Assembly (NCBI GenBank): GCA_017475035.1
Contig: JAFVGK010000030.1
Span: forward strand, 42,336-106,335
DNA length: 64,000 nt
Reading direction: 5' to 3'
From: Blautia sp.
Lineage (GTDB): Bacteria; Bacillota; Clostridia; Lachnospirales; Lachnospiraceae
Each line of letters starts with the position of its first letter. Positions within the stretch are counted from its first letter, which is position 1. Of this stretch, positions 1 through 64,000 are shown one piece after another. The notes beneath the pieces are model-generated. The model had not been told where the DNA came from and did not search any database. It saw only the letters and a program-made list of their open reading frames with translations. The position numbers and the translations under genes were made by a program.

Positions 1-1
1 G

Positions 2-136
2 GATGAAAAGCATAAGAAGGACGCCAGACGTGAAAGAAAACTCTGGAAGAAAATATATCCCGGAGAGGAGACAGATTTTATCTTCGGCAGCCCAACTGCC
101 GAAGCAGCAAAGTCGTCATCCGAAGACAATGCGTAA
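2..136 (+). CDS. 3' end of an unidentified gene with an R1-derived C-terminus
   Basis: Only the last 44 codons are inside the window, ending in TAA at 134-136. The visible N-terminal half is very lysine/arginine-rich (KHKKDARRERKLWKK), as in a cytoplasmic tail or nucleic-acid-binding end. The last 23 residues, beginning ETDFIFGSPT, are encoded by repeat R1a and match in frame the insert found inside AddA (ETDFVFGSPT). The reading frame therefore seems to have been extended by the repeat. The function cannot be told from this fragment. It may belong to the surface-polymer locus that follows, but that is only inferred from position. Confidence 0.5.
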   Translation, partial: DEKHKKDARRERKLWKKIYPGEETDFIFGSPTAEAAKSSSEDNA

Positions 137-164
137 ACGTACAAAACTTCGTTATTGTAAGGAG
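68..164 (+). repeat. R1 repeat copy a
   Basis: A roughly 97-bp element that contains a perfect hairpin (CTTCGGCAG, 5-base loop, CTGCCGAAG). It ends in a conserved block ACAAAACTTCGTTATTG followed by AAGGAG. It matches positions 36009-36103 inside addA over its whole length and is read in the same frame there. It is followed directly by a second, diverged copy. Confidence 0.8.
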
Positions 165-262
165 ACATATTTTGCCCACGGCTGCGCTTTTTGCAGGCGC
201 AGCTGCAGAATAGTCATCCGTGGTCATTGAGTCAACGTACAAAACTTCGTTTTGGAAGGAGG
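165..262 (+). repeat. R1 repeat copy b, supplies the ribosome binding site of the next gene
   Basis: A second, tandem R1 copy. The central hairpin is replaced by a different inverted repeat (GCTGCGC / GCGCAGC). The conserved end ACAAAACTTCGTTTTGG is followed by AAGGAGGGAG, which is the Shine-Dalgarno of the LicD-family gene starting at 270. Confidence 0.75.
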
Positions 263-269
263 GAGTTTT

Positions 270-1205
270 ATGACGGAAGAGCAAAAGATGATATATGAAC
301 TGCTCGTTGAGCTGGATGAAATATGCAGCAATCATAATCTGAACTATTTCCTTTCTCCGAGAATGACCCTGAGTATTTATGCCCGCCATGAACTGCCTGC
401 CAGTCCTCTACAGGGAGTTTTGTTTTTGCCTGTCCATCAGATGGAACAATTCCGTCTTGCCGTGGAACAGGACAAGAGAGAGGATCGGTATCTTGATTCC
501 ATGTATGACAATCCCCGCTATCCTAATTTCTCCTTTCGGTATACAAACACGCAGAGTCTTTGTTATTGCCTGAATAAAGGGAGAAATCTGCGTTATCCCG
601 GCATCGGCATCGATATCTGTCCGATCCGTCCCGTCTATGACGTGAAAGAAAAAGGATTCTCTTACCGTTATCTGATGGGACTGGAATGTGGCTGGAAACA
701 AACGTGCGATCTCCATAAAGAAATGTTTTCCTTTCAGGACAGGTTATGGAAAATATGGGTAATGATCCTTTCTGCCTTCGGAAAAGAAGCATTCGGAAGA
801 AAACTGTACAGAAAATTATGTACATGTTTTTCGCAGGAGGTACATGGGGAGACCGGAATTGAGCGCCCTCAGTGGCAATATTATCAGGCCGGAAGATTTG
901 ACGGGACGGCAAGGCTCGCCCTGGAAGACCACTCCTTCCTGGTGCCAAAGGATATGGAAGGATATCTGACGGAGCATTATGGAGAGGAATATAAAAAGAA
1001 AGCAAAGACGTCTTTTGAAACGCCTTTGGTATGGATGATCAGTCCCCGGATATCCTGTCAGGAGTTTTTTGAGCAGGCAGGCGACCTGAGCAGGATGATC
1101 CGGGCAAGGAGAAGGCTGAATGTGCGGGATGAAAAAACACAGAAATACAGGCAAAGCTTTCTGGATGGCTGGGAGATCTGCAAACAGGCGGCAGAGCGGC
1201 AATGA
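270..1205 (+). CDS. LicD-family protein with degenerate active-site motif
   Basis: A 311-residue protein. The N-terminus (LLVELDEICSNHNLNYFLS) is the typical opening of LicD-family proteins, which transfer phosphocholine or other phospho-groups to teichoic acids and capsules. The IGIDICPIRPV segment fits the later IDIFP-like motif. Known LicD proteins follow the opening with a GTLLGAVRH...DDDIDI block; here that place reads PRMTLSIYARHELPASPLQG, so the usual aspartate cluster is absent. It may be inactive or act on another substrate. The start at ATG 270 is chosen because AAGGAGGG lies just upstream; an in-frame TTG at 252 lies inside the ribosome binding site region. It opens the surface-polymer locus. 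Confidence 0.6.
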   Translation: MTEEQKMIYELLVELDEICSNHNLNYFLSPRMTLSIYARHELPASPLQGVLFLPVHQMEQFRLAVEQDKREDRYLDSMYDNPRYPNFSFRYTNTQSLCYCLNKGRNLRYPGIGIDICPIRPVYDVKEKGFSYRYLMGLECGWKQTCDLHKEMFSFQDRLWKIWVMILSAFGKEAFGRKLYRKLCTCFSQEVHGETGIERPQWQYYQAGRFDGTARLALEDHSFLVPKDMEGYLTEHYGEEYKKKAKTSFETPLVWMISPRISCQEFFEQAGDLSRMIRARRRLNVRDEKTQKYRQSFLDGWEICKQAAERQ

Positions 1206-1320
1206 GGCATACGAAATACATTGACGAAAATATTAAGAGAGTATATAATAATTATTAACTGCCTGGTTTCCTGATCATATTCATTACAGCAAGATACATA
1301 TCAGATCCTTACCTTGAAAG

Positions 1321-1407
1321 GATTGCATCGACAAAACCCGGTTCGCGTCCCAATCTCATGCAAAATGGTCGAGCTTCTTTTTGCATGGTCTTTTGCCGCC
1401 TGAATCA
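1321..1407 (-). repeat. R3 MITE-like repeat, short copy a
   Basis: A short (87 bp) copy in reverse orientation, with ends GATTGCATCGACAAAA and TTTTGCCGCCTGAATCA. It includes the CAATCTCATGCAAAA core. TGAAA is found on both flanks (left TTGAAAG, right TGAAATA), consistent with a target duplication. Confidence 0.65.
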
Positions 1408-1435
1408 TGAAATACAATAAGCGGAAAACGAAAAT

Positions 1436-2989
1436 ATGAAAAATCATGGTATTTATAAGATAGGAATAAAAACTGTCATCTTCCTTTCGATCCTTTTTTT
1501 GGCGATTCATAGCTGTTCGCGTGTTCTTATGCATTTTGAAAAATATAATACAGATATAGTCAGGCAATTTGACCGGTATAAGAATACTCCTCTTGACGTT
1601 ATCATTCTGGGGAACAGTGCTGTTCGAAATGGTATTGACAGTGCCCGGTTACTGGAAAAGTATGGGATTTATTCTTATACTATGGGAACCGGCCATCAGC
1701 CGGTTATGGGTTCGCTTTATTTTCTGAAAGAAGTCATGAAGCATCAGAAACCCGGACTGGTGGTGCTGGATGTAGGTTCTTTACCAAAAACCCTGGACAG
1801 CAGAGTTATTCATTATATAACCGATGCGGCTCCTTTGGACTGGAATAAAATCCGGCTTGTTTATTCTGCAGGCAGGGATTTACTTGACCAGAATGGGACA
1901 AGTGATTTTAAAAATGTGTTGGGAATCATGTTTCCCATCATTCAATATCATGGAAACTGGAAGAATTTAAGCAAAAAAAGTTTTGTAAGAAAGCCGGAGA
2001 TGATTTTCAGAGGTTTTCCCGTCGAATATTTTACATCACAGAAATATAATCTGGAGGATTTTACTTTTGAGGACGCAGGGGAGCTTTCAGAGGAACTTAC
2101 AGGGGAGCCTTCAGAGGAACTTACAGGGGAACTTTCAGAGGAACTTACAGAGGAGCCTGCAGATGAGATTTCTCAGATCAATCCTTACCAGAAGAAGTAT
2201 TTCCAGGAGATTCTGAAAATATGTAAAGATAATGACATAGCCGTTCTTCTTATAAAAACCCCGAAAATGAAATGGACGGAAGAAGAATCAGTTATGGTTT
2301 ATGACTGTATTAAAGAGTATAAAGAAATAACATTTCTGGATTTCAATGAAATTCTGCTGTTTGATGAATGCGGATTCGATATGGATTATGATTTTTGGGA
2401 TTTCAGGCATCTGAATTATTCTGGAGCTGTTAAGTTAACGGATTATTTAGGAAAGTATATGATTGATCATTATCATATACAGCCGCATGAATTAAATAAT
2501 GAAGACGATATGTTCCTGAGAAAATATAATGCGGCAGTAAAATCCGGTCTGCTGTCGGTTGCAGACCAGACTTCTGATATTCTTGATCTGATCAGTCAGC
2601 CGGAGTTCGAGGTTCTGATTCAGATGAACGGAGACTACTCCGAGTTAGCCGACAGTGAATTTGCTGACTGGCTGGTTGAGAGGAACGGTAACGATCGATC
2701 CTTATTCAGTAAAAATAATTTTCTTATGGTATTAAATGACGGAAGTGTCGTGTATAAAGATTCATCTGATGAAGACATCGATTATATCGGCAGCTTCCGG
2801 GATAACATAGAATACAAGATTTATAGTAATATAGAAAGAGAAGCAACGCCGGTTGTCAGAATAGATGGAGATCGTATTAAATTTTCCGGACATGGGATAA
2901 ATATTCTGGTATATGATAAGGAAAACAGTTGTGTTGCGGATATGTTTACGGTTTCTTGCGAAGACGGCAGCGTGACATTGAATAGATAA
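1436..2989 (+). CDS. Membrane-anchored SGNH-like protein, partner of the MBOAT downstream
   Basis: A 517-residue protein with one N-terminal membrane segment (about residues 9-27) and an extracytoplasmic SGNH/DHHW-type domain. The nucleophile motif is GNS (Ser61) and the Asp-His motif is D322-F-R-H325 followed by LNYSG. Proteins of this type pair with MBOAT acyltransferases and move an acyl group to an external polymer, as DltD does with DltB or AlgJ with AlgI. Between residues about 213 and 243 there is an acidic tandem repeat (unit GELSEELT, 24 bp at DNA level, three copies plus decayed units) that looks like a flexible linker and probably varies in copy number. A C-terminal extension of about 170 residues after the SGNH core is unassigned. 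The acyl group is unknown. Confidence 0.65.
   Translation: MKNHGIYKIGIKTVIFLSILFLAIHSCSRVLMHFEKYNTDIVRQFDRYKNTPLDVIILGNSAVRNGIDSARLLEKYGIYSYTMGTGHQPVMGSLYFLKEVMKHQKPGLVVLDVGSLPKTLDSRVIHYITDAAPLDWNKIRLVYSAGRDLLDQNGTSDFKNVLGIMFPIIQYHGNWKNLSKKSFVRKPEMIFRGFPVEYFTSQKYNLEDFTFEDAGELSEELTGEPSEELTGELSEELTEEPADEISQINPYQKKYFQEILKICKDNDIAVLLIKTPKMKWTEEESVMVYDCIKEYKEITFLDFNEILLFDECGFDMDYDFWDFRHLNYSGAVKLTDYLGKYMIDHYHIQPHELNNEDDMFLRKYNAAVKSGLLSVADQTSDILDLISQPEFEVLIQMNGDYSELADSEFADWLVERNGNDRSLFSKNNFLMVLNDGSVVYKDSSDEDIDYIGSFRDNIEYKIYSNIEREATPVVRIDGDRIKFSGHGINILVYDKENSCVADMFTVSCEDGSVTLNR
2079..2165 (+). repeat. 24-bp tandem repeat inside the SGNH-like gene
   Basis: Three near-identical 24-bp units encode GELSEELT / GEPSEELT / GELSEELT, followed by a decayed fourth unit (EEPADE). 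The repeat keeps the reading frame and is strongly acidic. Confidence 0.8.
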
Positions 2990-3029
2990 GGTTTATATAA
3001 AATTTCTCAATTTGTTTAGAATATGGTAA

Positions 3030-3247
3030 TGATTCAGGCGACAAAAGGTCATGCAAAAATGAGCTCGCTCATTTTTGCATGAGATTGGGTCGCCCACAGA
3101 CACGAGGAAGCAGCCATTTTGCACTATTTATACTTGGCTTTGCAAAGCTTTCAGTGCAAAATGAGCAGATTCCGAGTGGCTGTAGGATCGAGGGAGCAGC
3201 TCTGCTGCGAAGCGATCCGTAGAATCAGGCTTTTGTCAATGCAATCA
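3030..3247 (+). repeat. R3 MITE-like repeat, full-length copy b (fills the 2990-3316 gap)
   Basis: A 218-bp element from TGATTCAGGCGACAAAAG to CTTTTGTCAATGCAATCA. The outermost bases TGATT/AATCA and an inner GACAAAAG/CTTTTGTC are inverted. Inside are nested hairpins: a CATGCAAAAATGAG/CTCATTTTTGCATG palindrome and a CATTTTGCACT/AGTGCAAAATG pair. The flanks carry TGGTAA on both sides (3024-3029 and 3248-3253), as expected for a target-site duplication. Apart from this element the gap holds only short flanks. Confidence 0.8.
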
Positions 3248-3316
3248 TGGTAATAAGAATCTGATTCTAAAACAGTTGGAGATTTATTACGATTCTGATA
3301 AATTGGAGGTGCTTTG

Positions 3317-4912
3317 ATGTCATATGTTTCTCTGATTTTTCTTGGTTTTTTTACATTCGTTGCCTGCTTATATTATTTACTTCCTTTAGGCAGGCACAGG
3401 TTTTTAATCATTCTTGCGGCAAATATGGTTTTCTGTTATTTTGCGGGCGGGCTGAGTACTTTGATCCTGATGGTGTATCTGGCTGCCGTAACAACTGTAT
3501 CTGCCAGATGTATCGGAAAAGTATACCTTGACTTTGATGAGAATAAAGCCGGCCTTTCCGTAAAAGAACAATACCGATTGCTGGAACAATATAAGCATAA
3601 AGCGCTGCGTTTTTTGATAATCGGGTTGTCCCTGATCGCGATTGCATTTTTTTACGTTAAGATCGGCCGGCTGCTCAGGCTTGAGCCTGCAGGGACTATT
3701 TATAATATTATAGGTTATGATGACAGCGGAAGTATCATCTGGAAAGTATTTATTCCCATCGGACTCTCATTTTACACGCTTTCCTTGCTGGGGTATATAT
3801 TAGACGTATATTGGCGGAAAACGGTACCTGTTAATAATTTTTTAAAGGTATTTACCTGTATTTCTTTTTTTCCGACAGTGATAGAAGGACCGATTGTACG
3901 GCTTTCAAACCTGATGGATCAGATCAGTAATCCCGTTTCTTTTCGTTATGATCATGTAACGATGGGACTGCAGCTGATGATGTGGGGTTTTTTTAAAAAA
4001 TTAATTATCGCGGAAAGATTTTTGCTGATACAAAATGAGGTTTTCGGAAATATTACTCAGTATCGCGGCTTTACAGTGATTGTGGCTACTTTGGCAAATG
4101 TGGTAGTTGACTATGCAGATTTTTCAGGATGTATCGATATTGCAAGAGGTTCTGCTCAGGTTTTGGGCATCGAGCTGCCGGAAAATTTCAGACAGCCTTT
4201 TTTTTCAAAAAGTGCTTCTGAATTTTGGCGCAGATGGCACATTACGCTTGGGGAATGGTTTAAAGAATATATCTATATGCCGCTTGCAAGAAGCCCTCGT
4301 TTTATTACGCTTGTCGGAAAAGTAAGAAAGCAGTTCAATAAACGTGCAGGCAAGATTTTTTCAACCGGGGTTCCGCTCTTGCTGGTATGGCTGTTAACCG
4401 GCTTCTGGCATGGAACAGGCAAAGATTATCTGTTCTGGGGATTGTACTGGGGAAACATTATTCTTTTTTCTATGATATGTGAGCCTGTCTTTGTAAACAT
4501 AAAAAAACTATTAAAAATACGGGACAGCACTTTTAGCTATGAGTGCTTTCAGATGGCGCGTACCTTTATGCTTTTTGCGGTTGGCAGAATGATAACGGCA
4601 ACCGGTTCTCTGAGAGGATTCCTTAGAACCTTAAAACAATTGGCGGCTGAATTTAATCCGTGGGTGTTTTTTGACGGTTCTCTGTTTAAGCTTGGCCTTG
4701 GTGAGAAAGATTTTCGCGTTGGTGTTTACGCTGTCCTGATCATGTGGATTGCCGATCTGTTATCTTCAAGGTTTTGCGTTCGGGAAAAGTTGAAGGAAGA
4801 GCCGCTGGTTGTACGTTGGATGATTTTTGGTGTTGGAATTTTAATGATTGTGATTTTTGGTATGTATGGACCTGCATATAATCCGGGCAGTTTCATGTAT
4901 GGGAATTTTTAA
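3317..4912 (+). CDS. MBOAT-family membrane O-acyltransferase (DltB/AlgI-like)
   Basis: A 531-residue polytopic membrane protein of the MBOAT family, which passes an acyl group across or at the membrane onto an external polymer. The family signatures are clear: FWRRWHITLGEWFKEYIY (His308) and the invariant-histidine region LLTGFWHGTG (His365). About ten hydrophobic segments are visible. The start is ATG 3317 with GGAGG at 3304-3308; a TTG one codon earlier is less likely. It follows the SGNH-like gene and precedes an acyl carrier protein, the same parts list as DltB, DltD and DltC. Which acyl group it carries cannot be read from sequence. Confidence 0.85.
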   Translation: MSYVSLIFLGFFTFVACLYYLLPLGRHRFLIILAANMVFCYFAGGLSTLILMVYLAAVTTVSARCIGKVYLDFDENKAGLSVKEQYRLLEQYKHKALRFLIIGLSLIAIAFFYVKIGRLLRLEPAGTIYNIIGYDDSGSIIWKVFIPIGLSFYTLSLLGYILDVYWRKTVPVNNFLKVFTCISFFPTVIEGPIVRLSNLMDQISNPVSFRYDHVTMGLQLMMWGFFKKLIIAERFLLIQNEVFGNITQYRGFTVIVATLANVVVDYADFSGCIDIARGSAQVLGIELPENFRQPFFSKSASEFWRRWHITLGEWFKEYIYMPLARSPRFITLVGKVRKQFNKRAGKIFSTGVPLLLVWLLTGFWHGTGKDYLFWGLYWGNIILFSMICEPVFVNIKKLLKIRDSTFSYECFQMARTFMLFAVGRMITATGSLRGFLRTLKQLAAEFNPWVFFDGSLFKLGLGEKDFRVGVYAVLIMWIADLLSSRFCVREKLKEEPLVVRWMIFGVGILMIVIFGMYGPAYNPGSFMYGNF

Positions 4913-4917
4913 TGATA

Positions 4918-4989
4918 TGATTCAGGCGACAAAAGGTCATGCAAAAAGGAGCCCGCTCATTTTTGCATGAGATTGGGTCGCCCACAGAC
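4918..4989 (+). repeat. R3 repeat, left half (copy c)
   Basis: The left 72 bp of R3 (TGATTCAGGCGACAAAAG through CGCCCACAGAC). The right end is missing here, but a stray R3 right end lies at 5250-5275, so the two pieces bracket the acyl carrier protein gene. Confidence 0.7.
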
Positions 4990-5014
4990 TTTTGTTTTAT
5001 GAAAGGAAAATAAT

Positions 5015-5239
5015 ATGGAACAGAAGGTTTTGGCGCTGCTGCAAGAAGAATATCCTGATATTGACTTTACATCGTCAGATGCTTTAGTCGATGACGGGAT
5101 ACTGGATTCCCTGACATTGACCGGCATTATTGCCGCGCTTACTCTGGAATTCGGTATCACAATTCCATATGAAGAGATTATTGAAGATAATTTTAATTCT
5201 ATTCATGGGATTACTGAAATGGTTGAAAAATTAATCTGA
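5015..5239 (+). CDS. Acyl carrier protein (DltC-like)
   Basis: A 74-residue acidic protein of ordinary carrier-protein length. Ser32 in the motif GILDSLTL is the expected 4'-phosphopantetheine attachment site. The fold pattern (LLQEEYPDID... helix, DSL helix 2, EFGITIPYEEI helix) fits DltC/ACP proteins. It lies between the MBOAT gene and an AMP-ligase gene, so it is the likely thioester shuttle for the acyl group activated by the ligase. The start ATG has AAAGGA upstream. It is bracketed by two R3 pieces. Confidence 0.85.
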   Translation: MEQKVLALLQEEYPDIDFTSSDALVDDGILDSLTLTGIIAALTLEFGITIPYEEIIEDNFNSIHGITEMVEKLI

Positions 5240-5249
5240 TGATTCATAA

Positions 5250-5275
5250 GAATCAGACTTTTGTCGATATGGTCA
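5250..5275 (+). repeat. R3 repeat, isolated right end
   Basis: GAATCAGACTTTTGTCGATATGGTCA matches in pattern the right end of the full R3 copies (GAATCAGGCTTTTGTC...GCAATCA). Just before it, TGATTC and GAATCA form a small perfect inverted repeat across ATAA. Confidence 0.55.
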
Positions 5276-5291
5276 TTTTTATGGAGCTATT

Positions 5292-6413
5292 ATGAATTCT
5301 CATATTTATCATGAAACGAAACCAGTCTATGCCCTCAGGGGCATAGGCGCTATTATTATCGCGTTCTTTTATCATCACTACCATTTTACAACTAAACACA
5401 ACAGCGTCTTTTTGGACGGACTGACAGGAAATTGGTTTCGCAACGGTTATTTGTTTGTTGAAACCTTTTTTATGATATCCGGGTTTGTGATTGCTTTGAA
5501 CTATACCGGAAGAATGTTAAAGAATGAGGTTTCTCTGAAAGATTTCATGTGGCGGAGAATCAGTCATCTATATCCCTTGTTTTTTCTGACATTAGTGATC
5601 GCTGCAGGAGAGCATATCGCATATTTTTTTATTGCAGGACAAAAATATTTTCTTTATGAAGTGGATTTCTTCCACTTCATTTTGAACCTTTTATTAATTC
5701 ATTGCGGCTGGTTTGGACAAAAGAATTCGTTTAATGGTCCGGCATGGTGTATATCAATAGAAATCTTCTGTTATCTTCTGTTTTTTGGGATGATCAGACT
5801 CAGAAAAAGATATGGATTTTCAGGGTTCCTTTATATTTTTCCTGCTCTGATCGGTGCGTTCTGCATCTACAAAAAATGGTCATTCCCCATATTTAATGTA
5901 AAAATGGGAAGAGGTGTATGCAGCTTTTTTATCGGTGTTATTATATTTGAATTGTGGAACTGTTATTACTTAAACAAAAGCAGTATTCGCATTACTTTCA
6001 TAAACGCACTCATTCTGCTTTCTCTTAGCGGGTTTGTCGCGGCGCTTCATATCTGGGGGATGGATTGGATCGGAAAACTGCAGATGGTGTTTATTTTCTT
6101 CCTGTCCCCTGCCATGCTTTGGCTGTGTGTTACTCCGGGACCCATTCATTATCTGATGAGTTTTCCGCCCCTGGTGAATGCCGGCAGGATTTCTTTGTCT
6201 ATTTATTTATGGAATATTCCTGTACAATTGTTCATTATTCTTTGCAATATAATTTTTAACTTAAACATCAATTATATGTCAAAGACTTTTTTCTTTATAA
6301 ATTTTGTCATAGAAATAATGATAGCTGCAATCTCGTATCTTCTGATCGAAAAGAGAAGCCGAAAGATCAGTAAGATGTTTGTTGATTATCTTCTTCATAA
6401 AGAGGATTCATAA
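5292..6413 (+). CDS. Acyltransferase family 3 membrane protein
   Basis: A 373-residue multi-spanning protein of the acyltransferase-3 (OafA/NodX) family, which O-acetylates surface sugars. The N-terminal signature is present (ALRGIGAIIIAFFYHHYHF, with the family's conserved histidine region) and the early motif RNGYLFVETFFMISGFVIA is typical. About ten membrane segments are visible. It lacks the periplasmic SGNH domain found in some relatives; several separate SGNH proteins in the locus could play that part. The start ATG 5292 has GGAG nine bases upstream. It sits between the carrier protein and the ligase fusion, probably in the same transcript. Confidence 0.8.
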   Translation: MNSHIYHETKPVYALRGIGAIIIAFFYHHYHFTTKHNSVFLDGLTGNWFRNGYLFVETFFMISGFVIALNYTGRMLKNEVSLKDFMWRRISHLYPLFFLTLVIAAGEHIAYFFIAGQKYFLYEVDFFHFILNLLLIHCGWFGQKNSFNGPAWCISIEIFCYLLFFGMIRLRKRYGFSGFLYIFPALIGAFCIYKKWSFPIFNVKMGRGVCSFFIGVIIFELWNCYYLNKSSIRITFINALILLSLSGFVAALHIWGMDWIGKLQMVFIFFLSPAMLWLCVTPGPIHYLMSFPPLVNAGRISLSIYLWNIPVQLFIILCNIIFNLNINYMSKTFFFINFVIEIMIAAISYLLIEKRSRKISKMFVDYLLHKEDS

Positions 6414-6426
6414 GGATGTGATATGG

Positions 6427-8490
6427 ATGTATACTAAAATTGTAGACGCGGTGCTGGATTACGGAAAAATGAATCCGGATAAACTGGCAATTGCCTTTAA
6501 AAATGATACTTTAACTTATAAAGAGTTATCTGAAAGAGTACTGAAAGCCGCTTACATACTCTCCGGGAAGTATCGGTTAGGGGAAGGCTCAAAAGTAATG
6601 CTGAGCGCTGTTTCAAAACCGGAGTATATCGTTTCCTTTCTTGCAATTCAGCTGATAGGCGCCATTTCTATACCTGTCGATAAAAGCTCCAAAGAAAAAA
6701 ACCTTGAGGAACTGGTCAGATTTGTAGAACCGGCATTGGTGTGCACTGATACCGTTTTGTCAGAAATACCGGAACAGACAGTGTGGGTTTCATTCAAGGA
6801 GCTTTATGGCAATGTATCAGCCGAAGAATCCTTTTTTGATTATCAGACGCATTGTAATACCAGAAATAAAGACGAGATTGCTGAAATCCTCTTTACAACG
6901 GGAACCACAGGAAAGCCAAAAGGGGCTATGCTTAGTTATGAGAATGTATTAGTCAGTTCATGTTATACCAGAGACGGCATCGGAATGAAGCAGGATGATG
7001 TGATCCTGATTCCTCTTCCGCTGAATCATTCATTTGGCATGAGAGTACTGCGGGCCTGTCTCTATATTGGGGCTGCTGTAGTTCTGCAGAACGGATTTAC
7101 GTTTGCCAAAAATATAGAGGATAACATCAAAAAGTATCATTGCACCGGCATGGTAAGCGCTGCCGCTTCCATGGAATTGATTGAAAGGCAGATGCAGGGC
7201 CGATTCTCTGAGGTGATCGGTTCCTTACGTTATATAGAATTTTCTGCAGGATCAGTCAGTCTGGAAGGACGCAGACGGCTCCTGAAGCTTTTGCCGGACA
7301 CAGAGATTCATAATACATGGGGCTCAACGGAAACCGGTGGAGCCATATTTCTGAATCTCTCGAAGCATCCTGAAAAAATCGGTTCGATCGGACATCCCTG
7401 CCCCGGAATTGAAATGCAGGCAGTATCCCCGGACGGAGATGTTGTACAGGCCAGGGATATCAATACCGCGGGAAGAATGATGCTGAAAGGCCCTATGCAG
7501 ATGAAGGGCTATTACAGGATGCCGGAGATCACAGACAATACGCTGGTCAACGGATGGCTGCTGACCAGCGATATGGTTTACACAGATGACGACGGATATA
7601 TCTATATGCTGGGGAGGGCAGATGACATCATTAATGTCGGCGGAGAGAAAGTATCTCCCCTGGAAATAGAAAATATAGCGGGTGAGTATTCGAAAATAAG
7701 TGACTGCGCCTGTGCCGGAGTACAGGACCCAAAGGAAATACTGGGATTTGTCCCGGTTCTGTTTGTGGTGCCCTCAAGCGGCTATCAGGAGGATGCCCTC
7801 AGACAATTTCTGGCAGCCAATCTCGAAAGATATAAGCTTCCCCAGGAATATATAGAAGTTCCTTCTATACCACGTAACCGGATGGGGAAAATTGACAGAA
7901 AACAGCTGAAGTATATGTGGAACCATAAAGAAAGGACGAAAGAACTGTTTAATCCTGTTCTTCAGAACATTCTGACAAGAAGAAGTATCCGCTCATTTCG
8001 CGAAGAGGCGGTGCCGAAAGATATCCTGGAAATGATACTGAAGGCCGGAAGATATGCGCCAAGCGGACATAATATGCAAACCTGGCATTTTACTGTATTA
8101 ACAAGAAAAGAAGATATCGAAAGATTAAAGCTGCTTACAAAAGAGACTGCGAAACAGAACAAAGTATATTTCTATGGCTTCGACAATCCGGCCTGCGTGA
8201 TACTTGCCTCAAATGATGAGCGGGCGCCTTATGGATGTCAGGACTGCTCGGCTGCCGTCCAAAACATGCAGCTGGCAGCGCATTCTTATGGATTGGGGAG
8301 TGTCTGGATTAATGCATTGATGACTTTGCGAAAGAAAGAACCGGTAAAATCTTTGCTGGATGAATTTGACGTACCTGAGAATCACACGATCTGGAGCTGC
8401 CTCGCTCTGGGATTTCCTTCTGCGGAAGGAAATCTGTTAGCCAAGAAGGAAACAGTTTATCACTTTGTTCATCCGGAATCAGAAGGCTGA
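6427..8490 (+). CDS. AMP-ligase (ANL family) fused to a nitroreductase-fold domain
   Basis: A 687-residue two-domain protein. Residues 1 to about 505 are an adenylating ligase: LFTTGTTGKPKG (A3 loop, about 155), NTWGSTETGG (A5), LTSDMVYTDDDGYIYMLGRADD (A7/A8), and Lys488 in NRMGKIDRKQL (catalytic lysine). From about residue 517 a second domain has the FMN nitroreductase pattern: RRSIRSF, APSGHNMQTWHF, QDCSAAVQNMQLAAHSYGLGS and LALGFP. The ligase presumably loads an acyl or aminoacyl group on the nearby carrier protein, as DltA does for DltC. The second domain could oxidise or reduce that group; this step is inferred. The start ATG 6427 is preferred over earlier in-frame codons because the ligase fold begins there and AAGGATG lies upstream. 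Confidence 0.8.
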   Translation: MYTKIVDAVLDYGKMNPDKLAIAFKNDTLTYKELSERVLKAAYILSGKYRLGEGSKVMLSAVSKPEYIVSFLAIQLIGAISIPVDKSSKEKNLEELVRFVEPALVCTDTVLSEIPEQTVWVSFKELYGNVSAEESFFDYQTHCNTRNKDEIAEILFTTGTTGKPKGAMLSYENVLVSSCYTRDGIGMKQDDVILIPLPLNHSFGMRVLRACLYIGAAVVLQNGFTFAKNIEDNIKKYHCTGMVSAAASMELIERQMQGRFSEVIGSLRYIEFSAGSVSLEGRRRLLKLLPDTEIHNTWGSTETGGAIFLNLSKHPEKIGSIGHPCPGIEMQAVSPDGDVVQARDINTAGRMMLKGPMQMKGYYRMPEITDNTLVNGWLLTSDMVYTDDDGYIYMLGRADDIINVGGEKVSPLEIENIAGEYSKISDCACAGVQDPKEILGFVPVLFVVPSSGYQEDALRQFLAANLERYKLPQEYIEVPSIPRNRMGKIDRKQLKYMWNHKERTKELFNPVLQNILTRRSIRSFREEAVPKDILEMILKAGRYAPSGHNMQTWHFTVLTRKEDIERLKLLTKETAKQNKVYFYGFDNPACVILASNDERAPYGCQDCSAAVQNMQLAAHSYGLGSVWINALMTLRKKEPVKSLLDEFDVPENHTIWSCLALGFPSAEGNLLAKKETVYHFVHPESEG

Positions 8491-8499
8491 GAGGTTGTT

Positions 8500-9237
8500 A
8501 TGTATGTATATGACTGCGGGACATTCCGTACTGCCTGCTGCGAACTCGGAGACTCTTTTGATCCGGGAACGGCAGAACAATATGATTATGTCATGTTAAG
8601 AATAAATGTCAGAGAACCGGAGAAGACACGGAACCTCATTCATCATGGCTTTTCTTTTCATGATCGTTATCTGAAAATGGAAATCAATATAGAGAAGACT
8701 TCTGAAGTGAGAGATTCTCTTGCAAAAAAAACGCCGCCATTCTTTCTTTCGGCTTCCCATGATTTTGAACCTGTTATGCTGGATATGGCGTGTCAGGCTT
8801 ATGCCTTTGATCGAAGATATCATCTTGGAGCCGGATATGACAATGATATGGCAAGAGAGATGATAAGGGCTCACTTAAGCAGGTATAAAGAGGAAGGCTG
8901 TCTGATTGTCAAAATCTATAACAATCAAAAAAACGAGCTTCTGGGATATACTGTTTTAAAGAAGAAGAGTGATTTTGTTGTTGAAAATGTAATGGGTCTG
9001 ACTCTGCCCGGAATCAAAGGCAAGGTTTCCGCCTTTGGTTTATATAATGGGATGCTGAATACGATTGCTGAGATGGTTGGAAAAAAGGGGATATATATGG
9101 GCTATGTTTCCTCTGAGAATATAACCTCGATCAATCTTCACAATGGTTTAGGAGCGCGGGTTTCCGGAATAGAGGATGAATATATCTATCGAAGAAATGA
9201 AATGATTCCGGCGGCACAAGGCCGTGAAAAAGTTTAA
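8500..9237 (+). CDS. GNAT-type N-acyltransferase, WecD/RffC-like
   Basis: A 245-residue soluble protein. The pattern FSFHDRYLKMEI followed by AYAFDRRYHLGAGYDNDMAREMIRAHL resembles the sugar N-acetyltransferase WecD/RffC group of the GNAT fold. The C-terminal half has the GNAT beta-bulge region (LLGYTVLKKKSDFVVENVMG) and a terminal VSSENITSINLHNGLGARV segment, where GNATs often carry an asparagine-rich motif. The gene begins nine bases after the ligase fusion and is almost certainly in the same operon. It may acylate an amino group on a sugar or on the carrier-bound acyl group; the substrate is unknown. Confidence 0.55.
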   Translation: MYVYDCGTFRTACCELGDSFDPGTAEQYDYVMLRINVREPEKTRNLIHHGFSFHDRYLKMEINIEKTSEVRDSLAKKTPPFFLSASHDFEPVMLDMACQAYAFDRRYHLGAGYDNDMAREMIRAHLSRYKEEGCLIVKIYNNQKNELLGYTVLKKKSDFVVENVMGLTLPGIKGKVSAFGLYNGMLNTIAEMVGKKGIYMGYVSSENITSINLHNGLGARVSGIEDEYIYRRNEMIPAAQGREKV

Positions 9238-9240
9238 ATA

Positions 9241-9269
9241 TTGAATTTGTTACGGAAATATGATATAAC
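9241..9269 (+). promoter_or_regulatory. Candidate promoter for the glycosyltransferase gene
   Basis: TTGAAT at 9241-9246, a 17-base spacer, and TATAAC at 9264-9269, with an AT-rich stretch after it. It lies 85 bases before the start at 9354 and directly after the end of the GNAT gene. Confidence 0.5.
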
Positions 9270-9353
9270 ATATATATCTTTATCTGGAGTGATACCATGT
9301 GCTTATTCTGTGAATAAAGCAGGTCAATGTAAAAATGAGTGAGGACAACGACT

Positions 9354-10268
9354 ATGTCGATGCTATCGGTTGTGCTGCCTTCCTATAATGAAGAAGCGAT
9401 GATTAAACGTACGGCGAAAGTGATGGCTTCTGTTTTGGAGCGGGAATGGATAGAGTATGAGCTGGTTTTCGTGGATGATGGCTCATCCGACTCTACGTGG
9501 GAAGAAATACGCCATGCGGCAAGGGATAATGCGAAAGTCCATGGAGTGCATTTTTCCAGGAATTTTGGAAAAGAGTCCGCTATTTTTGCCGGACTTGCTT
9601 CAGCCAAAGGGGATTGCGTTGCGGTTATGGACTGCGACCTTCAGCATCCTCCGCAGACAGTAGTTGAGATGTACCGGTTATGGGAACAGGGATATGAGGT
9701 GATAGAAGGAGTAAAGCGCAGTCGCGGAGATGAATCCCTCTTTCATAGGATGAGCGCGATTACGTTTTATCGATGGATGTCAATGGCGGCAAAGATGGAT
9801 ATGACACATGCGTCTGATTTTAAACTGCTGGATCGTAAAGTAGTGGATGTTCTGCTTGCTATGCCTGAGAAAAATGCCTTTTTCCGGGCTCTTTCCGGTT
9901 GGGTCGGATTCCGGACGATATCCGTGGAGTTTGATGTACAGGAAAGAGAGGCGGGAGTTTCGAAATGGACGACCAGATCTCTGATCCGGTATGGGGTTTC
10001 GAATATCGCAGGTTTTACAAGCCTGCCGCTTCACCTGATTTTGTGGATCGGTGGGTTTGCTCTTCTCGCGGCATTTATTCTTGGGCTGCAGACAATAGTG
10101 AGATATTGCATGGGAAAAGCTGTAGAAGGCTTCACAACAGTCATTCTTCTTATTCTTTTGATGGGAAGCCTGATCATGATCAGCCTTGGTGTAATCGGTT
10201 ATTATATTGCCAGGATTTATGAGGAAGTAAAAGGACGGCCAAGATATATTATTTCGGCAACGATATAA
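9354..10268 (+). CDS. Polyprenyl-phosphate glycosyltransferase, CsbB/GtrB-like (GT2)
   Basis: A 304-residue GT2 enzyme with the DPM1/GtrB layout: an N-terminal catalytic domain (LSVVLPSYNEEAMI, VFVDDGSSDSTW, MDCDLQHPP) and two C-terminal membrane helices (about 225-250 and 260-290) linked by a short cytoplasmic loop. Such enzymes make undecaprenyl-phosphate-sugar on the inner face. In Bacillus subtilis the relative CsbB works with YfhO to glycosylate lipoteichoic acid, and a YfhO-type gene lies 1.6 kb downstream. The start at ATG 9354 follows GAGGA with normal spacing; an in-frame GTG at 9339 overlaps the ribosome binding site. Confidence 0.85.
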   Translation: MSMLSVVLPSYNEEAMIKRTAKVMASVLEREWIEYELVFVDDGSSDSTWEEIRHAARDNAKVHGVHFSRNFGKESAIFAGLASAKGDCVAVMDCDLQHPPQTVVEMYRLWEQGYEVIEGVKRSRGDESLFHRMSAITFYRWMSMAAKMDMTHASDFKLLDRKVVDVLLAMPEKNAFFRALSGWVGFRTISVEFDVQEREAGVSKWTTRSLIRYGVSNIAGFTSLPLHLILWIGGFALLAAFILGLQTIVRYCMGKAVEGFTTVILLILLMGSLIMISLGVIGYYIARIYEEVKGRPRYIISATI

Positions 10269-10488
10269 TGATTCAGGCGACAAAAGGTCATGTAAAAATG
10301 TGCTCGCTCATTTTTACATGAGATTGGGTCGCCCACAGACATGAGGATACAGCCATTTTGCACTGTATACACTTGCTTTTTTACAGATCTTTCTGTGCAA
10401 AATGAGCGGATTCCGAGTGGCTGTAGAATCGCGAGAGCGGCTCCGCTGCTTAGCGATTCGCAGAATCAGACTTCTGTCGATGCAATCA
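10269..10488 (+). repeat. R3 MITE-like repeat, full-length copy d
   Basis: A 220-bp copy colinear with that at 3030-3247, including the same nested hairpins. TATAAT is found on both flanks (10264-10269 and 10489-10494). It begins right at the stop codon of the glycosyltransferase gene and occupies most of the gap to 10563. Confidence 0.8.
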
Positions 10489-10562
10489 TATAATAAGTCC
10501 GATCATCGATGCGCGGAGTATTTGAGCAGGTAAAGAATTAGTATCGTATCGTGAGGGAATAA

Positions 10563-11546
10563 ATGAAAAAAAAGTATTTGAATCTTTCTGCTTTTTGGCT
10601 GATCATAATGGTTTTATTGATTGCTGCTCCTGTATATGCTGACTCTCGAGCCTGTACGGTAAGATTGTGTTTTTCTGAGAATCAGGAAGTGTATCAGAAA
10701 ATAAAGGTTCCGCCGAATACAAGTGTTTGTCTTCCTGTTCCGGATCCTAAATCCTATGACTATTCAAAGAAAAATTTTATGGGATGGGATACCCAAAGAG
10801 GTAAATTCAGAAATGCTAAATATGTACCTGGAAAATCCGTACTGATAACAGGAAACATTACATTGTATGATGTTTCTTTTTCTGTTAAGGATGATGTGGC
10901 AGAGAAACCGGTTTCGGTACCTTCGAAATATAAAAAAGTCATCATTGTAGGCGATTCCCGGATGAAAGGGATCTATAACGGGGTGGTTCAGAGATATGGC
11001 AGGGATCCGCTGTCAAAAGTCCGTTTTCTCTATAAAACTGGACACGGGTTTTCCTGGTTTAATGATGTGATCGGCAGTTATAAATCCTTTAATCTACGTA
11101 GTAAATACAAGCCTGGTGCCGCTTCTGAATTATACAGGTATCTGAAAAAAGACAGCGGTAACGGAAAAAACAGGATTGCTGTTATCATCGCTTATGGCGT
11201 AGGTGATATTCATGGCGCGGAAAATTCGAAAGAGGTTTCCAGAGCTGTGAAACGTGTTGTGAAGATATTAAATGCATTGGCGGAAGATCTTAAGAAACAG
11301 AATGTAGATTTATATTATGCAAATATCGGACCTGGAAATGGAAGATTGTCAAAATATTTACAGGAAGCAGATATTATGAAGTATAACAAAGGGATCAATG
11401 GACAGTTAAACAATTATACGATCATACCCTTATGTCAAATGATGTATCAACATGGTTTTTTCTTTAACCAGCCGGCCGATGGGGTACATTATTCCGTGAA
11501 TACAAGTACTCGCATGTTTAATCTTCTGATGAACTGCTTACAGTAA
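10563..11546 (+). CDS. Secreted SGNH-hydrolase-like protein with an InlB-type repeat
   Basis: A 327-residue protein with a clear signal peptide (cleavage likely after VYA, residue 26). Residues about 31-106 resemble one Listeria-Bacteroides (InlB B-type) repeat, including FMGWDTQRGKF and ITGNITLYDV. From residue 124 an SGNH-type domain begins with KKVIIVGDSRM (Ser132 in the GDS motif) and ends with ADGVHYS (Asp306, His309), which supply a plausible catalytic triad. It would act outside the cell, perhaps removing or transferring an acyl group on a surface polymer. Its target is not known. It is the third SGNH-type protein of the locus. Confidence 0.65.
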   Translation: MKKKYLNLSAFWLIIMVLLIAAPVYADSRACTVRLCFSENQEVYQKIKVPPNTSVCLPVPDPKSYDYSKKNFMGWDTQRGKFRNAKYVPGKSVLITGNITLYDVSFSVKDDVAEKPVSVPSKYKKVIIVGDSRMKGIYNGVVQRYGRDPLSKVRFLYKTGHGFSWFNDVIGSYKSFNLRSKYKPGAASELYRYLKKDSGNGKNRIAVIIAYGVGDIHGAENSKEVSRAVKRVVKILNALAEDLKKQNVDLYYANIGPGNGRLSKYLQEADIMKYNKGINGQLNNYTIIPLCQMMYQHGFFFNQPADGVHYSVNTSTRMFNLLMNCLQ

Positions 11547-11746
11547 AAACTGTCGTTCCGGCAGCAGCTTCGGGACTGTCTCAGGTTGATCCATTTATCG
11601 AGGCGGCAATCCTTGGATACAGCGAAGATATCAAAATATCACAATCAATTTCAGACTTAGGTGCAATTGGATTCCTCCGGATAGTGGGAGCGCTTGGCGT
11701 GGAGCTTTCTGGAGGAATCGTTTTTCAGTCAGAAATTGTGTTTTTT
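11522..11746 (+). pseudogene. Possible remnant of a coding region, cut by an R3 element
   Basis: A frame without start codon is open through this stretch and reads like real protein (for example AAASGLSQVDPFIEAAILGY and IGFLRIVGALGVELSGGIV), but it has no start, no ribosome binding site and no recognised family. It runs straight into the R3 copy at 11748. The simplest reading is a gene fragment left by rearrangement. Together with the R3 copy it accounts for the 11547-11861 gap. Confidence 0.3.
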
Positions 11747-11747
11747 A

Positions 11748-11819
11748 TGATTCAGGCGGAAAAAAGTCATGTGACAATGAGCTCGCGCATTTTTGCATGG
11801 AATTGGATTTGCGGAATCA
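11748..11819 (+). repeat. R3 MITE-like repeat, short copy e
   Basis: A 72-bp diverged copy: TGATTCAGGCGGAAAAAAG at the left, GCGGAATCA at the right, with the TTTTTGCATG core between. No clear target duplication was found. Confidence 0.6.
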
Positions 11820-11861
11820 TACTATTTCAAAGAAACATCATACAAAGAGGGGATTTCAAAA

Positions 11862-14705
11862 ATGACTCATTTGCTGCGCATTCATCCGATAAAAAAAGAA
11901 AAAAAATATCTTTATGGTTTTTTTCTTCCTTTTACCATTCTTTTTTTGCTTTTGAGTTTGCTGCTCTTTCTTTATTATGCACATAACGGAATGAGTCTGA
12001 TTTTTGCAGGCGATGATTATACACAACATTATCGGGCTTTTGTTTATGCCGTTCAGTATTATAGAAGTATCATAAGAAATGTATTAATATCTCACTCATT
12101 TTCTTTAAAAACATTTAATTTTTCTCTTGGATTTGGGGCTGACATTCTGACAACTTTAAATTATTATGCAATCGGAGATCCCCTGGTCCTTCTCGCTGTC
12201 GTTGTACCGACGAAATATCTTCTTGGCGCTTATTATTTCCTTATTTTTTTCCGGCTTTATCTGTCCGGCATCTGCTTCTCCAGATTCTGTCTTTATGTGA
12301 ACCGGGAAGCAGGATATCATCCGGAAGCGGTGATTTGCGGGGCTTTCATATATATTTTCTGCGGGTATACATTTTTTGCGGGTTTGAAGCATCCGTTTTT
12401 TATGAATACATTGATCTATTTTCCATGGATGCTTCTGGGAACGGAAAAAATACTGCGGGAAAAGAGACCGTTATGCTTTATATTCAGTGTGTTTGTAAGT
12501 GCCTGCAGTAATTTTTATTTTTTCTATATGCTGGTCATTATTGTAGCAGCCTATGTGATCTGGCGTATGTTCACTTTACATTCCTTGAGGGAATGGAAAA
12601 AAATGCTGCAGACAATTATGCGTATGGCGGTTTTCGCCCTGATCGGGTTGATGATGAGCGCGGCTGTTCTGCTGCCGGTTGTGATACAATTTACAAGTGA
12701 ACAGAGAAATTCAAATTCGCTTTATATACCGTTATTATATGATCCTTCTTATTACAGACAATTATTCGACGGATTTGCCTCGTATGCTTATATCGGCCAT
12801 TGGACCTTATGGGGCTATGGCGGAATTGCTATTTTAGGATTGATTACTTTGTTTTATAAAAAGAAAAAACGAAATCTTAAAATTGCTTTTCTGGTTTTGA
12901 CCGCTCTGTTTTTTATTCCGTATATCGGCTCGGTTATGAACGGCTTTTCCTATCCCTGCAATCGATGGAATTGGGCCTATGGCATGCTTCTGGGGTATAT
13001 TTTCGTCTGCATGTGGCCTGATTTTTGCGCAATGAGAGGAAAACAGGTTCTGGTTTCTGCTTTGGCGTTATGCTGCTATATGCTGTTATGCATTGTGGCA
13101 GCCTCGTCGATCTCCTCGAATACATGTATACAGGTAATGATAGCCTTCGTGCTTTTGATTATTGCTTATTATATGAGCCAGAATCCTCAGGCAAAAAAGA
13201 AATGGCTGGCTGCAGCCCTGGTAGGCCTGGAGACATTGTGCGTGATTGTAAACGGATATTATTGCTATACGGTCCGCCAGAATAATTATGTGTCGGATTT
13301 TAAGACGATCGATTCCGTCGACCTGTTTGGTGTAAATGAAGGATCGGCAGTTAAAAAAGTAAGGGATAAATCATTTTATCGTTTTGGCGGTACTTCGATG
13401 GAGATTAATTGTGACCTTTCGAATAAGATTTCTTCGATCCAGTATTATTGGAGCCTGTCGAATCCTTATGTATCGCAGTTTCTGAAAGAAATATATAATC
13501 GTGACGCGCTTTTTTATTTTTATAAGGGCATTGATGACAGAACTTTTCCGATCGCCCTGTCCGGCGTAAAGTATTATGCAAGCAGGAACAAGAAGAAGGA
13601 TCAGGTGCCATACGGCTTTGAAAAAACAGAGACAAAATCAAAGAAAATCCAGGTATACGAGAATAGATATTTCCTGCCGCTGGGCTATACATATGATTCC
13701 GTTTTGTCTGAGGAGGCCTATCGTATACTCCGGCCGGAACAGAAGCAGGAAGCTCTTCTGGAATCCGTAGTGATTCATGATCCTGATGAAACGCCGGATT
13801 ATCCGGAGAAGGAATTGACGTTCGATTCACATGAGATTCCTTTTACTGTAAAGAACAAAAAGGTTTCCGTCGGTGACCATTGCTTTATTGTAACCAGGAA
13901 TAACACGTCGGTTGATCTATTATTTGACGGGATGGCTGACGCGGAAACATACCTGGTGATCAATAATCTGTCTTATGAAGGAAGCAACAAGCTGATGCTT
14001 TATCAGGATGATGACTATTATGATCCGGATGATGTATTTACAGATGAAGATTGGGAAGCCCTTTCTTCCCTGGAGCAGAATAAGATAAAAAACAGATTTG
14101 AAAACTGGACAGAAACGTCAAAACTGGTTTTTGATATAAAGAGCTATGATGCAGATGGGAATAAAACCGTTTCAAAAGATTTCGTTTATTATACGCCTAA
14201 ATATAAGCATTATAATAATCACACAGATTATCTGATCAATCTATGCTACAGTGAAAAAAAGAAGAATAAAATCAGGATTACTTTCCCTGAAATGGGGATT
14301 TACAGATATGATGATCTGAGAATAGTCTGTCAGAAAATGGGTGGCTATGAGCAAAATATAAACGAAAGAAAAACATATACTTTACAGAATATAAATCTGA
14401 ACGAGGACTCCGCAAATGCGACAAATCATGTCAGCGGCACGATTGAACTGCCGTCAGACAGAATTTTGCTGCTGGCCATTCCTTTTTCGAAAGGATGGAC
14501 GGCGTTTGTCGATGGGAAAAAAGAGCGTTTATACCGGGCAAATACAATGTTTATGGCACTCAACCTGCATGAAGGAGAGCACAGGATAGATTTGAGGTAT
14601 CAGACGCCCGGACTGATGCCGGGGTGCATGATTTCTCTGACAGGATTTTGCCTTATGATTCTTCTGGTTGTTTACAGAAAAAAACTGGCTTCAATTTTAG
14701 GTTAG
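11862..14705 (+). CDS. YfhO-family membrane protein, likely extracytoplasmic glycosyl transfer
   Basis: A 947-residue protein with a dozen or so hydrophobic segments in the first 500 residues (for example KYLYGFFLPFTILFLLLSLL), an early acidic motif FAGDDYTQHY, a long external region, and a C-terminal helix. The C-terminal passage RILLLAIPFSKGWTAFVDGK is characteristic of YfhO proteins. In B. subtilis and Listeria, YfhO-type proteins move a sugar from undecaprenyl phosphate to lipoteichoic acid, working with a CsbB-type enzyme like the one at 9354. The start ATG 11862 follows AGAGGGGAT; the frame is open upstream to 11793 but that part lies in R3-derived DNA. Confidence 0.8.
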   Translation: MTHLLRIHPIKKEKKYLYGFFLPFTILFLLLSLLLFLYYAHNGMSLIFAGDDYTQHYRAFVYAVQYYRSIIRNVLISHSFSLKTFNFSLGFGADILTTLNYYAIGDPLVLLAVVVPTKYLLGAYYFLIFFRLYLSGICFSRFCLYVNREAGYHPEAVICGAFIYIFCGYTFFAGLKHPFFMNTLIYFPWMLLGTEKILREKRPLCFIFSVFVSACSNFYFFYMLVIIVAAYVIWRMFTLHSLREWKKMLQTIMRMAVFALIGLMMSAAVLLPVVIQFTSEQRNSNSLYIPLLYDPSYYRQLFDGFASYAYIGHWTLWGYGGIAILGLITLFYKKKKRNLKIAFLVLTALFFIPYIGSVMNGFSYPCNRWNWAYGMLLGYIFVCMWPDFCAMRGKQVLVSALALCCYMLLCIVAASSISSNTCIQVMIAFVLLIIAYYMSQNPQAKKKWLAAALVGLETLCVIVNGYYCYTVRQNNYVSDFKTIDSVDLFGVNEGSAVKKVRDKSFYRFGGTSMEINCDLSNKISSIQYYWSLSNPYVSQFLKEIYNRDALFYFYKGIDDRTFPIALSGVKYYASRNKKKDQVPYGFEKTETKSKKIQVYENRYFLPLGYTYDSVLSEEAYRILRPEQKQEALLESVVIHDPDETPDYPEKELTFDSHEIPFTVKNKKVSVGDHCFIVTRNNTSVDLLFDGMADAETYLVINNLSYEGSNKLMLYQDDDYYDPDDVFTDEDWEALSSLEQNKIKNRFENWTETSKLVFDIKSYDADGNKTVSKDFVYYTPKYKHYNNHTDYLINLCYSEKKKNKIRITFPEMGIYRYDDLRIVCQKMGGYEQNINERKTYTLQNINLNEDSANATNHVSGTIELPSDRILLLAIPFSKGWTAFVDGKKERLYRANTMFMALNLHEGEHRIDLRYQTPGLMPGCMISLTGFCLMILLVVYRKKLASILG

Positions 14706-14858
14706 GAGCTGCGCCGGTATAGATCCTGCTTTGATTCGAGTCGGGTGCCGATCGGCATCCGGCCCTGTCAGGCACTGTATCCGGGTGGCTGACATGCGGG
14801 TTTTCCTCATGGCAGGAATTGATATCTGCATGGTTTTTTATTTGTGACGTAATACAAA

Positions 14859-15141
14859 TGATTGCATCGACAAAAGCCTGATTCTACGGATCGCTTCGCA
14901 GCGGAGCTGCTCTCGCCTCCCGGCTCGGTCGTTGCTAAACGCATCCTAAAGGACGCCTTCGGTGTGCCACTGGCATGCAGCAACCTACAGCCACTCAGAA
15001 TCCGCTCATTTTGAACAGAAGAATTTGCAAAAGCAAGTATGTATTAGTGCAAAATGGCTGCTTCCTCGTGTCTGTGGGCGACCCAATCTCATGCAAAAAT
15101 GAGCGAGCTCCTTTTTGCATGACCTTTTGTCGCCTGAATCA
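14859..15141 (-). repeat. R3 MITE-like repeat, longest copy f (in the 14706-15234 gap)
   Basis: A 283-bp copy in reverse orientation, with extra sequence of about 65 bp in the middle compared with the 218-220 bp copies. TACAAA is found on both flanks (14853-14858 and 15142-15147), a clean 6-bp target duplication. Of the rest of the gap, 14706-14858 holds a small GGTGCCGATCGGCATC hairpin but no gene, and 15142-15234 is an AT-rich leader. Confidence 0.8.
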
Positions 15142-15234
15142 TACAAATTACAGAGTTACGCATAAAATATGGTAGAATTAAAATATTAGTATTCTGTTTT
15201 TTTGATAGTTGTCATATTCCGGGAGTATTTCAGT

Positions 15235-16731
15235 ATGCTTTTTAATTCCTATGAGTTTTTATTATTTTTCCCGCTGGTGGCCTTTATATATTTTTTGCTG
15301 CCTGATCGAATCCGCTATTTATTTTTACTTGCGGTGAGTTATTTTTACTATATGTGCTGGAAAGCGGAATATGCCTTGTTGATGCTGCTTTCCACATTGA
15401 TAACATATATCAGCGGGTTGCTGCTGGATGCTTCTTTCTTAAATAAATGGCTTCCCCGGTCACGTAGATTATTTCGAAAATTTATCGTTTTTCTGAGCTT
15501 TTTGTCAAACCTTGGTATTTTGTTCTTTTTTAAATACTATGGTTTTTTTACGGAGATTATTACGGACCTGTGCGGCAGATTTCATATTACATTTCGGGCT
15601 CCTGTGCTGCAGCTTATCCTTCCGGTAGGTATTTCTTTCTATACTTTTCAGGCACTCAGCTACACGATGGATGTTTACAGAGGCGAAATATACGCGGAAA
15701 AGAATTTTTTCCGGTACGCTTTGTTTGTTTCCTTCTTCCCTCAGCTGGTAGCGGGACCGATCGAGCGATCCAAGAATCTTCTGAAGCAGCTTTCCAGGAA
15801 AGTACGTTTTGATTATGAGCGTATGGTAGAAGGTCTTTTATATATGATCTGGGGCTTCTTCATGAAATTGGTGGTTGCTGACAGAATTGCTGTGTTTGTA
15901 GACACGATCTATGGAAATCCCATGAAATATACCGGATGGTATCTGATCGTGGCTACTTTTCTTTTTAATTATCAGGCCTATTGTGATTTTGCCGGATATT
16001 CTACCATTGCGATAGGAGCTGCCAGGATTTTAGGTATTGACCTGATGGAAAATTTCAATGCCCCCTATCTTTCAAGATCCATTAAAGAATTCTGGACAAG
16101 GTGGCATATTTCATTGACATCATGGTTTCGTGATTACCTTTATTTCCCCTTAGGAGGAAGCAGAAAAGGGAAGCTGCGCAAATATGTAAATATCATGATC
16201 ATACTTCTGGCAAGCGGATTATGGCACGGAGCAAATATGACCTATGTGTGTTGGGGCTTGCTTTACGGACTTTATCAGGTTTTAGGGGAAGTTTTAAAGC
16301 CTGTGCGGGATTTTGTTGTGAAAATCCTGCATCTGAACCGGGAGTCGGCAGGTCACAGGCTTTTGCAGATCGGCATTACCTATTCCCTGGTCACTTCCTG
16401 CGTTCCGCTGTTCCGGGCCCAGAGTCTTTCAGACGCGGTATTTATATACAAATCCATGTTTTTGCCTGACAATCCCTGGGTTTTGTTTAATGGAAGCCTA
16501 TATGACTGCGGACTGGACCATAATAATTTTGTTCTTTTGATCATCTGCATAGCGATCATCATCTTCTTCGACTGCTGTAAGTACAATAAGATATCCATAC
16601 ATAAAGAAATTGCAAAACAGGATTTCTGGCTGAGGGGACTCGTGATCGGGCTGGCAGTTTTTGCTATTCTGTTATTTGGCGTCTGGGGTCCGGAAATTGA
16701 TAACACAGCGTTTATTTATTACCAGTTTTGA
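15235..16731 (+). CDS. Second MBOAT-family membrane O-acyltransferase (AlgI-like)
   Basis: A 498-residue polytopic protein of the MBOAT family. It has the classic start MLFNSYEFLLFFPLV of the AlgI group, FWTRWHISLTSWFRDYLYFPLGG (His291) and GLWHGANMTYVCWG (His331). Members of this group acetylate or otherwise acylate exopolysaccharides and teichoic acids together with an SGNH partner, and such a gene follows 33 bases later. ATG 15235 is chosen because GGGAG lies nine bases upstream and family proteins begin at this methionine; an earlier in-frame codon at 15202 is unlikely. It resembles the AlgI group more than the MBOAT at 3317 does. Confidence 0.9.
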   Translation: MLFNSYEFLLFFPLVAFIYFLLPDRIRYLFLLAVSYFYYMCWKAEYALLMLLSTLITYISGLLLDASFLNKWLPRSRRLFRKFIVFLSFLSNLGILFFFKYYGFFTEIITDLCGRFHITFRAPVLQLILPVGISFYTFQALSYTMDVYRGEIYAEKNFFRYALFVSFFPQLVAGPIERSKNLLKQLSRKVRFDYERMVEGLLYMIWGFFMKLVVADRIAVFVDTIYGNPMKYTGWYLIVATFLFNYQAYCDFAGYSTIAIGAARILGIDLMENFNAPYLSRSIKEFWTRWHISLTSWFRDYLYFPLGGSRKGKLRKYVNIMIILLASGLWHGANMTYVCWGLLYGLYQVLGEVLKPVRDFVVKILHLNRESAGHRLLQIGITYSLVTSCVPLFRAQSLSDAVFIYKSMFLPDNPWVLFNGSLYDCGLDHNNFVLLIICIAIIIFFDCCKYNKISIHKEIAKQDFWLRGLVIGLAVFAILLFGVWGPEIDNTAFIYYQF

Positions 16732-16732
16732 T

Positions 16733-16751
16733 CCTGCGCTTCCGGCGCAGG
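16733..16751 (+). other. Small GC hairpin between MBOAT and SGNH genes
   Basis: CCTGCGC and GCGCAGG form a perfect 7-bp stem with a 5-base loop directly after the MBOAT stop codon. There is no T-run, so it is more likely an mRNA processing or stability element than a terminator. Confidence 0.5.
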
Positions 16752-16764
16752 TAATGGGGAGATT

Positions 16765-17772
16765 ATGAAGTATATTAAAAGGCTGTTGTCGTGTGCGATT
16801 GTTGTTTTTATCATATTTGGCTTAACAAATTACACGACGAACCTGCTTTGGCCGTCTGACCTTGATGTACAGATGAGCAAAATAAAAGTCATGCATACTC
16901 TTCCGGAGGATTCTGTGGAAGTGATCATATATGGCTCCAGCAGGGCGATGAGGCACATTGACGTGATGGAGATGTATAATCAGTATGGTATCGGGGCTTT
17001 TAATTACGGCTCTACCTGGATCCATCTGAATACCTGCCTGGTTTATCTTGCGGATTCCTTCAAGACGCAGCATCCTAAAGTCGCCGTCATTGAGACTTCC
17101 CTGATTGGAGACCCGCTTCCTGAGAAGAATCAGGAAGGTGAAATACTTGTTACTTCCGCGCTTGCTTCGTCTGTGGAAAAATTCCGGTTTATCAGGCAAT
17201 GCTTTGGATATGATGTGATGAGATATGTCACATATTGCTTTCCTTTTATTCTTTTTCATAACAATTGGACAGATATAAACGAGGATTCCTTTCATTCTCC
17301 CACAGAGGAATATTTAAAAGAAACGATGGGCTTTCGGGACCTTGACGACGGAGAAGAAGCTACGATCCAGTCCATTACGGTTCCTTCCTATGAAAAAACG
17401 GAGCAATGGGAGATTCCTGCTCCGGATAAGGAACTGCTGGACAGAATGGTTTCCCTGTGCAGGAAAAACGGGGTTGAGATCGTTTTTTATACCTCTCCCG
17501 TGCAGGAGAAGTATCATTATACGAATGCCATGGAGCTTTACGCATTACGTAATTCCGCTCATTATATAGATGGCTATCGTGAACTGGAAGAGATCGGAAT
17601 TGACCCAACGGCTGATTTTATGAACAAAGGACACCTCAACAGAAACGGAGCGGAAAAATTAGGGAATTATATTGGGAAATATTTATATGAAAATTTCTCT
17701 TTGACAGATATGCGTAAAATAACACCTAATTTGTGGGAAGAAGACAAAATAGAAGTGGTTTTTGATGAATAA
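16765..17772 (+). CDS. Membrane-anchored SGNH-like partner of the second MBOAT
   Basis: A 335-residue protein with an N-terminal membrane anchor (about residues 8-24) and an external SGNH-like domain. The nucleophile motif is YGSSRAMRHI (Ser59) and the C-terminal His is His290 in DFMNKGHLNRNGA. It is close in layout to the protein at 1436 but shorter, without the acidic repeat or the C-terminal extension. The gene order here is MBOAT then SGNH; at 1436-4912 it is the reverse. GGGGAG lies upstream of the start. It probably helps the MBOAT deliver an acyl group to the polymer. Confidence 0.65.
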   Translation: MKYIKRLLSCAIVVFIIFGLTNYTTNLLWPSDLDVQMSKIKVMHTLPEDSVEVIIYGSSRAMRHIDVMEMYNQYGIGAFNYGSTWIHLNTCLVYLADSFKTQHPKVAVIETSLIGDPLPEKNQEGEILVTSALASSVEKFRFIRQCFGYDVMRYVTYCFPFILFHNNWTDINEDSFHSPTEEYLKETMGFRDLDDGEEATIQSITVPSYEKTEQWEIPAPDKELLDRMVSLCRKNGVEIVFYTSPVQEKYHYTNAMELYALRNSAHYIDGYRELEEIGIDPTADFMNKGHLNRNGAEKLGNYIGKYLYENFSLTDMRKITPNLWEEDKIEVVFDE

Positions 17773-17819
17773 GGAAATAAGGAGTCAGCCGAGGAGATTC
17801 TGACGAGAGGAGATATCTG

Positions 17820-20800
17820 ATGTTCCGTTCTATAAGGAAAAAGACAAAAAAGCTGTATAAGACAACCCGGCTTCGCATTGAGCGTTTATTTACAAAATCC
17901 AGGCAATTGAAGTTTTTTTATGGCTGGTATTATAAGCATACCAGGGTGAAGGAGAACCGGATTCTTTTTGAGTCTTTTCATGGTAAGGATGTCTCTGATT
18001 CGCCATATTATATACTGGAAGCTTTGGTAAACAGCGGGGAGGCCGACAAGTATCAGATCTATTTTGCCGTTATGGACAAGAAAAAACAACAGGATCGCCT
18101 TTTGAAGCTTTGGCCGAAAATCCGCCTGGTTGATATTACTTCTTATCAATACACGAAAATCCTGTCAACGGCAAAATATCTGGTGAATAACAGTTCCTTC
18201 CCGATTTATTTTATTCGCAGGCCGGAGCAGGTATATCTGCAGACCTGGCATGGAACTCCTCTGAAAACCCTTGGGAAAAATATGCGGCTTGGCATTGAGT
18301 CCATGTACAATATTCAGCATAACTTCCTTCAGGCTGATTATCTTCTGTTCCCCAACGCTTTTACAAAGGAAGCCATGATGCGGGATTATAATCTGGAACC
18401 GCTCTTTACCGGTGAAGTTGTACTGAGCGGATATCCGCGCAACGCGGTCTTTTTCGATGACAAAGGGGCAGAACGGATCCGTGAACAGCTCGGACTGACC
18501 GGCAAGACCTGTTTTGCATATATGCCGACGTGGAGAGGACAGAGCAATCACGATATCCAGTCAGACAGGCAAGGCGGCGAGATAGCCGAAATGCTTGAAA
18601 GAATAGATGAAAGCATGTCAGATGATCAGCTGCTGTATGTGAACTTTCATCCGATCATGGCTGATGCCTTACCACTGGAAGGATATCGTCATATCCTTCC
18701 GTTTCCGGCGGAAATAGATAAGTATGAGTTTTTAAACGCGGCAGACGCATTGATAACGGATTATTCCAGCGTCATGTTTGACTATTCCGTGACCAGGAAG
18801 CCGGTCATACTTTTCATGTATGATTATGAAGAATACATGTATGACAGGGGGATGTACCTGGATGTTTCTTCTTTGCCGTTTTATAAGGTTTACAGTCTTG
18901 AGGATCTTCTGGCCGGGCTTGCGTCCGGAGAATACAAAGAAGCAAAGTATTGGGAGGATGAAGATTACATCAGCCGGTTTATCCAGTATGACAGCCCGGA
19001 TGCTGCTCAGAAAATGCTGTCCCTCGTTCTGGAAGGAAAGAAGGAGGGGCTGGTTGTCCAGGATTATTCCGAAAACAGGAAGAAGGAATGGCAGCTGTTC
19101 TATCCGCCTAATATCAGCTCCAATTCCAAGTTTGATGCGATCGCAAAATGTGCGGATCCCGATAAATATATCCTTTTATTTGAGAAAAGCAAGTTTACTT
19201 CAAAACAGAGCGCATATCTTTATGACAATTATAAAGATGAATGTGTCTTCTATTTTTCTACTTATACTCCGCCCAGGACAGTTCTGGAGGAATTGCGGAG
19301 AAAGAACCCGGAGGTAAAAGCCAGGGTTCAGGCAAGAGACAGACAAAGAATGTTTCCGAACCTGATTGTCAAAGATGAAGTAAAAGTTGACTATTATTGG
19401 GGAGAGGCCGGGACAACTTTCTATGTGCGGAAGAAAAAATATATGCTCGTCGATATTCACTCGGATCGGGAAGCTTTAAAAATACAGTATTCGCTTTCTT
19501 TGATACGGGATGAGGATGACGAAGAGGATGTGCAGCGGCAGGAGCTGCTGGAAAAATATCGGTTCTCGGAGGTTTCAGAGGTCAGAGCTTTATTGATCAT
19601 CTATCAGACAAAGATCATTGCAAGGCGGGTTCTGACACAGGAAGAGCTTGCGGCAGGTGAAGTCCGGGAAGCATTTACGGATCCGGAATTTACAGCCCTG
19701 ACGAAGCTCAATACAAACTATCAGATCTGTCTGGAGGCGGTGGATGCGGACGGTGATGCCTGGCCGTATTATCTGCGGGACAGAGAGTATATGGAAATGC
19801 GGTCTGCCGGACTTAAAAAGGGAAATCTGATATCAGGTAAATATCCGGCAATCTTTTGCGGACAGCTGCTTATGTCCGGAGAGAAAATAGAAAAAGCCGT
19901 CAGTGTGGCGCCATACATCAACCGCTCGCAAAGGGCTTTATCCATGTTTGTCAGCCAGCCGGAGGTTTCCCTGAATAAATTCCTGCGGGGAAAAATCGAG
20001 AAGATCCGGACAAAAGGTTCTGTCCTGATGGTTGATATTTTGCTTTCCCAGACAGATTATGATGTACAGGGAGTGGAACTGGTGCTCAGAAACAGCGTAA
20101 AGTCGGTTTCCCGTTCCTTGTCTTTTACGTCTGAGGATCTGGAGAATGGCGTACGGATCCATGTCCGGGACGACCTGAACCGATATAAATGGGAGCCGAT
20201 GTACTGGGACCTTTGTGTTGTGGTTTCCGGAGAGGGATCGGAAGAAGCAGAGCGTATTTACACGTATACGAATGAAAAACAACGTAAGCTTTTCAAAATC
20301 GGCAATTATCAATGTGACCTCGATGGCGGAAACATCCTGTTTCCTTATGGGGAAAGACTTGCTTTTTCCTACAGGGAACGAACTCCCTATGACGGATGGA
20401 ACGGAAGAATCCGTGAGATTGCCGCGGTGATTCTGCACGGCGCTTTCAAACGGTTCTGGAAAAAGAAACGCATCTGGCTGGTTTATGAAAAATTCTGTAC
20501 CGCTGCCCAGGAAAATGGTTATTATTTCTTTAAATATTGCATGGAAAATCTTCCGGAGGAAGAAAAAAAGCATATTTATTACATCCTGGACAAGAAGTCA
20601 GCTGACTGGGAAAAAATGCAGGTGTATGGAAAACAGGTATTGCCGTACATGAGTTTTCGGTATATGATTTACATTCTGGCAGCCAGGCTTTATATTTCAC
20701 CGGACTCCCGAAAGCATCTGTACATCTGGCGCGCCAGGCCAAACCTGATCGAAGGACGTCTGATCCACAGGCCGCTTTTGTTTTTGCAGCATGGCGTCAC

Positions 20801-21563
20801 GGCACTGAAGCGTGTACACAATATTTTCGGCAGCAAGGCTCCGAGCCGTGTTACATATTTTGTGACGACTTCGACCTACGAACAGAACATCATAGTGAAG
20901 TATTTCGGATATCCCCGTTCGAAGGCACCGATCCTGGGATTCTGCCGTTGGGATGCGCTGGTGGATAAATCGGATCCCCGGGAGAAACAGATTCTCGTGA
21001 TGCCGACCTGGAGGATGTGGCTGGAGGAAAGTCCGTCTGAGGAGTTTGTGAAAAGCGAATATTATAACTGCTATAAGTCGTTCCTTACCGATGAGAGACT
21101 GAACAGGCTGCTTCATGAACAGAAGATCAGACTGATTTTCTATATCCATCCAAAGCTGAGAGACCATCTGGCGGATTTTGACATCGATTCGCACTTTATT
21201 GATCTGATCCCCTTTGGCGAGATTCCTTTGAATGAGATTATCATGAAATCCCAGATGCTGATTACAGACTTTTCCAGTGTCTGCTGGGACGCTTATTATC
21301 TGGAGAAACCGGTTTTGTTTTTCCAGTTTGACAGGGATAAGTATACGCTGGCTCATGGAGGCAGTTATCTGGATCTGGAAAATGAGTTATTCGGAGACGC
21401 ATATTTTACGGTGGACGAACTGGTAGATGGGATTATAGAATACGTCGGAAACGGATTCCGTGAAAAGGAACAATACGCCGAGATGCGGGACACCTATTTT
21501 ACCTATCGTGATGACCAGAATTGCCAGCGCACCTATGAATACATTATTTCAAGAAAATATTAA
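17820..21563 (+). CDS. Two-domain CDP-glycerol glycerophosphotransferase (TagF-like)
   Basis: A 1247-residue protein with two glycerophosphotransferase-type domains. The first (about 45-400) has VYLQTWHGTPLKTLG (near residue 141) and ALITDYSSVMFDYSV. The second (about 870-1240) has LFLQHGVTALKRVHNIFG (near 988) and MLITDFSSVCWDAYYLEKP. Enzymes of this type polymerise glycerol- or ribitol-phosphate from CDP-activated donors into teichoic acid chains at the inner membrane face. The linker of about 450 residues between the domains has no recognised motif and is longer than needed for a simple hinge. The ribosome binding site AGAGGAG precedes the start. This is the clearest backbone enzyme in the locus and suggests the decorated polymer is teichoic-acid-like. 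Confidence 0.85.
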   Translation: MFRSIRKKTKKLYKTTRLRIERLFTKSRQLKFFYGWYYKHTRVKENRILFESFHGKDVSDSPYYILEALVNSGEADKYQIYFAVMDKKKQQDRLLKLWPKIRLVDITSYQYTKILSTAKYLVNNSSFPIYFIRRPEQVYLQTWHGTPLKTLGKNMRLGIESMYNIQHNFLQADYLLFPNAFTKEAMMRDYNLEPLFTGEVVLSGYPRNAVFFDDKGAERIREQLGLTGKTCFAYMPTWRGQSNHDIQSDRQGGEIAEMLERIDESMSDDQLLYVNFHPIMADALPLEGYRHILPFPAEIDKYEFLNAADALITDYSSVMFDYSVTRKPVILFMYDYEEYMYDRGMYLDVSSLPFYKVYSLEDLLAGLASGEYKEAKYWEDEDYISRFIQYDSPDAAQKMLSLVLEGKKEGLVVQDYSENRKKEWQLFYPPNISSNSKFDAIAKCADPDKYILLFEKSKFTSKQSAYLYDNYKDECVFYFSTYTPPRTVLEELRRKNPEVKARVQARDRQRMFPNLIVKDEVKVDYYWGEAGTTFYVRKKKYMLVDIHSDREALKIQYSLSLIRDEDDEEDVQRQELLEKYRFSEVSEVRALLIIYQTKIIARRVLTQEELAAGEVREAFTDPEFTALTKLNTNYQICLEAVDADGDAWPYYLRDREYMEMRSAGLKKGNLISGKYPAIFCGQLLMSGEKIEKAVSVAPYINRSQRALSMFVSQPEVSLNKFLRGKIEKIRTKGSVLMVDILLSQTDYDVQGVELVLRNSVKSVSRSLSFTSEDLENGVRIHVRDDLNRYKWEPMYWDLCVVVSGEGSEEAERIYTYTNEKQRKLFKIGNYQCDLDGGNILFPYGERLAFSYRERTPYDGWNGRIREIAAVILHGAFKRFWKKKRIWLVYEKFCTAAQENGYYFFKYCMENLPEEEKKHIYYILDKKSADWEKMQVYGKQVLPYMSFRYMIYILAARLYISPDSRKHLYIWRARPNLIEGRLIHRPLLFLQHGVTALKRVHNIFGSKAPSRVTYFVTTSTYEQNIIVKYFGYPRSKAPILGFCRWDALVDKSDPREKQILVMPTWRMWLEESPSEEFVKSEYYNCYKSFLTDERLNRLLHEQKIRLIFYIHPKLRDHLADFDIDSHFIDLIPFGEIPLNEIIMKSQMLITDFSSVCWDAYYLEKPVLFFQFDRDKYTLAHGGSYLDLENELFGDAYFTVDELVDGIIEYVGNGFREKEQYAEMRDTYFTYRDDQNCQRTYEYIISRKY

Positions 21564-21564
21564 A

Positions 21565-21643
21565 CAAAAGCCTGATTCTACGACCCAATCTCATGCAAAA
21601 ATGAGTGAGCCCGTTTTTGCATGAACTTTTGCCGCCTGAATCA
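21565..21643 (-). repeat. R3 repeat, truncated copy g
   Basis: A reverse-orientation copy of about 79 bp lacking the outermost bases on one side; the CAATCTCATGCAAAAATGAG core and TTTTGCCGCCTGAATCA end are present. It lies immediately after the glycerophosphotransferase gene and abuts an R2 copy. Confidence 0.65.
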
Positions 21644-21647
21644 TTAT

Positions 21648-21746
21648 AGTATGCGCACGAATTTACTGCGGAATCATGCCGCTTGCAGCGGCGTAAATCC
21701 ACGCAGTAAACGGATCAGAATGCAGGCATTTTATTCGTTTACTATA
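21648..21746 (+). repeat. R2 repeat copy a
   Basis: About 99 bp, from AGTATGCGCACGAATTTACTG to ATTCGTTTACTATAA. It contains the palindrome CCGCTTGCAGCGG and inverted GTAAAC/GTTTAC segments. The copy at 39721-39831 matches it closely in the opposite orientation. Confidence 0.75.
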
Positions 21747-21792
21747 AAACACATGAATCCTGAATGATTTAATTAAAGGAGGATCGGGAATT

Positions 21793-22686
21793 ATGGATCA
21801 TCTTGACAGGCTGGAGGCAGAATCAATATATATTATGCGGGAAGTGGTCGCGGAGTGTGAAAAACCGGTTATGCTGTATTCAATCGGAAAGGATTCTTCC
21901 GTCATGCTAAGGCTTGCCCAGAAAGCCTTTTATCCTGAGAAGCTTCCGTTCCCTTTGCTGCATGTGAATACAACCTGGAAATTCAAGGAAATGATCAGGT
22001 TCCGTGACCAGACAGTGAAGGATCTCGGTCTGGATTTGATAGAATATATCAATGAGGACGGGATTCGGCAGGGGATTAATCCCTTTGACAATGGCTCCGA
22101 ATACACGGATATCATGAAGACGCAGGCTCTGAAAGACGCCCTGGATAAATATGGATTTACGGCCGCTTTTGGCGGAGGCAGGAGAGATGAGGAGAAATCC
22201 CGGGCAAAGGAAAGGATTTTCTCTTTCCGAAACGAGAACCATGCCTGGGATCCCAAGAATCAGCGTCCGGAAATGTGGAAACTGTACAACACAAGGATTC
22301 GGAAACATGAGAGCATCAGGGTCTTTCCTTTGTCAAACTGGACGGAGAAAGACATCTGGCAATACATCCAAAGGGAGGACATCCCGATTGTCTCCCTTTA
22401 TTTTGCCGCGCCGCGGCCGGTCGTTGAGCGGGATGGAAATCTGATCATGGTGGACGATGACCGTATGAAGCTCCGGGAAGGAGAGGAAGTAACCACTCGT
22501 ATGGTTCGTTTCCGTACATTGGGCTGTTATCCTCTGACAGGAGCGATGGAATCTACGGCAACAACATTAGACGAGGTCGTTGCGGAAACGCTGGGAGCCG
22601 TTTCCTCAGAACGGACGAGCCGTGTGATTGATTCGGACGGCGGCAGTGCCAGCATGGAGAAGCGCAAACGCGAGGGATATTTCTAA
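21793..22686 (+). CDS. cysD: Sulfate adenylyltransferase small subunit CysD
   Basis: A 297-residue protein of the CysD family. The PP-loop [17 protein letters not shown] (near residue 36) binds ATP, and [38 protein letters not shown] and [16 protein letters not shown] are family hallmarks. With CysN it converts sulfate and ATP to adenosine phosphosulfate (APS) in the cytoplasm. AAAGGAGG precedes the start. It is the first gene of a run that continues with cysN-cysC, a sulfotransferase and a sulfate importer, so the APS made here is probably destined for sulfation. Confidence 0.95.
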
Positions 22687-22698
22687 AGGGGAAATAAA

Positions 22699-24534
22699 AT
22701 GGAAAACGGGTTGCTGAAATTTATAACTTGTGGAAGCGTGGATGATGGAAAATCAACACTGATCGGTCATATGCTTTATGACGCAAAGCTGCTGTTTACG
22801 GATCAGGAACGGACCCTGGAGCTGGATTCCAAAATCGGCGCGGCGGGAGGAGGCATCGATTATTCCCTGCTGCTGGACGGACTGATGGCAGAGAGGGAAC
22901 AGGGGATCACGATTGATGTCGCCTACCGGTATTTTTCCACAGAGAAAAGAAGCTTTATTGTCGCGGATACCCCGGGACATGAGGAATATACAAGAAATAT
23001 GGCTGTAGGAGCATCCTTTGCAGACCTGTCTGTCATTCTGATGGATGCGACTCACGGCGTATTGCCCCAGACGCGTCGGCATTCCAGGATCTGCGCATTG
23101 ATGGGAATCCGGAATTTTGTCATTGCGGTAAACAAGATGGATCTGATCCAATATGACGCCCGGAAATTCCAGAAAATACAAAAAGAAGTCCGGATGCTCA
23201 TGTCGGAATTTGATTATGATACCCTGTATGTGATTCCGGTTTCCGCGACGGAAGGGGATAATATTACAAATCCGTCGGTTCATATGCCCTGGTTTCATGG
23301 GGAGCCTCTTCTGTCTTATCTGGAAACCATCGAAATCCGGCCACAGGTGATGTCCACCGGCGCGATGCTGCCGATCCAGAGAGTGTGCCGTCCGGATCGG
23401 ACCTTCAGAGGATTTCAGGGCCAGGTAGCCCATGGCAGCTTTAAAATCGGAGACAATGTGAAGGTGCTGCCCAGCGGAAACACCGCTATGGTTACAAGAC
23501 TTTTATGGGGTGATCGGGATGTTGAGGAAATCGCGGAGGGACAGCCGGTTACCATGCAGCTGGACAGAGAAATAGATATCTCCCGGTCGGACGTGATTGT
23601 GCGTGACTACCAGCCTTCCGTCGGTTCCTTACTCGCGGTTCATCTGTTATGGATGGATGACGCTCCTCTGACAAAAGGCAAAAGCTATCTTCTGAAATTG
23701 GGTACTTCCATGGTCTCCGCGGCGGTTATGCGGATCCGTCACAAGGTTGACATCAATACCGGAGCTGAAATCTCTGCCGAAAACGTATACAAAAATGAAA
23801 TCGCGTTTTGTGAGATTTCTGCAGCCTCACCCATCGTATTTGACGCGTTTTCCACAAGCCATGAGCTGGGCGGCTTTATTCTGATAGACCGTGTGTCAAA
23901 CAGTACCGCGGCGTGCGGTACCGTCGATTATGACCTTGGCAGAGATAAAAATCTGACATGGCAGGAGACGGATATTACGCCTGAGCTTCGGGAAGGCCAG
24001 ATGGGACAGAAAGCATTTACGCTGTGGCTGACCGGCTTGTCCGGATCCGGAAAGTCCGCTGTTGCAAACGCGATAGAACGGAAGCTTTTCGCGATGGGAC
24101 ATCATACCATGATGCTGGATGGAGATAATGTCCGTATGGGCCTGTGCAAGGATCTCGGGTTTGACAGCGCGGACCGTATCGAGAATATCCGCAGGGTTGC
24201 CGAGGTGGCTAAACTGATGAATGACGCGGGCCTGATCGTTCTGACTTCATTTATTTCGCCGCACCGGCAGGAACGAAGAAACGCGGGAGATATTCTCGGA
24301 GACAAGTATATCGAAATTTATGTCAGTACCCCTCTGGAGGAATGTGAAAGACGTGATGTGAAGGGACTGTATAAGGCGGCAAGAGAAGGCCGCATAAGGG
24401 AATTTACCGGGATTTCAAGCCCTTATGAGGTGCCGGAAAACCCGGATATCGTCATTGACACCACGGGAAGGGTGGCAGACGACTGCGCTGATGAGATCCT
24501 GAAAAAGCTTGCGGGCAGGATGGAGGACAAATGA
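22699..24534 (+). CDS. cysNC: CysN-CysC fusion: sulfate adenylyltransferase GTPase and APS kinase
   Basis: A 611-residue bifunctional enzyme like rhizobial NodQ. Residues 1 to about 415 are the CysN GTPase: GSVDDGKSTLIGHML (P-loop), DTPGHEEYTRNM (G3), NKMDL (G4). From about residue 440 an APS kinase follows: WLTGLSGSGKSAVANAIERK (P-loop) and ISPHRQERRNAGDILG. The product is PAPS, the donor for sulfotransferases. The gene starts 12 bases after cysD, and its stop codon overlaps the next start (ATGA at 24531), so production is probably coupled to the sulfotransferase. Confidence 0.95.
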   Translation: MENGLLKFITCGSVDDGKSTLIGHMLYDAKLLFTDQERTLELDSKIGAAGGGIDYSLLLDGLMAEREQGITIDVAYRYFSTEKRSFIVADTPGHEEYTRNMAVGASFADLSVILMDATHGVLPQTRRHSRICALMGIRNFVIAVNKMDLIQYDARKFQKIQKEVRMLMSEFDYDTLYVIPVSATEGDNITNPSVHMPWFHGEPLLSYLETIEIRPQVMSTGAMLPIQRVCRPDRTFRGFQGQVAHGSFKIGDNVKVLPSGNTAMVTRLLWGDRDVEEIAEGQPVTMQLDREIDISRSDVIVRDYQPSVGSLLAVHLLWMDDAPLTKGKSYLLKLGTSMVSAAVMRIRHKVDINTGAEISAENVYKNEIAFCEISAASPIVFDAFSTSHELGGFILIDRVSNSTAACGTVDYDLGRDKNLTWQETDITPELREGQMGQKAFTLWLTGLSGSGKSAVANAIERKLFAMGHHTMMLDGDNVRMGLCKDLGFDSADRIENIRRVAEVAKLMNDAGLIVLTSFISPHRQERRNAGDILGDKYIEIYVSTPLEECERRDVKGLYKAAREGRIREFTGISSPYEVPENPDIVIDTTGRVADDCADEILKKLAGRMEDK

Positions 24535-25754
24535 AAACATTATATCTGCATATAGGCACAATGAAAACGGGAACAACCTCCATTCAGCAGTTTCTATACA
24601 GAAACCGGAAGGTTCTGGAAAAGAAAGGATATTTATTCCCGATCTTTGATTATCAATATACCAAGAAGTGGACGAGAAGCAAGAAACGGAACGCGATGTT
24701 TATGTCCGCCCCTTTGTTCACAAAGAAAAGAGAACGGGACCATGAAGCGGAGCACGCAAGATTTTATGAAGGAATGGCAGTTGTGGCGGAGGCTTTCCGG
24801 AAATATGACAATGTGATCCTTACAGATGAAGTGATCTGGACAAATGCTCATAATTTCCGGCCTGAGTTATGGCAGGAGCTGAAACAGTATGCGGATGAAC
24901 ATGACTTTACCGTAAAGATTATTGTTTATTTCAGACGGCAGGATGTTTATCTGGATTCCTATTGGAACCATACAGTGAAACGGCTTTATTCCAGGGATTC
25001 CTTTCAGGAGTTCCTGGTCAATAAGCTGGATCATGCCACTCCTGATTATGCGGAAGGCTTAAAGAAGATTTTAGAGTACTTTCCAAAAGAGAGCCTCGTG
25101 GTTCATCGCTTTGAAAGGTCCTCTTTTCCGGAAGGAAATGTCATCTATGATTTCCTTGAAATTCTTGGGCTGAAACCGGATGAAGGTTTTTCGTTTTCCG
25201 AGAAAAATGCCAATGAGCGGCTGTCAGCAAATATGGTTCAGGCGAAACTGGCTCTCAACATGGTGGATGGGATTAACCCGGATGAGATGGTTCATTTTGA
25301 GAAGGCTTGCCTGATGGTATCGAATGCTTCTGATGAATTGTATCATGCAGACCAGATCACCACAGAAGAGAAGAGGTCTCTTGTGGATTCATATCAGGAA
25401 GGAAATGCCTGGATTGCCGAGGAATTCTTTCACGACGGAAAACCTTTGTTCCGTGATGATTATCCGGAGAATGAGGTTTTCCGGAAAGACAATCCCTATG
25501 AGACAGACGACATTGTCCGGTTTGCTTCTTCTTCTGACATTCTGCTTTATCGTAAAATCAAAGAGCTGGAGCAGGAGCATCTGAAAGCAAAGAAGGAACT
25601 GGAGGCAAAGCTTCGGGAAGCCCGTAAAGCCCAGGAAAAAGCAGAGCAGGAGCTGCAGAAGCTGAAGAAGCTGGTTGAAAAAGAAACGAAAAAAGAGCAG
25701 GAAATTTTTGGAAAGTTTCCCTTCCGGCTTTTTGTACCTAAAAATAAGAAGTAA
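24531..25754 (+). CDS. PAPS-dependent sulfotransferase-family protein with C-terminal coiled coil
   Basis: A 407-residue protein. The N-terminus LYLHIGTMKTGTTSIQQFL is a sulfotransferase 5'-phosphosulfate-binding loop (Lys12, Thr13, Gly14, Thr15, Thr16), and VIVYFRRQDVYLDSYWNH resembles the 3'-phosphate-binding region. The last 60 residues are a charged coiled coil (KELEAKLREARKAQEKAEQE), which may attach the enzyme to a complex. Since the genes for making PAPS overlap this one and a surface-polymer locus precedes it, the likely acceptor is a glycan or teichoic acid; this is inferred. The start overlaps the cysNC stop codon. Confidence 0.8.
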   Translation: MKTLYLHIGTMKTGTTSIQQFLYRNRKVLEKKGYLFPIFDYQYTKKWTRSKKRNAMFMSAPLFTKKRERDHEAEHARFYEGMAVVAEAFRKYDNVILTDEVIWTNAHNFRPELWQELKQYADEHDFTVKIIVYFRRQDVYLDSYWNHTVKRLYSRDSFQEFLVNKLDHATPDYAEGLKKILEYFPKESLVVHRFERSSFPEGNVIYDFLEILGLKPDEGFSFSEKNANERLSANMVQAKLALNMVDGINPDEMVHFEKACLMVSNASDELYHADQITTEEKRSLVDSYQEGNAWIAEEFFHDGKPLFRDDYPENEVFRKDNPYETDDIVRFASSSDILLYRKIKELEQEHLKAKKELEAKLREARKAQEKAEQELQKLKKLVEKETKKEQEIFGKFPFRLFVPKNKK

Positions 25755-25760
25755 AAGGAA

Positions 25761-25828
25761 AGCAAACGATCAAAACACCTGCATTTTGGTTTACTACCGC
25801 TTTGCATGATCTTTTGCCGCCTGAATCA
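25761..25828. repeat. R2 fragment joined to an R3 fragment
   Basis: 25761-25798 matches the 3' part of R2 (AAACGATCAAAACACCTGCATTTT...TTTAC) and 25800-25828 matches the end of R3 (TTTGCATGATCTTTTGCCGCCTGAATCA). The R2/R3 junction repeats the arrangement seen at 21565-21746, where an R3 and an R2 copy also touch. Confidence 0.55.
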
Positions 25829-25862
25829 TACTATATCATAAACAGAACTGGAGATAGATGGC

Positions 25863-26939
25863 ATGAGAAAGAGAATAATATCCGTGCTGACTGCAGCGGC
25901 AATGCTTTTTACACTTTCCGGATGTGGAAAGACGAACCCGCCGGCGCAGGGACCTGCGTCAGAGAATGGGACGGACACGAAAACGGAAGCGGCTTCCTCT
26001 GATGAAACGAAGGCTGCAAAACTGACAAACGTTTCCTATGATCCTACCAGAGAGCTCTATGCTGCTTACAATGATCTCTTTAAAACCTATTACACCGGAG
26101 AAAAAGGGGAAGAGGTTGAGATTGTGATGTCCCACGGCGGTTCCGGCGGACAGGCAAGATCCGTTGTGGAAGGAGCCGCGGCAGATGTGGTCACCCTTGC
26201 ACTGGAGCATGATATCACTCTGATTCAGCAGGCCGGGCTGATCAATGAAGGCTGGCTTTCTGAATTTCCGCTTGATTCATCTCCATATACCTCCACGATC
26301 GTATTCCTCGTCCGCGCGGGCAATGAAAAAGAGCTCCGCGACTGGGATGACCTGGTCAAAGAGGGCGTGGAGATCATAACTCCCGATCCGAAGAGCAGCG
26401 GCGGCGCCTGTTGGAATTTCCTTGCAGCCTGGCATTATGCTGACCTCAGCTTTTCCGGCGATGAGACGGCAGTGAAAGACTTTATGCGGAAGCTATATGC
26501 GAATGTCACCGTGATGGATTCCGGCGCCAGAGGAGCAACGACTACGTTTGTGGAAAACGGTCAGGGCGATGTCCTGATTGCCTGGGAAAATGAAGCGCTG
26601 CAGACCCTGAAAGAATACCCGGATAAATTCGAGATGGTTTCTCCGTCCATCAGTATTCTGGCACAGCCCAGTGTCGCTGTCGTCGACGAAAATGCCGCGA
26701 AAAACCATTCGGAGGAGCTTGCGGCTGATTATCTGAACTATCTGTACTCTGATGACGCCCAGCAGCTGATCGGAGAGTATGGATACCGTCCTTCCAACGA
26801 AGAGATCCTCGCGGGGTTTGCCGATAAATTTGACCTGAATATGGAGCTTTGCACAATACAGGACTTCGGTGGCTGGGACGAGGCTTTCGCAGTCTACTTC
26901 CAGGATGGAGGAGTTTTTGATGAAATCTATGGCGCTTAA
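25863..26939 (+). CDS. Sulfate-type ABC transporter substrate-binding lipoprotein
   Basis: A 358-residue protein with a lipoprotein signal; the lipobox LSGC gives Cys21 as the lipid anchor. After a short Ser/Thr/Asp-rich linker the mature part has the sulfate/thiosulfate-binding pattern: TNVSYDPTRELYAAYNDLF, MSHGGSGGQARSVVEG, DVVTLALEHDI and ITPDPKSSGGACWN. It would capture sulfate (or a similar oxyanion) outside the cell and pass it to the permease encoded next; the two reading frames overlap by 20 bases. Sulfate is favoured over thiosulfate or molybdate only because of the sulfate-activation genes next door. Confidence 0.9.
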   Translation: MRKRIISVLTAAAMLFTLSGCGKTNPPAQGPASENGTDTKTEAASSDETKAAKLTNVSYDPTRELYAAYNDLFKTYYTGEKGEEVEIVMSHGGSGGQARSVVEGAAADVVTLALEHDITLIQQAGLINEGWLSEFPLDSSPYTSTIVFLVRAGNEKELRDWDDLVKEGVEIITPDPKSSGGACWNFLAAWHYADLSFSGDETAVKDFMRKLYANVTVMDSGARGATTTFVENGQGDVLIAWENEALQTLKEYPDKFEMVSPSISILAQPSVAVVDENAAKNHSEELAADYLNYLYSDDAQQLIGEYGYRPSNEEILAGFADKFDLNMELCTIQDFGGWDEAFAVYFQDGGVFDEIYGA

Positions 26940-28716
26940 TGATACGGAGAAGCGTAAAAAACAAAAAGGACTGGGACTTCGGCGTTCAAAAAAAGCAGGC
27001 AGTTCCATGGAGGAAAGAGAGGAACTGCGTGGCTCTTACCGGGTGATCCCGGGCTTTCATCTGTCTTTGGGGATCACGCTGGTATTCCTCGCGGTACTGA
27101 TCCTGATTCCTTTGGCCTCTATCCTGGGGTACAGCCTTTCTCTTGCGCCTTCTCAGTGGCTGAATATTTTATCAGCTTCAAATGTCAGAAACGCCTTTTT
27201 GACCAGTATCGTTTGCTCTTTGGCAGCAGCCTGCATCAATGCGGTTTTTGGGGTGATGCTGGCTTTTGTGCTGGTTCGCTTTGATTTTCCCGGAAGAAAG
27301 TTTCTGGACGCGATGATTGAGCTCCCCTTTGTAATGCCTACCGCGATTGCAGGCATTACGATGTCGCGGATGTATTCTTCCGCAGGCTTGCCGGGACAGA
27401 TTTTAGGAAAGATCGGCATCAAGGTATCTTATACTCACCTCGGAATTGTTGTTGCCCTTGTCTTTGTGGGGATCCCTTTTGTGGTCAGAGCTGTACAGCC
27501 GGTTCTGGAAAAGCTGGATCCGCAGTACGAGGAAGCAGCTGACGTGATGGGGGCGGGGAAACGGATGATATTTTTCCGGGTGATACTTCCCGAAATCATG
27601 CCTGCTCTTCTGACCGGTTTTTCCCTTGCTTTTGCAAGGGGTATCGGAGAATACGGCAGCGTGATCTACATTTCCGGGAACAGCGCCAGAGATCATACGC
27701 AGGTTATATCCTATGTGATCATGCAGAAGCTGAATTATCTGGACTATGAAGGGGCGGCGGCGACATCCTTTGTGATGCTGCTGATCTCCTTTGCGATCAT
27801 TTTCATGATCGGGTTATTTCAGCTTCGCCAGGAAAAACGCACACAGGGAAGCCAGGTGTATGGAAAAGCGCAGGGACACCGGCAAAAACCGCAGGGAAGC
27901 GGAAAAATCCTGGTAATCTTCATGGTATGTCTTGTATTGCTTTTGCTTGTTCTGCCTTTGGGTTATGTACTTGTCGGAGCTCTGCGAAAAGGATTCGCTT
28001 TCTATCTTGCAGCCTTGTCTACAGAAACCGTTCAGTCTGCTTTTGGAGTGACGCTCCTTGCGACGGGAATCGCAGTAGTCGTAAATACTTTCTTTGGTCT
28101 CTGGGCCGCATGGCTTCTGACCAGATTTGCGTTTCGCGGCAGACAGGTTTTAAGCACTTTAATTGACATACCATTTTCTGTTTCTCCGGTCATTGCCGGA
28201 CTGTCTTACATTATGATGTTTGGACGAAGCGGATGGGCGGCTCCTTTTCTGGATTCTGTAAATAAAGCCTTGGGAACGGATATTCGAATTGTATTTGCCC
28301 TCCCGGGCGTTGTTCTGGCTACGATCTTTGTTACCTTTCCCTTTGTTTCCCGGGAGGTGATTCCCGTGCTGGAAGCCGCCGGGACACAGGAGGAGGAGAC
28401 AGCGGCTATGATGGGGGCGAAGGGATTTACGATTTTTCGCAGAATTACGCTTCCGCATATGCGCTGGGCTTTGCTTTACGGCGTGATTTTATGTACCGCC
28501 AGAGCCATGGGTGAGTTCGGCGCGGTAAACGCATTGTCAAAGACGAGAGGAGAAACCTTTACACTGCCGCTTGAGATAGACGCCCTCTATCTTTCCGGGA
28601 CCGCGGATTCGATTGTCGCCGCTTTTGCGGTATCTTCGATCCTGGTCATTCTGGCCATAGTCATTCTGCTGATCAAAACAATTTTGGAATACAGGAAAAA
28701 GTCAATCATCAACTGA
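26920..28716 (+). CDS. Fused CysT-CysW sulfate ABC permease
   Basis: A 598-residue membrane protein joining two permease domains that are usually separate CysT and CysW chains. Domain one (about 45-290) has the coupling loop EEAADVMGAGKRMIFFRVILP; domain two (about 345-595) has EEETAAMMGAKGFTIFRRITLP. Each half has about six hydrophobic segments, so the single chain can form the whole channel. A positively charged, glutamine-rich linker (about 310-345) joins them. The start ATG 26920 follows GGAGGAG inside the end of the binding-protein gene; earlier in-frame codons would overlap it further without a ribosome binding site. Confidence 0.9.
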   Translation: MKSMALNDTEKRKKQKGLGLRRSKKAGSSMEEREELRGSYRVIPGFHLSLGITLVFLAVLILIPLASILGYSLSLAPSQWLNILSASNVRNAFLTSIVCSLAAACINAVFGVMLAFVLVRFDFPGRKFLDAMIELPFVMPTAIAGITMSRMYSSAGLPGQILGKIGIKVSYTHLGIVVALVFVGIPFVVRAVQPVLEKLDPQYEEAADVMGAGKRMIFFRVILPEIMPALLTGFSLAFARGIGEYGSVIYISGNSARDHTQVISYVIMQKLNYLDYEGAAATSFVMLLISFAIIFMIGLFQLRQEKRTQGSQVYGKAQGHRQKPQGSGKILVIFMVCLVLLLLVLPLGYVLVGALRKGFAFYLAALSTETVQSAFGVTLLATGIAVVVNTFFGLWAAWLLTRFAFRGRQVLSTLIDIPFSVSPVIAGLSYIMMFGRSGWAAPFLDSVNKALGTDIRIVFALPGVVLATIFVTFPFVSREVIPVLEAAGTQEEETAAMMGAKGFTIFRRITLPHMRWALLYGVILCTARAMGEFGAVNALSKTRGETFTLPLEIDALYLSGTADSIVAAFAVSSILVILAIVILLIKTILEYRKKSIIN

Positions 28717-28728
28717 GGTAAAAGGAAT

Positions 28729-29841
28729 ATGATTTATGTCGGGATGGAAGATGTCTGCAAACGATTCGACGATTTCCAGGCGTCTGACCATGTGAGCTTT
28801 TCAATTGAAAAAGGAAGCCTTTCTGCTTTACTGGGACCGAGCGGGAGCGGTAAGACAACCATCCTGCGTCTTTTAGCCGGACTGGAACGGCCTGACAGCG
28901 GAAAGATTTTTGTAAACGGACGGGTCGTCAATGATGCCCCTCCTTCAGAACGGGGAATTGGCTTTGTCTTTCAGAATTATGCTCTTTTTCGCTATATGAC
29001 GGTTTACGATAATATAGCCTTCGGCCTGAAGGTAAAGAAAGAGCCTTCCAGGAAAATCAGGGAAAGAGTCGGGGAACTGATTGAACTGACCGGATTGACC
29101 GGACTGGAAAAAAGGTTTCCGGATGAGCTTTCCGGAGGTCAAAGACAGAGAGTGGCTTTTGCCAGGGCATTGGCTCCGGATCCTGAGCTTTTGCTTCTTG
29201 ACGAGCCTTTTGCGGCGATTGACGCAAAGGTGCGCAAGGAGTTGCGGCAGTGGCTGAGGGAGATGATCCATAAGGTCGGGATAACCAGCATATTTGTGAC
29301 GCATGATCAGGATGAAGCCGCAGAGGTTGCGGATCAGATCATCATTGTAAATGAAGGAAGGATCGAACAGACCGGGCCGGCACAGGAGATCTACAAAAGG
29401 CCGAAAACGCCTTTTGCGTCTGAGTTTATCGGAGATTCCCGGGTACTGGAGAACTTTGCCGGATTCCGCGGATTTGAAAAAGCTAAAGGCTCAAAGGTTA
29501 TCCTCCGGCCGGAATTTGTCGATGCTTTTAAAAATGATAACAAGCATTTTCAGAAGATATTGCCTTGTTCCGAGGTTGGGTATATCACGGATATCCTTTT
29601 CCGGGGCAATTTCCTCGAGGTGCGCCTGAATGTACGCGGCATGACGTTGATTTCCCATCGTTCCTTAGAGAGACGTCCGATTCATAAAGGCGATCAGATG
29701 AACGTCATCATTTATCGGTTATTCCGGATTGAAGGCGATAAGGTTTCTCTCATGAAAAATGAATTATTGCAGGAAGTGGATCCGAATCAGGAACAGATGG
29801 AAGCATATTTATATGGCGACGGGGGATACTTCGCAGGTTAG
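28729..29841 (+). CDS. cysA: Sulfate ABC transporter ATPase CysA
   Basis: A 370-residue ABC ATPase: Walker A GPSGSGKT (residues 36-43), Q-loop FVFQNYALF, signature LSGGQRQRVAFARAL, Walker B LLLLDEPFAAID and switch histidine in FVTHDQ. The C-terminal 120 residues form the TOBE-type regulatory part usual for sulfate and molybdate importers. It starts 12 bases after the permease gene and powers the sulfate importer of this operon. Confidence 0.9.
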   Translation: MIYVGMEDVCKRFDDFQASDHVSFSIEKGSLSALLGPSGSGKTTILRLLAGLERPDSGKIFVNGRVVNDAPPSERGIGFVFQNYALFRYMTVYDNIAFGLKVKKEPSRKIRERVGELIELTGLTGLEKRFPDELSGGQRQRVAFARALAPDPELLLLDEPFAAIDAKVRKELRQWLREMIHKVGITSIFVTHDQDEAAEVADQIIIVNEGRIEQTGPAQEIYKRPKTPFASEFIGDSRVLENFAGFRGFEKAKGSKVILRPEFVDAFKNDNKHFQKILPCSEVGYITDILFRGNFLEVRLNVRGMTLISHRSLERRPIHKGDQMNVIIYRLFRIEGDKVSLMKNELLQEVDPNQEQMEAYLYGDGGYFAG

Positions 29842-29842
29842 T

Positions 29843-30931
29843 ATGGAAAGAAAACAATATCTGGACGCAGCCAAAGGCGTTGGAATCAATATGATCATCT
29901 TTGGCCATATCACAACTGTCGGAAATCCGGTGGATAATTGGATCGGGATCTTCAAAATATCGATTTTTTTCATCATTTCCGGGTATCTGATGGCAATGAA
30001 TCATACAGCTGAGAAATACACGGCTGCCGAATTCCTGAAACGTCACGGAAGAAGCCTTATGCTGCCTTACATAGGGTACAGTATCATATCCATAGCCTAT
30101 GTTTTTCTGAGAAATCTGTTTTTAAACAGGACTTTATATTCTGCATGGAGAAAGCTGCTGGATATGGGGTATGCCTCTTTAACCTTACGCGGATACAGTA
30201 CCCTCTGGTTTTTGCCCTGCCTTTTTCTCGGTCAGCTGTTGTTCCTTTTATGGCTGAAAACGCCAAAGGTTTGCCGGATTGTGCTGTTCTTTCTTCCGAT
30301 TGTCATAACGCAGGTTCTGGAAAAAGTGATTTTGTCCTGGAAAGCATCCCTTTCATCCACGACTTTTAAGCTGATTTCCTATCCGACCCTTACGATCTCA
30401 AGATCCATTCTTGCTTTATGGTTTATTCTTGCGGGTTATCTGTGTTTTATGATCCTTGAAAAATGGCAGGTTCCTCTGGGTCGTTTTTTGGTGGGACTGG
30501 CAGCCACTTTCCTGACGATGTTTTTGTCAAGATATAAGGGCAACACAGATATCAATAATCTGTATGTCGGAAAGCATCCGGAAATATTTTATCTTTGCGG
30601 CATCCTGGGTGCGATTGGCGTCATTCTGATTCTGGAATATCTGGAACATTGTCGTGTACCGATGAATTTTCTGATCTGGTGCGGAGTCCATTCACTGACG
30701 ATTATGGCCACACATGTGCCGCTTGGATTCAAAGCACTGGTAATCCGGGGCTTTTCACATGTGTATGCGCTGGAAAAGGCAGCCACGGCAAAATATTATC
30801 TGGAGGTCATCGGAATTCAGGCACATCTGCTTATGCTGGAATGCGGTGTTGTACAGATAGTGCATCAATGCTTCCCGTTTCTGGAGGGGAAGATAAGAAG
30901 AAAAAATACCGCCGGGAATACGGGAAAATGA
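29843..30931 (+). CDS. Acyltransferase family 3 (fucose 4-O-acetylase-like) membrane protein
   Basis: A 362-residue protein with about ten membrane segments. The start MERKQYLDAAKGVGINMIIFGH contains the family's D-x-A-K-G-x-G-I...H signature for O-acetylation of sugars; ISIFFIISGYLMAM is the second hallmark. The start ATG 29843 comes one base after the cysA stop, so it ends the sulfate operon. It could add acetyl groups to the same glycan that the sulfotransferase modifies. An upstream in-frame ATG at 29813 inside cysA is possible but would place odd residues before the signature. Confidence 0.75.
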   Translation: MERKQYLDAAKGVGINMIIFGHITTVGNPVDNWIGIFKISIFFIISGYLMAMNHTAEKYTAAEFLKRHGRSLMLPYIGYSIISIAYVFLRNLFLNRTLYSAWRKLLDMGYASLTLRGYSTLWFLPCLFLGQLLFLLWLKTPKVCRIVLFFLPIVITQVLEKVILSWKASLSSTTFKLISYPTLTISRSILALWFILAGYLCFMILEKWQVPLGRFLVGLAATFLTMFLSRYKGNTDINNLYVGKHPEIFYLCGILGAIGVILILEYLEHCRVPMNFLIWCGVHSLTIMATHVPLGFKALVIRGFSHVYALEKAATAKYYLEVIGIQAHLLMLECGVVQIVHQCFPFLEGKIRRKNTAGNTGK

Positions 30932-30988
30932 AAGTGTCAGGAGATTTCTGAAGGCGGGGAGTAATACGTCCACGGGTGGAGCCTTAGG

Positions 30989-31025
30989 AACTGTCAGGAA
31001 ACAGGTAATTTCCTGGCAGTTCTTT
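30989..31025 (+). terminator. Rho-independent terminator of the sulfation operon
   Basis: AACTGTCAGGAAA (30989-31001) pairs with TTTCCTGGCAGTT (31009-31021), 13 pairs including one G-T, followed by CTTT. It closes the run cysD to the acyltransferase. Confidence 0.7.
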
Positions 31026-31029
31026 ACAT

Positions 31030-31179
31030 ATGGAAAAGAAGACTGATTTTGAGTCAGCGAACAAAACTGTGTTAAGGGAGGAGACTGGTTTTGAGTCAGC
31101 GGACAAAGCTGTGTTAAGGAAGAAGGCTGGTTTTGAGCCAGCGGACGAAACTTCGTTATCTGAGGTGAGAAAATGGTAA
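31030..31179 (+). CDS. 49-codon mini-ORF made of three R1-derived 42-bp repeats
   Basis: ATG at 31030 opens a 49-residue frame consisting of three 14-residue units (EETGFESADKAVLR and variants) with starts 42 bases apart at 31041, 31083 and 31125, ending at TAA 31177-31179 and overlapping the trmL start by a few bases. The unit is a shortened R1 element lacking the central hairpin and is read in the same frame as the R1 insert in AddA. No good ribosome binding site is visible before the ATG, so translation is uncertain. It may act as a leader peptide for trmL through overlap, or be only a repeat that happens to be open. Confidence 0.4.
   Translation: MEKKTDFESANKTVLREETGFESADKAVLRKKAGFEPADETSLSEVRKW
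31041..31166 (+). repeat. R1 short-form repeat, triplicated (copy c)
   Basis: Three 42-bp tandem units of the hairpin-less R1 form. The last unit ends with GACGAAACTTCGTTATCTG followed by AGGTGAG, which serves as the ribosome binding site of trmL at 31173. Confidence 0.75.
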
Positions 31180-31670
31180 AATTTCATATTGCCCTGCTTG
31201 AGCCTGAGATCCCGTCAAATACTGGGAACATAGGACGTACCTGCGTCGCGGCAGGGGCCAGTCTGCATCTGATTGACCCGTTAGGCTTCAGGCTGAATGA
31301 AAAAGAAATCCAGCGGGCAGGAATGGATTATTGGGATGAGCTGGACGTACACAGATATCTGAACTATGAGGATTTCTGCAGAAGAAATCCGGAGAAACGA
31401 ATCTATTATGCAACCACAAAAGCACCGCGGTTATATACAGAAGCAGCCTATGAAGAGGGATGCTGTATTATGTTCGGAAAAGAAAGCGCCGGGATACCGG
31501 AAAGCATTCTGCATGATCATCCGGATACCTGTATCCGTATACCGATGGTCTCGGAGATCCGCTCACTGAATCTGGCAAACTCTGTTGCCGTCATCCTGTA
31601 TGAAGCATTACGTCAGCATGGCTTTCAGGGAATGCAGACGGAAGGCCGGTTAAGAACATTTGAATGGTAA
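31173..31670 (+). CDS. trmL: tRNA (cytidine/uridine-34 2'-O)-methyltransferase TrmL
   Basis: A 165-residue SPOUT-family methyltransferase of standard TrmL length. The N-terminus FHIALLEPEIPSNTGNIGRT is the family signature, and the knot region is IMFGKESAGIPESIL and RIPMVSEIRSLNLANSVAV, which bind S-adenosylmethionine. It methylates the wobble-base ribose of certain leucine tRNAs. Its ribosome binding site (GAGGTGAG) lies at the end of an R1 repeat. It is not functionally linked to its neighbours as far as can be seen. Confidence 0.95.
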   Translation: MVKFHIALLEPEIPSNTGNIGRTCVAAGASLHLIDPLGFRLNEKEIQRAGMDYWDELDVHRYLNYEDFCRRNPEKRIYYATTKAPRLYTEAAYEEGCCIMFGKESAGIPESILHDHPDTCIRIPMVSEIRSLNLANSVAVILYEALRQHGFQGMQTEGRLRTFEW

Positions 31671-31680
31671 AATGCAAGCC

Positions 31681-31715
31681 GAAGAATCAGGCTTACGTCG
31701 AAGCGATGGACTGAT
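31681..31715 (+). repeat. Possible R3 right-end fragment
   Basis: GAATCAGGCTTACGTCGAAGCGATGGA resembles the right end of R3 (GAATCAGGCTTTTGTC...) with several changes. It lies between trmL and the next gene. Confidence 0.35.
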
Positions 31716-31736
31716 TGTACCCGGGAGATGAGAAGG

Positions 31737-34457
31737 ATGAAAAGAAAAAGGTTATTATGCTTTGTTTTGGCTTTGACGTTAGGTGTTTCATGTACGATAA
31801 AGGCTTTTGCGCAGGAAAACGCGTCGGATTTTTCCGACGGTGAAGATAATGCTGGCTGCGGGGATCTTCCGGAATATATGCAGGAAGAGGGGGAAGGCTT
31901 TTATTTTGAAGAGTTTGAACCATATGAGAACCCGGATGATACCTTTGAAGAAGTGGGAGCAGTCGGTGAGGTTCCCTATATTCTTCCTTCAATGGAAGAG
32001 ATGGAGATCATACTCGCAAAACGATATAAAATATCAGAGGATCTGTTTTCATCTGAAGAAGACCTTGCCTTTGATGACGAGACAGACCTGATTTCGTCTG
32101 AAGAAGACCTTGCCTTTGATGACGAAACAGACCTGATTTCATCTGAAGAAGATATTACTTTTGATGACGGGACAGGTTTGTTTTCATCTGAGGAAGATCT
32201 ATCCTTCGATGACGAGACAGACCTGATTTCATCAGTTGAAAATGTCTCTTCAAATGATGACGCTGACATCGTTCCATCCTCTTCGGAAGGCTTGTTTTCG
32301 TCATCAACAGATGACGGGCTTTCCGCTGAAGATGATAATCTGCTTTTGCCTGCGGCAGAGGGTCCGGAGTTTTCATTGACAGATGCTGCATCCATGGATG
32401 ATGCTGCCGGCCGGCTTTCGTCTTCCCCGGATGCTTCCTTTACTGCGGAAGCAGCTGACGAATCCGATATTCTTTCCATGATCAGCAGCAGTGATAAAGC
32501 CGCCGCTGTCTATACGTTGAATATCGAAGAAGGCGAGGATCTTACGATTCCGCTGAATTATCTGATCCAAAGCGTCAAGGATGAGGCAACTGACGCAAAG
32601 CCGGTGAGGATCGTGATCCCGCCGGGAAGCTACGCGATCAGCGGAACCATCTTCCTGTACAGTAATCTGCAGCTTTGCGCAAAAGGAGCCAGGATTACAA
32701 AGACGACGCCTGTCAAGCAGATTCTTATGCGTCTGGGTGAGTTTAACGATAATTTTGGCGGAGGCTATGAGGGATTCCGCAATATTTCCGTTGAAGGAGG
32801 AACCTGGGATCTTAATTATGCTTCTGTTCCGGATGAAAAGAAAAGAGAAGACGGCGGCTTTGTCGGCTTTCGATTTGCCCATGCAGATCATCTCACCGTA
32901 AAGAATGTCAATTTCTGTAATAATCTGAAATCCCACTTTCTGGAGCTGGGCGGCGTTCGTCACGCGACAGTTACAGGCTGCTCCTTCAGCGGATATTGGG
33001 AGCCTTATAATATCGGAGGACAGGAATGTATTCAGATTGATGTCTGCTATGAATATTCGATTCCGGGTTATCCGCCCTATGACGGTACCGCGTGTGAAAA
33101 AATCAGGATTGAAAAGAATACCTTTACCCATGTTGTCGCCGGGGTTGGTTCCCACAGCATGACAATGGGTCTTCCCTATGACGGGATCAGTATTATCGGG
33201 AATTCTTTTCAGGATGTGCAAAAGCGGGCGCTCCGCTGTATGAATTTTACAAACAGTGTAATCCGGGATAATGTGATGACAGACGTATGTATAGGCGTGG
33301 ATGTAGAAAGCATTGCCGGAAGCAACGCCCATACCGTTCCGGACGGCGAAGTCCCTGACCCATATACCCTGGATGCCCAGGTAACCGTTTCCGGAAATGA
33401 GATTTCTCTATGTGGGACGAGGCTGTTCGGGGAATCCTTATGGCAGGCTTACGGAATCCGGGTTTTAGGGGCAAAGCCGACTGCCGAGGCCGAAGACCGT
33501 AAAACAGGGGTTTATCCCATCAGCCATGTCTATGTGAGGGACAATACGGTCGAAGGCCCCGGAAACGGGATCCTCCTGACGCTTGCAGATGAATGTGAGT
33601 TAAAAGACAACACCCTGTGCCTGGAAAAGCCGGAAAGCTATCCGAACCTGGGAGTGATTTTTTCTGCCTCCACCGATAATATTCTGGAAACAAATAAGAT
33701 AGAGGGTACGAAAAAATACGGGATCTATCTGTATAAAGGCACAAAGAAAATCTCCTCGCCCAGTTCCGGCAATCTTATCATTGACAATGAGGTGCAGAAC
33801 AACGGCGGAACAGGGATCTGGCTTGCGGCGAGTTCCGATCATGTACAGGTGCTGCAGAACCGTATCTGGTATAATGCCGGGGTTGGAATCAGGGTGGTGT
33901 CATGCCGGGGCACGGACATATGGAACAACCTTATTCAGGAAAACGGAGGAAGCGGAATCTATACAGAAGGCAAAAGCAAGGCTCTGTCTCTTCTGTCAAA
34001 TAAAGTATTGAGAAACAGAAGTTCCGGGATTTATCTTACGAACTGCAAGGTGAAAGCGCTGAGGGCCAACCAGGCATGTTACAATAAGAATTATGGCATT
34101 TACGCGAAAGATACGGCGTTTTCCGTTGCCGCGAAGAATCATACATACAGAAACGGGAAAGCCTGGCAGATTTACACTGCAGACAGTACAGGCCTGAACT
34201 CATTAAAAACACCTGTGAGCGCATTGATTACACCCAAAGTGAAATACATGAAGGGAACCGCCAAGGGAAGCACACGCATGCTGATCTATCGGGTGGAGAA
34301 CAACGGGAAAGTGAAGATATGCGCCGGAAAGACGAAAGCAAACGGAACGTATTCTCTTCTGGCGGCAGCGCAGAAGAAAAATACGATTTTGCTGTTGATT
34401 GCGCAGGACGCGTCGCAGAACGATGTCCGGGTCCGGGTAAAGGTAGCGAAAGGATAA
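31737..34457 (+). CDS. Secreted acidic-repeat protein with a right-handed beta-helix domain
   Basis: A protein of about 906 residues with a signal peptide (hydrophobic core CFVLALTLGVSCTIKAFA). An extremely acidic Ser/Asp/Glu region follows (residues about 100-190) made of 15-residue repeats such as SSEEDLAFDDETDLI. From about residue 255 to 825 there is a NosD/pectate-lyase-like parallel beta-helix with many N-x-[FIV]-x-x-x-G/N turns (NNGGTGIWLAASSDHVQVLQ and similar). Such folds bind or cleave polysaccharides; no catalytic residues can be assigned. The last 80 residues look like a small beta domain with KGTAKGSTRM. ATG 31737 has GGGAG nine bases upstream; ATG 31728 is in frame but sits on it. 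No LPXTG or membrane anchor is seen. Confidence 0.7.
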   Translation: MKRKRLLCFVLALTLGVSCTIKAFAQENASDFSDGEDNAGCGDLPEYMQEEGEGFYFEEFEPYENPDDTFEEVGAVGEVPYILPSMEEMEIILAKRYKISEDLFSSEEDLAFDDETDLISSEEDLAFDDETDLISSEEDITFDDGTGLFSSEEDLSFDDETDLISSVENVSSNDDADIVPSSSEGLFSSSTDDGLSAEDDNLLLPAAEGPEFSLTDAASMDDAAGRLSSSPDASFTAEAADESDILSMISSSDKAAAVYTLNIEEGEDLTIPLNYLIQSVKDEATDAKPVRIVIPPGSYAISGTIFLYSNLQLCAKGARITKTTPVKQILMRLGEFNDNFGGGYEGFRNISVEGGTWDLNYASVPDEKKREDGGFVGFRFAHADHLTVKNVNFCNNLKSHFLELGGVRHATVTGCSFSGYWEPYNIGGQECIQIDVCYEYSIPGYPPYDGTACEKIRIEKNTFTHVVAGVGSHSMTMGLPYDGISIIGNSFQDVQKRALRCMNFTNSVIRDNVMTDVCIGVDVESIAGSNAHTVPDGEVPDPYTLDAQVTVSGNEISLCGTRLFGESLWQAYGIRVLGAKPTAEAEDRKTGVYPISHVYVRDNTVEGPGNGILLTLADECELKDNTLCLEKPESYPNLGVIFSASTDNILETNKIEGTKKYGIYLYKGTKKISSPSSGNLIIDNEVQNNGGTGIWLAASSDHVQVLQNRIWYNAGVGIRVVSCRGTDIWNNLIQENGGSGIYTEGKSKALSLLSNKVLRNRSSGIYLTNCKVKALRANQACYNKNYGIYAKDTAFSVAAKNHTYRNGKAWQIYTADSTGLNSLKTPVSALITPKVKYMKGTAKGSTRMLIYRVENNGKVKICAGKTKANGTYSLLAAAQKKNTILLLIAQDASQNDVRVRVKVAKG

Positions 34458-34475
34458 ACCAACGGGAGGAATATC

Positions 34476-37400
34476 ATGTCATTTTCGTGGACAGATGAGC
34501 AGAGGCAGGTGATCCGGCTTCGGAACAGGAGCCTTCTGGTAAGTGCCGCCGCCGGATCCGGAAAAACGGCTGTATTGGTTCAAAGGATTATCGGGAAAGT
34601 GACGGATCCGCAGCAGCCCCTGGACCTGGATCGTCTGCTTGTGATGACTTTTACACGGGCTGCAGCGGGAGAGATGAAAGAGAGGCTGACCCGCGCCCTG
34701 GAAGAGGAACTCTATCTTAATCCGGAAAACGAGCATCTTCTGCGTCAGATTAATCTGGTTCATATGGCGCAGATTACGACGATCGATGGATTTTGCGCGT
34801 ATCTGCTGCGCAATTATTTTCATCTGATTGACCTGGATCCCGGTTTTCGCGTGGCGGAGGAAGGGGAATTGCGGCTGCTTCGCGAGGATGTTGTCAATGA
34901 GCTTCTGGAAGAGGAGTATCAAAAAGGAACGCCTGAGTTTTACCGGTTTGTGGAAAGCTTTGCCCCGGGTAAAAATGATATTGCTTTAGGAGAACTGATC
35001 CAGAAGCTGTATAAATCCTCCATGAGCAACCCATACCCGGAAACCTGGCTGGATGAGTGTCTGAGTTCATTTGAAGAGGCTGATGTTTCCTCCTCTGACT
35101 GGATGCAGCAGCTTTGGGAAATGGCTTCTTCGGCTCTTGCAGAGGCAAAATGGATCAACCTTCAGGCACGGGAGCAATGCGCGCAGCCGGGTGGCCCGTA
35201 TCTGTATGAGGAAGCTTTGCAGGATGATCTGCTATTCCTTGGGGAACTGGAAAAGGCTTTGAAGGAAAGAGATTACGATACCGTTTCAGACCTGTTTTCA
35301 GATTATGCCTACACCAGGCTCTCCTCAAAGCGAATGAAGGATGTTGATGAAGAGAAAAAAAACCAGGTGAAAGCAAACCGTGAGCAGATGAAAGCTGTAC
35401 TGAAAGAGTGCCGGGAAAAGCTGTTTTGCGCGGATACCAGGGAGCTTATGGCAGCACAGCAGTTATGCCGGGTTCCGATTACAGAGCTGGTGCGGCTGGT
35501 GAAAAGGTTTTCCGTTCTTTTTTCGCAGAGAAAGCAGGAAAAAAATATCATAGATTTTTATGATATGGAGCATTTTGCACTGAACCTTCTGACGGATCAG
35601 AACGGAGAGTTCTCTCCTGCGGCAAGAGAACTCTCAGAACGATATGATGAAATCATGATCGATGAATACCAGGACAGCAATCTGGTACAGGAATACATCG
35701 CGCAGGCGGTTTCCGGATGGGCGAAGGGAAAAAAGAATCTGTTTATGGTGGGGGATGTAAAGCAGAGCATCTATCGTTTCCGCCTGGCAAGACCGGAGTT
35801 GTTTTTGGGGAAATCCCATACTTTCGCAAAAGAGGAAGGTCCGGAACAGAAAATCATCCTGAGCAGAAACTTTCGGAGCCGTAAACAGGTGCTTGACTGT
35901 GTCAATTTTATTTTCAGCCAGGTCATGGGAGAGGACCTTGGAGGGATCTGCTATGATGAAGAGGCGAAATTATACCCGGGGGCAGATTATCCTCCCGTAC
36001 CGGTTCAGGAGACTGATTTTGTCTTCGGCAGTCCGACTGTCAAAGCAGCAGAATCCTCATCCGGAAACAATGAGTCAGCGTACAACACTTCGATGTGGGA
36101 GGAAAGCCTGTACCAGACGGAAGTCATGGTAATCGAAAAAGACAGTGAAGAGCTCGACGAACTGTCTGCCCGGGAAGCAAGAGAAGCAGAGGCTGCGGCT
36201 GTCGCGGAGCGGATACAGGAGCTGGCAGGGACGCTTCCGATATGGGATCGAAGCCTGGAGAGATACCGGCCTGCCCGTTATGGGGATATGGTTGTGCTGC
36301 TTCGTTCTGCCCAGGGATGGGCGGAAGTATTCTCGGAGGTTTTTACTTCCCGCGGCATAGGCTGTTATGCCGCGGCGAGAACCGGTTATTTTTCCGCAAA
36401 GGAGGTTGTGACCATCCTGAATCTGCTGAGGGTCTGCGATAATCCCCTTCAGGATATTCCCCTGGCGGGAGTACTGATTTCGCCCGTTGTAGGTTTATCA
36501 AATGAGGAACTGGCAGTATTGCGGATACAGCGGAAAACCGGAAAACTATATGAGAGTATCCGCTCGTTTCTGGGTGACGGGCAGATAAGCCTGGAGGGAT
36601 TTGATTCGATACGTGCAAAGACGGAAGAAAAACTGGGAAGCTTTATCCGCATGCTGGATGATTTCCGGCAGCGGGCAGCCTATACCCCGATTCACAAACT
36701 GATCATGGAACTGCTGGAGGAGACGGGTTACGGGAGGTACGTGAAGGCTCTGCCGGATGGCTCTGTACGGGAAGCAAACCTCCTGATGCTTGTAGAAAAG
36801 GCTAAGGAATACGAAAAAACCAGTTATCACGGTCTGTTCCGGTTTATCCGCTATATCGAAAAGCTTCAGAAATATGAGATAGATTTTGGGGAAGCAAATC
36901 TTGCCGGAGAATCGGAAAACGTAGTACGGATCATGACGATTCATGCGAGCAAAGGATTGGAATTTCCGATTGTATTTGCGGCAGGGATGGGAAAGAGCTT
37001 TAATTTCATGGATCTGAATGAAGAATTGCTGATCCATCCCCGATTCGGCCTTGCCATGGACGTGATGCAGCCTGAAAAACGGCTGAAGACCAGGAGTGTT
37101 CAGAGAAATGTCCTGCGTCAGGTGCTGCGGAGCGAAACCCTGGGAGAAGAGCTTCGCATCCTGTATGTGGCTATGACAAGAGCGAAAGAAAAGCTCATAC
37201 TTGCAGGCACGCTGGGAAAACTGGAGGAAAAGGCTGAAACATACAGCCGGCTGTCCGCTCATACAGAGGAATTATTCCCTCTGTATGTAAGGGAACGGGC
37301 AAAGAGCTATTGGGACTTTGTCCTTCCTGCCTTATGCCGGCATCGCTGCTTCGATGCCTGGTTTGCGGAAAGGGGCTTTTTTACGCAAAAGCAGGATACC

Positions 37401-38276
37401 TTTTATAACGATGTTTCCTCCTTTATATGCCGGATTCTTACTCCCATAGAGCTTGCGGTCACGGAAGTGGAAAGGCAGGCGGATCAGGAAGAAAAAAGAC
37501 AGGCTCTTTGGTCCTTTGATCAGGAAAAGGTCTATGATCCGGTGATCCGGCAGCGACTGGAAGAATGCTATGGCTTTATTTATCCGTTTGCGTTTTTGAA
37601 AGAGCTTCCTGTCAAAATGAGCGTCTCAGAGCTGAAAAAAAGAAGCTGGCACAACGAAGAAGCCGGAGTCGTACTATATCAGGAGCCTGAAATCGTACCT
37701 CTGATTCCTGGATTTATTCAGGAAAAGCAGAGCACGGAAGAAAAACAGGGAGGCCTTGTCGGCGCGGACCGGGGAACCGCATACCATCGGTTTATGGAAT
37801 GCCTCGATTACAGGCGCACCTCTTCCCCGGAGGAACTGTCAGAACAGCTGGAGCTTCTGTTTGCGCAAAAGAAAATGACTGCCGCCCAGATTTCGTGCAT
37901 TGATCTGAAAGACATGGAGATTTTCCTGAAGACAGCTCTTGGCAAACGTATGAAGGCAGCCTGCCTTTCCGGGCTTTTGATCCGGGAGCAGCCTTTTGTC
38001 ATTTCAAAAAAAGCGAGAGAGATTGACGGCAGATGGGATACGGATGAATCAATCCTGATTCAGGGGATTATTGACGCCTATTTCCTGGAAGGAGATGAAC
38101 TGGTTCTGGTCGATTACAAAACAGACCGTGTCCGGCCGGAGGAAGAACAAAAGCTGATTGACCTGTATCATGTTCAGCTTGAAGATTATGCCGCCGCCTT
38201 GGAACGCCTGACAGGCCATACCGTAAAGGAAAAACTGATTTATTCCTTCGCGCTCGGGAAACAGCTTCAATTATAA
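34476..38276 (+). CDS. addA: ATP-dependent helicase/nuclease subunit AddA with an R1 insert
   Basis: A 1266-residue AddA protein. Walker A SAAAGSGKTAVL (Lys30), helicase motif II IMIDEYQDSN, motif VRIMTIHASKGLEFPIVFAAG and RILYVAMTRAKEKLIL are all present. The C-terminal RecB-type nuclease has LVDYKTDR (Asp1213, Lys1215) and GTAYHRFMECLDY. AddAB processes DNA ends for recombination repair. Residues 512-543 (ETDFVFGSPTVKAAES...) are encoded by an in-frame R1 repeat and lie in a variable stretch between helicase blocks, just before an acidic region (EKDSEELDELSAREAREAEA). The partner gene addB, usually directly upstream, is not in this window. Confidence 0.95.
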   Translation: MSFSWTDEQRQVIRLRNRSLLVSAAAGSGKTAVLVQRIIGKVTDPQQPLDLDRLLVMTFTRAAAGEMKERLTRALEEELYLNPENEHLLRQINLVHMAQITTIDGFCAYLLRNYFHLIDLDPGFRVAEEGELRLLREDVVNELLEEEYQKGTPEFYRFVESFAPGKNDIALGELIQKLYKSSMSNPYPETWLDECLSSFEEADVSSSDWMQQLWEMASSALAEAKWINLQAREQCAQPGGPYLYEEALQDDLLFLGELEKALKERDYDTVSDLFSDYAYTRLSSKRMKDVDEEKKNQVKANREQMKAVLKECREKLFCADTRELMAAQQLCRVPITELVRLVKRFSVLFSQRKQEKNIIDFYDMEHFALNLLTDQNGEFSPAARELSERYDEIMIDEYQDSNLVQEYIAQAVSGWAKGKKNLFMVGDVKQSIYRFRLARPELFLGKSHTFAKEEGPEQKIILSRNFRSRKQVLDCVNFIFSQVMGEDLGGICYDEEAKLYPGADYPPVPVQETDFVFGSPTVKAAESSSGNNESAYNTSMWEESLYQTEVMVIEKDSEELDELSAREAREAEAAAVAERIQELAGTLPIWDRSLERYRPARYGDMVVLLRSAQGWAEVFSEVFTSRGIGCYAAARTGYFSAKEVVTILNLLRVCDNPLQDIPLAGVLISPVVGLSNEELAVLRIQRKTGKLYESIRSFLGDGQISLEGFDSIRAKTEEKLGSFIRMLDDFRQRAAYTPIHKLIMELLEETGYGRYVKALPDGSVREANLLMLVEKAKEYEKTSYHGLFRFIRYIEKLQKYEIDFGEANLAGESENVVRIMTIHASKGLEFPIVFAAGMGKSFNFMDLNEELLIHPRFGLAMDVMQPEKRLKTRSVQRNVLRQVLRSETLGEELRILYVAMTRAKEKLILAGTLGKLEEKAETYSRLSAHTEELFPLYVRERAKSYWDFVLPALCRHRCFDAWFAERGFFTQKQDTFYNDVSSFICRILTPIELAVTEVERQADQEEKRQALWSFDQEKVYDPVIRQRLEECYGFIYPFAFLKELPVKMSVSELKKRSWHNEEAGVVLYQEPEIVPLIPGFIQEKQSTEEKQGGLVGADRGTAYHRFMECLDYRRTSSPEELSEQLELLFAQKKMTAAQISCIDLKDMEIFLKTALGKRMKAACLSGLLIREQPFVISKKAREIDGRWDTDESILIQGIIDAYFLEGDELVLVDYKTDRVRPEEEQKLIDLYHVQLEDYAAALERLTGHTVKEKLIYSFALGKQLQL
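36009..36103 (+). repeat. R1 repeat inserted in frame in addA (copy d)
   Basis: 95 bp matching R1a (68-164) along the length with scattered differences and no frame change. The central hairpin has decayed (CTTCGGCAG versus CTGTCAAAG), and the end reads ACAACACTTCGATGTGGGAGG. The frame encodes ETDFVFGSPT and later NESAYNTSMWEE, the same frame used at the window start. Confidence 0.8.
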
Positions 38277-38379
38277 AAGATTTCAAAATATAAAGGATTT
38301 CAGACAAAACCTGACGCACGGTTTCAAAAATGCACCGGATCGATGTCACATCCGCCCGGTCTTTGCAACGAAGTCGTCA

Positions 38380-38408
38380 TTGACGAACCCCCTGTAAAGG
38401 TGTACAAT
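38380..38408 (+). promoter_or_regulatory. Strong promoter of the DUF3798 transporter operon
   Basis: TTGACG (38380-38385), a 17-base spacer and TACAAT (38403-38408), 41 bases upstream of the start codon, with AAGGAGG before the ATG. It is nearly consensus and fits high expression of the binding protein. Confidence 0.75.
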
Positions 38409-38449
38409 AACCATGTTTCACAAAATCATCACATAAGGAGGAAACAAAG

Positions 38450-39712
38450 ATGAAAAAGATCATCCGCATGCTTCTTGCATTGTCTATGATCGTAGTATTC
38501 TCCGCAACCGTATTCGCGGCAAGCGTAGAAACAATCGATCTCGGCGATGACATTGAAGACGCAGCTGACGAAACCGAAGAGGCTGTCGAGGCTGTCGACG
38601 CCGACTATCACATCGGTATTGTCACAGGATCTGTCTCCCAGTCCGAAGACGACCGTCGAGGCGCAGAGGCTTTCCAGGAGATGTACGGTGAGGATCGTGT
38701 GATTCTTGCGATCTATCCGGACAACTTTACAGAGGAGCTTGAGACCACGATTCAGACGATCGTAAATCTTTCCGATGATCCGCAGATGAAGGCTATCATT
38801 GTGAACCAGGCTATTCCCGGCACGACAGAAGCTTTCCGTCAGATCAAAGAAAGAAGACCTGACATCATCTGCATCGCTGGTGAGTCCCACGAAGACCTCC
38901 CGGAGATCGGCAGCGCAGCTGACCTTGTCTGCAACAATGACTTCGTAGCCCGTGGCTACCTGATCATCCGTACCGCTCATGAACTGGGCTGCGATACCTT
39001 CGTACACATCTCCTTCCCGCGTCATCTGTCCTACGAGACGATGAGCCGCCGTGTAGCCATCATGAAGGCTGCCTGCGAGGAGTTCGGCATGCAGTTCGTC
39101 ATGGAGTCCGCTCCGGATCCGACGACCGATGTCGGCGTTCCCGGCGCACAGGCTTACATTCTTGAGCATGTCCCGGAGTGGGTAGAGAAGTATGGCACAA
39201 ACTCCGCATACTTCTGTACAAACGATGCCCATACAGAGCCGTTGCTGAAGCAGCTGCTTGAGTATGGCGGTTACTTTATCGAAGCCGACCTTCCTTCCCC
39301 GCTGATGGGTTATCCGGGAGCTCTTGGTCTTGACCTCACAGAGGAAGCCGGAGATTTCGAAAAGATCCTTGCCAAGGTTGAAGAAGCGGTTGTCGAAAAA
39401 GGCGGCGCAGGCAGATTCGGTACTTGGGCATATTCCTATGGATATACTGTATCAGCTGGTCTTGCACAGCATGCCATGAACGTAATCGACGGCGTAAGCG
39501 AGCTTGAAGATATTGATGATATCGCAAAAGCTTACGAAGTGTTCTCTCCGAACGCACAGTGGAACGGTTCCAGCTATACCAACGCAGATACCGGCGTAAA
39601 ACTGGAAAACGTCTTCCTGGTATATCAGGATACTTATATCATGGGTGATCCCGGCAGGTTTATGGGCTCTACTTCGATCGAGGTACCGGAGAAATACTTT
39701 ACCACAAAGTGA
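38450..39712 (+). CDS. DUF3798-type extracellular substrate-binding protein
   Basis: A 420-residue protein with a signal peptide (IIRMLLALSMIVVFSATVFA) and an acidic mature N-terminus (DLGDDIEDAADETEEA). The body (YHIGIVTGSVSQSEDDRRGAEAF, MKAIIVNQAIPGTTEAFRQI, VHISFPRHLSYETMSRRVA) has the two-lobe pattern of a periplasmic-binding fold; to my knowledge this corresponds to the DUF3798 family, whose ligand is unknown. No lipobox is present, unlike the usual Gram-positive binding lipoprotein. Codon choice is strongly shifted to C-ending codons compared with its neighbours, which together with the near-consensus promoter points to high expression. It heads an operon with an ABC ATPase, two permeases and a small membrane protein. 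Confidence 0.75.
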   Translation: MKKIIRMLLALSMIVVFSATVFAASVETIDLGDDIEDAADETEEAVEAVDADYHIGIVTGSVSQSEDDRRGAEAFQEMYGEDRVILAIYPDNFTEELETTIQTIVNLSDDPQMKAIIVNQAIPGTTEAFRQIKERRPDIICIAGESHEDLPEIGSAADLVCNNDFVARGYLIIRTAHELGCDTFVHISFPRHLSYETMSRRVAIMKAACEEFGMQFVMESAPDPTTDVGVPGAQAYILEHVPEWVEKYGTNSAYFCTNDAHTEPLLKQLLEYGGYFIEADLPSPLMGYPGALGLDLTEEAGDFEKILAKVEEAVVEKGGAGRFGTWAYSYGYTVSAGLAQHAMNVIDGVSELEDIDDIAKAYEVFSPNAQWNGSSYTNADTGVKLENVFLVYQDTYIMGDPGRFMGSTSIEVPEKYFTTK

Positions 39713-39720
39713 TTTTAGAT

Positions 39721-39831
39721 TTATTGTAAACGAATAAGTGCTTGCATTTTGATTCGTTTACCGCGCCGGATTACGCCGCTGCAAGCGGCATGATTCTGCA
39801 GTAAATTCGTGCGCGTTATACTCCTTACAGG
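39721..39831 (-). repeat. R2 repeat copy c
   Basis: A reverse-orientation copy of about 110 bp. Its complement reads GCGCACGAATTTACTGCAG then CCGCTTGCAGCGGCG and ends in ATTCGTTTACAATAA, matching 21648-21746 almost throughout. It follows the binding-protein gene. Confidence 0.75.
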
Positions 39832-39840
39832 AAAGAAAAT

Positions 39841-39880
39841 GGCAGGAGGAGGATCCTATGTTCCTCACCCTGCCGTTTTT
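39841..39880 (+). terminator. Intrinsic terminator/attenuator after the binding-protein gene
   Basis: GGCAGG with inner GAGGA pairs with TCCTC and CCTGCC, followed by GTTTTT. Lying between the binding protein and the rest of the transporter, it would make the binding protein more abundant than the membrane parts. Confidence 0.75.
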
Positions 39881-39899
39881 CAGTTAAGTAATAATAAGT

Positions 39900-39953
39900 T
39901 GACACGAGGACGGTTCTCCTGCCGAACCCGGTAGAAGAATCGTCCCCGTGTCA
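39900..39953 (+). repeat. Long hairpin of the TGACACGAGGACGG type
   Basis: TGACACGAGGACGGTTCT pairs nearly perfectly with the stretch ending in CGTCCCCGTGTCA, a stem of about 18 bp. Hairpins with this TGACACGGGGACGGTTCT wording are, from memory, dispersed in many Clostridia and other bacteria as REP-like elements. It sits just before the ATPase gene. Confidence 0.6.
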
Positions 39954-39984
39954 GCTTCAGTACATGAAGGAAGGCAGCTATCCC

Positions 39985-41589
39985 ATGAACGATGAGAAAA
40001 CTCCTCTTTTGCAGATGCTGGGCATCAAAAAGAGCTTCTTTGGAAATCAGGTCCTTACGGACATCAATCTGACGCTGGATGAGGGAGAAGTGATCGGTTT
40101 GGTCGGCGAAAACGGCGCCGGAAAATCCACCCTGATGCACATCCTTTTCGGAGCCACCATGATCCAGGAAACCGGCGGCTATGAAGGTCAGGTATTGCTG
40201 AACGGAGAACAGATGCATTTTACTTCTCCTTTTGACGCGATCGAAGCCGGGATCGGTATGGTACATCAGGAATTCTCTCTGATACCGGGCTTTACTACAA
40301 CAGAAAATATATTATTGAACCGTGAACCGACAAAGAAAACACTCGTTTCCGATATATTCGGAGATCGTTTGAATACATGCAATCGCCCTGGTATGGAGGA
40401 GTCGGCGGAAGAAGCTATTTCTCTTCTGGGCGTAGATTTGGATCATAAGATGCTGATCAACGAGATGCCGGTTGGTCATAAACAGTTTACCGAGATAGCC
40501 CGTGAGTTGTCCAAAAAACAGCTGAAGCTGTTGATTCTGGATGAACCGACGGCTGTTCTGACGGAAAAAGAAGCGGAAGCGCTTCTGGAATCGATTCGCG
40601 GTATGGCAAGCCGCGGCATCTCCGTTATTTTTATCACCCATCGCCTGCAGGAAATTCTTTCTGTCTGTGACAGGGTTGTGGTAATGCGGGACGGATTTAT
40701 AGTAAATGATGTTCCGGCAAAGGAAACCAATGTCTCGGAGATCACACATTGGATGATCGGCAGAGAAGTGAAACATTCTGCGTCTCCTTCCGTCCGGGAA
40801 GAAAAAAAGCAAATCAGTGAACATAAAAAACCGATCCTCAGGATAGAAAAATTATGGGTTGACATGCCCGGAGAAATCGTCCGGAATGTAAACCTTGAGG
40901 TTATGGAAGGAGAGATCCTGGGCATCGGCGGTCTGGCAGGACAGGGTAAGCTGGGGATTCCAAACGGAATAATGGGCCTGTATCAGGCAGGAGGCAAAGT
41001 AACCTTCGAGGGGAAACAGATTCCCCTGAATTCTCCGCGGTCGTGCCTCGATGCTTCCTTTGCGTTTGTTTCGGAAGACCGGCGCGGCGTAGGTCTGCTT
41101 CTGGACGAATCCCTCGAGTGGAATATCGCTTTTCCTGCGATGCAGGTCCAGAACAAATTCCTCAGATCCTACCTCGGAGGACTCATTAAGTGGCGTGATG
41201 AGAAAGCAATTCAGGAGGTTACGAATCAGTATATTGAGGAGCTGGCAATCCGCTGCACCAGCTCCAGGCAAAAGGCAAAAGAACTGTCCGGCGGAAATCA
41301 GCAAAAGGTATGCCTGGCAAAGGCCTTTGCCCTGCACCCAAGACTTCTGTTCGTTTCCGAGCCCACGCGGGGGATTGACGTCGGCGCCAAAGCCCTGGTT
41401 TTGGAGGCTCTGAAACGATTCAATCGCGAAAACGGGATTACGATCGTGATGGTATCTTCGGAGCTGGAGGAGCTTCGCCAGAGCTGTGACCGGATCGCCA
41501 TGATCTCCGGCGGCAAAGTGGCAGGTATTTTACCGGCTTCTGCTTCGACAGAAGAACTGGGAACCCTGATGCTGAGCCAGGTCAGATGA
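39985..41589 (+). CDS. Sugar/nucleoside-type ABC transporter ATPase, two nucleotide-binding domains
   Basis: A protein of about 534 residues with two ATPase halves like MglA/RbsA. The first half has Walker A GENGAGKSTLMHIL and Walker B LLILDEPTAVL, but the usual signature reads ELSKKQLKLLI. The second half has the family's altered P-loop GLAGQGKLG and a normal LSGGNQQKVCLAKAFALHP with VSEPTRGID. It powers import by the two permeases that follow. The start ATG 39985 follows AAGGAAGG at 39967-39974; ATG 39964 is in frame but lacks a ribosome binding site and sits next to the hairpin. Confidence 0.85.
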   Translation: MNDEKTPLLQMLGIKKSFFGNQVLTDINLTLDEGEVIGLVGENGAGKSTLMHILFGATMIQETGGYEGQVLLNGEQMHFTSPFDAIEAGIGMVHQEFSLIPGFTTTENILLNREPTKKTLVSDIFGDRLNTCNRPGMEESAEEAISLLGVDLDHKMLINEMPVGHKQFTEIARELSKKQLKLLILDEPTAVLTEKEAEALLESIRGMASRGISVIFITHRLQEILSVCDRVVVMRDGFIVNDVPAKETNVSEITHWMIGREVKHSASPSVREEKKQISEHKKPILRIEKLWVDMPGEIVRNVNLEVMEGEILGIGGLAGQGKLGIPNGIMGLYQAGGKVTFEGKQIPLNSPRSCLDASFAFVSEDRRGVGLLLDESLEWNIAFPAMQVQNKFLRSYLGGLIKWRDEKAIQEVTNQYIEELAIRCTSSRQKAKELSGGNQQKVCLAKAFALHPRLLFVSEPTRGIDVGAKALVLEALKRFNRENGITIVMVSSELEELRQSCDRIAMISGGKVAGILPASASTEELGTLMLSQVR

Positions 41590-41623
41590 AAAAACTGATT
41601 GATTCGTCAGAAAAGAGGTAAAA

Positions 41624-42679
41624 ATGACTACAAACGAAAAAGGGGCAGTAAGGAGGTTCATAGACGGCTTTGGCCTTCCAAGGCTGATTATTACACTCTT
41701 CCTTCTGTCTTTACTGATATTGGCTCCCTTTGTCGGGGCAGATCTTCCGACACAGATTACAAATATTATTGCCAGGTTTTCCTGGAACGGTGTTCTGGTG
41801 CTTGCGATGGTACCGATGGTTCACTCCGGCTGCGGCTTGAACTTTGGCCTTCCGCTGGGGATTATATCCGGCCTGCTCGGAGCGACGCTCTCCATTGAAT
41901 TTGGCTTTACCGGCGCGCTTTCCTTTGTGATGGCAATCGTGATCGCGACGCCCTTCGCCCTGGTTTTCGGTACCGGCTATGGCTGGCTGTTAAATAAGAT
42001 CAAAGGCGGCGAGATGATGATCGCGACCTATGTCGGCTTCTCATCGGTCTCCATGATGTGCATGATGTGGCTGGTGCTTCCCTATCACAGCCCGAATATG
42101 GTCTGGGGTCTTTCCGGCAAGGGGCTGCGTACGACGATTTCCCTGGAAGGATATTATAACCAGGTATTGGCGAATTTCCTTCAGCTGCGCATCGGGAAGC
42201 TGGTTATTCCGACAGGCACGCTGCTTTTCTTTGCGGTACTGGCTTTTGCGATCTGGGCGTTTCTGCATACAAAAACCGGCACGGCCATGACGGCAGTCGG
42301 TTCGAACGCTACTTTTGCCCGGGCAGCAGGCATCAATGTCGACAAGATCCGTCTTTTGTCAGTTGTGATGTCCACCTGGCTGGCAGCGGTAGGCATCCTG
42401 GTCTACGAGCAGGGCTTTGGGTTTGTGCAGCTGTATATGGCACCCTTTTATATGGCGCTGCCGGCAGTTTCAGCGATTCTGATCGGCGGGGCGTCCGTAA
42501 ACAAAGCTTCGATCTCCAATGTTGTCATCGGTACGATCCTGTTCCAGGGCATTGTGACCATGACCCCTACGATTATGAACAATCTGATTCACATGGATTT
42601 GAGTGAGATCGTCCGTATCATCGTTTCGCAGGGCATGATTCTTTATGCGTTGACCAGAAAGACGGAGGGTGCGAAATGA
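41624..42679 (+). CDS. ABC transporter permease (BPD_transp_2 type), first
   Basis: A 351-residue membrane protein with eight to ten hydrophobic segments. The pattern VHSGCGLNFGLPLGIISGLLGA and AVGSNATFARAAGINVDKIRLLSVVMSTWLAAVGI is typical of sugar/nucleoside/branched-chain amino-acid permeases of the RbsC/LivH group, the second block being the coupling loop. It is read with the next permease by an ATGA overlap. The substrate is unknown. RBS AGAGG precedes the start. Confidence 0.85.
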   Translation: MTTNEKGAVRRFIDGFGLPRLIITLFLLSLLILAPFVGADLPTQITNIIARFSWNGVLVLAMVPMVHSGCGLNFGLPLGIISGLLGATLSIEFGFTGALSFVMAIVIATPFALVFGTGYGWLLNKIKGGEMMIATYVGFSSVSMMCMMWLVLPYHSPNMVWGLSGKGLRTTISLEGYYNQVLANFLQLRIGKLVIPTGTLLFFAVLAFAIWAFLHTKTGTAMTAVGSNATFARAAGINVDKIRLLSVVMSTWLAAVGILVYEQGFGFVQLYMAPFYMALPAVSAILIGGASVNKASISNVVIGTILFQGIVTMTPTIMNNLIHMDLSEIVRIIVSQGMILYALTRKTEGAK

Positions 42680-43782
42680 AAAAAAATAAAACAGGCTCTT
42701 TTCTTCGGCAGAGTTCCGTTCCGATCATGTTTTTGATCATCTGTGCCGTGTGTATTCCTCTGTCAGGTCTTTCACCGACGTATCTGGCAAATGAAATCGT
42801 GACACGTATGGGAAGGAATGCTTTCCTTATCCTGTCGTTGCTGATCCCGATCATGGCAGGTATGGGTCTTAATTTCGGCATGACCTTAGGCGCCATGGCG
42901 GGGGAAATCGGATTGATCCTTGTATCTGACTGGCAGATCGTCGGCATACCGGGGATGATTCTGGCCATGATTATATCCGTTCCGATCTCGATCCTCCTCG
43001 GCCTGTTCTGCGGTAAGATCCTGAACATGGCAAAAGGCAGGGAGATGATCACGAGCTATATTATCAGCTATTTCATCAATGGCGTTTATCAGCTTGTGGT
43101 TTTGTATCTGATGGGTTCTTTGATTCCGATCAAACATAATTCCATCAAGCTCCCGAGAGGATATGGCATTCGAAATACCGTCAGCCTTCTCTCCATGAGA
43201 CAGAAGCTGGATAATCTGATCCCTCTTACCGTGATGGGGGTAAAGATTCCGGTGGCTACCTTCATCGTCATCGCGGTGTTGTGCGTGTTCATTGTCTGGT
43301 TCCGAAGGACCAAGCTCGGACAGGATATGCGGGCTGTGGGGCAGGATATGGAAGTTGCCAATGACGCCGGTATTAATGTAGAACGCACCAGGATTCTGTC
43401 GATCATCATGTCTACCGTTCTGGCAGGGATCGGTATGGTGATCTATCTGCAGAATATGGGAAACATTGCCACCTACAGTTCCCATTCCCAGATCGGCATG
43501 TTCTGTATCGCGGCTCTGCTGGTTGGCGGCGCGTCTGTAGACAAAGCGTCCATCGGGAATGTTTTTCTGGGAGTCATCCTTTTCCATCTGATGTTTATCG
43601 TGGCCCCGAGAGCGGGAGCGGCGATTACCGGGGATTCCATGATCGGAGAATATTTCCGCGTGTTCGTTTCCTATGCGGTCATTACAATCGCCCTTGTCAT
43701 GTATGAGTACAACAAACGGAAAGCCAAGAGCCTCGAAGGAGCTCGTCTGGAGCAGGAACAGCTGGAGGAGGAGAATCAATGA
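42676..43782 (+). CDS. ABC transporter permease (BPD_transp_2 type), second
   Basis: A 368-residue membrane protein homologous in layout to the permease just upstream, with GMGLNFGMTLGAMAGEIGLI and AVGQDMEVANDAGINVERTRILSIIMSTVLAGIGM. The start overlaps the preceding stop (ATGA), and its own stop overlaps the next start in the same way, so the four genes are translated as a tight unit. The C-terminal tail is charged and glutamate-rich (ARLEQEQLEEENQ). Confidence 0.85.
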   Translation: MKKNKTGSFLRQSSVPIMFLIICAVCIPLSGLSPTYLANEIVTRMGRNAFLILSLLIPIMAGMGLNFGMTLGAMAGEIGLILVSDWQIVGIPGMILAMIISVPISILLGLFCGKILNMAKGREMITSYIISYFINGVYQLVVLYLMGSLIPIKHNSIKLPRGYGIRNTVSLLSMRQKLDNLIPLTVMGVKIPVATFIVIAVLCVFIVWFRRTKLGQDMRAVGQDMEVANDAGINVERTRILSIIMSTVLAGIGMVIYLQNMGNIATYSSHSQIGMFCIAALLVGGASVDKASIGNVFLGVILFHLMFIVAPRAGAAITGDSMIGEYFRVFVSYAVITIALVMYEYNKRKAKSLEGARLEQEQLEEENQ

Positions 43783-44246
43783 AAAAGGTCAGAAGCCTTA
43801 TCGCGAAAATCATCGCCCTGGCAGCTGTGATTGCCCTTGCGGCTGCGATGTTTATCATCGGACGCGGCCATACGGTCTATTTTGACAATAAAACACTGGA
43901 AGCGGACGGTACGACCTATAAAGCCCCATATATGATTCAGGTATTTGTCAATGATGAATCCGTGGCAAAACTGAAGGAAGGAGACCGGGGCATGGTTGCC
44001 ACCATGGGGCAGGATTTCAGAATGGTTTTGCATATCACGCCCGAAAAGGACGGGAAAAAAGTCGGCAGCGCCGTAACGTTGAAGATTCCCTATGGGATGG
44101 ACGGAATCATACTGAATCTGCCGGCTTTACTGGGCGGCGCATCGGAGGAAGTATACCGGTCAGAGTTTATTCCGGCGGCGGTCACCGAAAGCGAAGAGGA
44201 AGATGTCGTCATAACAGATGAGTTCGAAATGCCTATGGATGAATAG
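43779..44246 (+). CDS. Small membrane-anchored protein of the transporter operon
   Basis: A 155-residue protein with a single N-terminal membrane segment (IIALAAVIALAAAMFIIG) and an extracellular beta-rich part (GHTVYFDNKTLEADGTTYKA). The C-terminus is acidic (SEEEDVVITDEFEMPMDE). I do not recognise a characterised family. Its ATGA overlap with the second permease gene shows that it belongs to the transporter, perhaps as an accessory subunit. The operon ends here; an R1 copy follows. Confidence 0.6.
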   Translation: MKKVRSLIAKIIALAAVIALAAAMFIIGRGHTVYFDNKTLEADGTTYKAPYMIQVFVNDESVAKLKEGDRGMVATMGQDFRMVLHITPEKDGKKVGSAVTLKIPYGMDGIILNLPALLGGASEEVYRSEFIPAAVTESEEEDVVITDEFEMPMDE

Positions 44247-44258
44247 TAGAGTTATATA

Positions 44259-44323
44259 TCGGAAGATAAAACCGTCGTCCGAAGACGGTGAGTCAACGTA
44301 TAAAACTTCGTTATGGGAGGGGG
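44259..44323 (+). repeat. R1 repeat copy e, supplies the ribosome binding site of the next gene
   Basis: A shortened R1 copy: a CCGTC/GACGG hairpin, then GAGTCAACGTATAAAACTTC, GTTATGGGAGGGGGAG. The purine-rich end is the Shine-Dalgarno of the gene starting at 44334. Confidence 0.7.
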
Positions 44324-44333
44324 AGTGAGGCTT

Positions 44334-45302
44334 ATGGGGCAGGGGAAACAATATCAGATTGGTTCCTTTAACGCACGCCAGCTGTCACGCAGCACGTCTA
44401 CAAGGATTAAAGCTGCGATGATTGCCAAATTGATCCGCCATGAACAGATGGACCTGATCGGCATGCAGGAGGTGCTGGATGCCGACGCCCTCATTCCGAT
44501 CATGGCAGTTCTGGGTACGGATTGGGACAAGGTCTGGCTTTGTTCCCGTCCAAAGCCGGGTATCAAAGATCCGGACCATGATCCTCGGGGAGAAGGCTAT
44601 GCTTTCATATGGAATAAAAGAAGGCTGCGCCTGATCCAGACAAATCTGCTCAGCGGAGAGAAAGAACCATACGAACCCCAGGTATACAATGAGTACAGGG
44701 TAGATTTTAAACAGGAGCTCATGGAGCTTGTACGGGATCCGGTGTATGGAAGATTCACGGTATCAGGGCTTGGCGGAGGAAATTTTGAACTGCGTATTCT
44801 CATGGATCATATTCGTTTTAATGGGATTGACGAAGAAAAGGACAGGAGATTCTGGAAGCTTCGGCAGAACGAGTTTGATGTTCTGACAAAATCCATTCTG
44901 CCGAAGCTGGAGGATATGACCTACGGGACGCAGATGCCTTCGTATACCATCCTGATGGGAGATTATAATATGAACCTGCGCCGGTTCTGGACGAAAAAGC
45001 CTTTTCTGGAAACGCCGCAGGATGGCCTGGCACTTGGAGACAAAAAGATTGTCACCGTGCAGGATCAGCCGACGAAGCTGCGCAGTCCGAATTACAAGAA
45101 ACCGAACGAGCCTACTGTAGGTTATCTTCACAATTTTGACCATTTTTCTTATAATATCAACCGATTGTCTGCCCTCCATCCGGCATGCAGGAGAGTGGAT
45201 GTGATGGGAACCGGTTATTACAGCGAATACTATGGAGATTATGATCGGTATCGACTGGAAATATCGGATCATATACCGATTATTCTGACAATCAGTCCGT
45301 GA
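44334..45302 (+). CDS. Endonuclease/exonuclease/phosphatase-fold protein
   Basis: A 322-residue soluble protein. The fold's key motifs are visible: IGSFNARQLS (start strand), LIGMQEVLDA (catalytic Gln-Glu), LMGDYNMNLR (Asp-Asn pair) and LEISDHIPIILTI (Ser-Asp-His). This family cleaves DNA, RNA, phosphoinositides or similar phosphodiesters; the substrate here is unknown. No signal peptide is seen, so it acts in the cytoplasm. The start ATG 44334 is preferred to ATG 44313, which lies in the R1 repeat. It is followed 16 bases later by a large uncharacterised protein and the two probably form one unit. Confidence 0.75.
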   Translation: MGQGKQYQIGSFNARQLSRSTSTRIKAAMIAKLIRHEQMDLIGMQEVLDADALIPIMAVLGTDWDKVWLCSRPKPGIKDPDHDPRGEGYAFIWNKRRLRLIQTNLLSGEKEPYEPQVYNEYRVDFKQELMELVRDPVYGRFTVSGLGGGNFELRILMDHIRFNGIDEEKDRRFWKLRQNEFDVLTKSILPKLEDMTYGTQMPSYTILMGDYNMNLRRFWTKKPFLETPQDGLALGDKKIVTVQDQPTKLRSPNYKKPNEPTVGYLHNFDHFSYNINRLSALHPACRRVDVMGTGYYSEYYGDYDRYRLEISDHIPIILTISP

Positions 45303-45318
45303 GAAAGGGGAAGCCAGC

Positions 45319-47625
45319 ATGGAAAAATATGAAGCAATGTCGGGAAACCTTCCCTTTACAAGGGAACAGATGCAGGCAGCCTATGCACTGAATCTGTGCA
45401 CTGTTTCGGTTTCGCAGATCATCGCATATGCGGATACCACAGTTCTGGAACAGGAATATGAAACGATCCTGAACAACCTGAATCTTGAGTACATGCCAAA
45501 AGATGAGGCTTTGCTGGAGATCATAAAGCGCCTGCTTGAGACGATTACCTTCTTCAGGATTCAGGAAAGCGAAAAGGAGTTCATAGAAAAAGAATACCAG
45601 CAAAAGATGAAAAATGCCATCTGGACGGCAGTGCCGAATCTTGCGCTGCTGGTTGCGGGCGGAAATCCTATTTCCATGGGCGTTTCCCTGGCATCCCAGG
45701 TGGGCATCGGCTATATGAATTACCGGAAAAACCGCGCCCAGTATAATCTGGACCGGGATCAGCAGCTATGGAAGCTGCAGAGATCCGCTGTGGAACAGTT
45801 TGAAGGACTGCAGCAGCAGTTGTTTGAAGCTGCGTGGCGGCTGGCGGATAAATATAATTTTCCGGATGCCTTCCGACTCACGGAAAAGCAGATCAAGCAG
45901 TATAATGCCATTCTTATGGATGAGGATATTGTACGCAAGTATGAGAGACTGGATGCCATGCGTGAACATTTTGCCGCATATCCGCCCTTCTGGTATTATT
46001 TCGGCAATACGGCAAACGCCATAGCAAACAGTTCTGACCTGGGGATCAGCGAGGAAGCAAAAGAGCAGTTCCGCCTGGAGGCCAAAAAATATTTTGCATA
46101 TTTCCAGAAATCCAATGAATATAATCTGCTCAGAGAGGATGCGATTTCTGCAGCCTGCAATCTGGAGTATGTGGATCTTCTGGATCCGGTGGCTGACCAT
46201 GACCAGATTTTGAAGCTCATAGACGATGCGGCCAGATATGCCGGGAATTCCTTTGATGTGCATCAGCTTTGCGCCATCAGCTACCTGAAAAACGGCGAGA
46301 TGGCCAGGGCGGCAAAGGAACTGCGGCTTCTTGTAAATGAGGACTATAATGCGATGATCAACGCCCAGCTTCTCAGCACGATCTATGTGGAGCAATATTA
46401 TGTGGATCAAAATGCTGCAGCGGTGGCTCCTTATCGTATGCTGTCCTCCCGTGTAAACGGAAAATATCTGTTCCCGATGCCCAAAGATAAAGAAAAAAAG
46501 CTGGCGGATCTTCATCAGGATTTCATTGCCAATCAAAGAGTGATTTTACACCAGATGTACAGGCTTGTTCTTGACCGCTTTATGGAAAAATACGCGGTTC
46601 AGATCAACCAGATCATACCTTTGCCGGGGCAGTCATCAGGGGAAACTTATCCGGATTCGATTTATCTCGACACGGATTATGCCAGAGAAGAACGGCTTCG
46701 CAAGGTAGAGCTTGCTCTGGGGAATAAAAACCGTGAGATGACCTACAAACAGGAGGTTGCGGACGTTTCTTATTCCTACCAGATCATCGGGATCCTGAAC
46801 AGACTGTTTTCCGCCATCTGTGTACTGGAATGCGTCCAGGATCAGCATACAAGGCTTGTGCTTGAGGAAGCGGTAAAAGAGGCTATCCATGCTCTCAGAG
46901 AAGAGATCGGCGAGATTGAAGAAAAGCTGCAGGATTTTGACCTTGATACATATCGCGAGGTACAGAAAATTACCCTCCATGAGCTGACCCGGGGCTTTCG
47001 TGAAAAGCTGCTGGAAACAGTGAGGGAATCTGTTGAGTCAAAAACGGAAATGCAGGATTTTGCAATCGCGGAAACGAATCTGGTGCGTTTCTGTACAAAA
47101 GAAGGTATCGAGCAGCCGGAATTCCTATATTCCCATAAGGATGACGCGGAAGAAGGCGAGGATGAGATCACCTTCTTTACCCCTGACCTTCTGAGCGATA
47201 AAGCGGTATCCCAGAATGAACGGGTGAAGAAGAATGCAGAGATGATTCGCTGTATTCATGAAAAGATTGACGCCATCGTGTTAAAAAAGGATGTAGTCGA
47301 GTTCTATACGCAGGAAGATGCCAGAATGAACCGCTATTTCTACAACAAAGCCCTGCAGAATTACGGATGGATCCGTGCAAAGACCCTGGCTGTTTTAGAC
47401 GACCGTTCCTGGGGAGACTGCGATATTCTCTTCACGACGGAGGGGATTATGCCTATTATCCGTGGGAAAGCGAAAAACGCCGTAGGCTACAGTGATGTCA
47501 CCTGGACGGCAAATACACGCAAGAAAGAACTGATGATGGGCGTGAAATACGAGAACGGAAATCTGGATATGGATGCTCTTTACGAGCTGATAGTTACGCT
47601 GTCTTCCTACGCGGAGAAAATCTGA
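45319..47625 (+). CDS. Large uncharacterised helical protein partnered with the nuclease-fold gene
   Basis: A 768-residue, mostly alpha-helical, soluble-looking protein I do not recognise. A hydrophobic patch near residues 110-130 (AVPNLALLVAGGNPISMGVSLA) could touch a membrane. The middle has TPR-like alternation (SYLKNGEMARAAKELRLLV) and charged helices. The last 90 residues (SWGDCDILFTTEGIMPIIRG, KNAVGYSDVTW) read like a small PH-like or beta-barrel sensor domain. GAAAGGGGAAG precedes the start, and a strong terminator follows the stop. The pair with the nuclease-fold protein could be a stress or defence cassette; that is only a guess. Confidence 0.6.
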   Translation: MEKYEAMSGNLPFTREQMQAAYALNLCTVSVSQIIAYADTTVLEQEYETILNNLNLEYMPKDEALLEIIKRLLETITFFRIQESEKEFIEKEYQQKMKNAIWTAVPNLALLVAGGNPISMGVSLASQVGIGYMNYRKNRAQYNLDRDQQLWKLQRSAVEQFEGLQQQLFEAAWRLADKYNFPDAFRLTEKQIKQYNAILMDEDIVRKYERLDAMREHFAAYPPFWYYFGNTANAIANSSDLGISEEAKEQFRLEAKKYFAYFQKSNEYNLLREDAISAACNLEYVDLLDPVADHDQILKLIDDAARYAGNSFDVHQLCAISYLKNGEMARAAKELRLLVNEDYNAMINAQLLSTIYVEQYYVDQNAAAVAPYRMLSSRVNGKYLFPMPKDKEKKLADLHQDFIANQRVILHQMYRLVLDRFMEKYAVQINQIIPLPGQSSGETYPDSIYLDTDYAREERLRKVELALGNKNREMTYKQEVADVSYSYQIIGILNRLFSAICVLECVQDQHTRLVLEEAVKEAIHALREEIGEIEEKLQDFDLDTYREVQKITLHELTRGFREKLLETVRESVESKTEMQDFAIAETNLVRFCTKEGIEQPEFLYSHKDDAEEGEDEITFFTPDLLSDKAVSQNERVKKNAEMIRCIHEKIDAIVLKKDVVEFYTQEDARMNRYFYNKALQNYGWIRAKTLAVLDDRSWGDCDILFTTEGIMPIIRGKAKNAVGYSDVTWTANTRKKELMMGVKYENGNLDMDALYELIVTLSSYAEKI

Positions 47626-47631
47626 TACGAA

Positions 47632-47691
47632 AAAAAGGGGCGCTTTTCTGCCGGCATAGAAAATCTATACCGGAGAAAAGATGCCCCTTTT
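47632..47691. terminator. Strong bidirectional-type terminator
   Basis: AAAAGGGGCG..TTTTCT and CCGG/TAGA inner stems pair with TCTA/CCGG, AGAAAAG and GCCCCTTTT, a stem of about 22 pairs with A-run and T-run on the two sides. It separates the rightward helical-protein gene from the leftward response regulator gene. Confidence 0.85.
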
Positions 47692-47741
47692 ATAGTATTT
47701 GCACGAATTTACAGTGAAATCATGCCGCTTGCATATTATCA
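47692..47741 (+). repeat. R2 repeat, 5' fragment (copy d)
   Basis: TATAGTATTTGCACGAATTTAC then GAAATCATGCCGCTTGCA match the first 45 bases of R2. The rest of the element is missing. It sits directly after the terminator. Confidence 0.6.
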
Positions 47742-47774
47742 TCATTTGAAGACATTGAGCCAATGTTCAGAACG

Positions 47775-48485
47775 TCAGATTCTGCTTTTGACTTCAAATT
47801 TATAACCGATGCCCCAGACGGTGGCAAGAGACCATTTCTCATGTTCTTTGATCTTTTCACGGATTCGCTTGATATGAACGTCGACAGTCCTCGTATCCCC
47901 GACATATTCATATCCCCAGATCTGATCCAGAAGCTGTTCCCTGGTAAAGACCTGGTTTGGAGCGGAAGCGAGGAAATAGAGAAGCTCCAGCTCTTTGGGG
48001 GGCATATCGAGACGTTGTCCGAAATAGGTAACAGAATAATCCATTAAATTAATGATTAAATCAGGATAAACGATCTTCTTTTCTTTGGGATTGGTGACAA
48101 TCGGGAATTTCGCAGCCTGATATCTCCGCAGTACAGCCTTAATGCGTGCCAGCAGTTCCCGGGAATCAAAAGGCTTCATGATATAGTCATCCGCTCCGAG
48201 CTCCAGGGCGAGAACCTTATCAAAAGTATCTTCTTTGGCGGAAAGAATAATGATCGGCACATCAGATCTCTGTCTGAGCTCGCGGCATACCTGGTTGCCG
48301 TCAATGCCCGGAAGCATCAGATCCAGCAGGATCAGGTTCGGGTGGAAGACAGAAAACTCCCTCAAGGCACTCTCTCCGTCGGAAACGACTCTGGTATTAT
48401 ATAACTCCTTACTCAAATATAAAGTGATTAAATCAGTGATATTGATGTCATCATCCACAATCAGAACTCTCGGCTTCTCCGACAT
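47775..48485 (-). CDS. OmpR/PhoB-family response regulator, no kinase beside it
   Basis: A 236-residue two-domain regulator. The receiver domain has the acidic pocket VDDD (residues 10-13), phospho-acceptor Asp55 in LILLDLMLPG and the MKPF lysine. The C-terminal winged helix (FTREQLLDQIWGYEYVGDTRTVDVHIKRIREKI, VWGIGYKF) binds DNA. A sensor histidine kinase gene normally adjoins; none is near, so it is an orphan or its kinase is elsewhere. GGAGAGGAG lies before the start. It is transcribed leftward, downstream of mutS2. Confidence 0.9.
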   Translation of the reverse strand: MSEKPRVLIVDDDINITDLITLYLSKELYNTRVVSDGESALREFSVFHPNLILLDLMLPGIDGNQVCRELRQRSDVPIIILSAKEDTFDKVLALELGADDYIMKPFDSRELLARIKAVLRRYQAAKFPIVTNPKEKKIVYPDLIINLMDYSVTYFGQRLDMPPKELELLYFLASAPNQVFTREQLLDQIWGYEYVGDTRTVDVHIKRIREKIKEHEKWSLATVWGIGYKFEVKSRI

Positions 48486-48798
48486 CGTGACATCTCCTCT
48501 CCTTCGGGTAACTCCTCTTTTTCTTTTTTTTCTTCCCCTGGATGAATTTCGTCTGAAAACCTCCTATGTTATGAGCCGGCACGCCTCAGACAATCCTTTC
48601 CCAGAGGAATGTCGTGCTGTGCCGGTGAAAGACAGATGATATCCGCAATCATAATGCAATCCTGTTTTGGACTGCGGTATATTAAGAAAAAATAACCAAA
48701 TTGATCATCCGTTTCTTTGACTGCATGGTAATCGGTTGTAATCGCCTGCTTTTTTGCTGAAGTAATGTATCAGTTGTAAATCAATGTAATCAATTATA
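48486..48798. other. Gap between response regulator and mutS2: no gene assigned
   Basis: 313 bases. On the minus strand it holds the ribosome binding site of the response regulator, a strong AGGAGG not followed by a start codon, and a 28-codon frame (rightmost ATG near 48655) that I do not call. No repeat copy or clear terminator of mutS2 was seen. Confidence 0.4.
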
Positions 48799-51183
48799 CT
48801 ACTGTTTTTTAAATTTGACAATCGTTACACCGGCATCTCCCTCACCAAATTCTCCGAGACGGAAAGATGCCACCTTTTTCTGCTTTTTTAAGAAATCATG
48901 GATGCCTTTACGCAGAGCTCCGGTACCTTTACCGTGAACGATACGCACGCTGTCCAGATGGGCGATATACGCATCATCGAGGTATTTTTCGACTTCAGCG
49001 ACCGCTTCGTCCACTGTTTTGCCCAGAAGATTGATTTCCATGGGAACATGGGCAGATTTTGACATCCGGATTTTGCCTGCGCCGGTGCGCTCTAATTTAT
49101 CTGAAGTGATGGTGGGTTCATCCAGCTGTTCCAGATCAGAGATGTGTACCTTGGAACGGATAATGCCCATCTGTACGAAAAGATATCCTTTAGAATCCGG
49201 GCGGCTGGCAATGGTGCCGTTCAGGTTCATACTGCGTACATGTACGGCATCGCCGAGGACGATGTTTTCCGGCGTGAGGACTTTGCCTGTCTTTTGGGAA
49301 GAAGGCGCCGGCGCGGCTACAGTCTGGGTCTTATTGATACGTTCACGCAGTGCGGCGCGCTCCCGCTCTACGGCTGCGGTATCCACATGGTCCTTTTGAA
49401 AGCGATGGAAAAGCTTCATGGTCTGATCCGCATATTCTTTCGCTTCCCGAAGAATCTGGCTGGCTTCCTCGTTGGCTCTGCGCAGTATTTTTTCCCTGCT
49501 CTCATCCAGTCTTTCCTTTTTTCCGGAAAGCTCCTCGCGAAGCCGTTCTACTTCAGCCCGGGTATGCTCCAGCTCCAGCCGCTCCTGCTCGGCGCGGACA
49601 CGATTGTTCTCCAGGGAGGAGAGGACATCCTCGAAGGATTCATCCTGTTCGTTGATCTGTTCCCTGGCTTTTTCGATAATATAATCCGGCAGTCCAAGCT
49701 TGGAGGAAATGGCAAATGCGTTGCTTTTGCCGGGAACGCCGATGAGCAGCCGGTAGGTTGGGCGAAGCGTGTCAACATTAAATTCACAGCAGGCGTTTTC
49801 CACGCCGGTTGTCTGCAGGGCATAAAGCTTCAGCTCGCTGTAATGGGTCGTCGCCATGGTACGGATCTGCTGTTCATGCAGATGAGACAAGATCGCGATG
49901 GCAAGAGCCGCTCCCTCGGTAGGATCAGTGCCTGCCCCCAGCTCATCAAAGAGAACAAGGGAATCCTGATCTGCCTTCTGGATAAAAGAAACCACGTTCG
50001 TCATATGGGAAGAGAAGGTACTTAAGGACTGCTCAATACTCTGCTCATCTCCGATATCAGCGTAAACCTCGGTAAAGACAGACATTTCGCTGCCGTCGCG
50101 TGCAGGGATGTGAAGCCCGGCCTGCCCCATAAGGGTAAGGAGGCCGATGGTTTTTAATGAGACTGTCTTTCCCCCCGTATTAGGCCCTGTCACGATGAGA
50201 AGGTCAAAATCATCTCCCAGACGGATATCGATGGGGACGACCTTTTTCTTATCAATCAGGGGATGTCTGGCCTGTTTCAGGCGGATGCGCTTTTCTTCAT
50301 TAAAGGAAGGCTCCGTGGCGTTCATTTCCAGAGCGAGAGATCCGCGCGCGAAAATGAAGTCCAGCTGTGTCAGGATATCGAGATTGATCCGGATTTCATC
50401 GGCGTTTTTTGCTGCGTCCTCACTGAGGGAAGCAAGGACGGCCTCGATCTCCTTCTGCTCCTTTAATTCCAGCTCCCGGATGTCATTATTCAGCTTCAGG
50501 ATGGCCATCGGCTCAATAAACAGTGTAGCTCCGGTGGAAGACTGGTCATGGATCATTCCGGGCACCTGGCTTTTGTATTCCGCCTTTACCGGGAGGCAAT
50601 ATCTGCCGTTCCGCATTGTGATGACCGCGTCCTGCAGATATGTCCTGGCGCTGCCGTTCACCAGTGACGCCAGATGGGAGTGAATGCGGTCGTTCGTGGT
50701 TTTGATTTCTCTGCGGACCTGACGCAGACCCGGGCTGGCGTCATCAGAAATTTCATCTTCTGCAAGGATGCACCGGCGGATTTCGGTAGTCAGGGAGACG
50801 AGTCCGGAGAGCTGGTCAAACATAACTGTCAGAGAATCCACGGCTTCCTCTGCACGGTCCGAACGGGCATAATTTTTAGCCTTCTGTGCAATCTCACAAA
50901 GAGAACAGATACCCAGCAGCTCCGGGCTGTTCAGGGAACTGCCGATGGCCAGACGCTTTAAGGAACCGCCTACATCCTTTAAACCGCCAAAAGAAAGGCT
51001 GCCTTTCTTGATCAGACGGGTCAGGGCATCCTGCGTCTGTGTCTGCCAGACACGGATCTGATCGATATCCGCCACCGGCTCCAGTGCGCGGCAAAGACGC
51101 TTTCCCATGGAAGATGAAGCCTTCTCAGCCAGCATTTCGATCACTTTATCAAATTCAAGGGTTTTGTATGCTTTTCCATTCAT
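48799..51183 (-). CDS. mutS2: MutS2 family ATPase/nuclease
   Basis: A 794-residue protein with the MutS2 layout: N-terminal core helices, ATPase domain with TGPNTGGKTVSLKT (P-loop near residue 331) and LVLFDELGAGTDPTEGAAL (Walker B), a long coiled coil (EQERLELEHTRAEVERLREE), and a C-terminal Smr domain (RIVHGKGTGALRKGIHDFLK). In Bacillus it restrains recombination and also acts on collided ribosomes. Length and domains are complete. It is transcribed leftward as a separate unit. Confidence 0.95.
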   Translation of the reverse strand: MNGKAYKTLEFDKVIEMLAEKASSSMGKRLCRALEPVADIDQIRVWQTQTQDALTRLIKKGSLSFGGLKDVGGSLKRLAIGSSLNSPELLGICSLCEIAQKAKNYARSDRAEEAVDSLTVMFDQLSGLVSLTTEIRRCILAEDEISDDASPGLRQVRREIKTTNDRIHSHLASLVNGSARTYLQDAVITMRNGRYCLPVKAEYKSQVPGMIHDQSSTGATLFIEPMAILKLNNDIRELELKEQKEIEAVLASLSEDAAKNADEIRINLDILTQLDFIFARGSLALEMNATEPSFNEEKRIRLKQARHPLIDKKKVVPIDIRLGDDFDLLIVTGPNTGGKTVSLKTIGLLTLMGQAGLHIPARDGSEMSVFTEVYADIGDEQSIEQSLSTFSSHMTNVVSFIQKADQDSLVLFDELGAGTDPTEGAALAIAILSHLHEQQIRTMATTHYSELKLYALQTTGVENACCEFNVDTLRPTYRLLIGVPGKSNAFAISSKLGLPDYIIEKAREQINEQDESFEDVLSSLENNRVRAEQERLELEHTRAEVERLREELSGKKERLDESREKILRRANEEASQILREAKEYADQTMKLFHRFQKDHVDTAAVERERAALRERINKTQTVAAPAPSSQKTGKVLTPENIVLGDAVHVRSMNLNGTIASRPDSKGYLFVQMGIIRSKVHISDLEQLDEPTITSDKLERTGAGKIRMSKSAHVPMEINLLGKTVDEAVAEVEKYLDDAYIAHLDSVRIVHGKGTGALRKGIHDFLKKQKKVASFRLGEFGEGDAGVTIVKFKKQ

Positions 51184-51206
51184 AATAAAGATTTCCTTTA
51201 CTTTTT

Positions 51207-51267
51207 ATACTCGTGAACGCTATCAACTGCCGTTTCAGACTGGAAGATAAACGCGTTCACTCGTTAT
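51207..51267. repeat. Inverted repeat upstream of mutS2 (in the 51184-51651 gap)
   Basis: ATACTCGTGAACGCTATC (51207-51224) and GATAAACGCGTTCACTCGT (from 51246) are inverted with a 3-base bulge. It lies 24 bases before the mutS2 start and could be an mRNA leader hairpin or operator. Of the remaining gap, 51268-51457 shows no gene. Confidence 0.5.
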
Positions 51268-51457
51268 ACGTGTTTGTTTAGACAGATAATTACGTTATCG
51301 GGTATATATACTGACCCGGCAGTCCGGAATCGGAGAGCCGATGTAATACCCATGTTGATCATGGAACGGATTATTTATTCTCTGATGATTATTTTACATG
51401 ATTTTGCTTGCAAAGAAAAGGAAAATATGTGATGATACCTATGTCATTTATAGGATA

Positions 51458-51632
51458 TGCATGAATTTACTTTCAGAAAGATGCTTCTTACATGGCGTAA
51501 ATTCTACGCCGTAAACGAATCAGACTGCAGACTCGTGCTATACTGTGAAATGATGCCGCTTGTGCGGTTTAAGTCCGGTACAGTAAACGCATCAAACCCC
51601 AGGCGTTTTGGTCGTTTACCAGAATATGGCCT
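51458..51632 (+). repeat. R2 repeat, composite copy e upstream of yhaM
   Basis: Two R2 pieces joined: CATGAATTTACT...GTAAACGAATCAGACTGCAG, then TGAAATGATGCCGCTTG, GGTACAGTAAACGCATCAAA and GTTTTGGTCGTTTACC. It is by chance open in the yhaM frame and would add 65 residues if translated from 51457. Confidence 0.6.
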
Positions 51633-51651
51633 AGAAACGAGGATATTGCTC

Positions 51652-52599
51652 ATGAGATATATCAGTGACCTGCAGGAAGGCGATCGTCTGACCTGCATTT
51701 ACCTGTGCAAGCAAAAGACGGCTGCCTTTACGCGAAACGGAAAGCCCTATGACAACCTGGTGCTGCAGGATAAGACCGGTTCGATAGACGGGAAAATCTG
51801 GGATCCGAATTCCGGCGGTATTGCTGATTTTGATGCGATGGACTTCATCGAGGTGACAGGGGACGTGATCAATTTTTCCGGAAACCTTCAGATGAATATC
51901 AAGAGAGTCCGCATCGCCCGGGAGGATGAATACAATCCTTCCGATTATGTGCCTGTTACGGAAAAATCAGCAAAGGATATGTATCATGAACTGATTGAAA
52001 TCATACAGACAGTGGAAAATCCTTTTCTGTCCCGACTCCTGAAAAGTTTTTTTGTGGATGATAAGATTTTTGTCAAATCCTTTGCGATGCATTCAGCTGC
52101 AAAAACCGTCCATCACAGCTTTGTGGGAGGGTTGATGGAGCATACCCTGAGCGTAACCAGGTTCTGCAATTATATGGCCGGAGCTTATCCTTTGCTGAAG
52201 AGAGATCTCCTGATCAGTGCGGCGCTTTTGCATGATATCGGAAAAACCATAGAATTAAGCGATTTCCCCATGAATGATTATACCGAAGAGGGACAGCTTC
52301 TGGGTCATATTGTTATAGGCGCGCAGATGATCCATGACAGAATCAAAGAAATCGAAGATTTTCCGAAGGTATTGGAAAATGAGCTGGTTCACTGTATTCT
52401 TTCTCATCATGGGGAACTGGAATACGGATCTCCCAAAAAACCGGCCCTGGCGGAAGCAGTGGCATTAAATCTTGCCGACAATGCGGATGCAAGGATGCAG
52501 ACCCTGACAGAGATTTTCAGCGCGGATAAACACAAAAAAGACTGGGTGGGTTTTAATAAGATATTTGATACAAACCTGCGCAGGACAGAGGAAGTGTAA
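51652..52599 (+). CDS. yhaM: 3'-5' exoribonuclease YhaM
   Basis: A 315-residue protein, the normal YhaM length (314 in B. subtilis). An N-terminal OB-fold (LTCIYLCKQKTAAFTRNGKPYDN, GSIDGKIWD) precedes an HD phosphohydrolase domain with HHSFVGGLMEHTLSV, ALLHDIGKTIEL and HCILSHHGELEYG, which hold the metal ligands. It trims RNA from the 3' end in the cytoplasm. ATG 51652 with GAGGATA upstream is chosen; the frame is open to 51457 only because an R2 repeat is open there. Confidence 0.9.
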   Translation: MRYISDLQEGDRLTCIYLCKQKTAAFTRNGKPYDNLVLQDKTGSIDGKIWDPNSGGIADFDAMDFIEVTGDVINFSGNLQMNIKRVRIAREDEYNPSDYVPVTEKSAKDMYHELIEIIQTVENPFLSRLLKSFFVDDKIFVKSFAMHSAAKTVHHSFVGGLMEHTLSVTRFCNYMAGAYPLLKRDLLISAALLHDIGKTIELSDFPMNDYTEEGQLLGHIVIGAQMIHDRIKEIEDFPKVLENELVHCILSHHGELEYGSPKKPALAEAVALNLADNADARMQTLTEIFSADKHKKDWVGFNKIFDTNLRRTEEV

Positions 52600-52661
52600 A
52601 ACGGAGTTCTTTATAGCTGCCTTTTTGAGTATCTCTCAGGCAGGCTCGAGAACATGAACAG

Positions 52662-52697
52662 GGAGATATGAAAGTTTTGGCTTTCATATCTCCTTCT
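52662..52697 (+). terminator. Terminator hairpin of yhaM
   Basis: GGAGATATGAAAG (52662-52674) pairs perfectly with CTTTCATATCTCC (52681-52693), followed by TTCT. A 13-bp stem with a 6-base loop. Confidence 0.7.
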
Positions 52698-52823
52698 GTC
52701 ACAGCAAGCTTATCAGAGCCGCGCGGATCATCTAAGAATAGTAAAATATAGAGGGCCTGTTAATATCTGGCTATATATCTGCTGCGTCAGTATATGCAGG
52801 GTAATGATCAAGGAAAGTATAGA

Positions 52824-54185
52824 ATGTATAAAAAAAACCAACTGATTCATATAAGAATAGAAGACATCGGAACGGACGGAGAAGGAATCGGCCACTGTGA
52901 CGGCTTTACGGTTTTTGTAAAGGATGCCCTGGTGGGAGATGAAGTATCGGCAAAGCTGACCAAAGTGAAAAAAAACTATGCATACGCCAGGTGTGAAAAA
53001 ATCCTCACTCCTTCTCCGGATCGCGTTGCGCCAGGGTGTGCGATCGCGAAATCCTGCGGGGGCTGTCAGCTGCAGTCACTCTCTTATGAAAAACAGCTGG
53101 AGTTTAAGGCCAGAAAGGTGAGAGAAAACCTGGAACGGATCGGAGGGTTTGAGGATATTGCCAGGTCAGAGGAAAAAATTATTGGCATGGAAGACCCGTT
53201 CCGGTATAGAAATAAAGCGCAGTATCCGGTAGGAAGAAGTAAAGACGGCCGGCTGATTGCAGGCTTTTACGCCGGAAGGACACATGTCATCATGGAAACA
53301 GAGGATTGCCTGATCAGCGTTTCCGAAAACAGGCAAATCCTGCGTATCATTTTATCTCATATGGAGAAATACCGGATTGAACCATATAATGAAGCAACAG
53401 GTACCGGCCTGGTGCGCCATATACTGATCCGCAAAGGCTTTTCCTCCAAAGAGCTGATGGTTTGCCTGGTGCTGAATGGAGAACATCTGCCTCATCAGGA
53501 AGAGCTTGTTCAGAGCCTTGCCGGAATAAAGGGAATGACCAGCGTCAGCCTGAACATCAATAAAGAACAGACCAATGTAATTCTGGGCAGCAAACTTTTT
53601 AATCTGTTCGGAAACGGTTATATCACAGACCAGATCTCATCACTTCAGTTTCGGATCTCTCCCCTTTCATTTTTTCAGGTAAACCCGGTACAGACCAGAC
53701 GCCTGTACCAGAAAGTGTTAGAGTATGCAGATCTGCAGGGAGAGGAGACGGTATGGGATCTGTATTGCGGTGCAGGAACTATTTCGCTTTTTCTGGCGCA
53801 AAAGGCAAAACAGGTGATTGGGGTGGAAGTCGTACCTGAAGCAATCGAAAACGCCCGCGAGAACGCCCTGATCAACAACATCGAGAATGTTCTTTTCCAT
53901 GTTGGAAAAGCGGAAGAAATCGTCCCCGAAGAAGTTGAGAAAAAGAATGCGCGAGCGGACGTGGTCGTTGTAGATCCGCCGCGAAAGGGATGTGAAGAAA
54001 GCCTGCTGGCAACGATTCTTACGATGAAACCGGAACGCATTGTCTATGTCAGCTGCGACAGCGCGACTCTTGCAAGAGATCTGAAATATCTTTGTTCGAA
54101 TGAATACCGGTTGAACAGATTTTGCCCTGTAGACATGTTTCCCCAAACGGTCCATATAGAGACAGTAGCGCTCCTAAGCCTCTGA
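52824..54185 (+). CDS. rlmCD: 23S rRNA (uracil-5-)-methyltransferase RlmCD
   Basis: A 453-residue protein of the RlmCD/RlmD (RumA) family. It has an N-terminal TRAM domain (IRIEDIGTDGEGIGHCDGFTV), iron-sulfur cysteines (CAIAKSCGGCQLQ), SAM-binding VWDLYCGAGTISLFLA, DPPRKGC and the catalytic cysteine in YVSCDSATLARDL. It methylates uridines in 23S rRNA. ATG 52824 with AAGGAAAG upstream is preferred to ATG 52794. The prophage begins just after the stop codon, so the 3' end of this gene or the bases just after it are the likely integration site. Confidence 0.95.
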   Translation: MYKKNQLIHIRIEDIGTDGEGIGHCDGFTVFVKDALVGDEVSAKLTKVKKNYAYARCEKILTPSPDRVAPGCAIAKSCGGCQLQSLSYEKQLEFKARKVRENLERIGGFEDIARSEEKIIGMEDPFRYRNKAQYPVGRSKDGRLIAGFYAGRTHVIMETEDCLISVSENRQILRIILSHMEKYRIEPYNEATGTGLVRHILIRKGFSSKELMVCLVLNGEHLPHQEELVQSLAGIKGMTSVSLNINKEQTNVILGSKLFNLFGNGYITDQISSLQFRISPLSFFQVNPVQTRRLYQKVLEYADLQGEETVWDLYCGAGTISLFLAQKAKQVIGVEVVPEAIENARENALINNIENVLFHVGKAEEIVPEEVEKKNARADVVVVDPPRKGCEESLLATILTMKPERIVYVSCDSATLARDLKYLCSNEYRLNRFCPVDMFPQTVHIETVALLSL

Positions 54186-54315
54186 TTATCAGGGTTTCTG
54201 CCTTTTCAACCCTGCCCACGCGTGGGCATTTCCCACGATTTGCCCACGTGAGGGATTAAAATTCTCCTTTTGTGTTTTACGCTGTACATTCTGTTCGTGA
54301 ACAAAGTGTACACCG
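54186..54315. other. Prophage left end with candidate integrase binding sites
   Basis: The stretch between rlmCD and the integrase has a perfect 16-bp palindrome (54213-54228, TGCCCACGCGTGGGCA), three CCCACG boxes (54215, 54232, 54243), a CAGGGTT/AACCCTG hairpin, and a spaced palindrome at 54284-54311 (GTACA, TGTTC; GAACA, TGTAC). Such repeats suit integrase arm and core sites. The exact attachment core cannot be found because the right end is outside the window. Confidence 0.45.
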
Positions 54316-55566
54316 TCAGGATGTCTTACGTGCGGCAAGCTGATCAAAGAGCATCGCTGTTTTTTCCTGCATCTGCTCCGTGTCATGGACGTAGGTATTC
54401 AACGTGGTCGCAATGTCTGCGTGGCCAAGACGGCGCTGCACGTCCTTGATGTCTGCGCCGCCCTCGATCAGCATGGTTGCATGGGTATGCCGAAGGCTGT
54501 GGTAATCAAACGCAATCTTGAGCTCATGATGGATCACCCTGTTTGCATACTTCATGCTGTCCGGGGATGTGTACTGCCCATCTGCGGCGACGCAGACGAG
54601 CTTTATCTGCGGGAGCTGGCTGCCGAGACATTTAGGCGCGTGAATGATGCGCACAATATCCTGATTCTTCTCATCCTTTTCTTTGTGCCCGAAATGCAGC
54701 ATATACTGCCCGCCATATCTCAGCTCGTTTTCTGCCTGCCTTACCTTTTCCCTGCGGAGTGCATCCCTGAGCGTCTGCCCGATCTTGATGGTGCGCAATG
54801 ATCCATCTGTTTTTGGCGTCTCGATATACCATGCCGGAACCGCTTCTGACAGATCAGCCCCGACATGTTTGCGCTTCTGGGCCTGGTGATCTACCGTGAT
54901 CCACCCGCCATCGAGGTCGATGTTTTCCCATGTCAGCCCCAGCGCCTCACTGATCCTCATCCCGGTGTAGTAACCAAGGAGCAATGGGATCTCAAACCTC
55001 GTGCCCGTAAACCTGTCAATGATTTCCTGCCAATCGTCCGGCTGGAGGATGATCCTCTGCCGCGGCGGCTTTTCCGCTTTTGGAGTCTTGACCATCTTCA
55101 TCGGGTTTATCTTGATGTAATGGAGCGGTTCCACCGCATAATCCAGGGCTTCCGAGAAGGTGGAGAGGATCCCGCTTAAGTGGCTCTTCGAATACCCGTG
55201 CAGTTTCAGGCTGTTGGCGTATTCCTGAGCGGCCGCAGGAGTCAGGGAAGATAAGCGGTAGTGCCCGAAAGCTGGTTTCAGGTGGTTGTCTATGATGTTG
55301 CGGTAGGCAAGCTGCGTATTGTACTTAAGCTCGATTTTGCAATACAGGTCAAACCACTGGTCGAGGTAATCCGAAACGGTTGCCTCCGTCGGTTCAAATA
55401 CCTGGCCTGACTGGCTGTAAGATGCCATGGCCTCTGCCAGGGCAGCTTCGGCTTCTTTCTTCGTCCTGAAGCCGCCTTTCTCTTTTTGCTGGCGCTTGCC
55501 GTCTATGACTCCCATGTCGAAACGATAAGACCACGCGGCTCCTCGTTTTCGCACAGATCCTTTCAT
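54316..55566 (-). CDS. int: Phage-type tyrosine integrase
   Basis: A 416-residue tyrosine recombinase. An arm-binding N-terminus (KGSVRKRGAAWSYRFDMG), a SAM-like core-binding domain (VSDYLDQWFDLYC) and the catalytic domain follow. Catalytic residues: Arg in TGMRISEALGL, HSLRHTHATML (His-x-x-Arg), LGHADI (His) and Tyr in TLNTYVH. It integrates and excises the prophage. The start chosen (complement of 55564-55566) follows AGGAGGAAAAAC. It is read leftward, toward the rlmCD junction. Confidence 0.95.
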   Translation of the reverse strand: MKGSVRKRGAAWSYRFDMGVIDGKRQQKEKGGFRTKKEAEAALAEAMASYSQSGQVFEPTEATVSDYLDQWFDLYCKIELKYNTQLAYRNIIDNHLKPAFGHYRLSSLTPAAAQEYANSLKLHGYSKSHLSGILSTFSEALDYAVEPLHYIKINPMKMVKTPKAEKPPRQRIILQPDDWQEIIDRFTGTRFEIPLLLGYYTGMRISEALGLTWENIDLDGGWITVDHQAQKRKHVGADLSEAVPAWYIETPKTDGSLRTIKIGQTLRDALRREKVRQAENELRYGGQYMLHFGHKEKDEKNQDIVRIIHAPKCLGSQLPQIKLVCVAADGQYTSPDSMKYANRVIHHELKIAFDYHSLRHTHATMLIEGGADIKDVQRRLGHADIATTLNTYVHDTEQMQEKTAMLFDQLAARKTS

Positions 55567-55599
55567 GTTTTTCCTCCTTTCTGATTGCATCGCATCAGG

Positions 55600-55643
55600 A
55601 AGGATGATATAATCGTAATGTGGGCTTTGGTTATATCATCCTT
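55600..55643. other. Inverted repeat in the integrase leader
   Basis: AAGGATGATATAA (55600-55612) and TTATATCATCCTT (55631-55643) are perfect 13-bp inverted repeats across 18 bases. Their position before the integrase start suggests a regulator binding site or a leader hairpin. Confidence 0.6.
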
Positions 55644-55667
55644 TACGGATGCATTTCCAAAGTATTT

Positions 55668-55702
55668 ACTCCTTGCCGCTGTCACCGGCAGGGAGTTTTT
55701 TT
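55668..55702 (+). terminator. Plus-strand terminator in the integrase upstream region
   Basis: ACTCCTTGCCG pairs with CGGCAGGGAGT, followed by seven T. On the minus strand the hairpin is followed by A-rich sequence, so it acts on plus-strand transcripts. Confidence 0.65.
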
Positions 55703-55769
55703 GATCAGATCCTGATCCTGTCAAAAAAAAGTGCTTTTATTTTCCGGCAGGTGTGTGGTAGTATAAATA

Positions 55770-55922
55770 TATGGTGCTTTGCATGCCTGTGCCAGCAGGC
55801 ACATGGACATGGTGTAAAGATAACATACCGGTTACTGTCAGACCGGTGATGGTGGTGCAAATCCGTCTGTCCGTGTTTGTGTAGCTTACCGCTTTGATGG
55901 GAGCGGAAAGCTGTCATTTTTC
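55770..55922 (+). ncRNA. Candidate structured RNA in the prophage
   Basis: Three hairpins in a row: TGTGCC/GGCACA (loop AGCA), ACCGGT/ACCGGT (loop 9), and GCTTACCGCT/AGCGGAAAGC, then a T-run (CATTTTTC). The string GGTGCAAATCC at 55853-55863 recalls part of the cobalamin riboswitch core, but the rest of that riboswitch is not found. A TATAAA lies just before (55762). No plus-strand gene follows for 2.7 kb, so it would be a free small RNA. Confidence 0.3.
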
Positions 55923-56010
55923 ATTACTCCTCCTTTCTTACGAATGCGCGGTAGATGCAGAGCTGCCGCGCATTTGCATGGTGCAGGAGCGAAACCCCCT
56001 TTCCTTTAAG

Positions 56011-56038
56011 AGCCCCGCCGGTTTCGGTTGGGGCTTTT
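56011..56038 (+). terminator. Plus-strand terminator facing the HNH-like gene
   Basis: AGCCCC with inner CCG pairs with CGG and GGGGCT, followed by TTTT. It would end any plus-strand transcript starting in the integrase upstream region. A second perfect 8-bp hairpin (ATGCGCGG/CCGCGCAT) lies at about 55942-55972. With the candidate RNA and the terminator at 55668 this accounts for the 55567-56055 gap. Confidence 0.65.
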
Positions 56039-56055
56039 GTTGCTTCAGCGGGTTA

Positions 56056-56793
56056 TTACGATTTAAGCCCTCCGAATTTTTTAATAAATGGCTCATACCA
56101 TTCAAGGCTCCAATTTTTATCCTCACAGAGAGTTTTCAATTCCTGCTCATTATCAACATTATTTTGAGTGATGATGCTATGAGTCTCTTTGTTGACCAAC
56201 AGACCGTTTTCTACTTCTGTTCCAACCTCTGGGTATAATGAATAGCTCCTTATGTGAGAGAACTGGCACGTTCTCTTGACAAGCGGCTTCCCTGTCAGCT
56301 CATCAAAGAGAGCACCCCGGGCTTCCAGGATCGCCCATCTTTTTTTCTTCAGCTTCGACCTTTCCTGCTTCAAATTTTCTCTGCTGATGGTTCGGATTTT
56401 TTCGACATCGCCAGATTCCTGCATAGATATATATGTGTCGATGGATACACCAAGATTTGCGGCTTTCTTGGCTGTTGTTGCCGTTTCTCTGTCCCTGTCC
56501 ATCATCTCCAGTATCCTGGATCCGCGGATATACAAACATCCATCTATGGTTCGTTTATCTTCTTGTGGGGCGGTTCTGGCTTTTTTATCTGCGTTGTTTT
56601 TAGTTGTACGCAGAATTGTATGAAGGAATCTTGCATCCACCCAGATTCGCCCGTATTGGTCTGCCCCGCTGCCTTCCTTCCATGCCTTTCGGATTTGGTT
56701 CACTACTTTTTGGTTATACGTTTCATCATATTCCCTGTGCTTGAACAGCAAGTCCTTCGTGAGCTTCAGGAGGCTGGGCAGATTGAACACCAT
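56056..56793 (-). CDS. HNH-like protein in the prophage lysogeny region
   Basis: A 245-residue protein, rich in Lys/Arg in its middle (QERSKLKKKRWAILEAR). The C-terminal third, GKPLVKRTCQFSHI then ENGLLVNKETHSIIT, has the spacing of a degenerate HNH nuclease core (Cys/His, Asn-Gly-Leu, His). The start codon overlaps the stop codon of the upstream J-domain gene (TAATG), so the pair are translationally coupled. Function unknown; a lysogenic conversion or superinfection-exclusion role is possible from its place between integrase and repressor. Confidence 0.5.
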   Translation of the reverse strand: MVFNLPSLLKLTKDLLFKHREYDETYNQKVVNQIRKAWKEGSGADQYGRIWVDARFLHTILRTTKNNADKKARTAPQEDKRTIDGCLYIRGSRILEMMDRDRETATTAKKAANLGVSIDTYISMQESGDVEKIRTISRENLKQERSKLKKKRWAILEARGALFDELTGKPLVKRTCQFSHIRSYSLYPEVGTEVENGLLVNKETHSIITQNNVDNEQELKTLCEDKNWSLEWYEPFIKKFGGLKS

Positions 56794-57242
56794 TAGTTCT
56801 TCCCGAGCATTCCGGCATAGATGCCGTTCAGCTCTTCGGAAGCCTGACGCGCATATGGATGAGTTGAAACATCCGGATGGACGTGTTTGGCAATATTCTG
56901 CATCCACCTCCTGGCGGCTGTCTCACTGCCATAATGAATCTTATTGATTCCAAGTTTGTCAGCTCTGGCCTCCCCGTCAAGCTGTGTCAGGTAAAAAATA
57001 TACATAGCTTCTTCGGACTTAAAGAAAGGGTCATCCCATGTTGAGGGCTCTTTTTCTTCTTTTTTAGCGGGTTTGCTGGTTACCTGATTATATTTCTGGA
57101 TGGTTTCGAACATTGCGGCCCAAGAGTTTGTTTTTCCCTTAAAACCCAGACTGCCGACCGTATCCTGAAATATTTTTCTGACCTCTACGAGCTTCCCGCA
57201 CTGCTTCAATTCATCTACAGATTTCGCCTGGAAAATTGTCAT
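56793..57242 (-). CDS. J-domain-like protein in the prophage lysogeny region
   Basis: A 149-residue protein. The C-terminal 55 residues (SETAARRWMQNIAKHVHPDVSTHP, then ELNGIYAGML) match the J-domain pattern with its HPD tripeptide, which stimulates Hsp70 (DnaK). The N-terminal part is unassigned. GGGGGAACAGGGAAG precedes the start. It is coupled to the HNH-like gene. It could recruit DnaK to control the partner protein or the phage, but this is inferred. Confidence 0.6.
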   Translation of the reverse strand: MTIFQAKSVDELKQCGKLVEVRKIFQDTVGSLGFKGKTNSWAAMFETIQKYNQVTSKPAKKEEKEPSTWDDPFFKSEEAMYIFYLTQLDGEARADKLGINKIHYGSETAARRWMQNIAKHVHPDVSTHPYARQASEELNGIYAGMLGKN

Positions 57243-57291
57243 CTTCCCTGTTCCCCCTTTTGTTTATTTGCAATTCGTTACTTCCTTTCCT

Positions 57292-57948
57292 TTATCCAAC
57301 CGGAAAGAAAGCATCAAGATCCCTCTCCAAAAATGCAATGTCTGCGAAGCGTGGATAATTTTGCGTAAGCCACGCCGTTCTTTCGTCGAAGAGCTGCTGA
57401 CGCTTTGACGGTTCCCTTTTCTTTATGCTTATCGCCGGCCTGATCGGGATCGCCATGAATTCTGTCAGATCCAGCGGCGGCCTGAAGTGATCCAGAATCC
57501 GCTCACCGGCAGACCTGTCATAATAAAAAGAACCGATCAGCGCATGGTTGGCTGCCAAAATAGATATATCAAAATAGATACTTATTTTTTCTGCGCTGCC
57601 GAACCTGCGGTCGATAATAACCGCTGGCGGTGCAAGGATGCCCGAGGCGAAAGCGTCCGCTTCGTCCTCGTCGCTTGTCTGCAGAACATAGTGTCCAATC
57701 TCATGCATGAGGTTAAACCGGATCCTCCTCCTGCTGTTCTTCTGGTTGTAGCAGATCATCATGTCATCATAGCTGGTAAAGGCATCACCGGAGCATAAAC
57801 ATAAAAGTTTATATTCCTCATGGTTTTTTGCCAGATCTCCATAACTGACCAGTGTGAAACCGAGTGCCTTGACAATGGCGTAACAGTCAATCGGGAAATC
57901 CCTGATATTGCATTTCCGGTAAATCTCCACTATTTCTGACTCGTACAC
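57292..57948 (-). CDS. ImmA/IrrE-type metallopeptidase
   Basis: A 218-residue protein with the zinc-peptidase motif LMHEIGHYVL (HEIGH) followed by DEDEADAFASGILAP, the typical third-ligand region of ImmA/IrrE proteins. Relatives cleave phage or integrative-element repressors to start induction. Its gene lies just downstream of the repressor gene in the same leftward group, so the repressor is the natural target. Confidence 0.85.
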   Translation of the reverse strand: MYESEIVEIYRKCNIRDFPIDCYAIVKALGFTLVSYGDLAKNHEEYKLLCLCSGDAFTSYDDMMICYNQKNSRRRIRFNLMHEIGHYVLQTSDEDEADAFASGILAPPAVIIDRRFGSAEKISIYFDISILAANHALIGSFYYDRSAGERILDHFRPPLDLTEFMAIPIRPAISIKKREPSKRQQLFDERTAWLTQNYPRFADIAFLERDLDAFFPVG

Positions 57949-57966
57949 TTTCCTATCCCCTACGGC

Positions 57967-58446
57967 TCAACCCTCTGGATGCTCTTCTCGCCACCTTCTT
58001 GTGATACTCAGAATCTTCTCTTTGTCACTGGGTGACAGATCCCTGCCGTTTCTGGCGACCAGTTGCCCTGATCCACGATCCAGTGTCAGTTCAACAACTT
58101 TGTTACTTGCTTCGTCTTCTGCACACCGAGCATATTCTTCGTCAGTTACGATTGTGACGATCTTCTTACCGTGTCCGTCTAAACATCTAAATTTTTTAAT
58201 ATGTTCTTTCTCTTCTGACGATAAATGCTCCGCTTGCTGAAAATCCCTCATTTCATCTTGAAGTAGAAAATTAGCATCCACTCCCAAGGCTGTCATTATT
58301 TTTGAGAGCGTAAACATTGACGGTTCTCTCCCGTCTCGTTCATATCCAGACAGCGTTGATTTAGCAATGCCAACCATACTGGCAAGCTGCTCTTGACTCA
58401 TTCCCGCGTTCTTTCTGGCTTCTCGCAGTCTGTCTTTAAGAGCCAT
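57967..58446 (-). CDS. Phage CI-like repressor (XRE HTH)
   Basis: A 159-residue protein with an N-terminal XRE helix-turn-helix (LREARKNAGMSQEQLASMVGIAKSTLSGYERDGREPS). The C-terminal part lacks the Ser-Lys LexA-type peptidase motifs, which fits cleavage or inactivation by the neighbouring ImmA-like protein. GGGAGGTGAAATA precedes the start. It faces a Cro-like gene across divergent promoters, the classic lysogeny switch. Confidence 0.85.
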   Translation of the reverse strand: MALKDRLREARKNAGMSQEQLASMVGIAKSTLSGYERDGREPSMFTLSKIMTALGVDANFLLQDEMRDFQQAEHLSSEEKEHIKKFRCLDGHGKKIVTIVTDEEYARCAEDEASNKVVELTLDRGSGQLVARNGRDLSPSDKEKILSITRRWREEHPEG

Positions 58447-58469
58447 TATTTCACCTCCCTTCCAGTATG

Positions 58470-58498
58470 ATTATACGACGGTGAAACAATGTGGTCAA
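58470..58498 (-). promoter_or_regulatory. Leftward promoter of the repressor
   Basis: On the minus strand TTGACC (58498-58493), a 17-base spacer and a perfect TATAAT (58475-58470). TATACGAC just beside the -10 is inverted relative to GTCGTATA in the rightward promoter, a likely operator half-site. Confidence 0.75.
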
Positions 58499-58531
58499 GG
58501 TAAAATTTCCGAGAAATGCGGAAAAAATGTC

Positions 58532-58560
58532 TTGACAAGTGCGAGTAAGTCGTATATTAT
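58532..58560 (+). promoter_or_regulatory. Rightward early promoter
   Basis: TTGACA (58532-58537), a 17-base spacer and TATTAT (58555-58560). GTCGTATA overlaps the -10, and an AGTA/TACT inverted repeat follows near 58576-58588. Repressor bound to these sites would block the rightward transcript. Confidence 0.75.
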
Positions 58561-58606
58561 GAGTGACGAGGACGAGTATCTCGTACTTCTAGAAGGAGGT
58601 GATTTA

Positions 58607-58825
58607 ATGCGCTTGTCAAGAAACACAAATCAACCAGTCGCGCGAAACATCAAGAGGATCATCGACGACAACGGTCTGAAGCAGGGATTTGTTGCAAAAA
58701 AGGCAAACATTCCGGAGAAGAGATTTTCCGATATGCTGAACAGCCGGCAGATCATAAGACCGTGTGATGTGGTTGCTATAGCGGCTGCTTTGTCGGTTGA
58801 TACAAGCACATTGTTTGTAATTTAA
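58607..58825 (+). CDS. Cro-like XRE regulator
   Basis: A 72-residue protein with one helix-turn-helix (NIKRIIDDNGLKQGFVAKKANIPEKRFSDMLNSRQII). It is the first rightward gene after the switch, as cro is in lambdoid phages. The start ATG 58607 is preceded by AGAAGGAGGTGAT; the frame is open further upstream through the promoter region but that part is not expected to be translated. Confidence 0.75.
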   Translation: MRLSRNTNQPVARNIKRIIDDNGLKQGFVAKKANIPEKRFSDMLNSRQIIRPCDVVAIAAALSVDTSTLFVI

Positions 58826-58884
58826 AAAATGCTCACCAAGGAAAGTAACCAAACGATCAGTCTTAATCGAAAGGAGGTGATGAA

Positions 58885-59292
58885 ATGTCGGTCAAAGACC
58901 AGTTGTATAAAGCCCTTGTTTTGAAGAACATCACGCAGTCAGACCTGCACAGGATGACGGGGATCAGCAAGAGCGCAATCAGCTCTTACCTTTCCGGTAA
59001 ATGCGTCCCGAGCGATCTTCAGAGAAGAAAGATCCTTGAAGCTCTCGAGCTTCCCTCTGATTACTTCGATGAAAAGGAAGAACCAGAAGTGTTCAGGATG
59101 CCGGAAAAGATTCCAAGGATCACTCCGCTGCAGGCGGCAAAAGTGATGGGGGTGTCGGCAAGGACCGTGGAGAACGGTCTGAAAAACAAGGCTTTCCCGT
59201 GGGGATATGCAATCAAGAATCCCGACGGGAAATACACCTACTGGATCAACGCGATGAAGTTCGCACAGATCGAGATGGGGGGGATATGTTAA
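58885..59292 (+). CDS. Two-HTH phage regulator (XRE plus excisionase-like)
   Basis: A 135-residue protein. Residues 1-65 are an XRE helix-turn-helix (NITQSDLHRMTGISKSAISSYLSGK). Residues about 78-130 (ITPLQAAKVMGVSARTVENGL, PDGKYTYWIN) look like a MerR/excisionase-type winged helix. It could act both as a regulator and in excision. AAAGGAGGTGATGAA precedes the start. Confidence 0.65.
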   Translation: MSVKDQLYKALVLKNITQSDLHRMTGISKSAISSYLSGKCVPSDLQRRKILEALELPSDYFDEKEEPEVFRMPEKIPRITPLQAAKVMGVSARTVENGLKNKAFPWGYAIKNPDGKYTYWINAMKFAQIEMGGIC

Positions 59293-59301
59293 GGAGGCGC
59301 A

Positions 59302-59541
59302 ATGAAAAAAATGAGTTTACCTGCAAAGGGGAAAGGAGGGCATTTGGAAGTGAGGAGGACTGCAGCGGCCGTCAGGCAGTGGCTTTACACACACAAAACC
59401 ATGCTCGATCAGGCGCGGGCATCGGATGATAAGCAGAGAGCCAACGATCTCATAAACGAGATCTATGGATTCAAAGAAGGACTGAAGATTTCCTTTCGGG
59501 ATGTGCTTGTTGACGCCTGGTTTGAGAATGTGGGGCTTTGA
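59302..59541 (+). CDS. Small prophage protein of unknown function
   Basis: A 79-residue protein, helical and charged (VRRTAAAVRQWLYTHKTMLDQARASD). TAAGGAGGCGC lies upstream of the start, and it begins a few bases after the preceding stop. I do not recognise it. Confidence 0.55.
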   Translation: MKKMSLPAKGKGGHLEVRRTAAAVRQWLYTHKTMLDQARASDDKQRANDLINEIYGFKEGLKISFRDVLVDAWFENVGL

Positions 59542-59562
59542 TAAAGAAAGGGGAAGTGAAAA

Positions 59563-59820
59563 ATGATGCTTACGCAGCAGATCAAGATTGACGAGGATTC
59601 CAACAGCATGTCTGTTGAGGAAATGAAGAAGCGTGTCAGGGATGCCTGGAAGAAGGAAAAGCGCAGCTATGACATTTACGTCAAGCTGTGCAAGGACGGA
59701 TCGGTCGGGAGCCGTTACTCATGGCTCATGATGGCTCACGAGACGCTGATCCGCGAGATGACCCTCAAGACACTGATGGTTGACCTTGGGATCACGGAAA
59801 ATGAGGTGGATGCTTTATGA
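59563..59820 (+). CDS. Small prophage protein of unknown function
   Basis: An 85-residue helical protein (VEEMKKRVRDAWKKEKRSYD). GAAAGGGGAAG precedes the start. It overlaps the next gene by ATGA. Not recognised. Confidence 0.55.
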   Translation: MMLTQQIKIDEDSNSMSVEEMKKRVRDAWKKEKRSYDIYVKLCKDGSVGSRYSWLMMAHETLIREMTLKTLMVDLGITENEVDAL

Positions 59821-60023
59821 TATCGGTCATTTGTGAATTTACGATGGGGCAACTGGAAGTGATAGAGAACGCCGTTGGACAGGCACTCTGCCACGAAACA
59901 GGATCCCACAAAGACGTCCTCACCGATGCCTGGAATGCCATCCGGTACCAAAGGTCATATGGACGATTAAAAAAAGCGCCCCATGCTGATGGACAGGCGA
60001 GGGACGCTTCGGGGAAATTTTGA
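59817..60023 (+). CDS. Small prophage protein of unknown function
   Basis: A 68-residue frame starting in the ATGA overlap with the gene before. The residues look ordinary (MGQLEVIENAVGQALCHETG) but there is no recognised family, and the second half passes through a hairpin-rich stretch, so it may be shorter or not real. Confidence 0.4.
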   Translation: MISVICEFTMGQLEVIENAVGQALCHETGSHKDVLTDAWNAIRYQRSYGRLKKAPHADGQARDASGKF

Positions 60024-60077
60024 GTGCATAGCAAAAACACTCTTTCCACATTTTATGCAAAGGAAGGGGAAAAGTCA

Positions 60078-60740
60078 ATGGAAAGCCGCCCGTATATTGC
60101 GATCGACACAGCCGACAGGGGAAAGTGGCTGGAGGCGAGAACGAGAGGCATTGGCGGGTCTGATGCGGCGGCTATCGTTGGGCTGTCGCCATTTAAGACA
60201 AACGTGCAGCTCTTCGAGGAAAAGACAGGGGAAAGAAAACCCGAAGACATCTCGGATAAACCGTACGTTGCTTACGGCACTGCCGCAGAACCGCTGATCA
60301 GGGAGCTATTCCGGCTGGACTATCCCGAGTACCAGGTTGATTACCATGAAAACCGCATCCTGCGGAGTACAAGGCACCCATTCATGCAGGCCTCCCTCGA
60401 CGGGGAGCTGACAGACCTTGAGGGACGCAGGGGGATACTGGAGATCAAGGCATCAAACATAATGGGGCAGCTCTCGTGGAAGAAATGGGAGGACAGGATC
60501 CCAGACAACTATTATTGCCAGATCCTGCACTACTTCCTGGTTACCGGATACGATTTCGCTATCCTGCGGGCACATCTGGTTTTTACCAGCGGAAAGGATA
60601 TCCGCACATCCGCCAGGCATTATTTTATTGAAAGGTCGGATGTGGAAGAGGATATGAAATATCTGGCAGAAAAAGAGCAAGAGTTCTGGGAGCGGATCAA
60701 GACAGGGCGGAAGCCTCCGCTGCTGCTGCCGTCATTGTAA
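60078..60740 (+). CDS. YqaJ-type phage exonuclease
   Basis: A 220-residue protein of the YqaJ/lambda-exonuclease family. The motif GIGGSDAAAIVGLSPF opens the fold; catalytic residues lie in ASLDGEL (Asp) and ILEIKAS (Glu-x-Lys). It degrades one DNA strand to make single-stranded ends for the RecT annealing protein encoded 860 bases on. ATG 60078 is preferred, with AAGGGGAAAA upstream, over an in-frame GTG at 60024. Confidence 0.9.
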   Translation: MESRPYIAIDTADRGKWLEARTRGIGGSDAAAIVGLSPFKTNVQLFEEKTGERKPEDISDKPYVAYGTAAEPLIRELFRLDYPEYQVDYHENRILRSTRHPFMQASLDGELTDLEGRRGILEIKASNIMGQLSWKKWEDRIPDNYYCQILHYFLVTGYDFAILRAHLVFTSGKDIRTSARHYFIERSDVEEDMKYLAEKEQEFWERIKTGRKPPLLLPSL

Positions 60741-60750
60741 GGGGGAGAAA

Positions 60751-61599
60751 ATGGAGTTTGAAATACTGAATCCGCAGGAGGTCGCGGCTCTGCCGCAGGT
60801 CCGGTGGAATTTTGAAGAGATTAAACGATATGCCGTTGAGAAAGCCGACGAGTATAAAGGCATAGCTTATACCGAAGACGATGCCGCGGCGATGAAATCT
60901 GACCGCGCGGACATCAATAGATTTATAAAAGCCATTGAGGCGGAGCGGATTAAGAAGAAAAAAGAATACCTGGAGCCTTACAACGTTTTCGAGGCTCAGG
61001 TGAAAGAGGTTCTGCAGCCGCTCAGGGAAGCGGAAGGTGTGATTGCGAGAGGTCTCAAGGAGATCGACGACAAGTGGAGAGCTGAGCGCAAGGAAAAGGT
61101 CAGAGAGATCTATAACAAGGTCATCGGAGACCTTGGGGAAATCGCTCCGTTTGACACTATTGACGATGAGAGTTTCTACCGGAAATCGGTCTCGATGAAG
61201 GCCATAGAGGAGAGCCTGAAAAACCTGTTTGACCGGATCAGGGCAGACCTTACAGAGATCGAAGCCCTGCCGGAGAAATACCAGGCGGCGGCGCTCAGGG
61301 CTTACAAGACGAGCGGGAACAACCTTTCTACCGCTCTCGCAGAGGTACGGCGTATCCAGCAGGATGAGGAGATCATCGAGGAGCGGAAACGCAAGGCGGC
61401 AGAGCAGGAAGCGAGGACGAAAGCGCTCACAGAACAGCTTTACAAAGTCTCTGGTGTTTCAACAGAGCAAGCTGCTCAGATGGACGCAGAGCCAATTATG
61501 AAACTGGAATTCAGGGTATACGGTACAAGAGAACAGATCCTCGCACTCCGGGACTTTATGGTTGCGACGGATCTCAAATTTGAAAGGGTGGGTGTGTGA
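60751..61599 (+). CDS. DUF1351-type phage protein between exonuclease and RecT
   Basis: A 282-residue coiled-coil-rich protein (RIKKKKEYLEPYNVFEAQVKEV). The layout and place between YqaJ and RecT match the DUF1351 family of Firmicutes phages, whose role is not settled; an accessory part in recombination is likely. AAGGGGGAG precedes the start. Its stop overlaps the recT start (TGATG). Confidence 0.75.
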   Translation: MEFEILNPQEVAALPQVRWNFEEIKRYAVEKADEYKGIAYTEDDAAAMKSDRADINRFIKAIEAERIKKKKEYLEPYNVFEAQVKEVLQPLREAEGVIARGLKEIDDKWRAERKEKVREIYNKVIGDLGEIAPFDTIDDESFYRKSVSMKAIEESLKNLFDRIRADLTEIEALPEKYQAAALRAYKTSGNNLSTALAEVRRIQQDEEIIEERKRKAAEQEARTKALTEQLYKVSGVSTEQAAQMDAEPIMKLEFRVYGTREQILALRDFMVATDLKFERVGV

Positions 61600-62576
61600 T
61601 GGCAGTACAGAACCAGCTCGCAGCAAAACCAGAAAGCAGCTTATCTGCGTATCTCGCGAAAGACGCAGTGAAAAACCAGATCAACCAGATTGTCGGAGGA
61701 AAAGACGGGCCGAGGTTCATTTCATCCCTGGTATCAGCAGTGCAGACGAATCCTCAGCTCCAGGAGTGCACGAAACCCAGCCTGTTATCGGCGGCATTAC
61801 TCGGGCACTCGCTGAACCTTTCGCCATCGCCTCAGCTTGGCCAGTATTACATGGTACCTTTCAATAACAAAAAGAAAGGAACCGTGGAAGCCAGCTTCGT
61901 ACTTGGGTACCGCGGTCTACTCCAACTTGCGATCCGCTCAGGGTACTACAAGAAATTGAACGCCTTGGCGCTCAAAGAGGGCGAGCTGATCCGGTACGAT
62001 CCGCTGGAAGAGGAGATTGAGGTCAGGCTGATCGAGGACGAAGAAGAGCGGGAGAAAGCCCCGACAATAGGTTATTTTGCAATGTTCGAGTATGCGAACG
62101 GTTTCAAAAAGACCCTGTACTGGAGCAAAAACAAGATGATCTCCCACGCCGACAGGTACTCTCAGGCTTTCTCGGCAAACGCGACAACAGGGAGATACCC
62201 GAAGGTATCATTTGCTGACTACGAGGCCGGCAAGGTTCCGAAGGGCGACGAGTGGCTGTATAGTTCCTTCTGGTATAAGGATTTTGATGCAATGGCGATA
62301 AAGACCATGCTCAGGCAGATCATCAGCAAATGGGGCATCATGAGCATTGACATGCAGAACGCGGTGCAGAAGGACATGGCAGTGATCCGAGAGGACATGA
62401 CGCCGGATTACGTCGAAGAGGCTGCACCGGCCGCAGGAACCACAGCAGAGCCGGCCAGCGTACCAGACCAGGTTGAGGTTGACCAGACAATCGTTATTGA
62501 CCAGCCAGCGCAGGAACAGAAGCAGGAAGCTGTGCAGAAGCCTGCGAAGTCACTGGAAGATGAGTTTTTCGGATGA
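61599..62576 (+). CDS. recT: RecT single-strand annealing protein
   Basis: A 325-residue RecT-family protein. Family signatures are visible: PSLLSAALLGHSLNLSPSPQLGQYYMVPF, ASFVLGYRGLLQLAIRSG and AIKTMLRQIISKWGIMS. It pairs complementary single strands exposed by the YqaJ exonuclease. The C-terminal tail is acidic and Pro/Glu-rich and ends DEFFG, as often seen in single-strand-binding partner tails. The start overlaps the DUF1351 stop. Confidence 0.95.
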   Translation: MAVQNQLAAKPESSLSAYLAKDAVKNQINQIVGGKDGPRFISSLVSAVQTNPQLQECTKPSLLSAALLGHSLNLSPSPQLGQYYMVPFNNKKKGTVEASFVLGYRGLLQLAIRSGYYKKLNALALKEGELIRYDPLEEEIEVRLIEDEEEREKAPTIGYFAMFEYANGFKKTLYWSKNKMISHADRYSQAFSANATTGRYPKVSFADYEAGKVPKGDEWLYSSFWYKDFDAMAIKTMLRQIISKWGIMSIDMQNAVQKDMAVIREDMTPDYVEEAAPAAGTTAEPASVPDQVEVDQTIVIDQPAQEQKQEAVQKPAKSLEDEFFG

Positions 62577-62606
62577 TCGGAAGGGGCAAGGAGGTGCTGA
62601 GATGAC

Positions 62607-62807
62607 TTGATCGACAATGGTGAGATTTTCGTGCTGAGGGCGAGGATCTGCAAGCGCTGCGGGAGGATCTTAACGAAAGCGGAATCCGTAGAGCGTGGCC
62701 TTGGCTGCCAATGCGCGAAGAAAGAAAAGGCAGCGGAAACGGAGAAGACTCCGATTCCAGGGCAGGTAGATGTTTACGAATGGTTAAAAAGCAATGAAAG
62801 TAATTAG
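62607..62807 (+). CDS. Small zinc-ribbon protein (DUF6011-like), TTG start
   Basis: A 66-residue protein. CKRCGRILTKAESVERGLGCQC is a four-cysteine zinc-ribbon motif common in phage replication/recombination blocks. The most likely start is TTG at 62607, ten bases after AAGGAGGTG. An ATG at 62602 in another frame gives only Met-Thr-stop and overlaps it. The gene overlaps the rusA start by 14 bases. Confidence 0.6.
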   Translation: MIDNGEIFVLRARICKRCGRILTKAESVERGLGCQCAKKEKAAETEKTPIPGQVDVYEWLKSNESN

Positions 62808-63228
62808 ATTTACAGTTCCCGGAAAACCAATGGGAAAACAAAGAGCTCGGACGTTCTGGAACAATAAACTTTGCAGGATGCAGTCGATCACGCCGAAGGC
62901 AACGGCGAGTTACGAAGGCGATATCAAACTTTTTTACCAGCACGAAACCGGAGGGGAGATGTTTGAAAAAGGAATCCCCATTGCCGTGGAACTCATAGCA
63001 CGGTTCGAACCGGCAAACAGTGAGAGTAAAAAAAGAAAAAGCCTGATGGTTTCGAACATGATACGGTACACGAAAAAGCCGGACATAGATAACATAGCAA
63101 AAGCGGCGCTGGACGCGCTTAATGGTCTGGCGTGGCATGACGACTCTCAGGTCGTGTCCCTCCTGGTCAGGAAGAGATATTGCTCAGAAGCTGGGTTGGA
63201 TGTGATCATAAAGAGTTTGGATGATTGA
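62794..63228 (+). CDS. rusA: RusA-type Holliday junction resolvase
   Basis: A 144-residue protein. FTVPGKPMGKQRART opens the RusA fold and KPDIDNIAKAALDALNG with WHDDSQV carries the catalytic aspartates. It resolves branched DNA during phage replication or recombination. It overlaps the zinc-ribbon gene and is followed by the iteron array. Confidence 0.9.
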   Translation: MKVIRFTVPGKPMGKQRARTFWNNKLCRMQSITPKATASYEGDIKLFYQHETGGEMFEKGIPIAVELIARFEPANSESKKRKSLMVSNMIRYTKKPDIDNIAKAALDALNGLAWHDDSQVVSLLVRKRYCSEAGLDVIIKSLDD

Positions 63229-63250
63229 AGTTTTCGGCAGCTGAAAAATC

Positions 63251-63529
63251 GGTTCCTTTGGCGTTTGCTGATCGCGGGTTCCTCTGGCGTCGAATTACAG
63301 CTGGTATTCTTTACAAAAGCCATACACATCCGGTTCCTCTGGCGTTCACAGAGTGGGTTCCTTTGGCGTTGGATCTATGGCTGATAATGGTTAATACAAC
63401 CGTAAGACCTGGTTCCTTTGGCGTTCGCACGGCGGGTTCCTCTGGCGTTGGGCTTGCGGCTGATGATTAAACGATTTCTCTCCGGAATACGGTTCCTTTG
63501 GCGTTCGCACGGCGGGTTCCTCTGGCGTT
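63251..63529 (+). repeat. Paired iteron array, probable phage replication origin (fills 63229-63557)
   Basis: Eight copies of a 15-mer GGTTCCTYTGGCGTT, starting at 63251, 63277, 63332, 63356, 63411, 63435, 63491 and 63515. They form four pairs: within a pair the starts are 24-26 bases apart, and pairs recur every 79-81 bases. The sequence between pairs is not conserved, except that the last two pairs share an identical 9-base inner spacer (CGCACGGCG). The array lies 29 bases before a replication-type protein gene. It is best read as binding sites for a replication initiator. Confidence 0.75.
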
Positions 63530-63557
63530 GGATTCCCGGGAGCAGAGAGGGTTGGAA

Positions 63558-64000
63558 ATGGGCAGGCCATTTAAAGAGGGGCTCGATTATTTCGAGCTGG
63601 ACTGCCAGATGGACGACAAGGTTAAATTGATACAAGCCCAGTATGGATTAAAAGGATTTGCTGTAATCGTCAAGCTCTTCCAGCATATATACGGGGAGCA
63701 TGGTTATTACTGTGAATGGAACGAAGACGCGACGTTTCTCTTCATGTCCGAAGCTGGATCGGGTGGGTTGAGCGACAAAAATTTCATAGAGGAAGTGGTG
63801 CGGGCTTGTATCAAGAGGGGCATTTTTTCAGCGGATATTTATGAGAAGTACGGGGTTCTCACGTCTGAAGGGATACAGAAAAGGTATCTCCGGGCGACCG
63901 CAAAGCGCGGCGGTGTGAAGCTGAAAAAAGAGTACCTCCTGGTTCACTGTGCACAAAACGGAATTTCTTCCGTCAAAAACTCGGTTTCTTCCGTCAAAAA
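63558..64000 (+). CDS. Phage replication-type protein, DUF4373-like (truncated by window end)
   Basis: The first 147 codons are visible; the frame is still open at the window end. The N-terminus (GRPFKEGLDYFELDCQMDDK, LIQAQYGLKGFAVIVKLFQHIYGEHGYY) is the pattern of the DUF4373/Lin1244-type domain found at the start of phage replisome organiser proteins. The last codons begin a repeat (NGISSVKNSVSSVKN). It lies just after the iteron array, which it may bind. GAGAGGGTTGGAA lies before ATG 63558. Confidence 0.75.
   Translation, partial: MGRPFKEGLDYFELDCQMDDKVKLIQAQYGLKGFAVIVKLFQHIYGEHGYYCEWNEDATFLFMSEAGSGGLSDKNFIEEVVRACIKRGIFSADIYEKYGVLTSEGIQKRYLRATAKRGGVKLKKEYLLVHCAQNGISSVKNSVSSVK

Follow-up and report, generated by a model that had tools for sequence, protein, structure and literature searches.

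The window analyzed here, a stretch of 64,000 nucleotides from the genome of a Blautia species, contains the gene addA (34476..38276, forward strand). It encodes a protein of 1266 amino acids with UvrD helicase and PD-(D/E)XK domains (Pfam), and its best PDB match is an AddA (3u44_A). A copy of a dispersed repeat, R1, is located inside this gene on the same strand (36008..36103, family A; codons GAG ACT GAT ... GAG GAA). A preliminary description of the locus claimed that positions 36009-36103 match positions 68-164 at the window start, and this is borne out by 76 identical nucleotides at 95 positions and an alignment score of 109, whereas none of 2000 mononucleotide shuffles scored above 22. 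The claimed in-frame reading inside AddA, where the copy is read as ETDFVFGSPTVKAAESSSGNNESAYNTSMWEE, was also found, and the repeat at the window start indeed closes a gene, as had been proposed. This copy (67..157, forward strand, family A) forms the C-terminal tail of a gene that ends at about position 135, was assigned to the LicD family with 28.8 bits, and reads ETDFIFGSPTAEAAKSSSEDNA-stop at its end within the repeat; the script classified the copy as intergenic, because the window start truncates its gene. It is followed by a copy with a family B hairpin (161..261, forward strand), the GGAAGGAG end of which lies 9 nt ahead of the start of the gene 270-1205. A covariance model of R1 matched the copy in addA (36008-36104) with 91.7 bits and an E value of 2.5e-17 and the copy at 161-261 with 99.9 bits, both by construction, because they are among the 54 source copies of the model. 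Three tandem short forms of 42 bp (31037..31162, forward strand) are situated directly upstream of a SpoU-family gene at 31173. The preliminary description had included them in the repeat; they are real, but are much weaker members without the hairpin (covariance-model E values of 7e-4, 0.03, and 0.085). A further, partial copy with a shortened hairpin (44262..44322, forward strand) precedes a gene starting at 44334. Chance resemblance as an explanation for R1 was ruled out by the shuffle scores and the covariance-model E values.

None of the R1 copies of the window matched an Rfam family at the gathering score, RF01699 included. At this score, the window contains three Clostridiales-1 RNAs (RF01699; 3030-3227 and 10269-10468 on the forward strand, 14940-15141 on the reverse strand) and one tRNA. 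Clostridiales-1 RNA resembles R1 in that it is structured and recurs at several places of the window, but its matches fall elsewhere than those of R1. Related pieces of 40-100 nt recur at 1345, 4915, 11747, 21581, and 25801, and thus this RNA also acts as a dispersed repeat in the host genome. In addition, a beta-helix/NosD-type protein (31737-34457) contains an acidic repeat of 15 residues (SSEEDLAFDDETDLI), which is encoded by a 45-bp tandem repeat at 31999-32278, a 12-nt in-frame tandem repeat of the acidic SEELTGEP type is present at 2052-2178 in an open reading frame (1529-2989) for which no Pfam match was found, and repeats of about 80 nt containing GGTTCCT(C/T)TGGCGTT are located near the window end (63332-63555).

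The consensus of 31 copies defines R1 as a unit of about 97 nt, which begins with GGAGACTGATTTTG and ends with TTTTGGGAGGAG. The 5' terminus starts at a GGAG of the repeat itself, and the 3' terminus is GGAGGAG. Three families share the 3' half and have insert lengths of 93 nt (A), 97 nt (B), and 92 nt (C), of which only the first is divisible by three. Copies were counted in two sets, from which matches above an E value of 1e-3 and overlapping weaker matches had been removed before classification. The first set comprised 864 kb of the host genome, that is, eight contig pieces plus the window, and a profile search at an E value of up to 1e-3 yielded 130 copies after removal of overlaps, a density that may be high, because the contigs were chosen from those that already had matches. 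At least 80 of the 97 positions were covered by 92 of these copies, and the covariance model at the same threshold reported 101 matches in the 800 kb without the window. The first set consisted of 114 intergenic copies, 10 internal sense copies, 2 internal antisense copies (one of them a 44-nt match), and 4 C-terminal copies. The second set covered 769 kb of different contigs and of a further part of contig C143. It contained 91 copies, of which 82 were intergenic, 3 internal (1 sense, 2 antisense), and 2 C-terminal, along with 3 N-terminal overlaps and 1 other case, the last two classes representing doubtful start calls. Pooling of both sets gave 221 copies in 1.63 Mb, which extrapolates to about 690 copies in 5.08 Mb. 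Copies from unrelated loci can be nearly identical, with 99.0% identity across 96 nt. About 84% of the surveyed sequence is coding, yet 196 of the 221 copies were classified as intergenic, 11 as sense copies in genes (representing 9 insertions), and 4 as antisense copies in genes. The genes were called with a home-made script based on codon usage, so that a gene disrupted by R1 would escape detection and its copy would be tallied as intergenic.

The abundance of R1 is very different in other members of the genus. The covariance model, at an E value of up to 1e-3, reported matches in 7 of 63 other genomes, and no match in the remaining 56, in a survey with strict filters and scoring of up to 65 candidates per genome. 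A DNA search of 60 other genomes revealed R1 in only one (G048), where it was weak, and a further genome (G070) had few copies, namely 7 in 400 kb at an E value of up to 0.05. Other genomes of the genus contain copies of the same architecture but of different sequence, e.g., GGAGCC...GGCATCC in genome G014. A 23-base pattern with two degenerate positions, searched for as an exact match, was not found in the GTDB r220 genomes or in IMG/VR, in a search that may have omitted near records, and blastn of R1 against phages and plasmids gave zero matches.

The first ca. 57 nt of R1 are predicted to fold into a hairpin of 22 bp, which covaries across the three families. In 54 copies, 89.4% of the hairpin cells are paired, and changes on both sides were found at 12 pairs in 105 cells, compared to 8-18 cells for slid controls. 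The hairpin was named from single folds and then counted, because the RNAalifold consensus was weak (7 pairs), and the 54 copies were chosen by hand from 85 copies with an assigned family (28 of 53 in family A, 20 of 26 in B, 6 of 6 in C). Both procedures favor the hairpin; nonetheless, the slid versions score far lower. One family B copy with a different fold was excluded from the count. The hairpin includes its own tag, as the first GGA of the GGAG pairs with TCC, and alignment of the R1 ends GGAGACTG and GGGAGGAG revealed no inverted relation, so that terminal inverted repeats are absent. A second hairpin is predicted just ahead of the terminal GGAGGAG. It is clear in family C (mean energy of -3.82 versus -0.84 after shuffling, 6 copies) and weak in family A (-2.58 versus -1.93, 28 copies) and family B (-1.84 versus -1.58, 20 copies).

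Two copies deviate from these folds. A family B copy (L069:12071-12170) has a predicted fold that is one long near-perfect palindrome of -55 kcal/mol, which suggests that a template switch may have corrected the hairpin. Another, R1-like copy (C53 59693-59772) contains TGATTCCGCAGTAAATTCGTGCGCATACTATAA and combines letters similar to those of another dispersed repeat, present at 21644-21731, 39736-39814, and 47690-47733, with the 3' end of R1, and therefore hairpins may be exchanged between repeat families.

By its position, the terminal GGAGGAG of R1 is the putative Shine-Dalgarno sequence of the following gene. Start codons that open at least 60 codons were counted independently of the called gene starts, and such a codon lies 4-14 nt beyond R1 for 109 of the 166 intergenic copies whose 3' end is intact, compared to 25, 27, and 37 at control offsets. 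The result was alike in both sets, with 66 of 97 copies in the first (controls 12, 15, and 23) and 43 of 69 in the second (controls 13, 12, and 14). Nearly all of these 97 copies of the first set (92/97) have the same orientation as the next gene. Among 1242 called starts, 109 have an R1 end 3-20 nt ahead of them, a number that is affected by the preference of the gene caller for starts behind Shine-Dalgarno-like motifs. When starts were picked blind to such motifs, only 41 of the 97 copies had a start within 4-18 nt behind R1, which speaks against this role; for intergenic GGAGGAG motifs outside of R1, the number was 6 of 24. The spacing between the R1 end and the start peaks at 7-8 nt, and this spacing as well as the A-rich left flank of R1 resemble the GGAG sites of 304 genes without R1. 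The distances from the upstream stop codon are also alike, with medians of 146 nt for R1 and 137 nt for the R1-free GGAG sites.

Alternatively, R1 could be a domesticated or always-regulatory RNA of the 5'-UTR, i.e., a riboregulator at the Shine-Dalgarno sequence, with the copies in coding regions as accidents. The number of starts preceded by R1, the covariation of the hairpin and the pairing of its first GGA with TCC, and the second hairpin ahead of the Shine-Dalgarno sequence, clear in family C and weak in the other two, are in agreement with that explanation. However, the genes that contain or neighbor R1 are of unrelated kinds, the copy number ranges from the extrapolated 690 in the host to no reported match in 56 of the 63 genus genomes, and the copies within genes and the adjoining copies described below imply mobility. 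The covariation could equally be demanded by a transposase. We therefore regard a purely regulatory nature of R1 as unlikely.

The copy in addA accounts for AddA residues of about 511-543, which lie within a linker of variable length. The linker has 51 residues here versus 18-25 at 29 loci of relatives and 19 in most members of the genus, and realignment of 27 of these loci gave 61 versus 28-36 residues. The PDB match is interrupted at the insertion (query 516/547). AddA of the relatives is at best 54% identical, and the relatives are too distant for precise empty sites to be read. A placement of the host near Parablautia is based solely on AddA matches of 40-41%. In Parablautia intestinalis (L124), the linker contains an unrelated extra stretch of about 25 residues after GAVYPE. 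The comparison shows that this loop, as judged from the aligned proteins, takes up insertions of differing origin and tolerates length changes, and therefore the case for an insertion of R1 rests on the letters and not on the extra residues. R1-like letters were absent from the AddA proteins of the 11 named relatives that were aligned (14 loci had been found), and in the alignment they were present at none of the 29 loci. The proposal of the preliminary description, that these residues are a lineage-specific insertion, is thus upheld among the AddA proteins compared.

Further conserved genes contain R1 in the host genome. CobB/CbiA contains three tandem copies, and its match to each of 12 relatives breaks between residues 227-241 and 345-357. 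In a HelD-like helicase, the segment with R1 comprises 56 residues versus 25 in 12 of 12 relatives; here the flanking codons are ATG GAG ... GAG GAG GAG AAC, and the 31 additional residues are accounted for by a 93-nt insert after GGAG. A BadF-type protein contains two copies, one in each of the open sense frames, and has 201 versus 119-123 residues in 9 of 9 relatives. For CitG, the Pfam match spans 314 residues for 282 profile positions. The copies in a MalG-type permease, a DUF2264 protein, and a short secreted protein were seen in the host sequence alone, and for the permease the relatives match solely from residue 272 or so onward. Counting the CobB tandem once, these cases and AddA represent 9 sense insertions inside genes. 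R1 also generates C-terminal extensions of about 33 residues in two transporter permeases, an ABC protein, and a NuoF-like protein, as does the window copy at 67-157 in its gene.

The preliminary description assumed that R1 is open in a single frame and that this is a special coding property of the repeat. Neither part was supported: the consensus of family A has four open frames, two of them sense and two antisense, and the frame usage in genes is what the codon phase of GGAG predicts. The GGAG motifs of called genes are in phase '..G GAG' 2826 times, in phase 'GGA G..' 1819 times, and in phase '.GG AG.' 369 times. Phase 'GGA G..' puts a stop codon into the R1 reading, and therefore the frame labeled ETDF is predicted for 88% of insertions among the open sense frames. 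Among the insertions inside genes, this frame is used by 7 of 8 in the first set and by the single one in the second (8/9 pooled, p 1.0 versus 88%). When C-terminal copies are included, the share is 10/12 for the first set and 11/15 for both sets together (p 0.09 versus 88%), because the two C-terminal copies of the second set both start in the other frame (0/2). The count suggested earlier, covering 1.63 Mb of the genome, showed this frame to be the commoner one in genes, but the bias was gone once the GGAG phase was considered.

R1 could also be a selfish coding palindrome of the Rickettsia type, for which the frame itself is selected and insertion into genes is the way of life. In-frame copies in conserved genes are as expected for such an element, and so is the insert length of family A, which is divisible by three, in contrast to families B and C. 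Internal copies in genes are indeed biased towards family A, with 10 of 53 versus 0 of 26 for family B in the first set (p 0.026; 14/53 versus 0/26 with terminal overlaps, p 0.003), a non-significant 3 of 50 versus 0 of 13 in the second set (7/50 versus 1/13 with terminal overlaps, p 1), and 13 of 103 versus 0 of 39 pooled (Fisher p 0.02). Against such a way of life, just 15 of the 221 copies are inside genes in spite of the high coding density, 4 of these 15 are antisense (one merely a 44-nt match), R1 can also be read through in a second sense frame and in two antisense frames, and the frame bias matches the GGAG expectation. A coding palindrome is thus quite improbable, and the view of R1 as a chiefly coding element was not confirmed, because the 196 intergenic copies are typically at the position of a ribosome-binding site.

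The joints between neighboring copies indicate where R1 inserts. Joints were counted for R1 copies with an E value of up to 0.05 (242 copies) on the same strand with a gap of -15 to 30. This yielded 35 pairs, 23 of which had both abutting ends aligned, while 12 were set aside for an unaligned end. All 23 judged pairs join via a shared tetranucleotide, 21 via GGAG and 2 via GAAG. At the level of joints, R1 thus resembles REP/RAYT and IS200/IS605-derived elements, which insert beside a short, constant target and generate no long duplication. The overlap of the projected ends is 4 nt in 17 pairs and 7 nt in 6 pairs, which implies that the next copy starts at either GGAG within the GGAGGAG of the previous copy. 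The family labels differ in 14 of the 23 pairs, and both members have at least 80 nt in 8 of these 14, although a label is uncertain for short partial copies, as the families have their 3' half in common.

If R1 had spread by recombination, tandem or ectopic, between short GGAG sequences, no transposase would be required. The GGAG at each end of R1 would permit it, tandem arrays are present, and the searches for a transposase remained empty. However, the joined pairs with different family labels are not simple duplications, and hence not products of slippage. A homology of four bases is also insufficient for the distribution of a repeat over hundreds of sites. Recombination as the cause of the spread therefore appears very improbable.

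Taken together, R1 is probably a non-autonomous mobile repeat that targets GGAG and restores a ribosome-binding site. R1 would insert immediately 3' of a GGAG on one strand only, and the target would thereby reappear at the other end of the repeat. Insertion into a Shine-Dalgarno site would be nearly harmless, because the gene regains such a site at an identical spacing. Insertion at a GAG codon would add 31 codons (93 nt), provided that the copy belongs to family A and the frame is free of stops. The least certain step is the mobilization itself, for which an enzyme acting in trans by single-strand transposition of the IS200/IS605 (Y1) kind may be responsible. Two features suggest such a mechanism: the hairpin is located at the target end, and the tetranucleotide is fixed. 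Elements of the IS200/IS605 type insert on the 3' side of a short target of constant sequence. No mobilizing gene for R1 and no Y1 gene flanked by the repeat were seen in the host assembly, although this consists of 200 contigs and is 93.6% complete, and PF01797 was represented by one fragment at a contig end, without R1 nearby. In addition, 17 sequences with Y1 genes contained no convincing R1 (best E value 0.17), and the number of Y1 genes did not correspond to the number of R1 copies across 64 genomes. These searches gave no support for a link between R1 and Y1/RAYT proteins.

Several known repeat families share features with R1. The Rickettsia palindromic elements (RPEs), to which the preliminary description likened R1, are palindromic repeats of about 100-150 bp, which are intergenic as well as fused in frame into unrelated conserved genes, including genes for DNA repair (PMC2229807, PMC10969869, PMC3733652). 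The likeness holds as a functional parallel, i.e., in-frame insertion into several conserved genes. Like RPEs, R1 is inserted in frame where the orthologs lack it (AddA 29/29, CobB and HelD 12/12). However, its hairpin spans only the 5' ca. 57 of 97 nt, so that R1 is not a palindrome as a whole, its end motif is GGAG in contrast to the CGTC reported for R. conorii RPEs (PMC3733652), most copies carry a Shine-Dalgarno sequence, and the host belongs to another phylum. REPs consist of a hairpin beside a tetranucleotide tag, are mobile and lineage-specific, and have some copies in genes, including recB (PMC3733652). R1 shares the hairpin next to a tetranucleotide tag with these REP/RAYT systems and with IS200/IS605-derived elements. 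The GTAG tag of REPs is free of the stem, whereas the GGAG of R1 is paired within it, and R1 is about 97 nt long with a fixed 3' half and was not seen to be linked to a Y1 gene in the host assembly. Furthermore, R1 is located upstream of genes, while REPs are mostly downstream of coding regions (PMC3733652).

BOX, RUP, and SPRITE of Streptococcus pneumoniae, NEMIS/Correia elements, and ERIC are likewise non-autonomous structured repeats of bacteria, some of which encode parts of open reading frames (PMC3049150, PMC2229807, PMC10969869). R1 is set apart from them, on the basis of their descriptions, by the lack of terminal inverted repeats and the consistent location at a Shine-Dalgarno site. 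The lack of terminal inverted repeats also distinguishes it from MITEs of the DDE type. In-frame fusions of small repeats are known for RPE, ERIC, NEMIS, and YPAL, and REPs are present in repair genes including recB (PMC2229807, PMC10969869, PMC3733652, and PMC3049150). These papers report palindromes inserted in frame from Rickettsia and from several other bacteria, most of which are Gram-negative. A literature search of open-licence texts, covering titles and the starts of abstracts, retrieved no report of a repeat in Lachnospiraceae or of a repeat that targets Shine-Dalgarno sequences.

A comparable in-frame outcome has now been found in a gut bacterium of the Lachnospiraceae type, and it has a simple cause that counting can test, namely, a GGAG target, an insert that is divisible by three, and the codon phase. 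It is conceivable, albeit tentative, that R1 targets the Shine-Dalgarno motif itself, rebuilds it at its far end, and thereby colonizes hundreds of gene starts almost without cost. If this is true, about 9% of the sampled called genes (109/1242) would be translated from ribosome-binding sites that derive from R1 and lie behind a common hairpin. In effect, R1 would be a mobile leader for translation, through which these genes could be under joint control. A repeat that targets and restores the Shine-Dalgarno sequence would be a new answer to the question how a compact genome can contain hundreds of copies of a repeat with little harm. R1 also offers many natural pairs, so that the effect of one leader can be measured on many genes.
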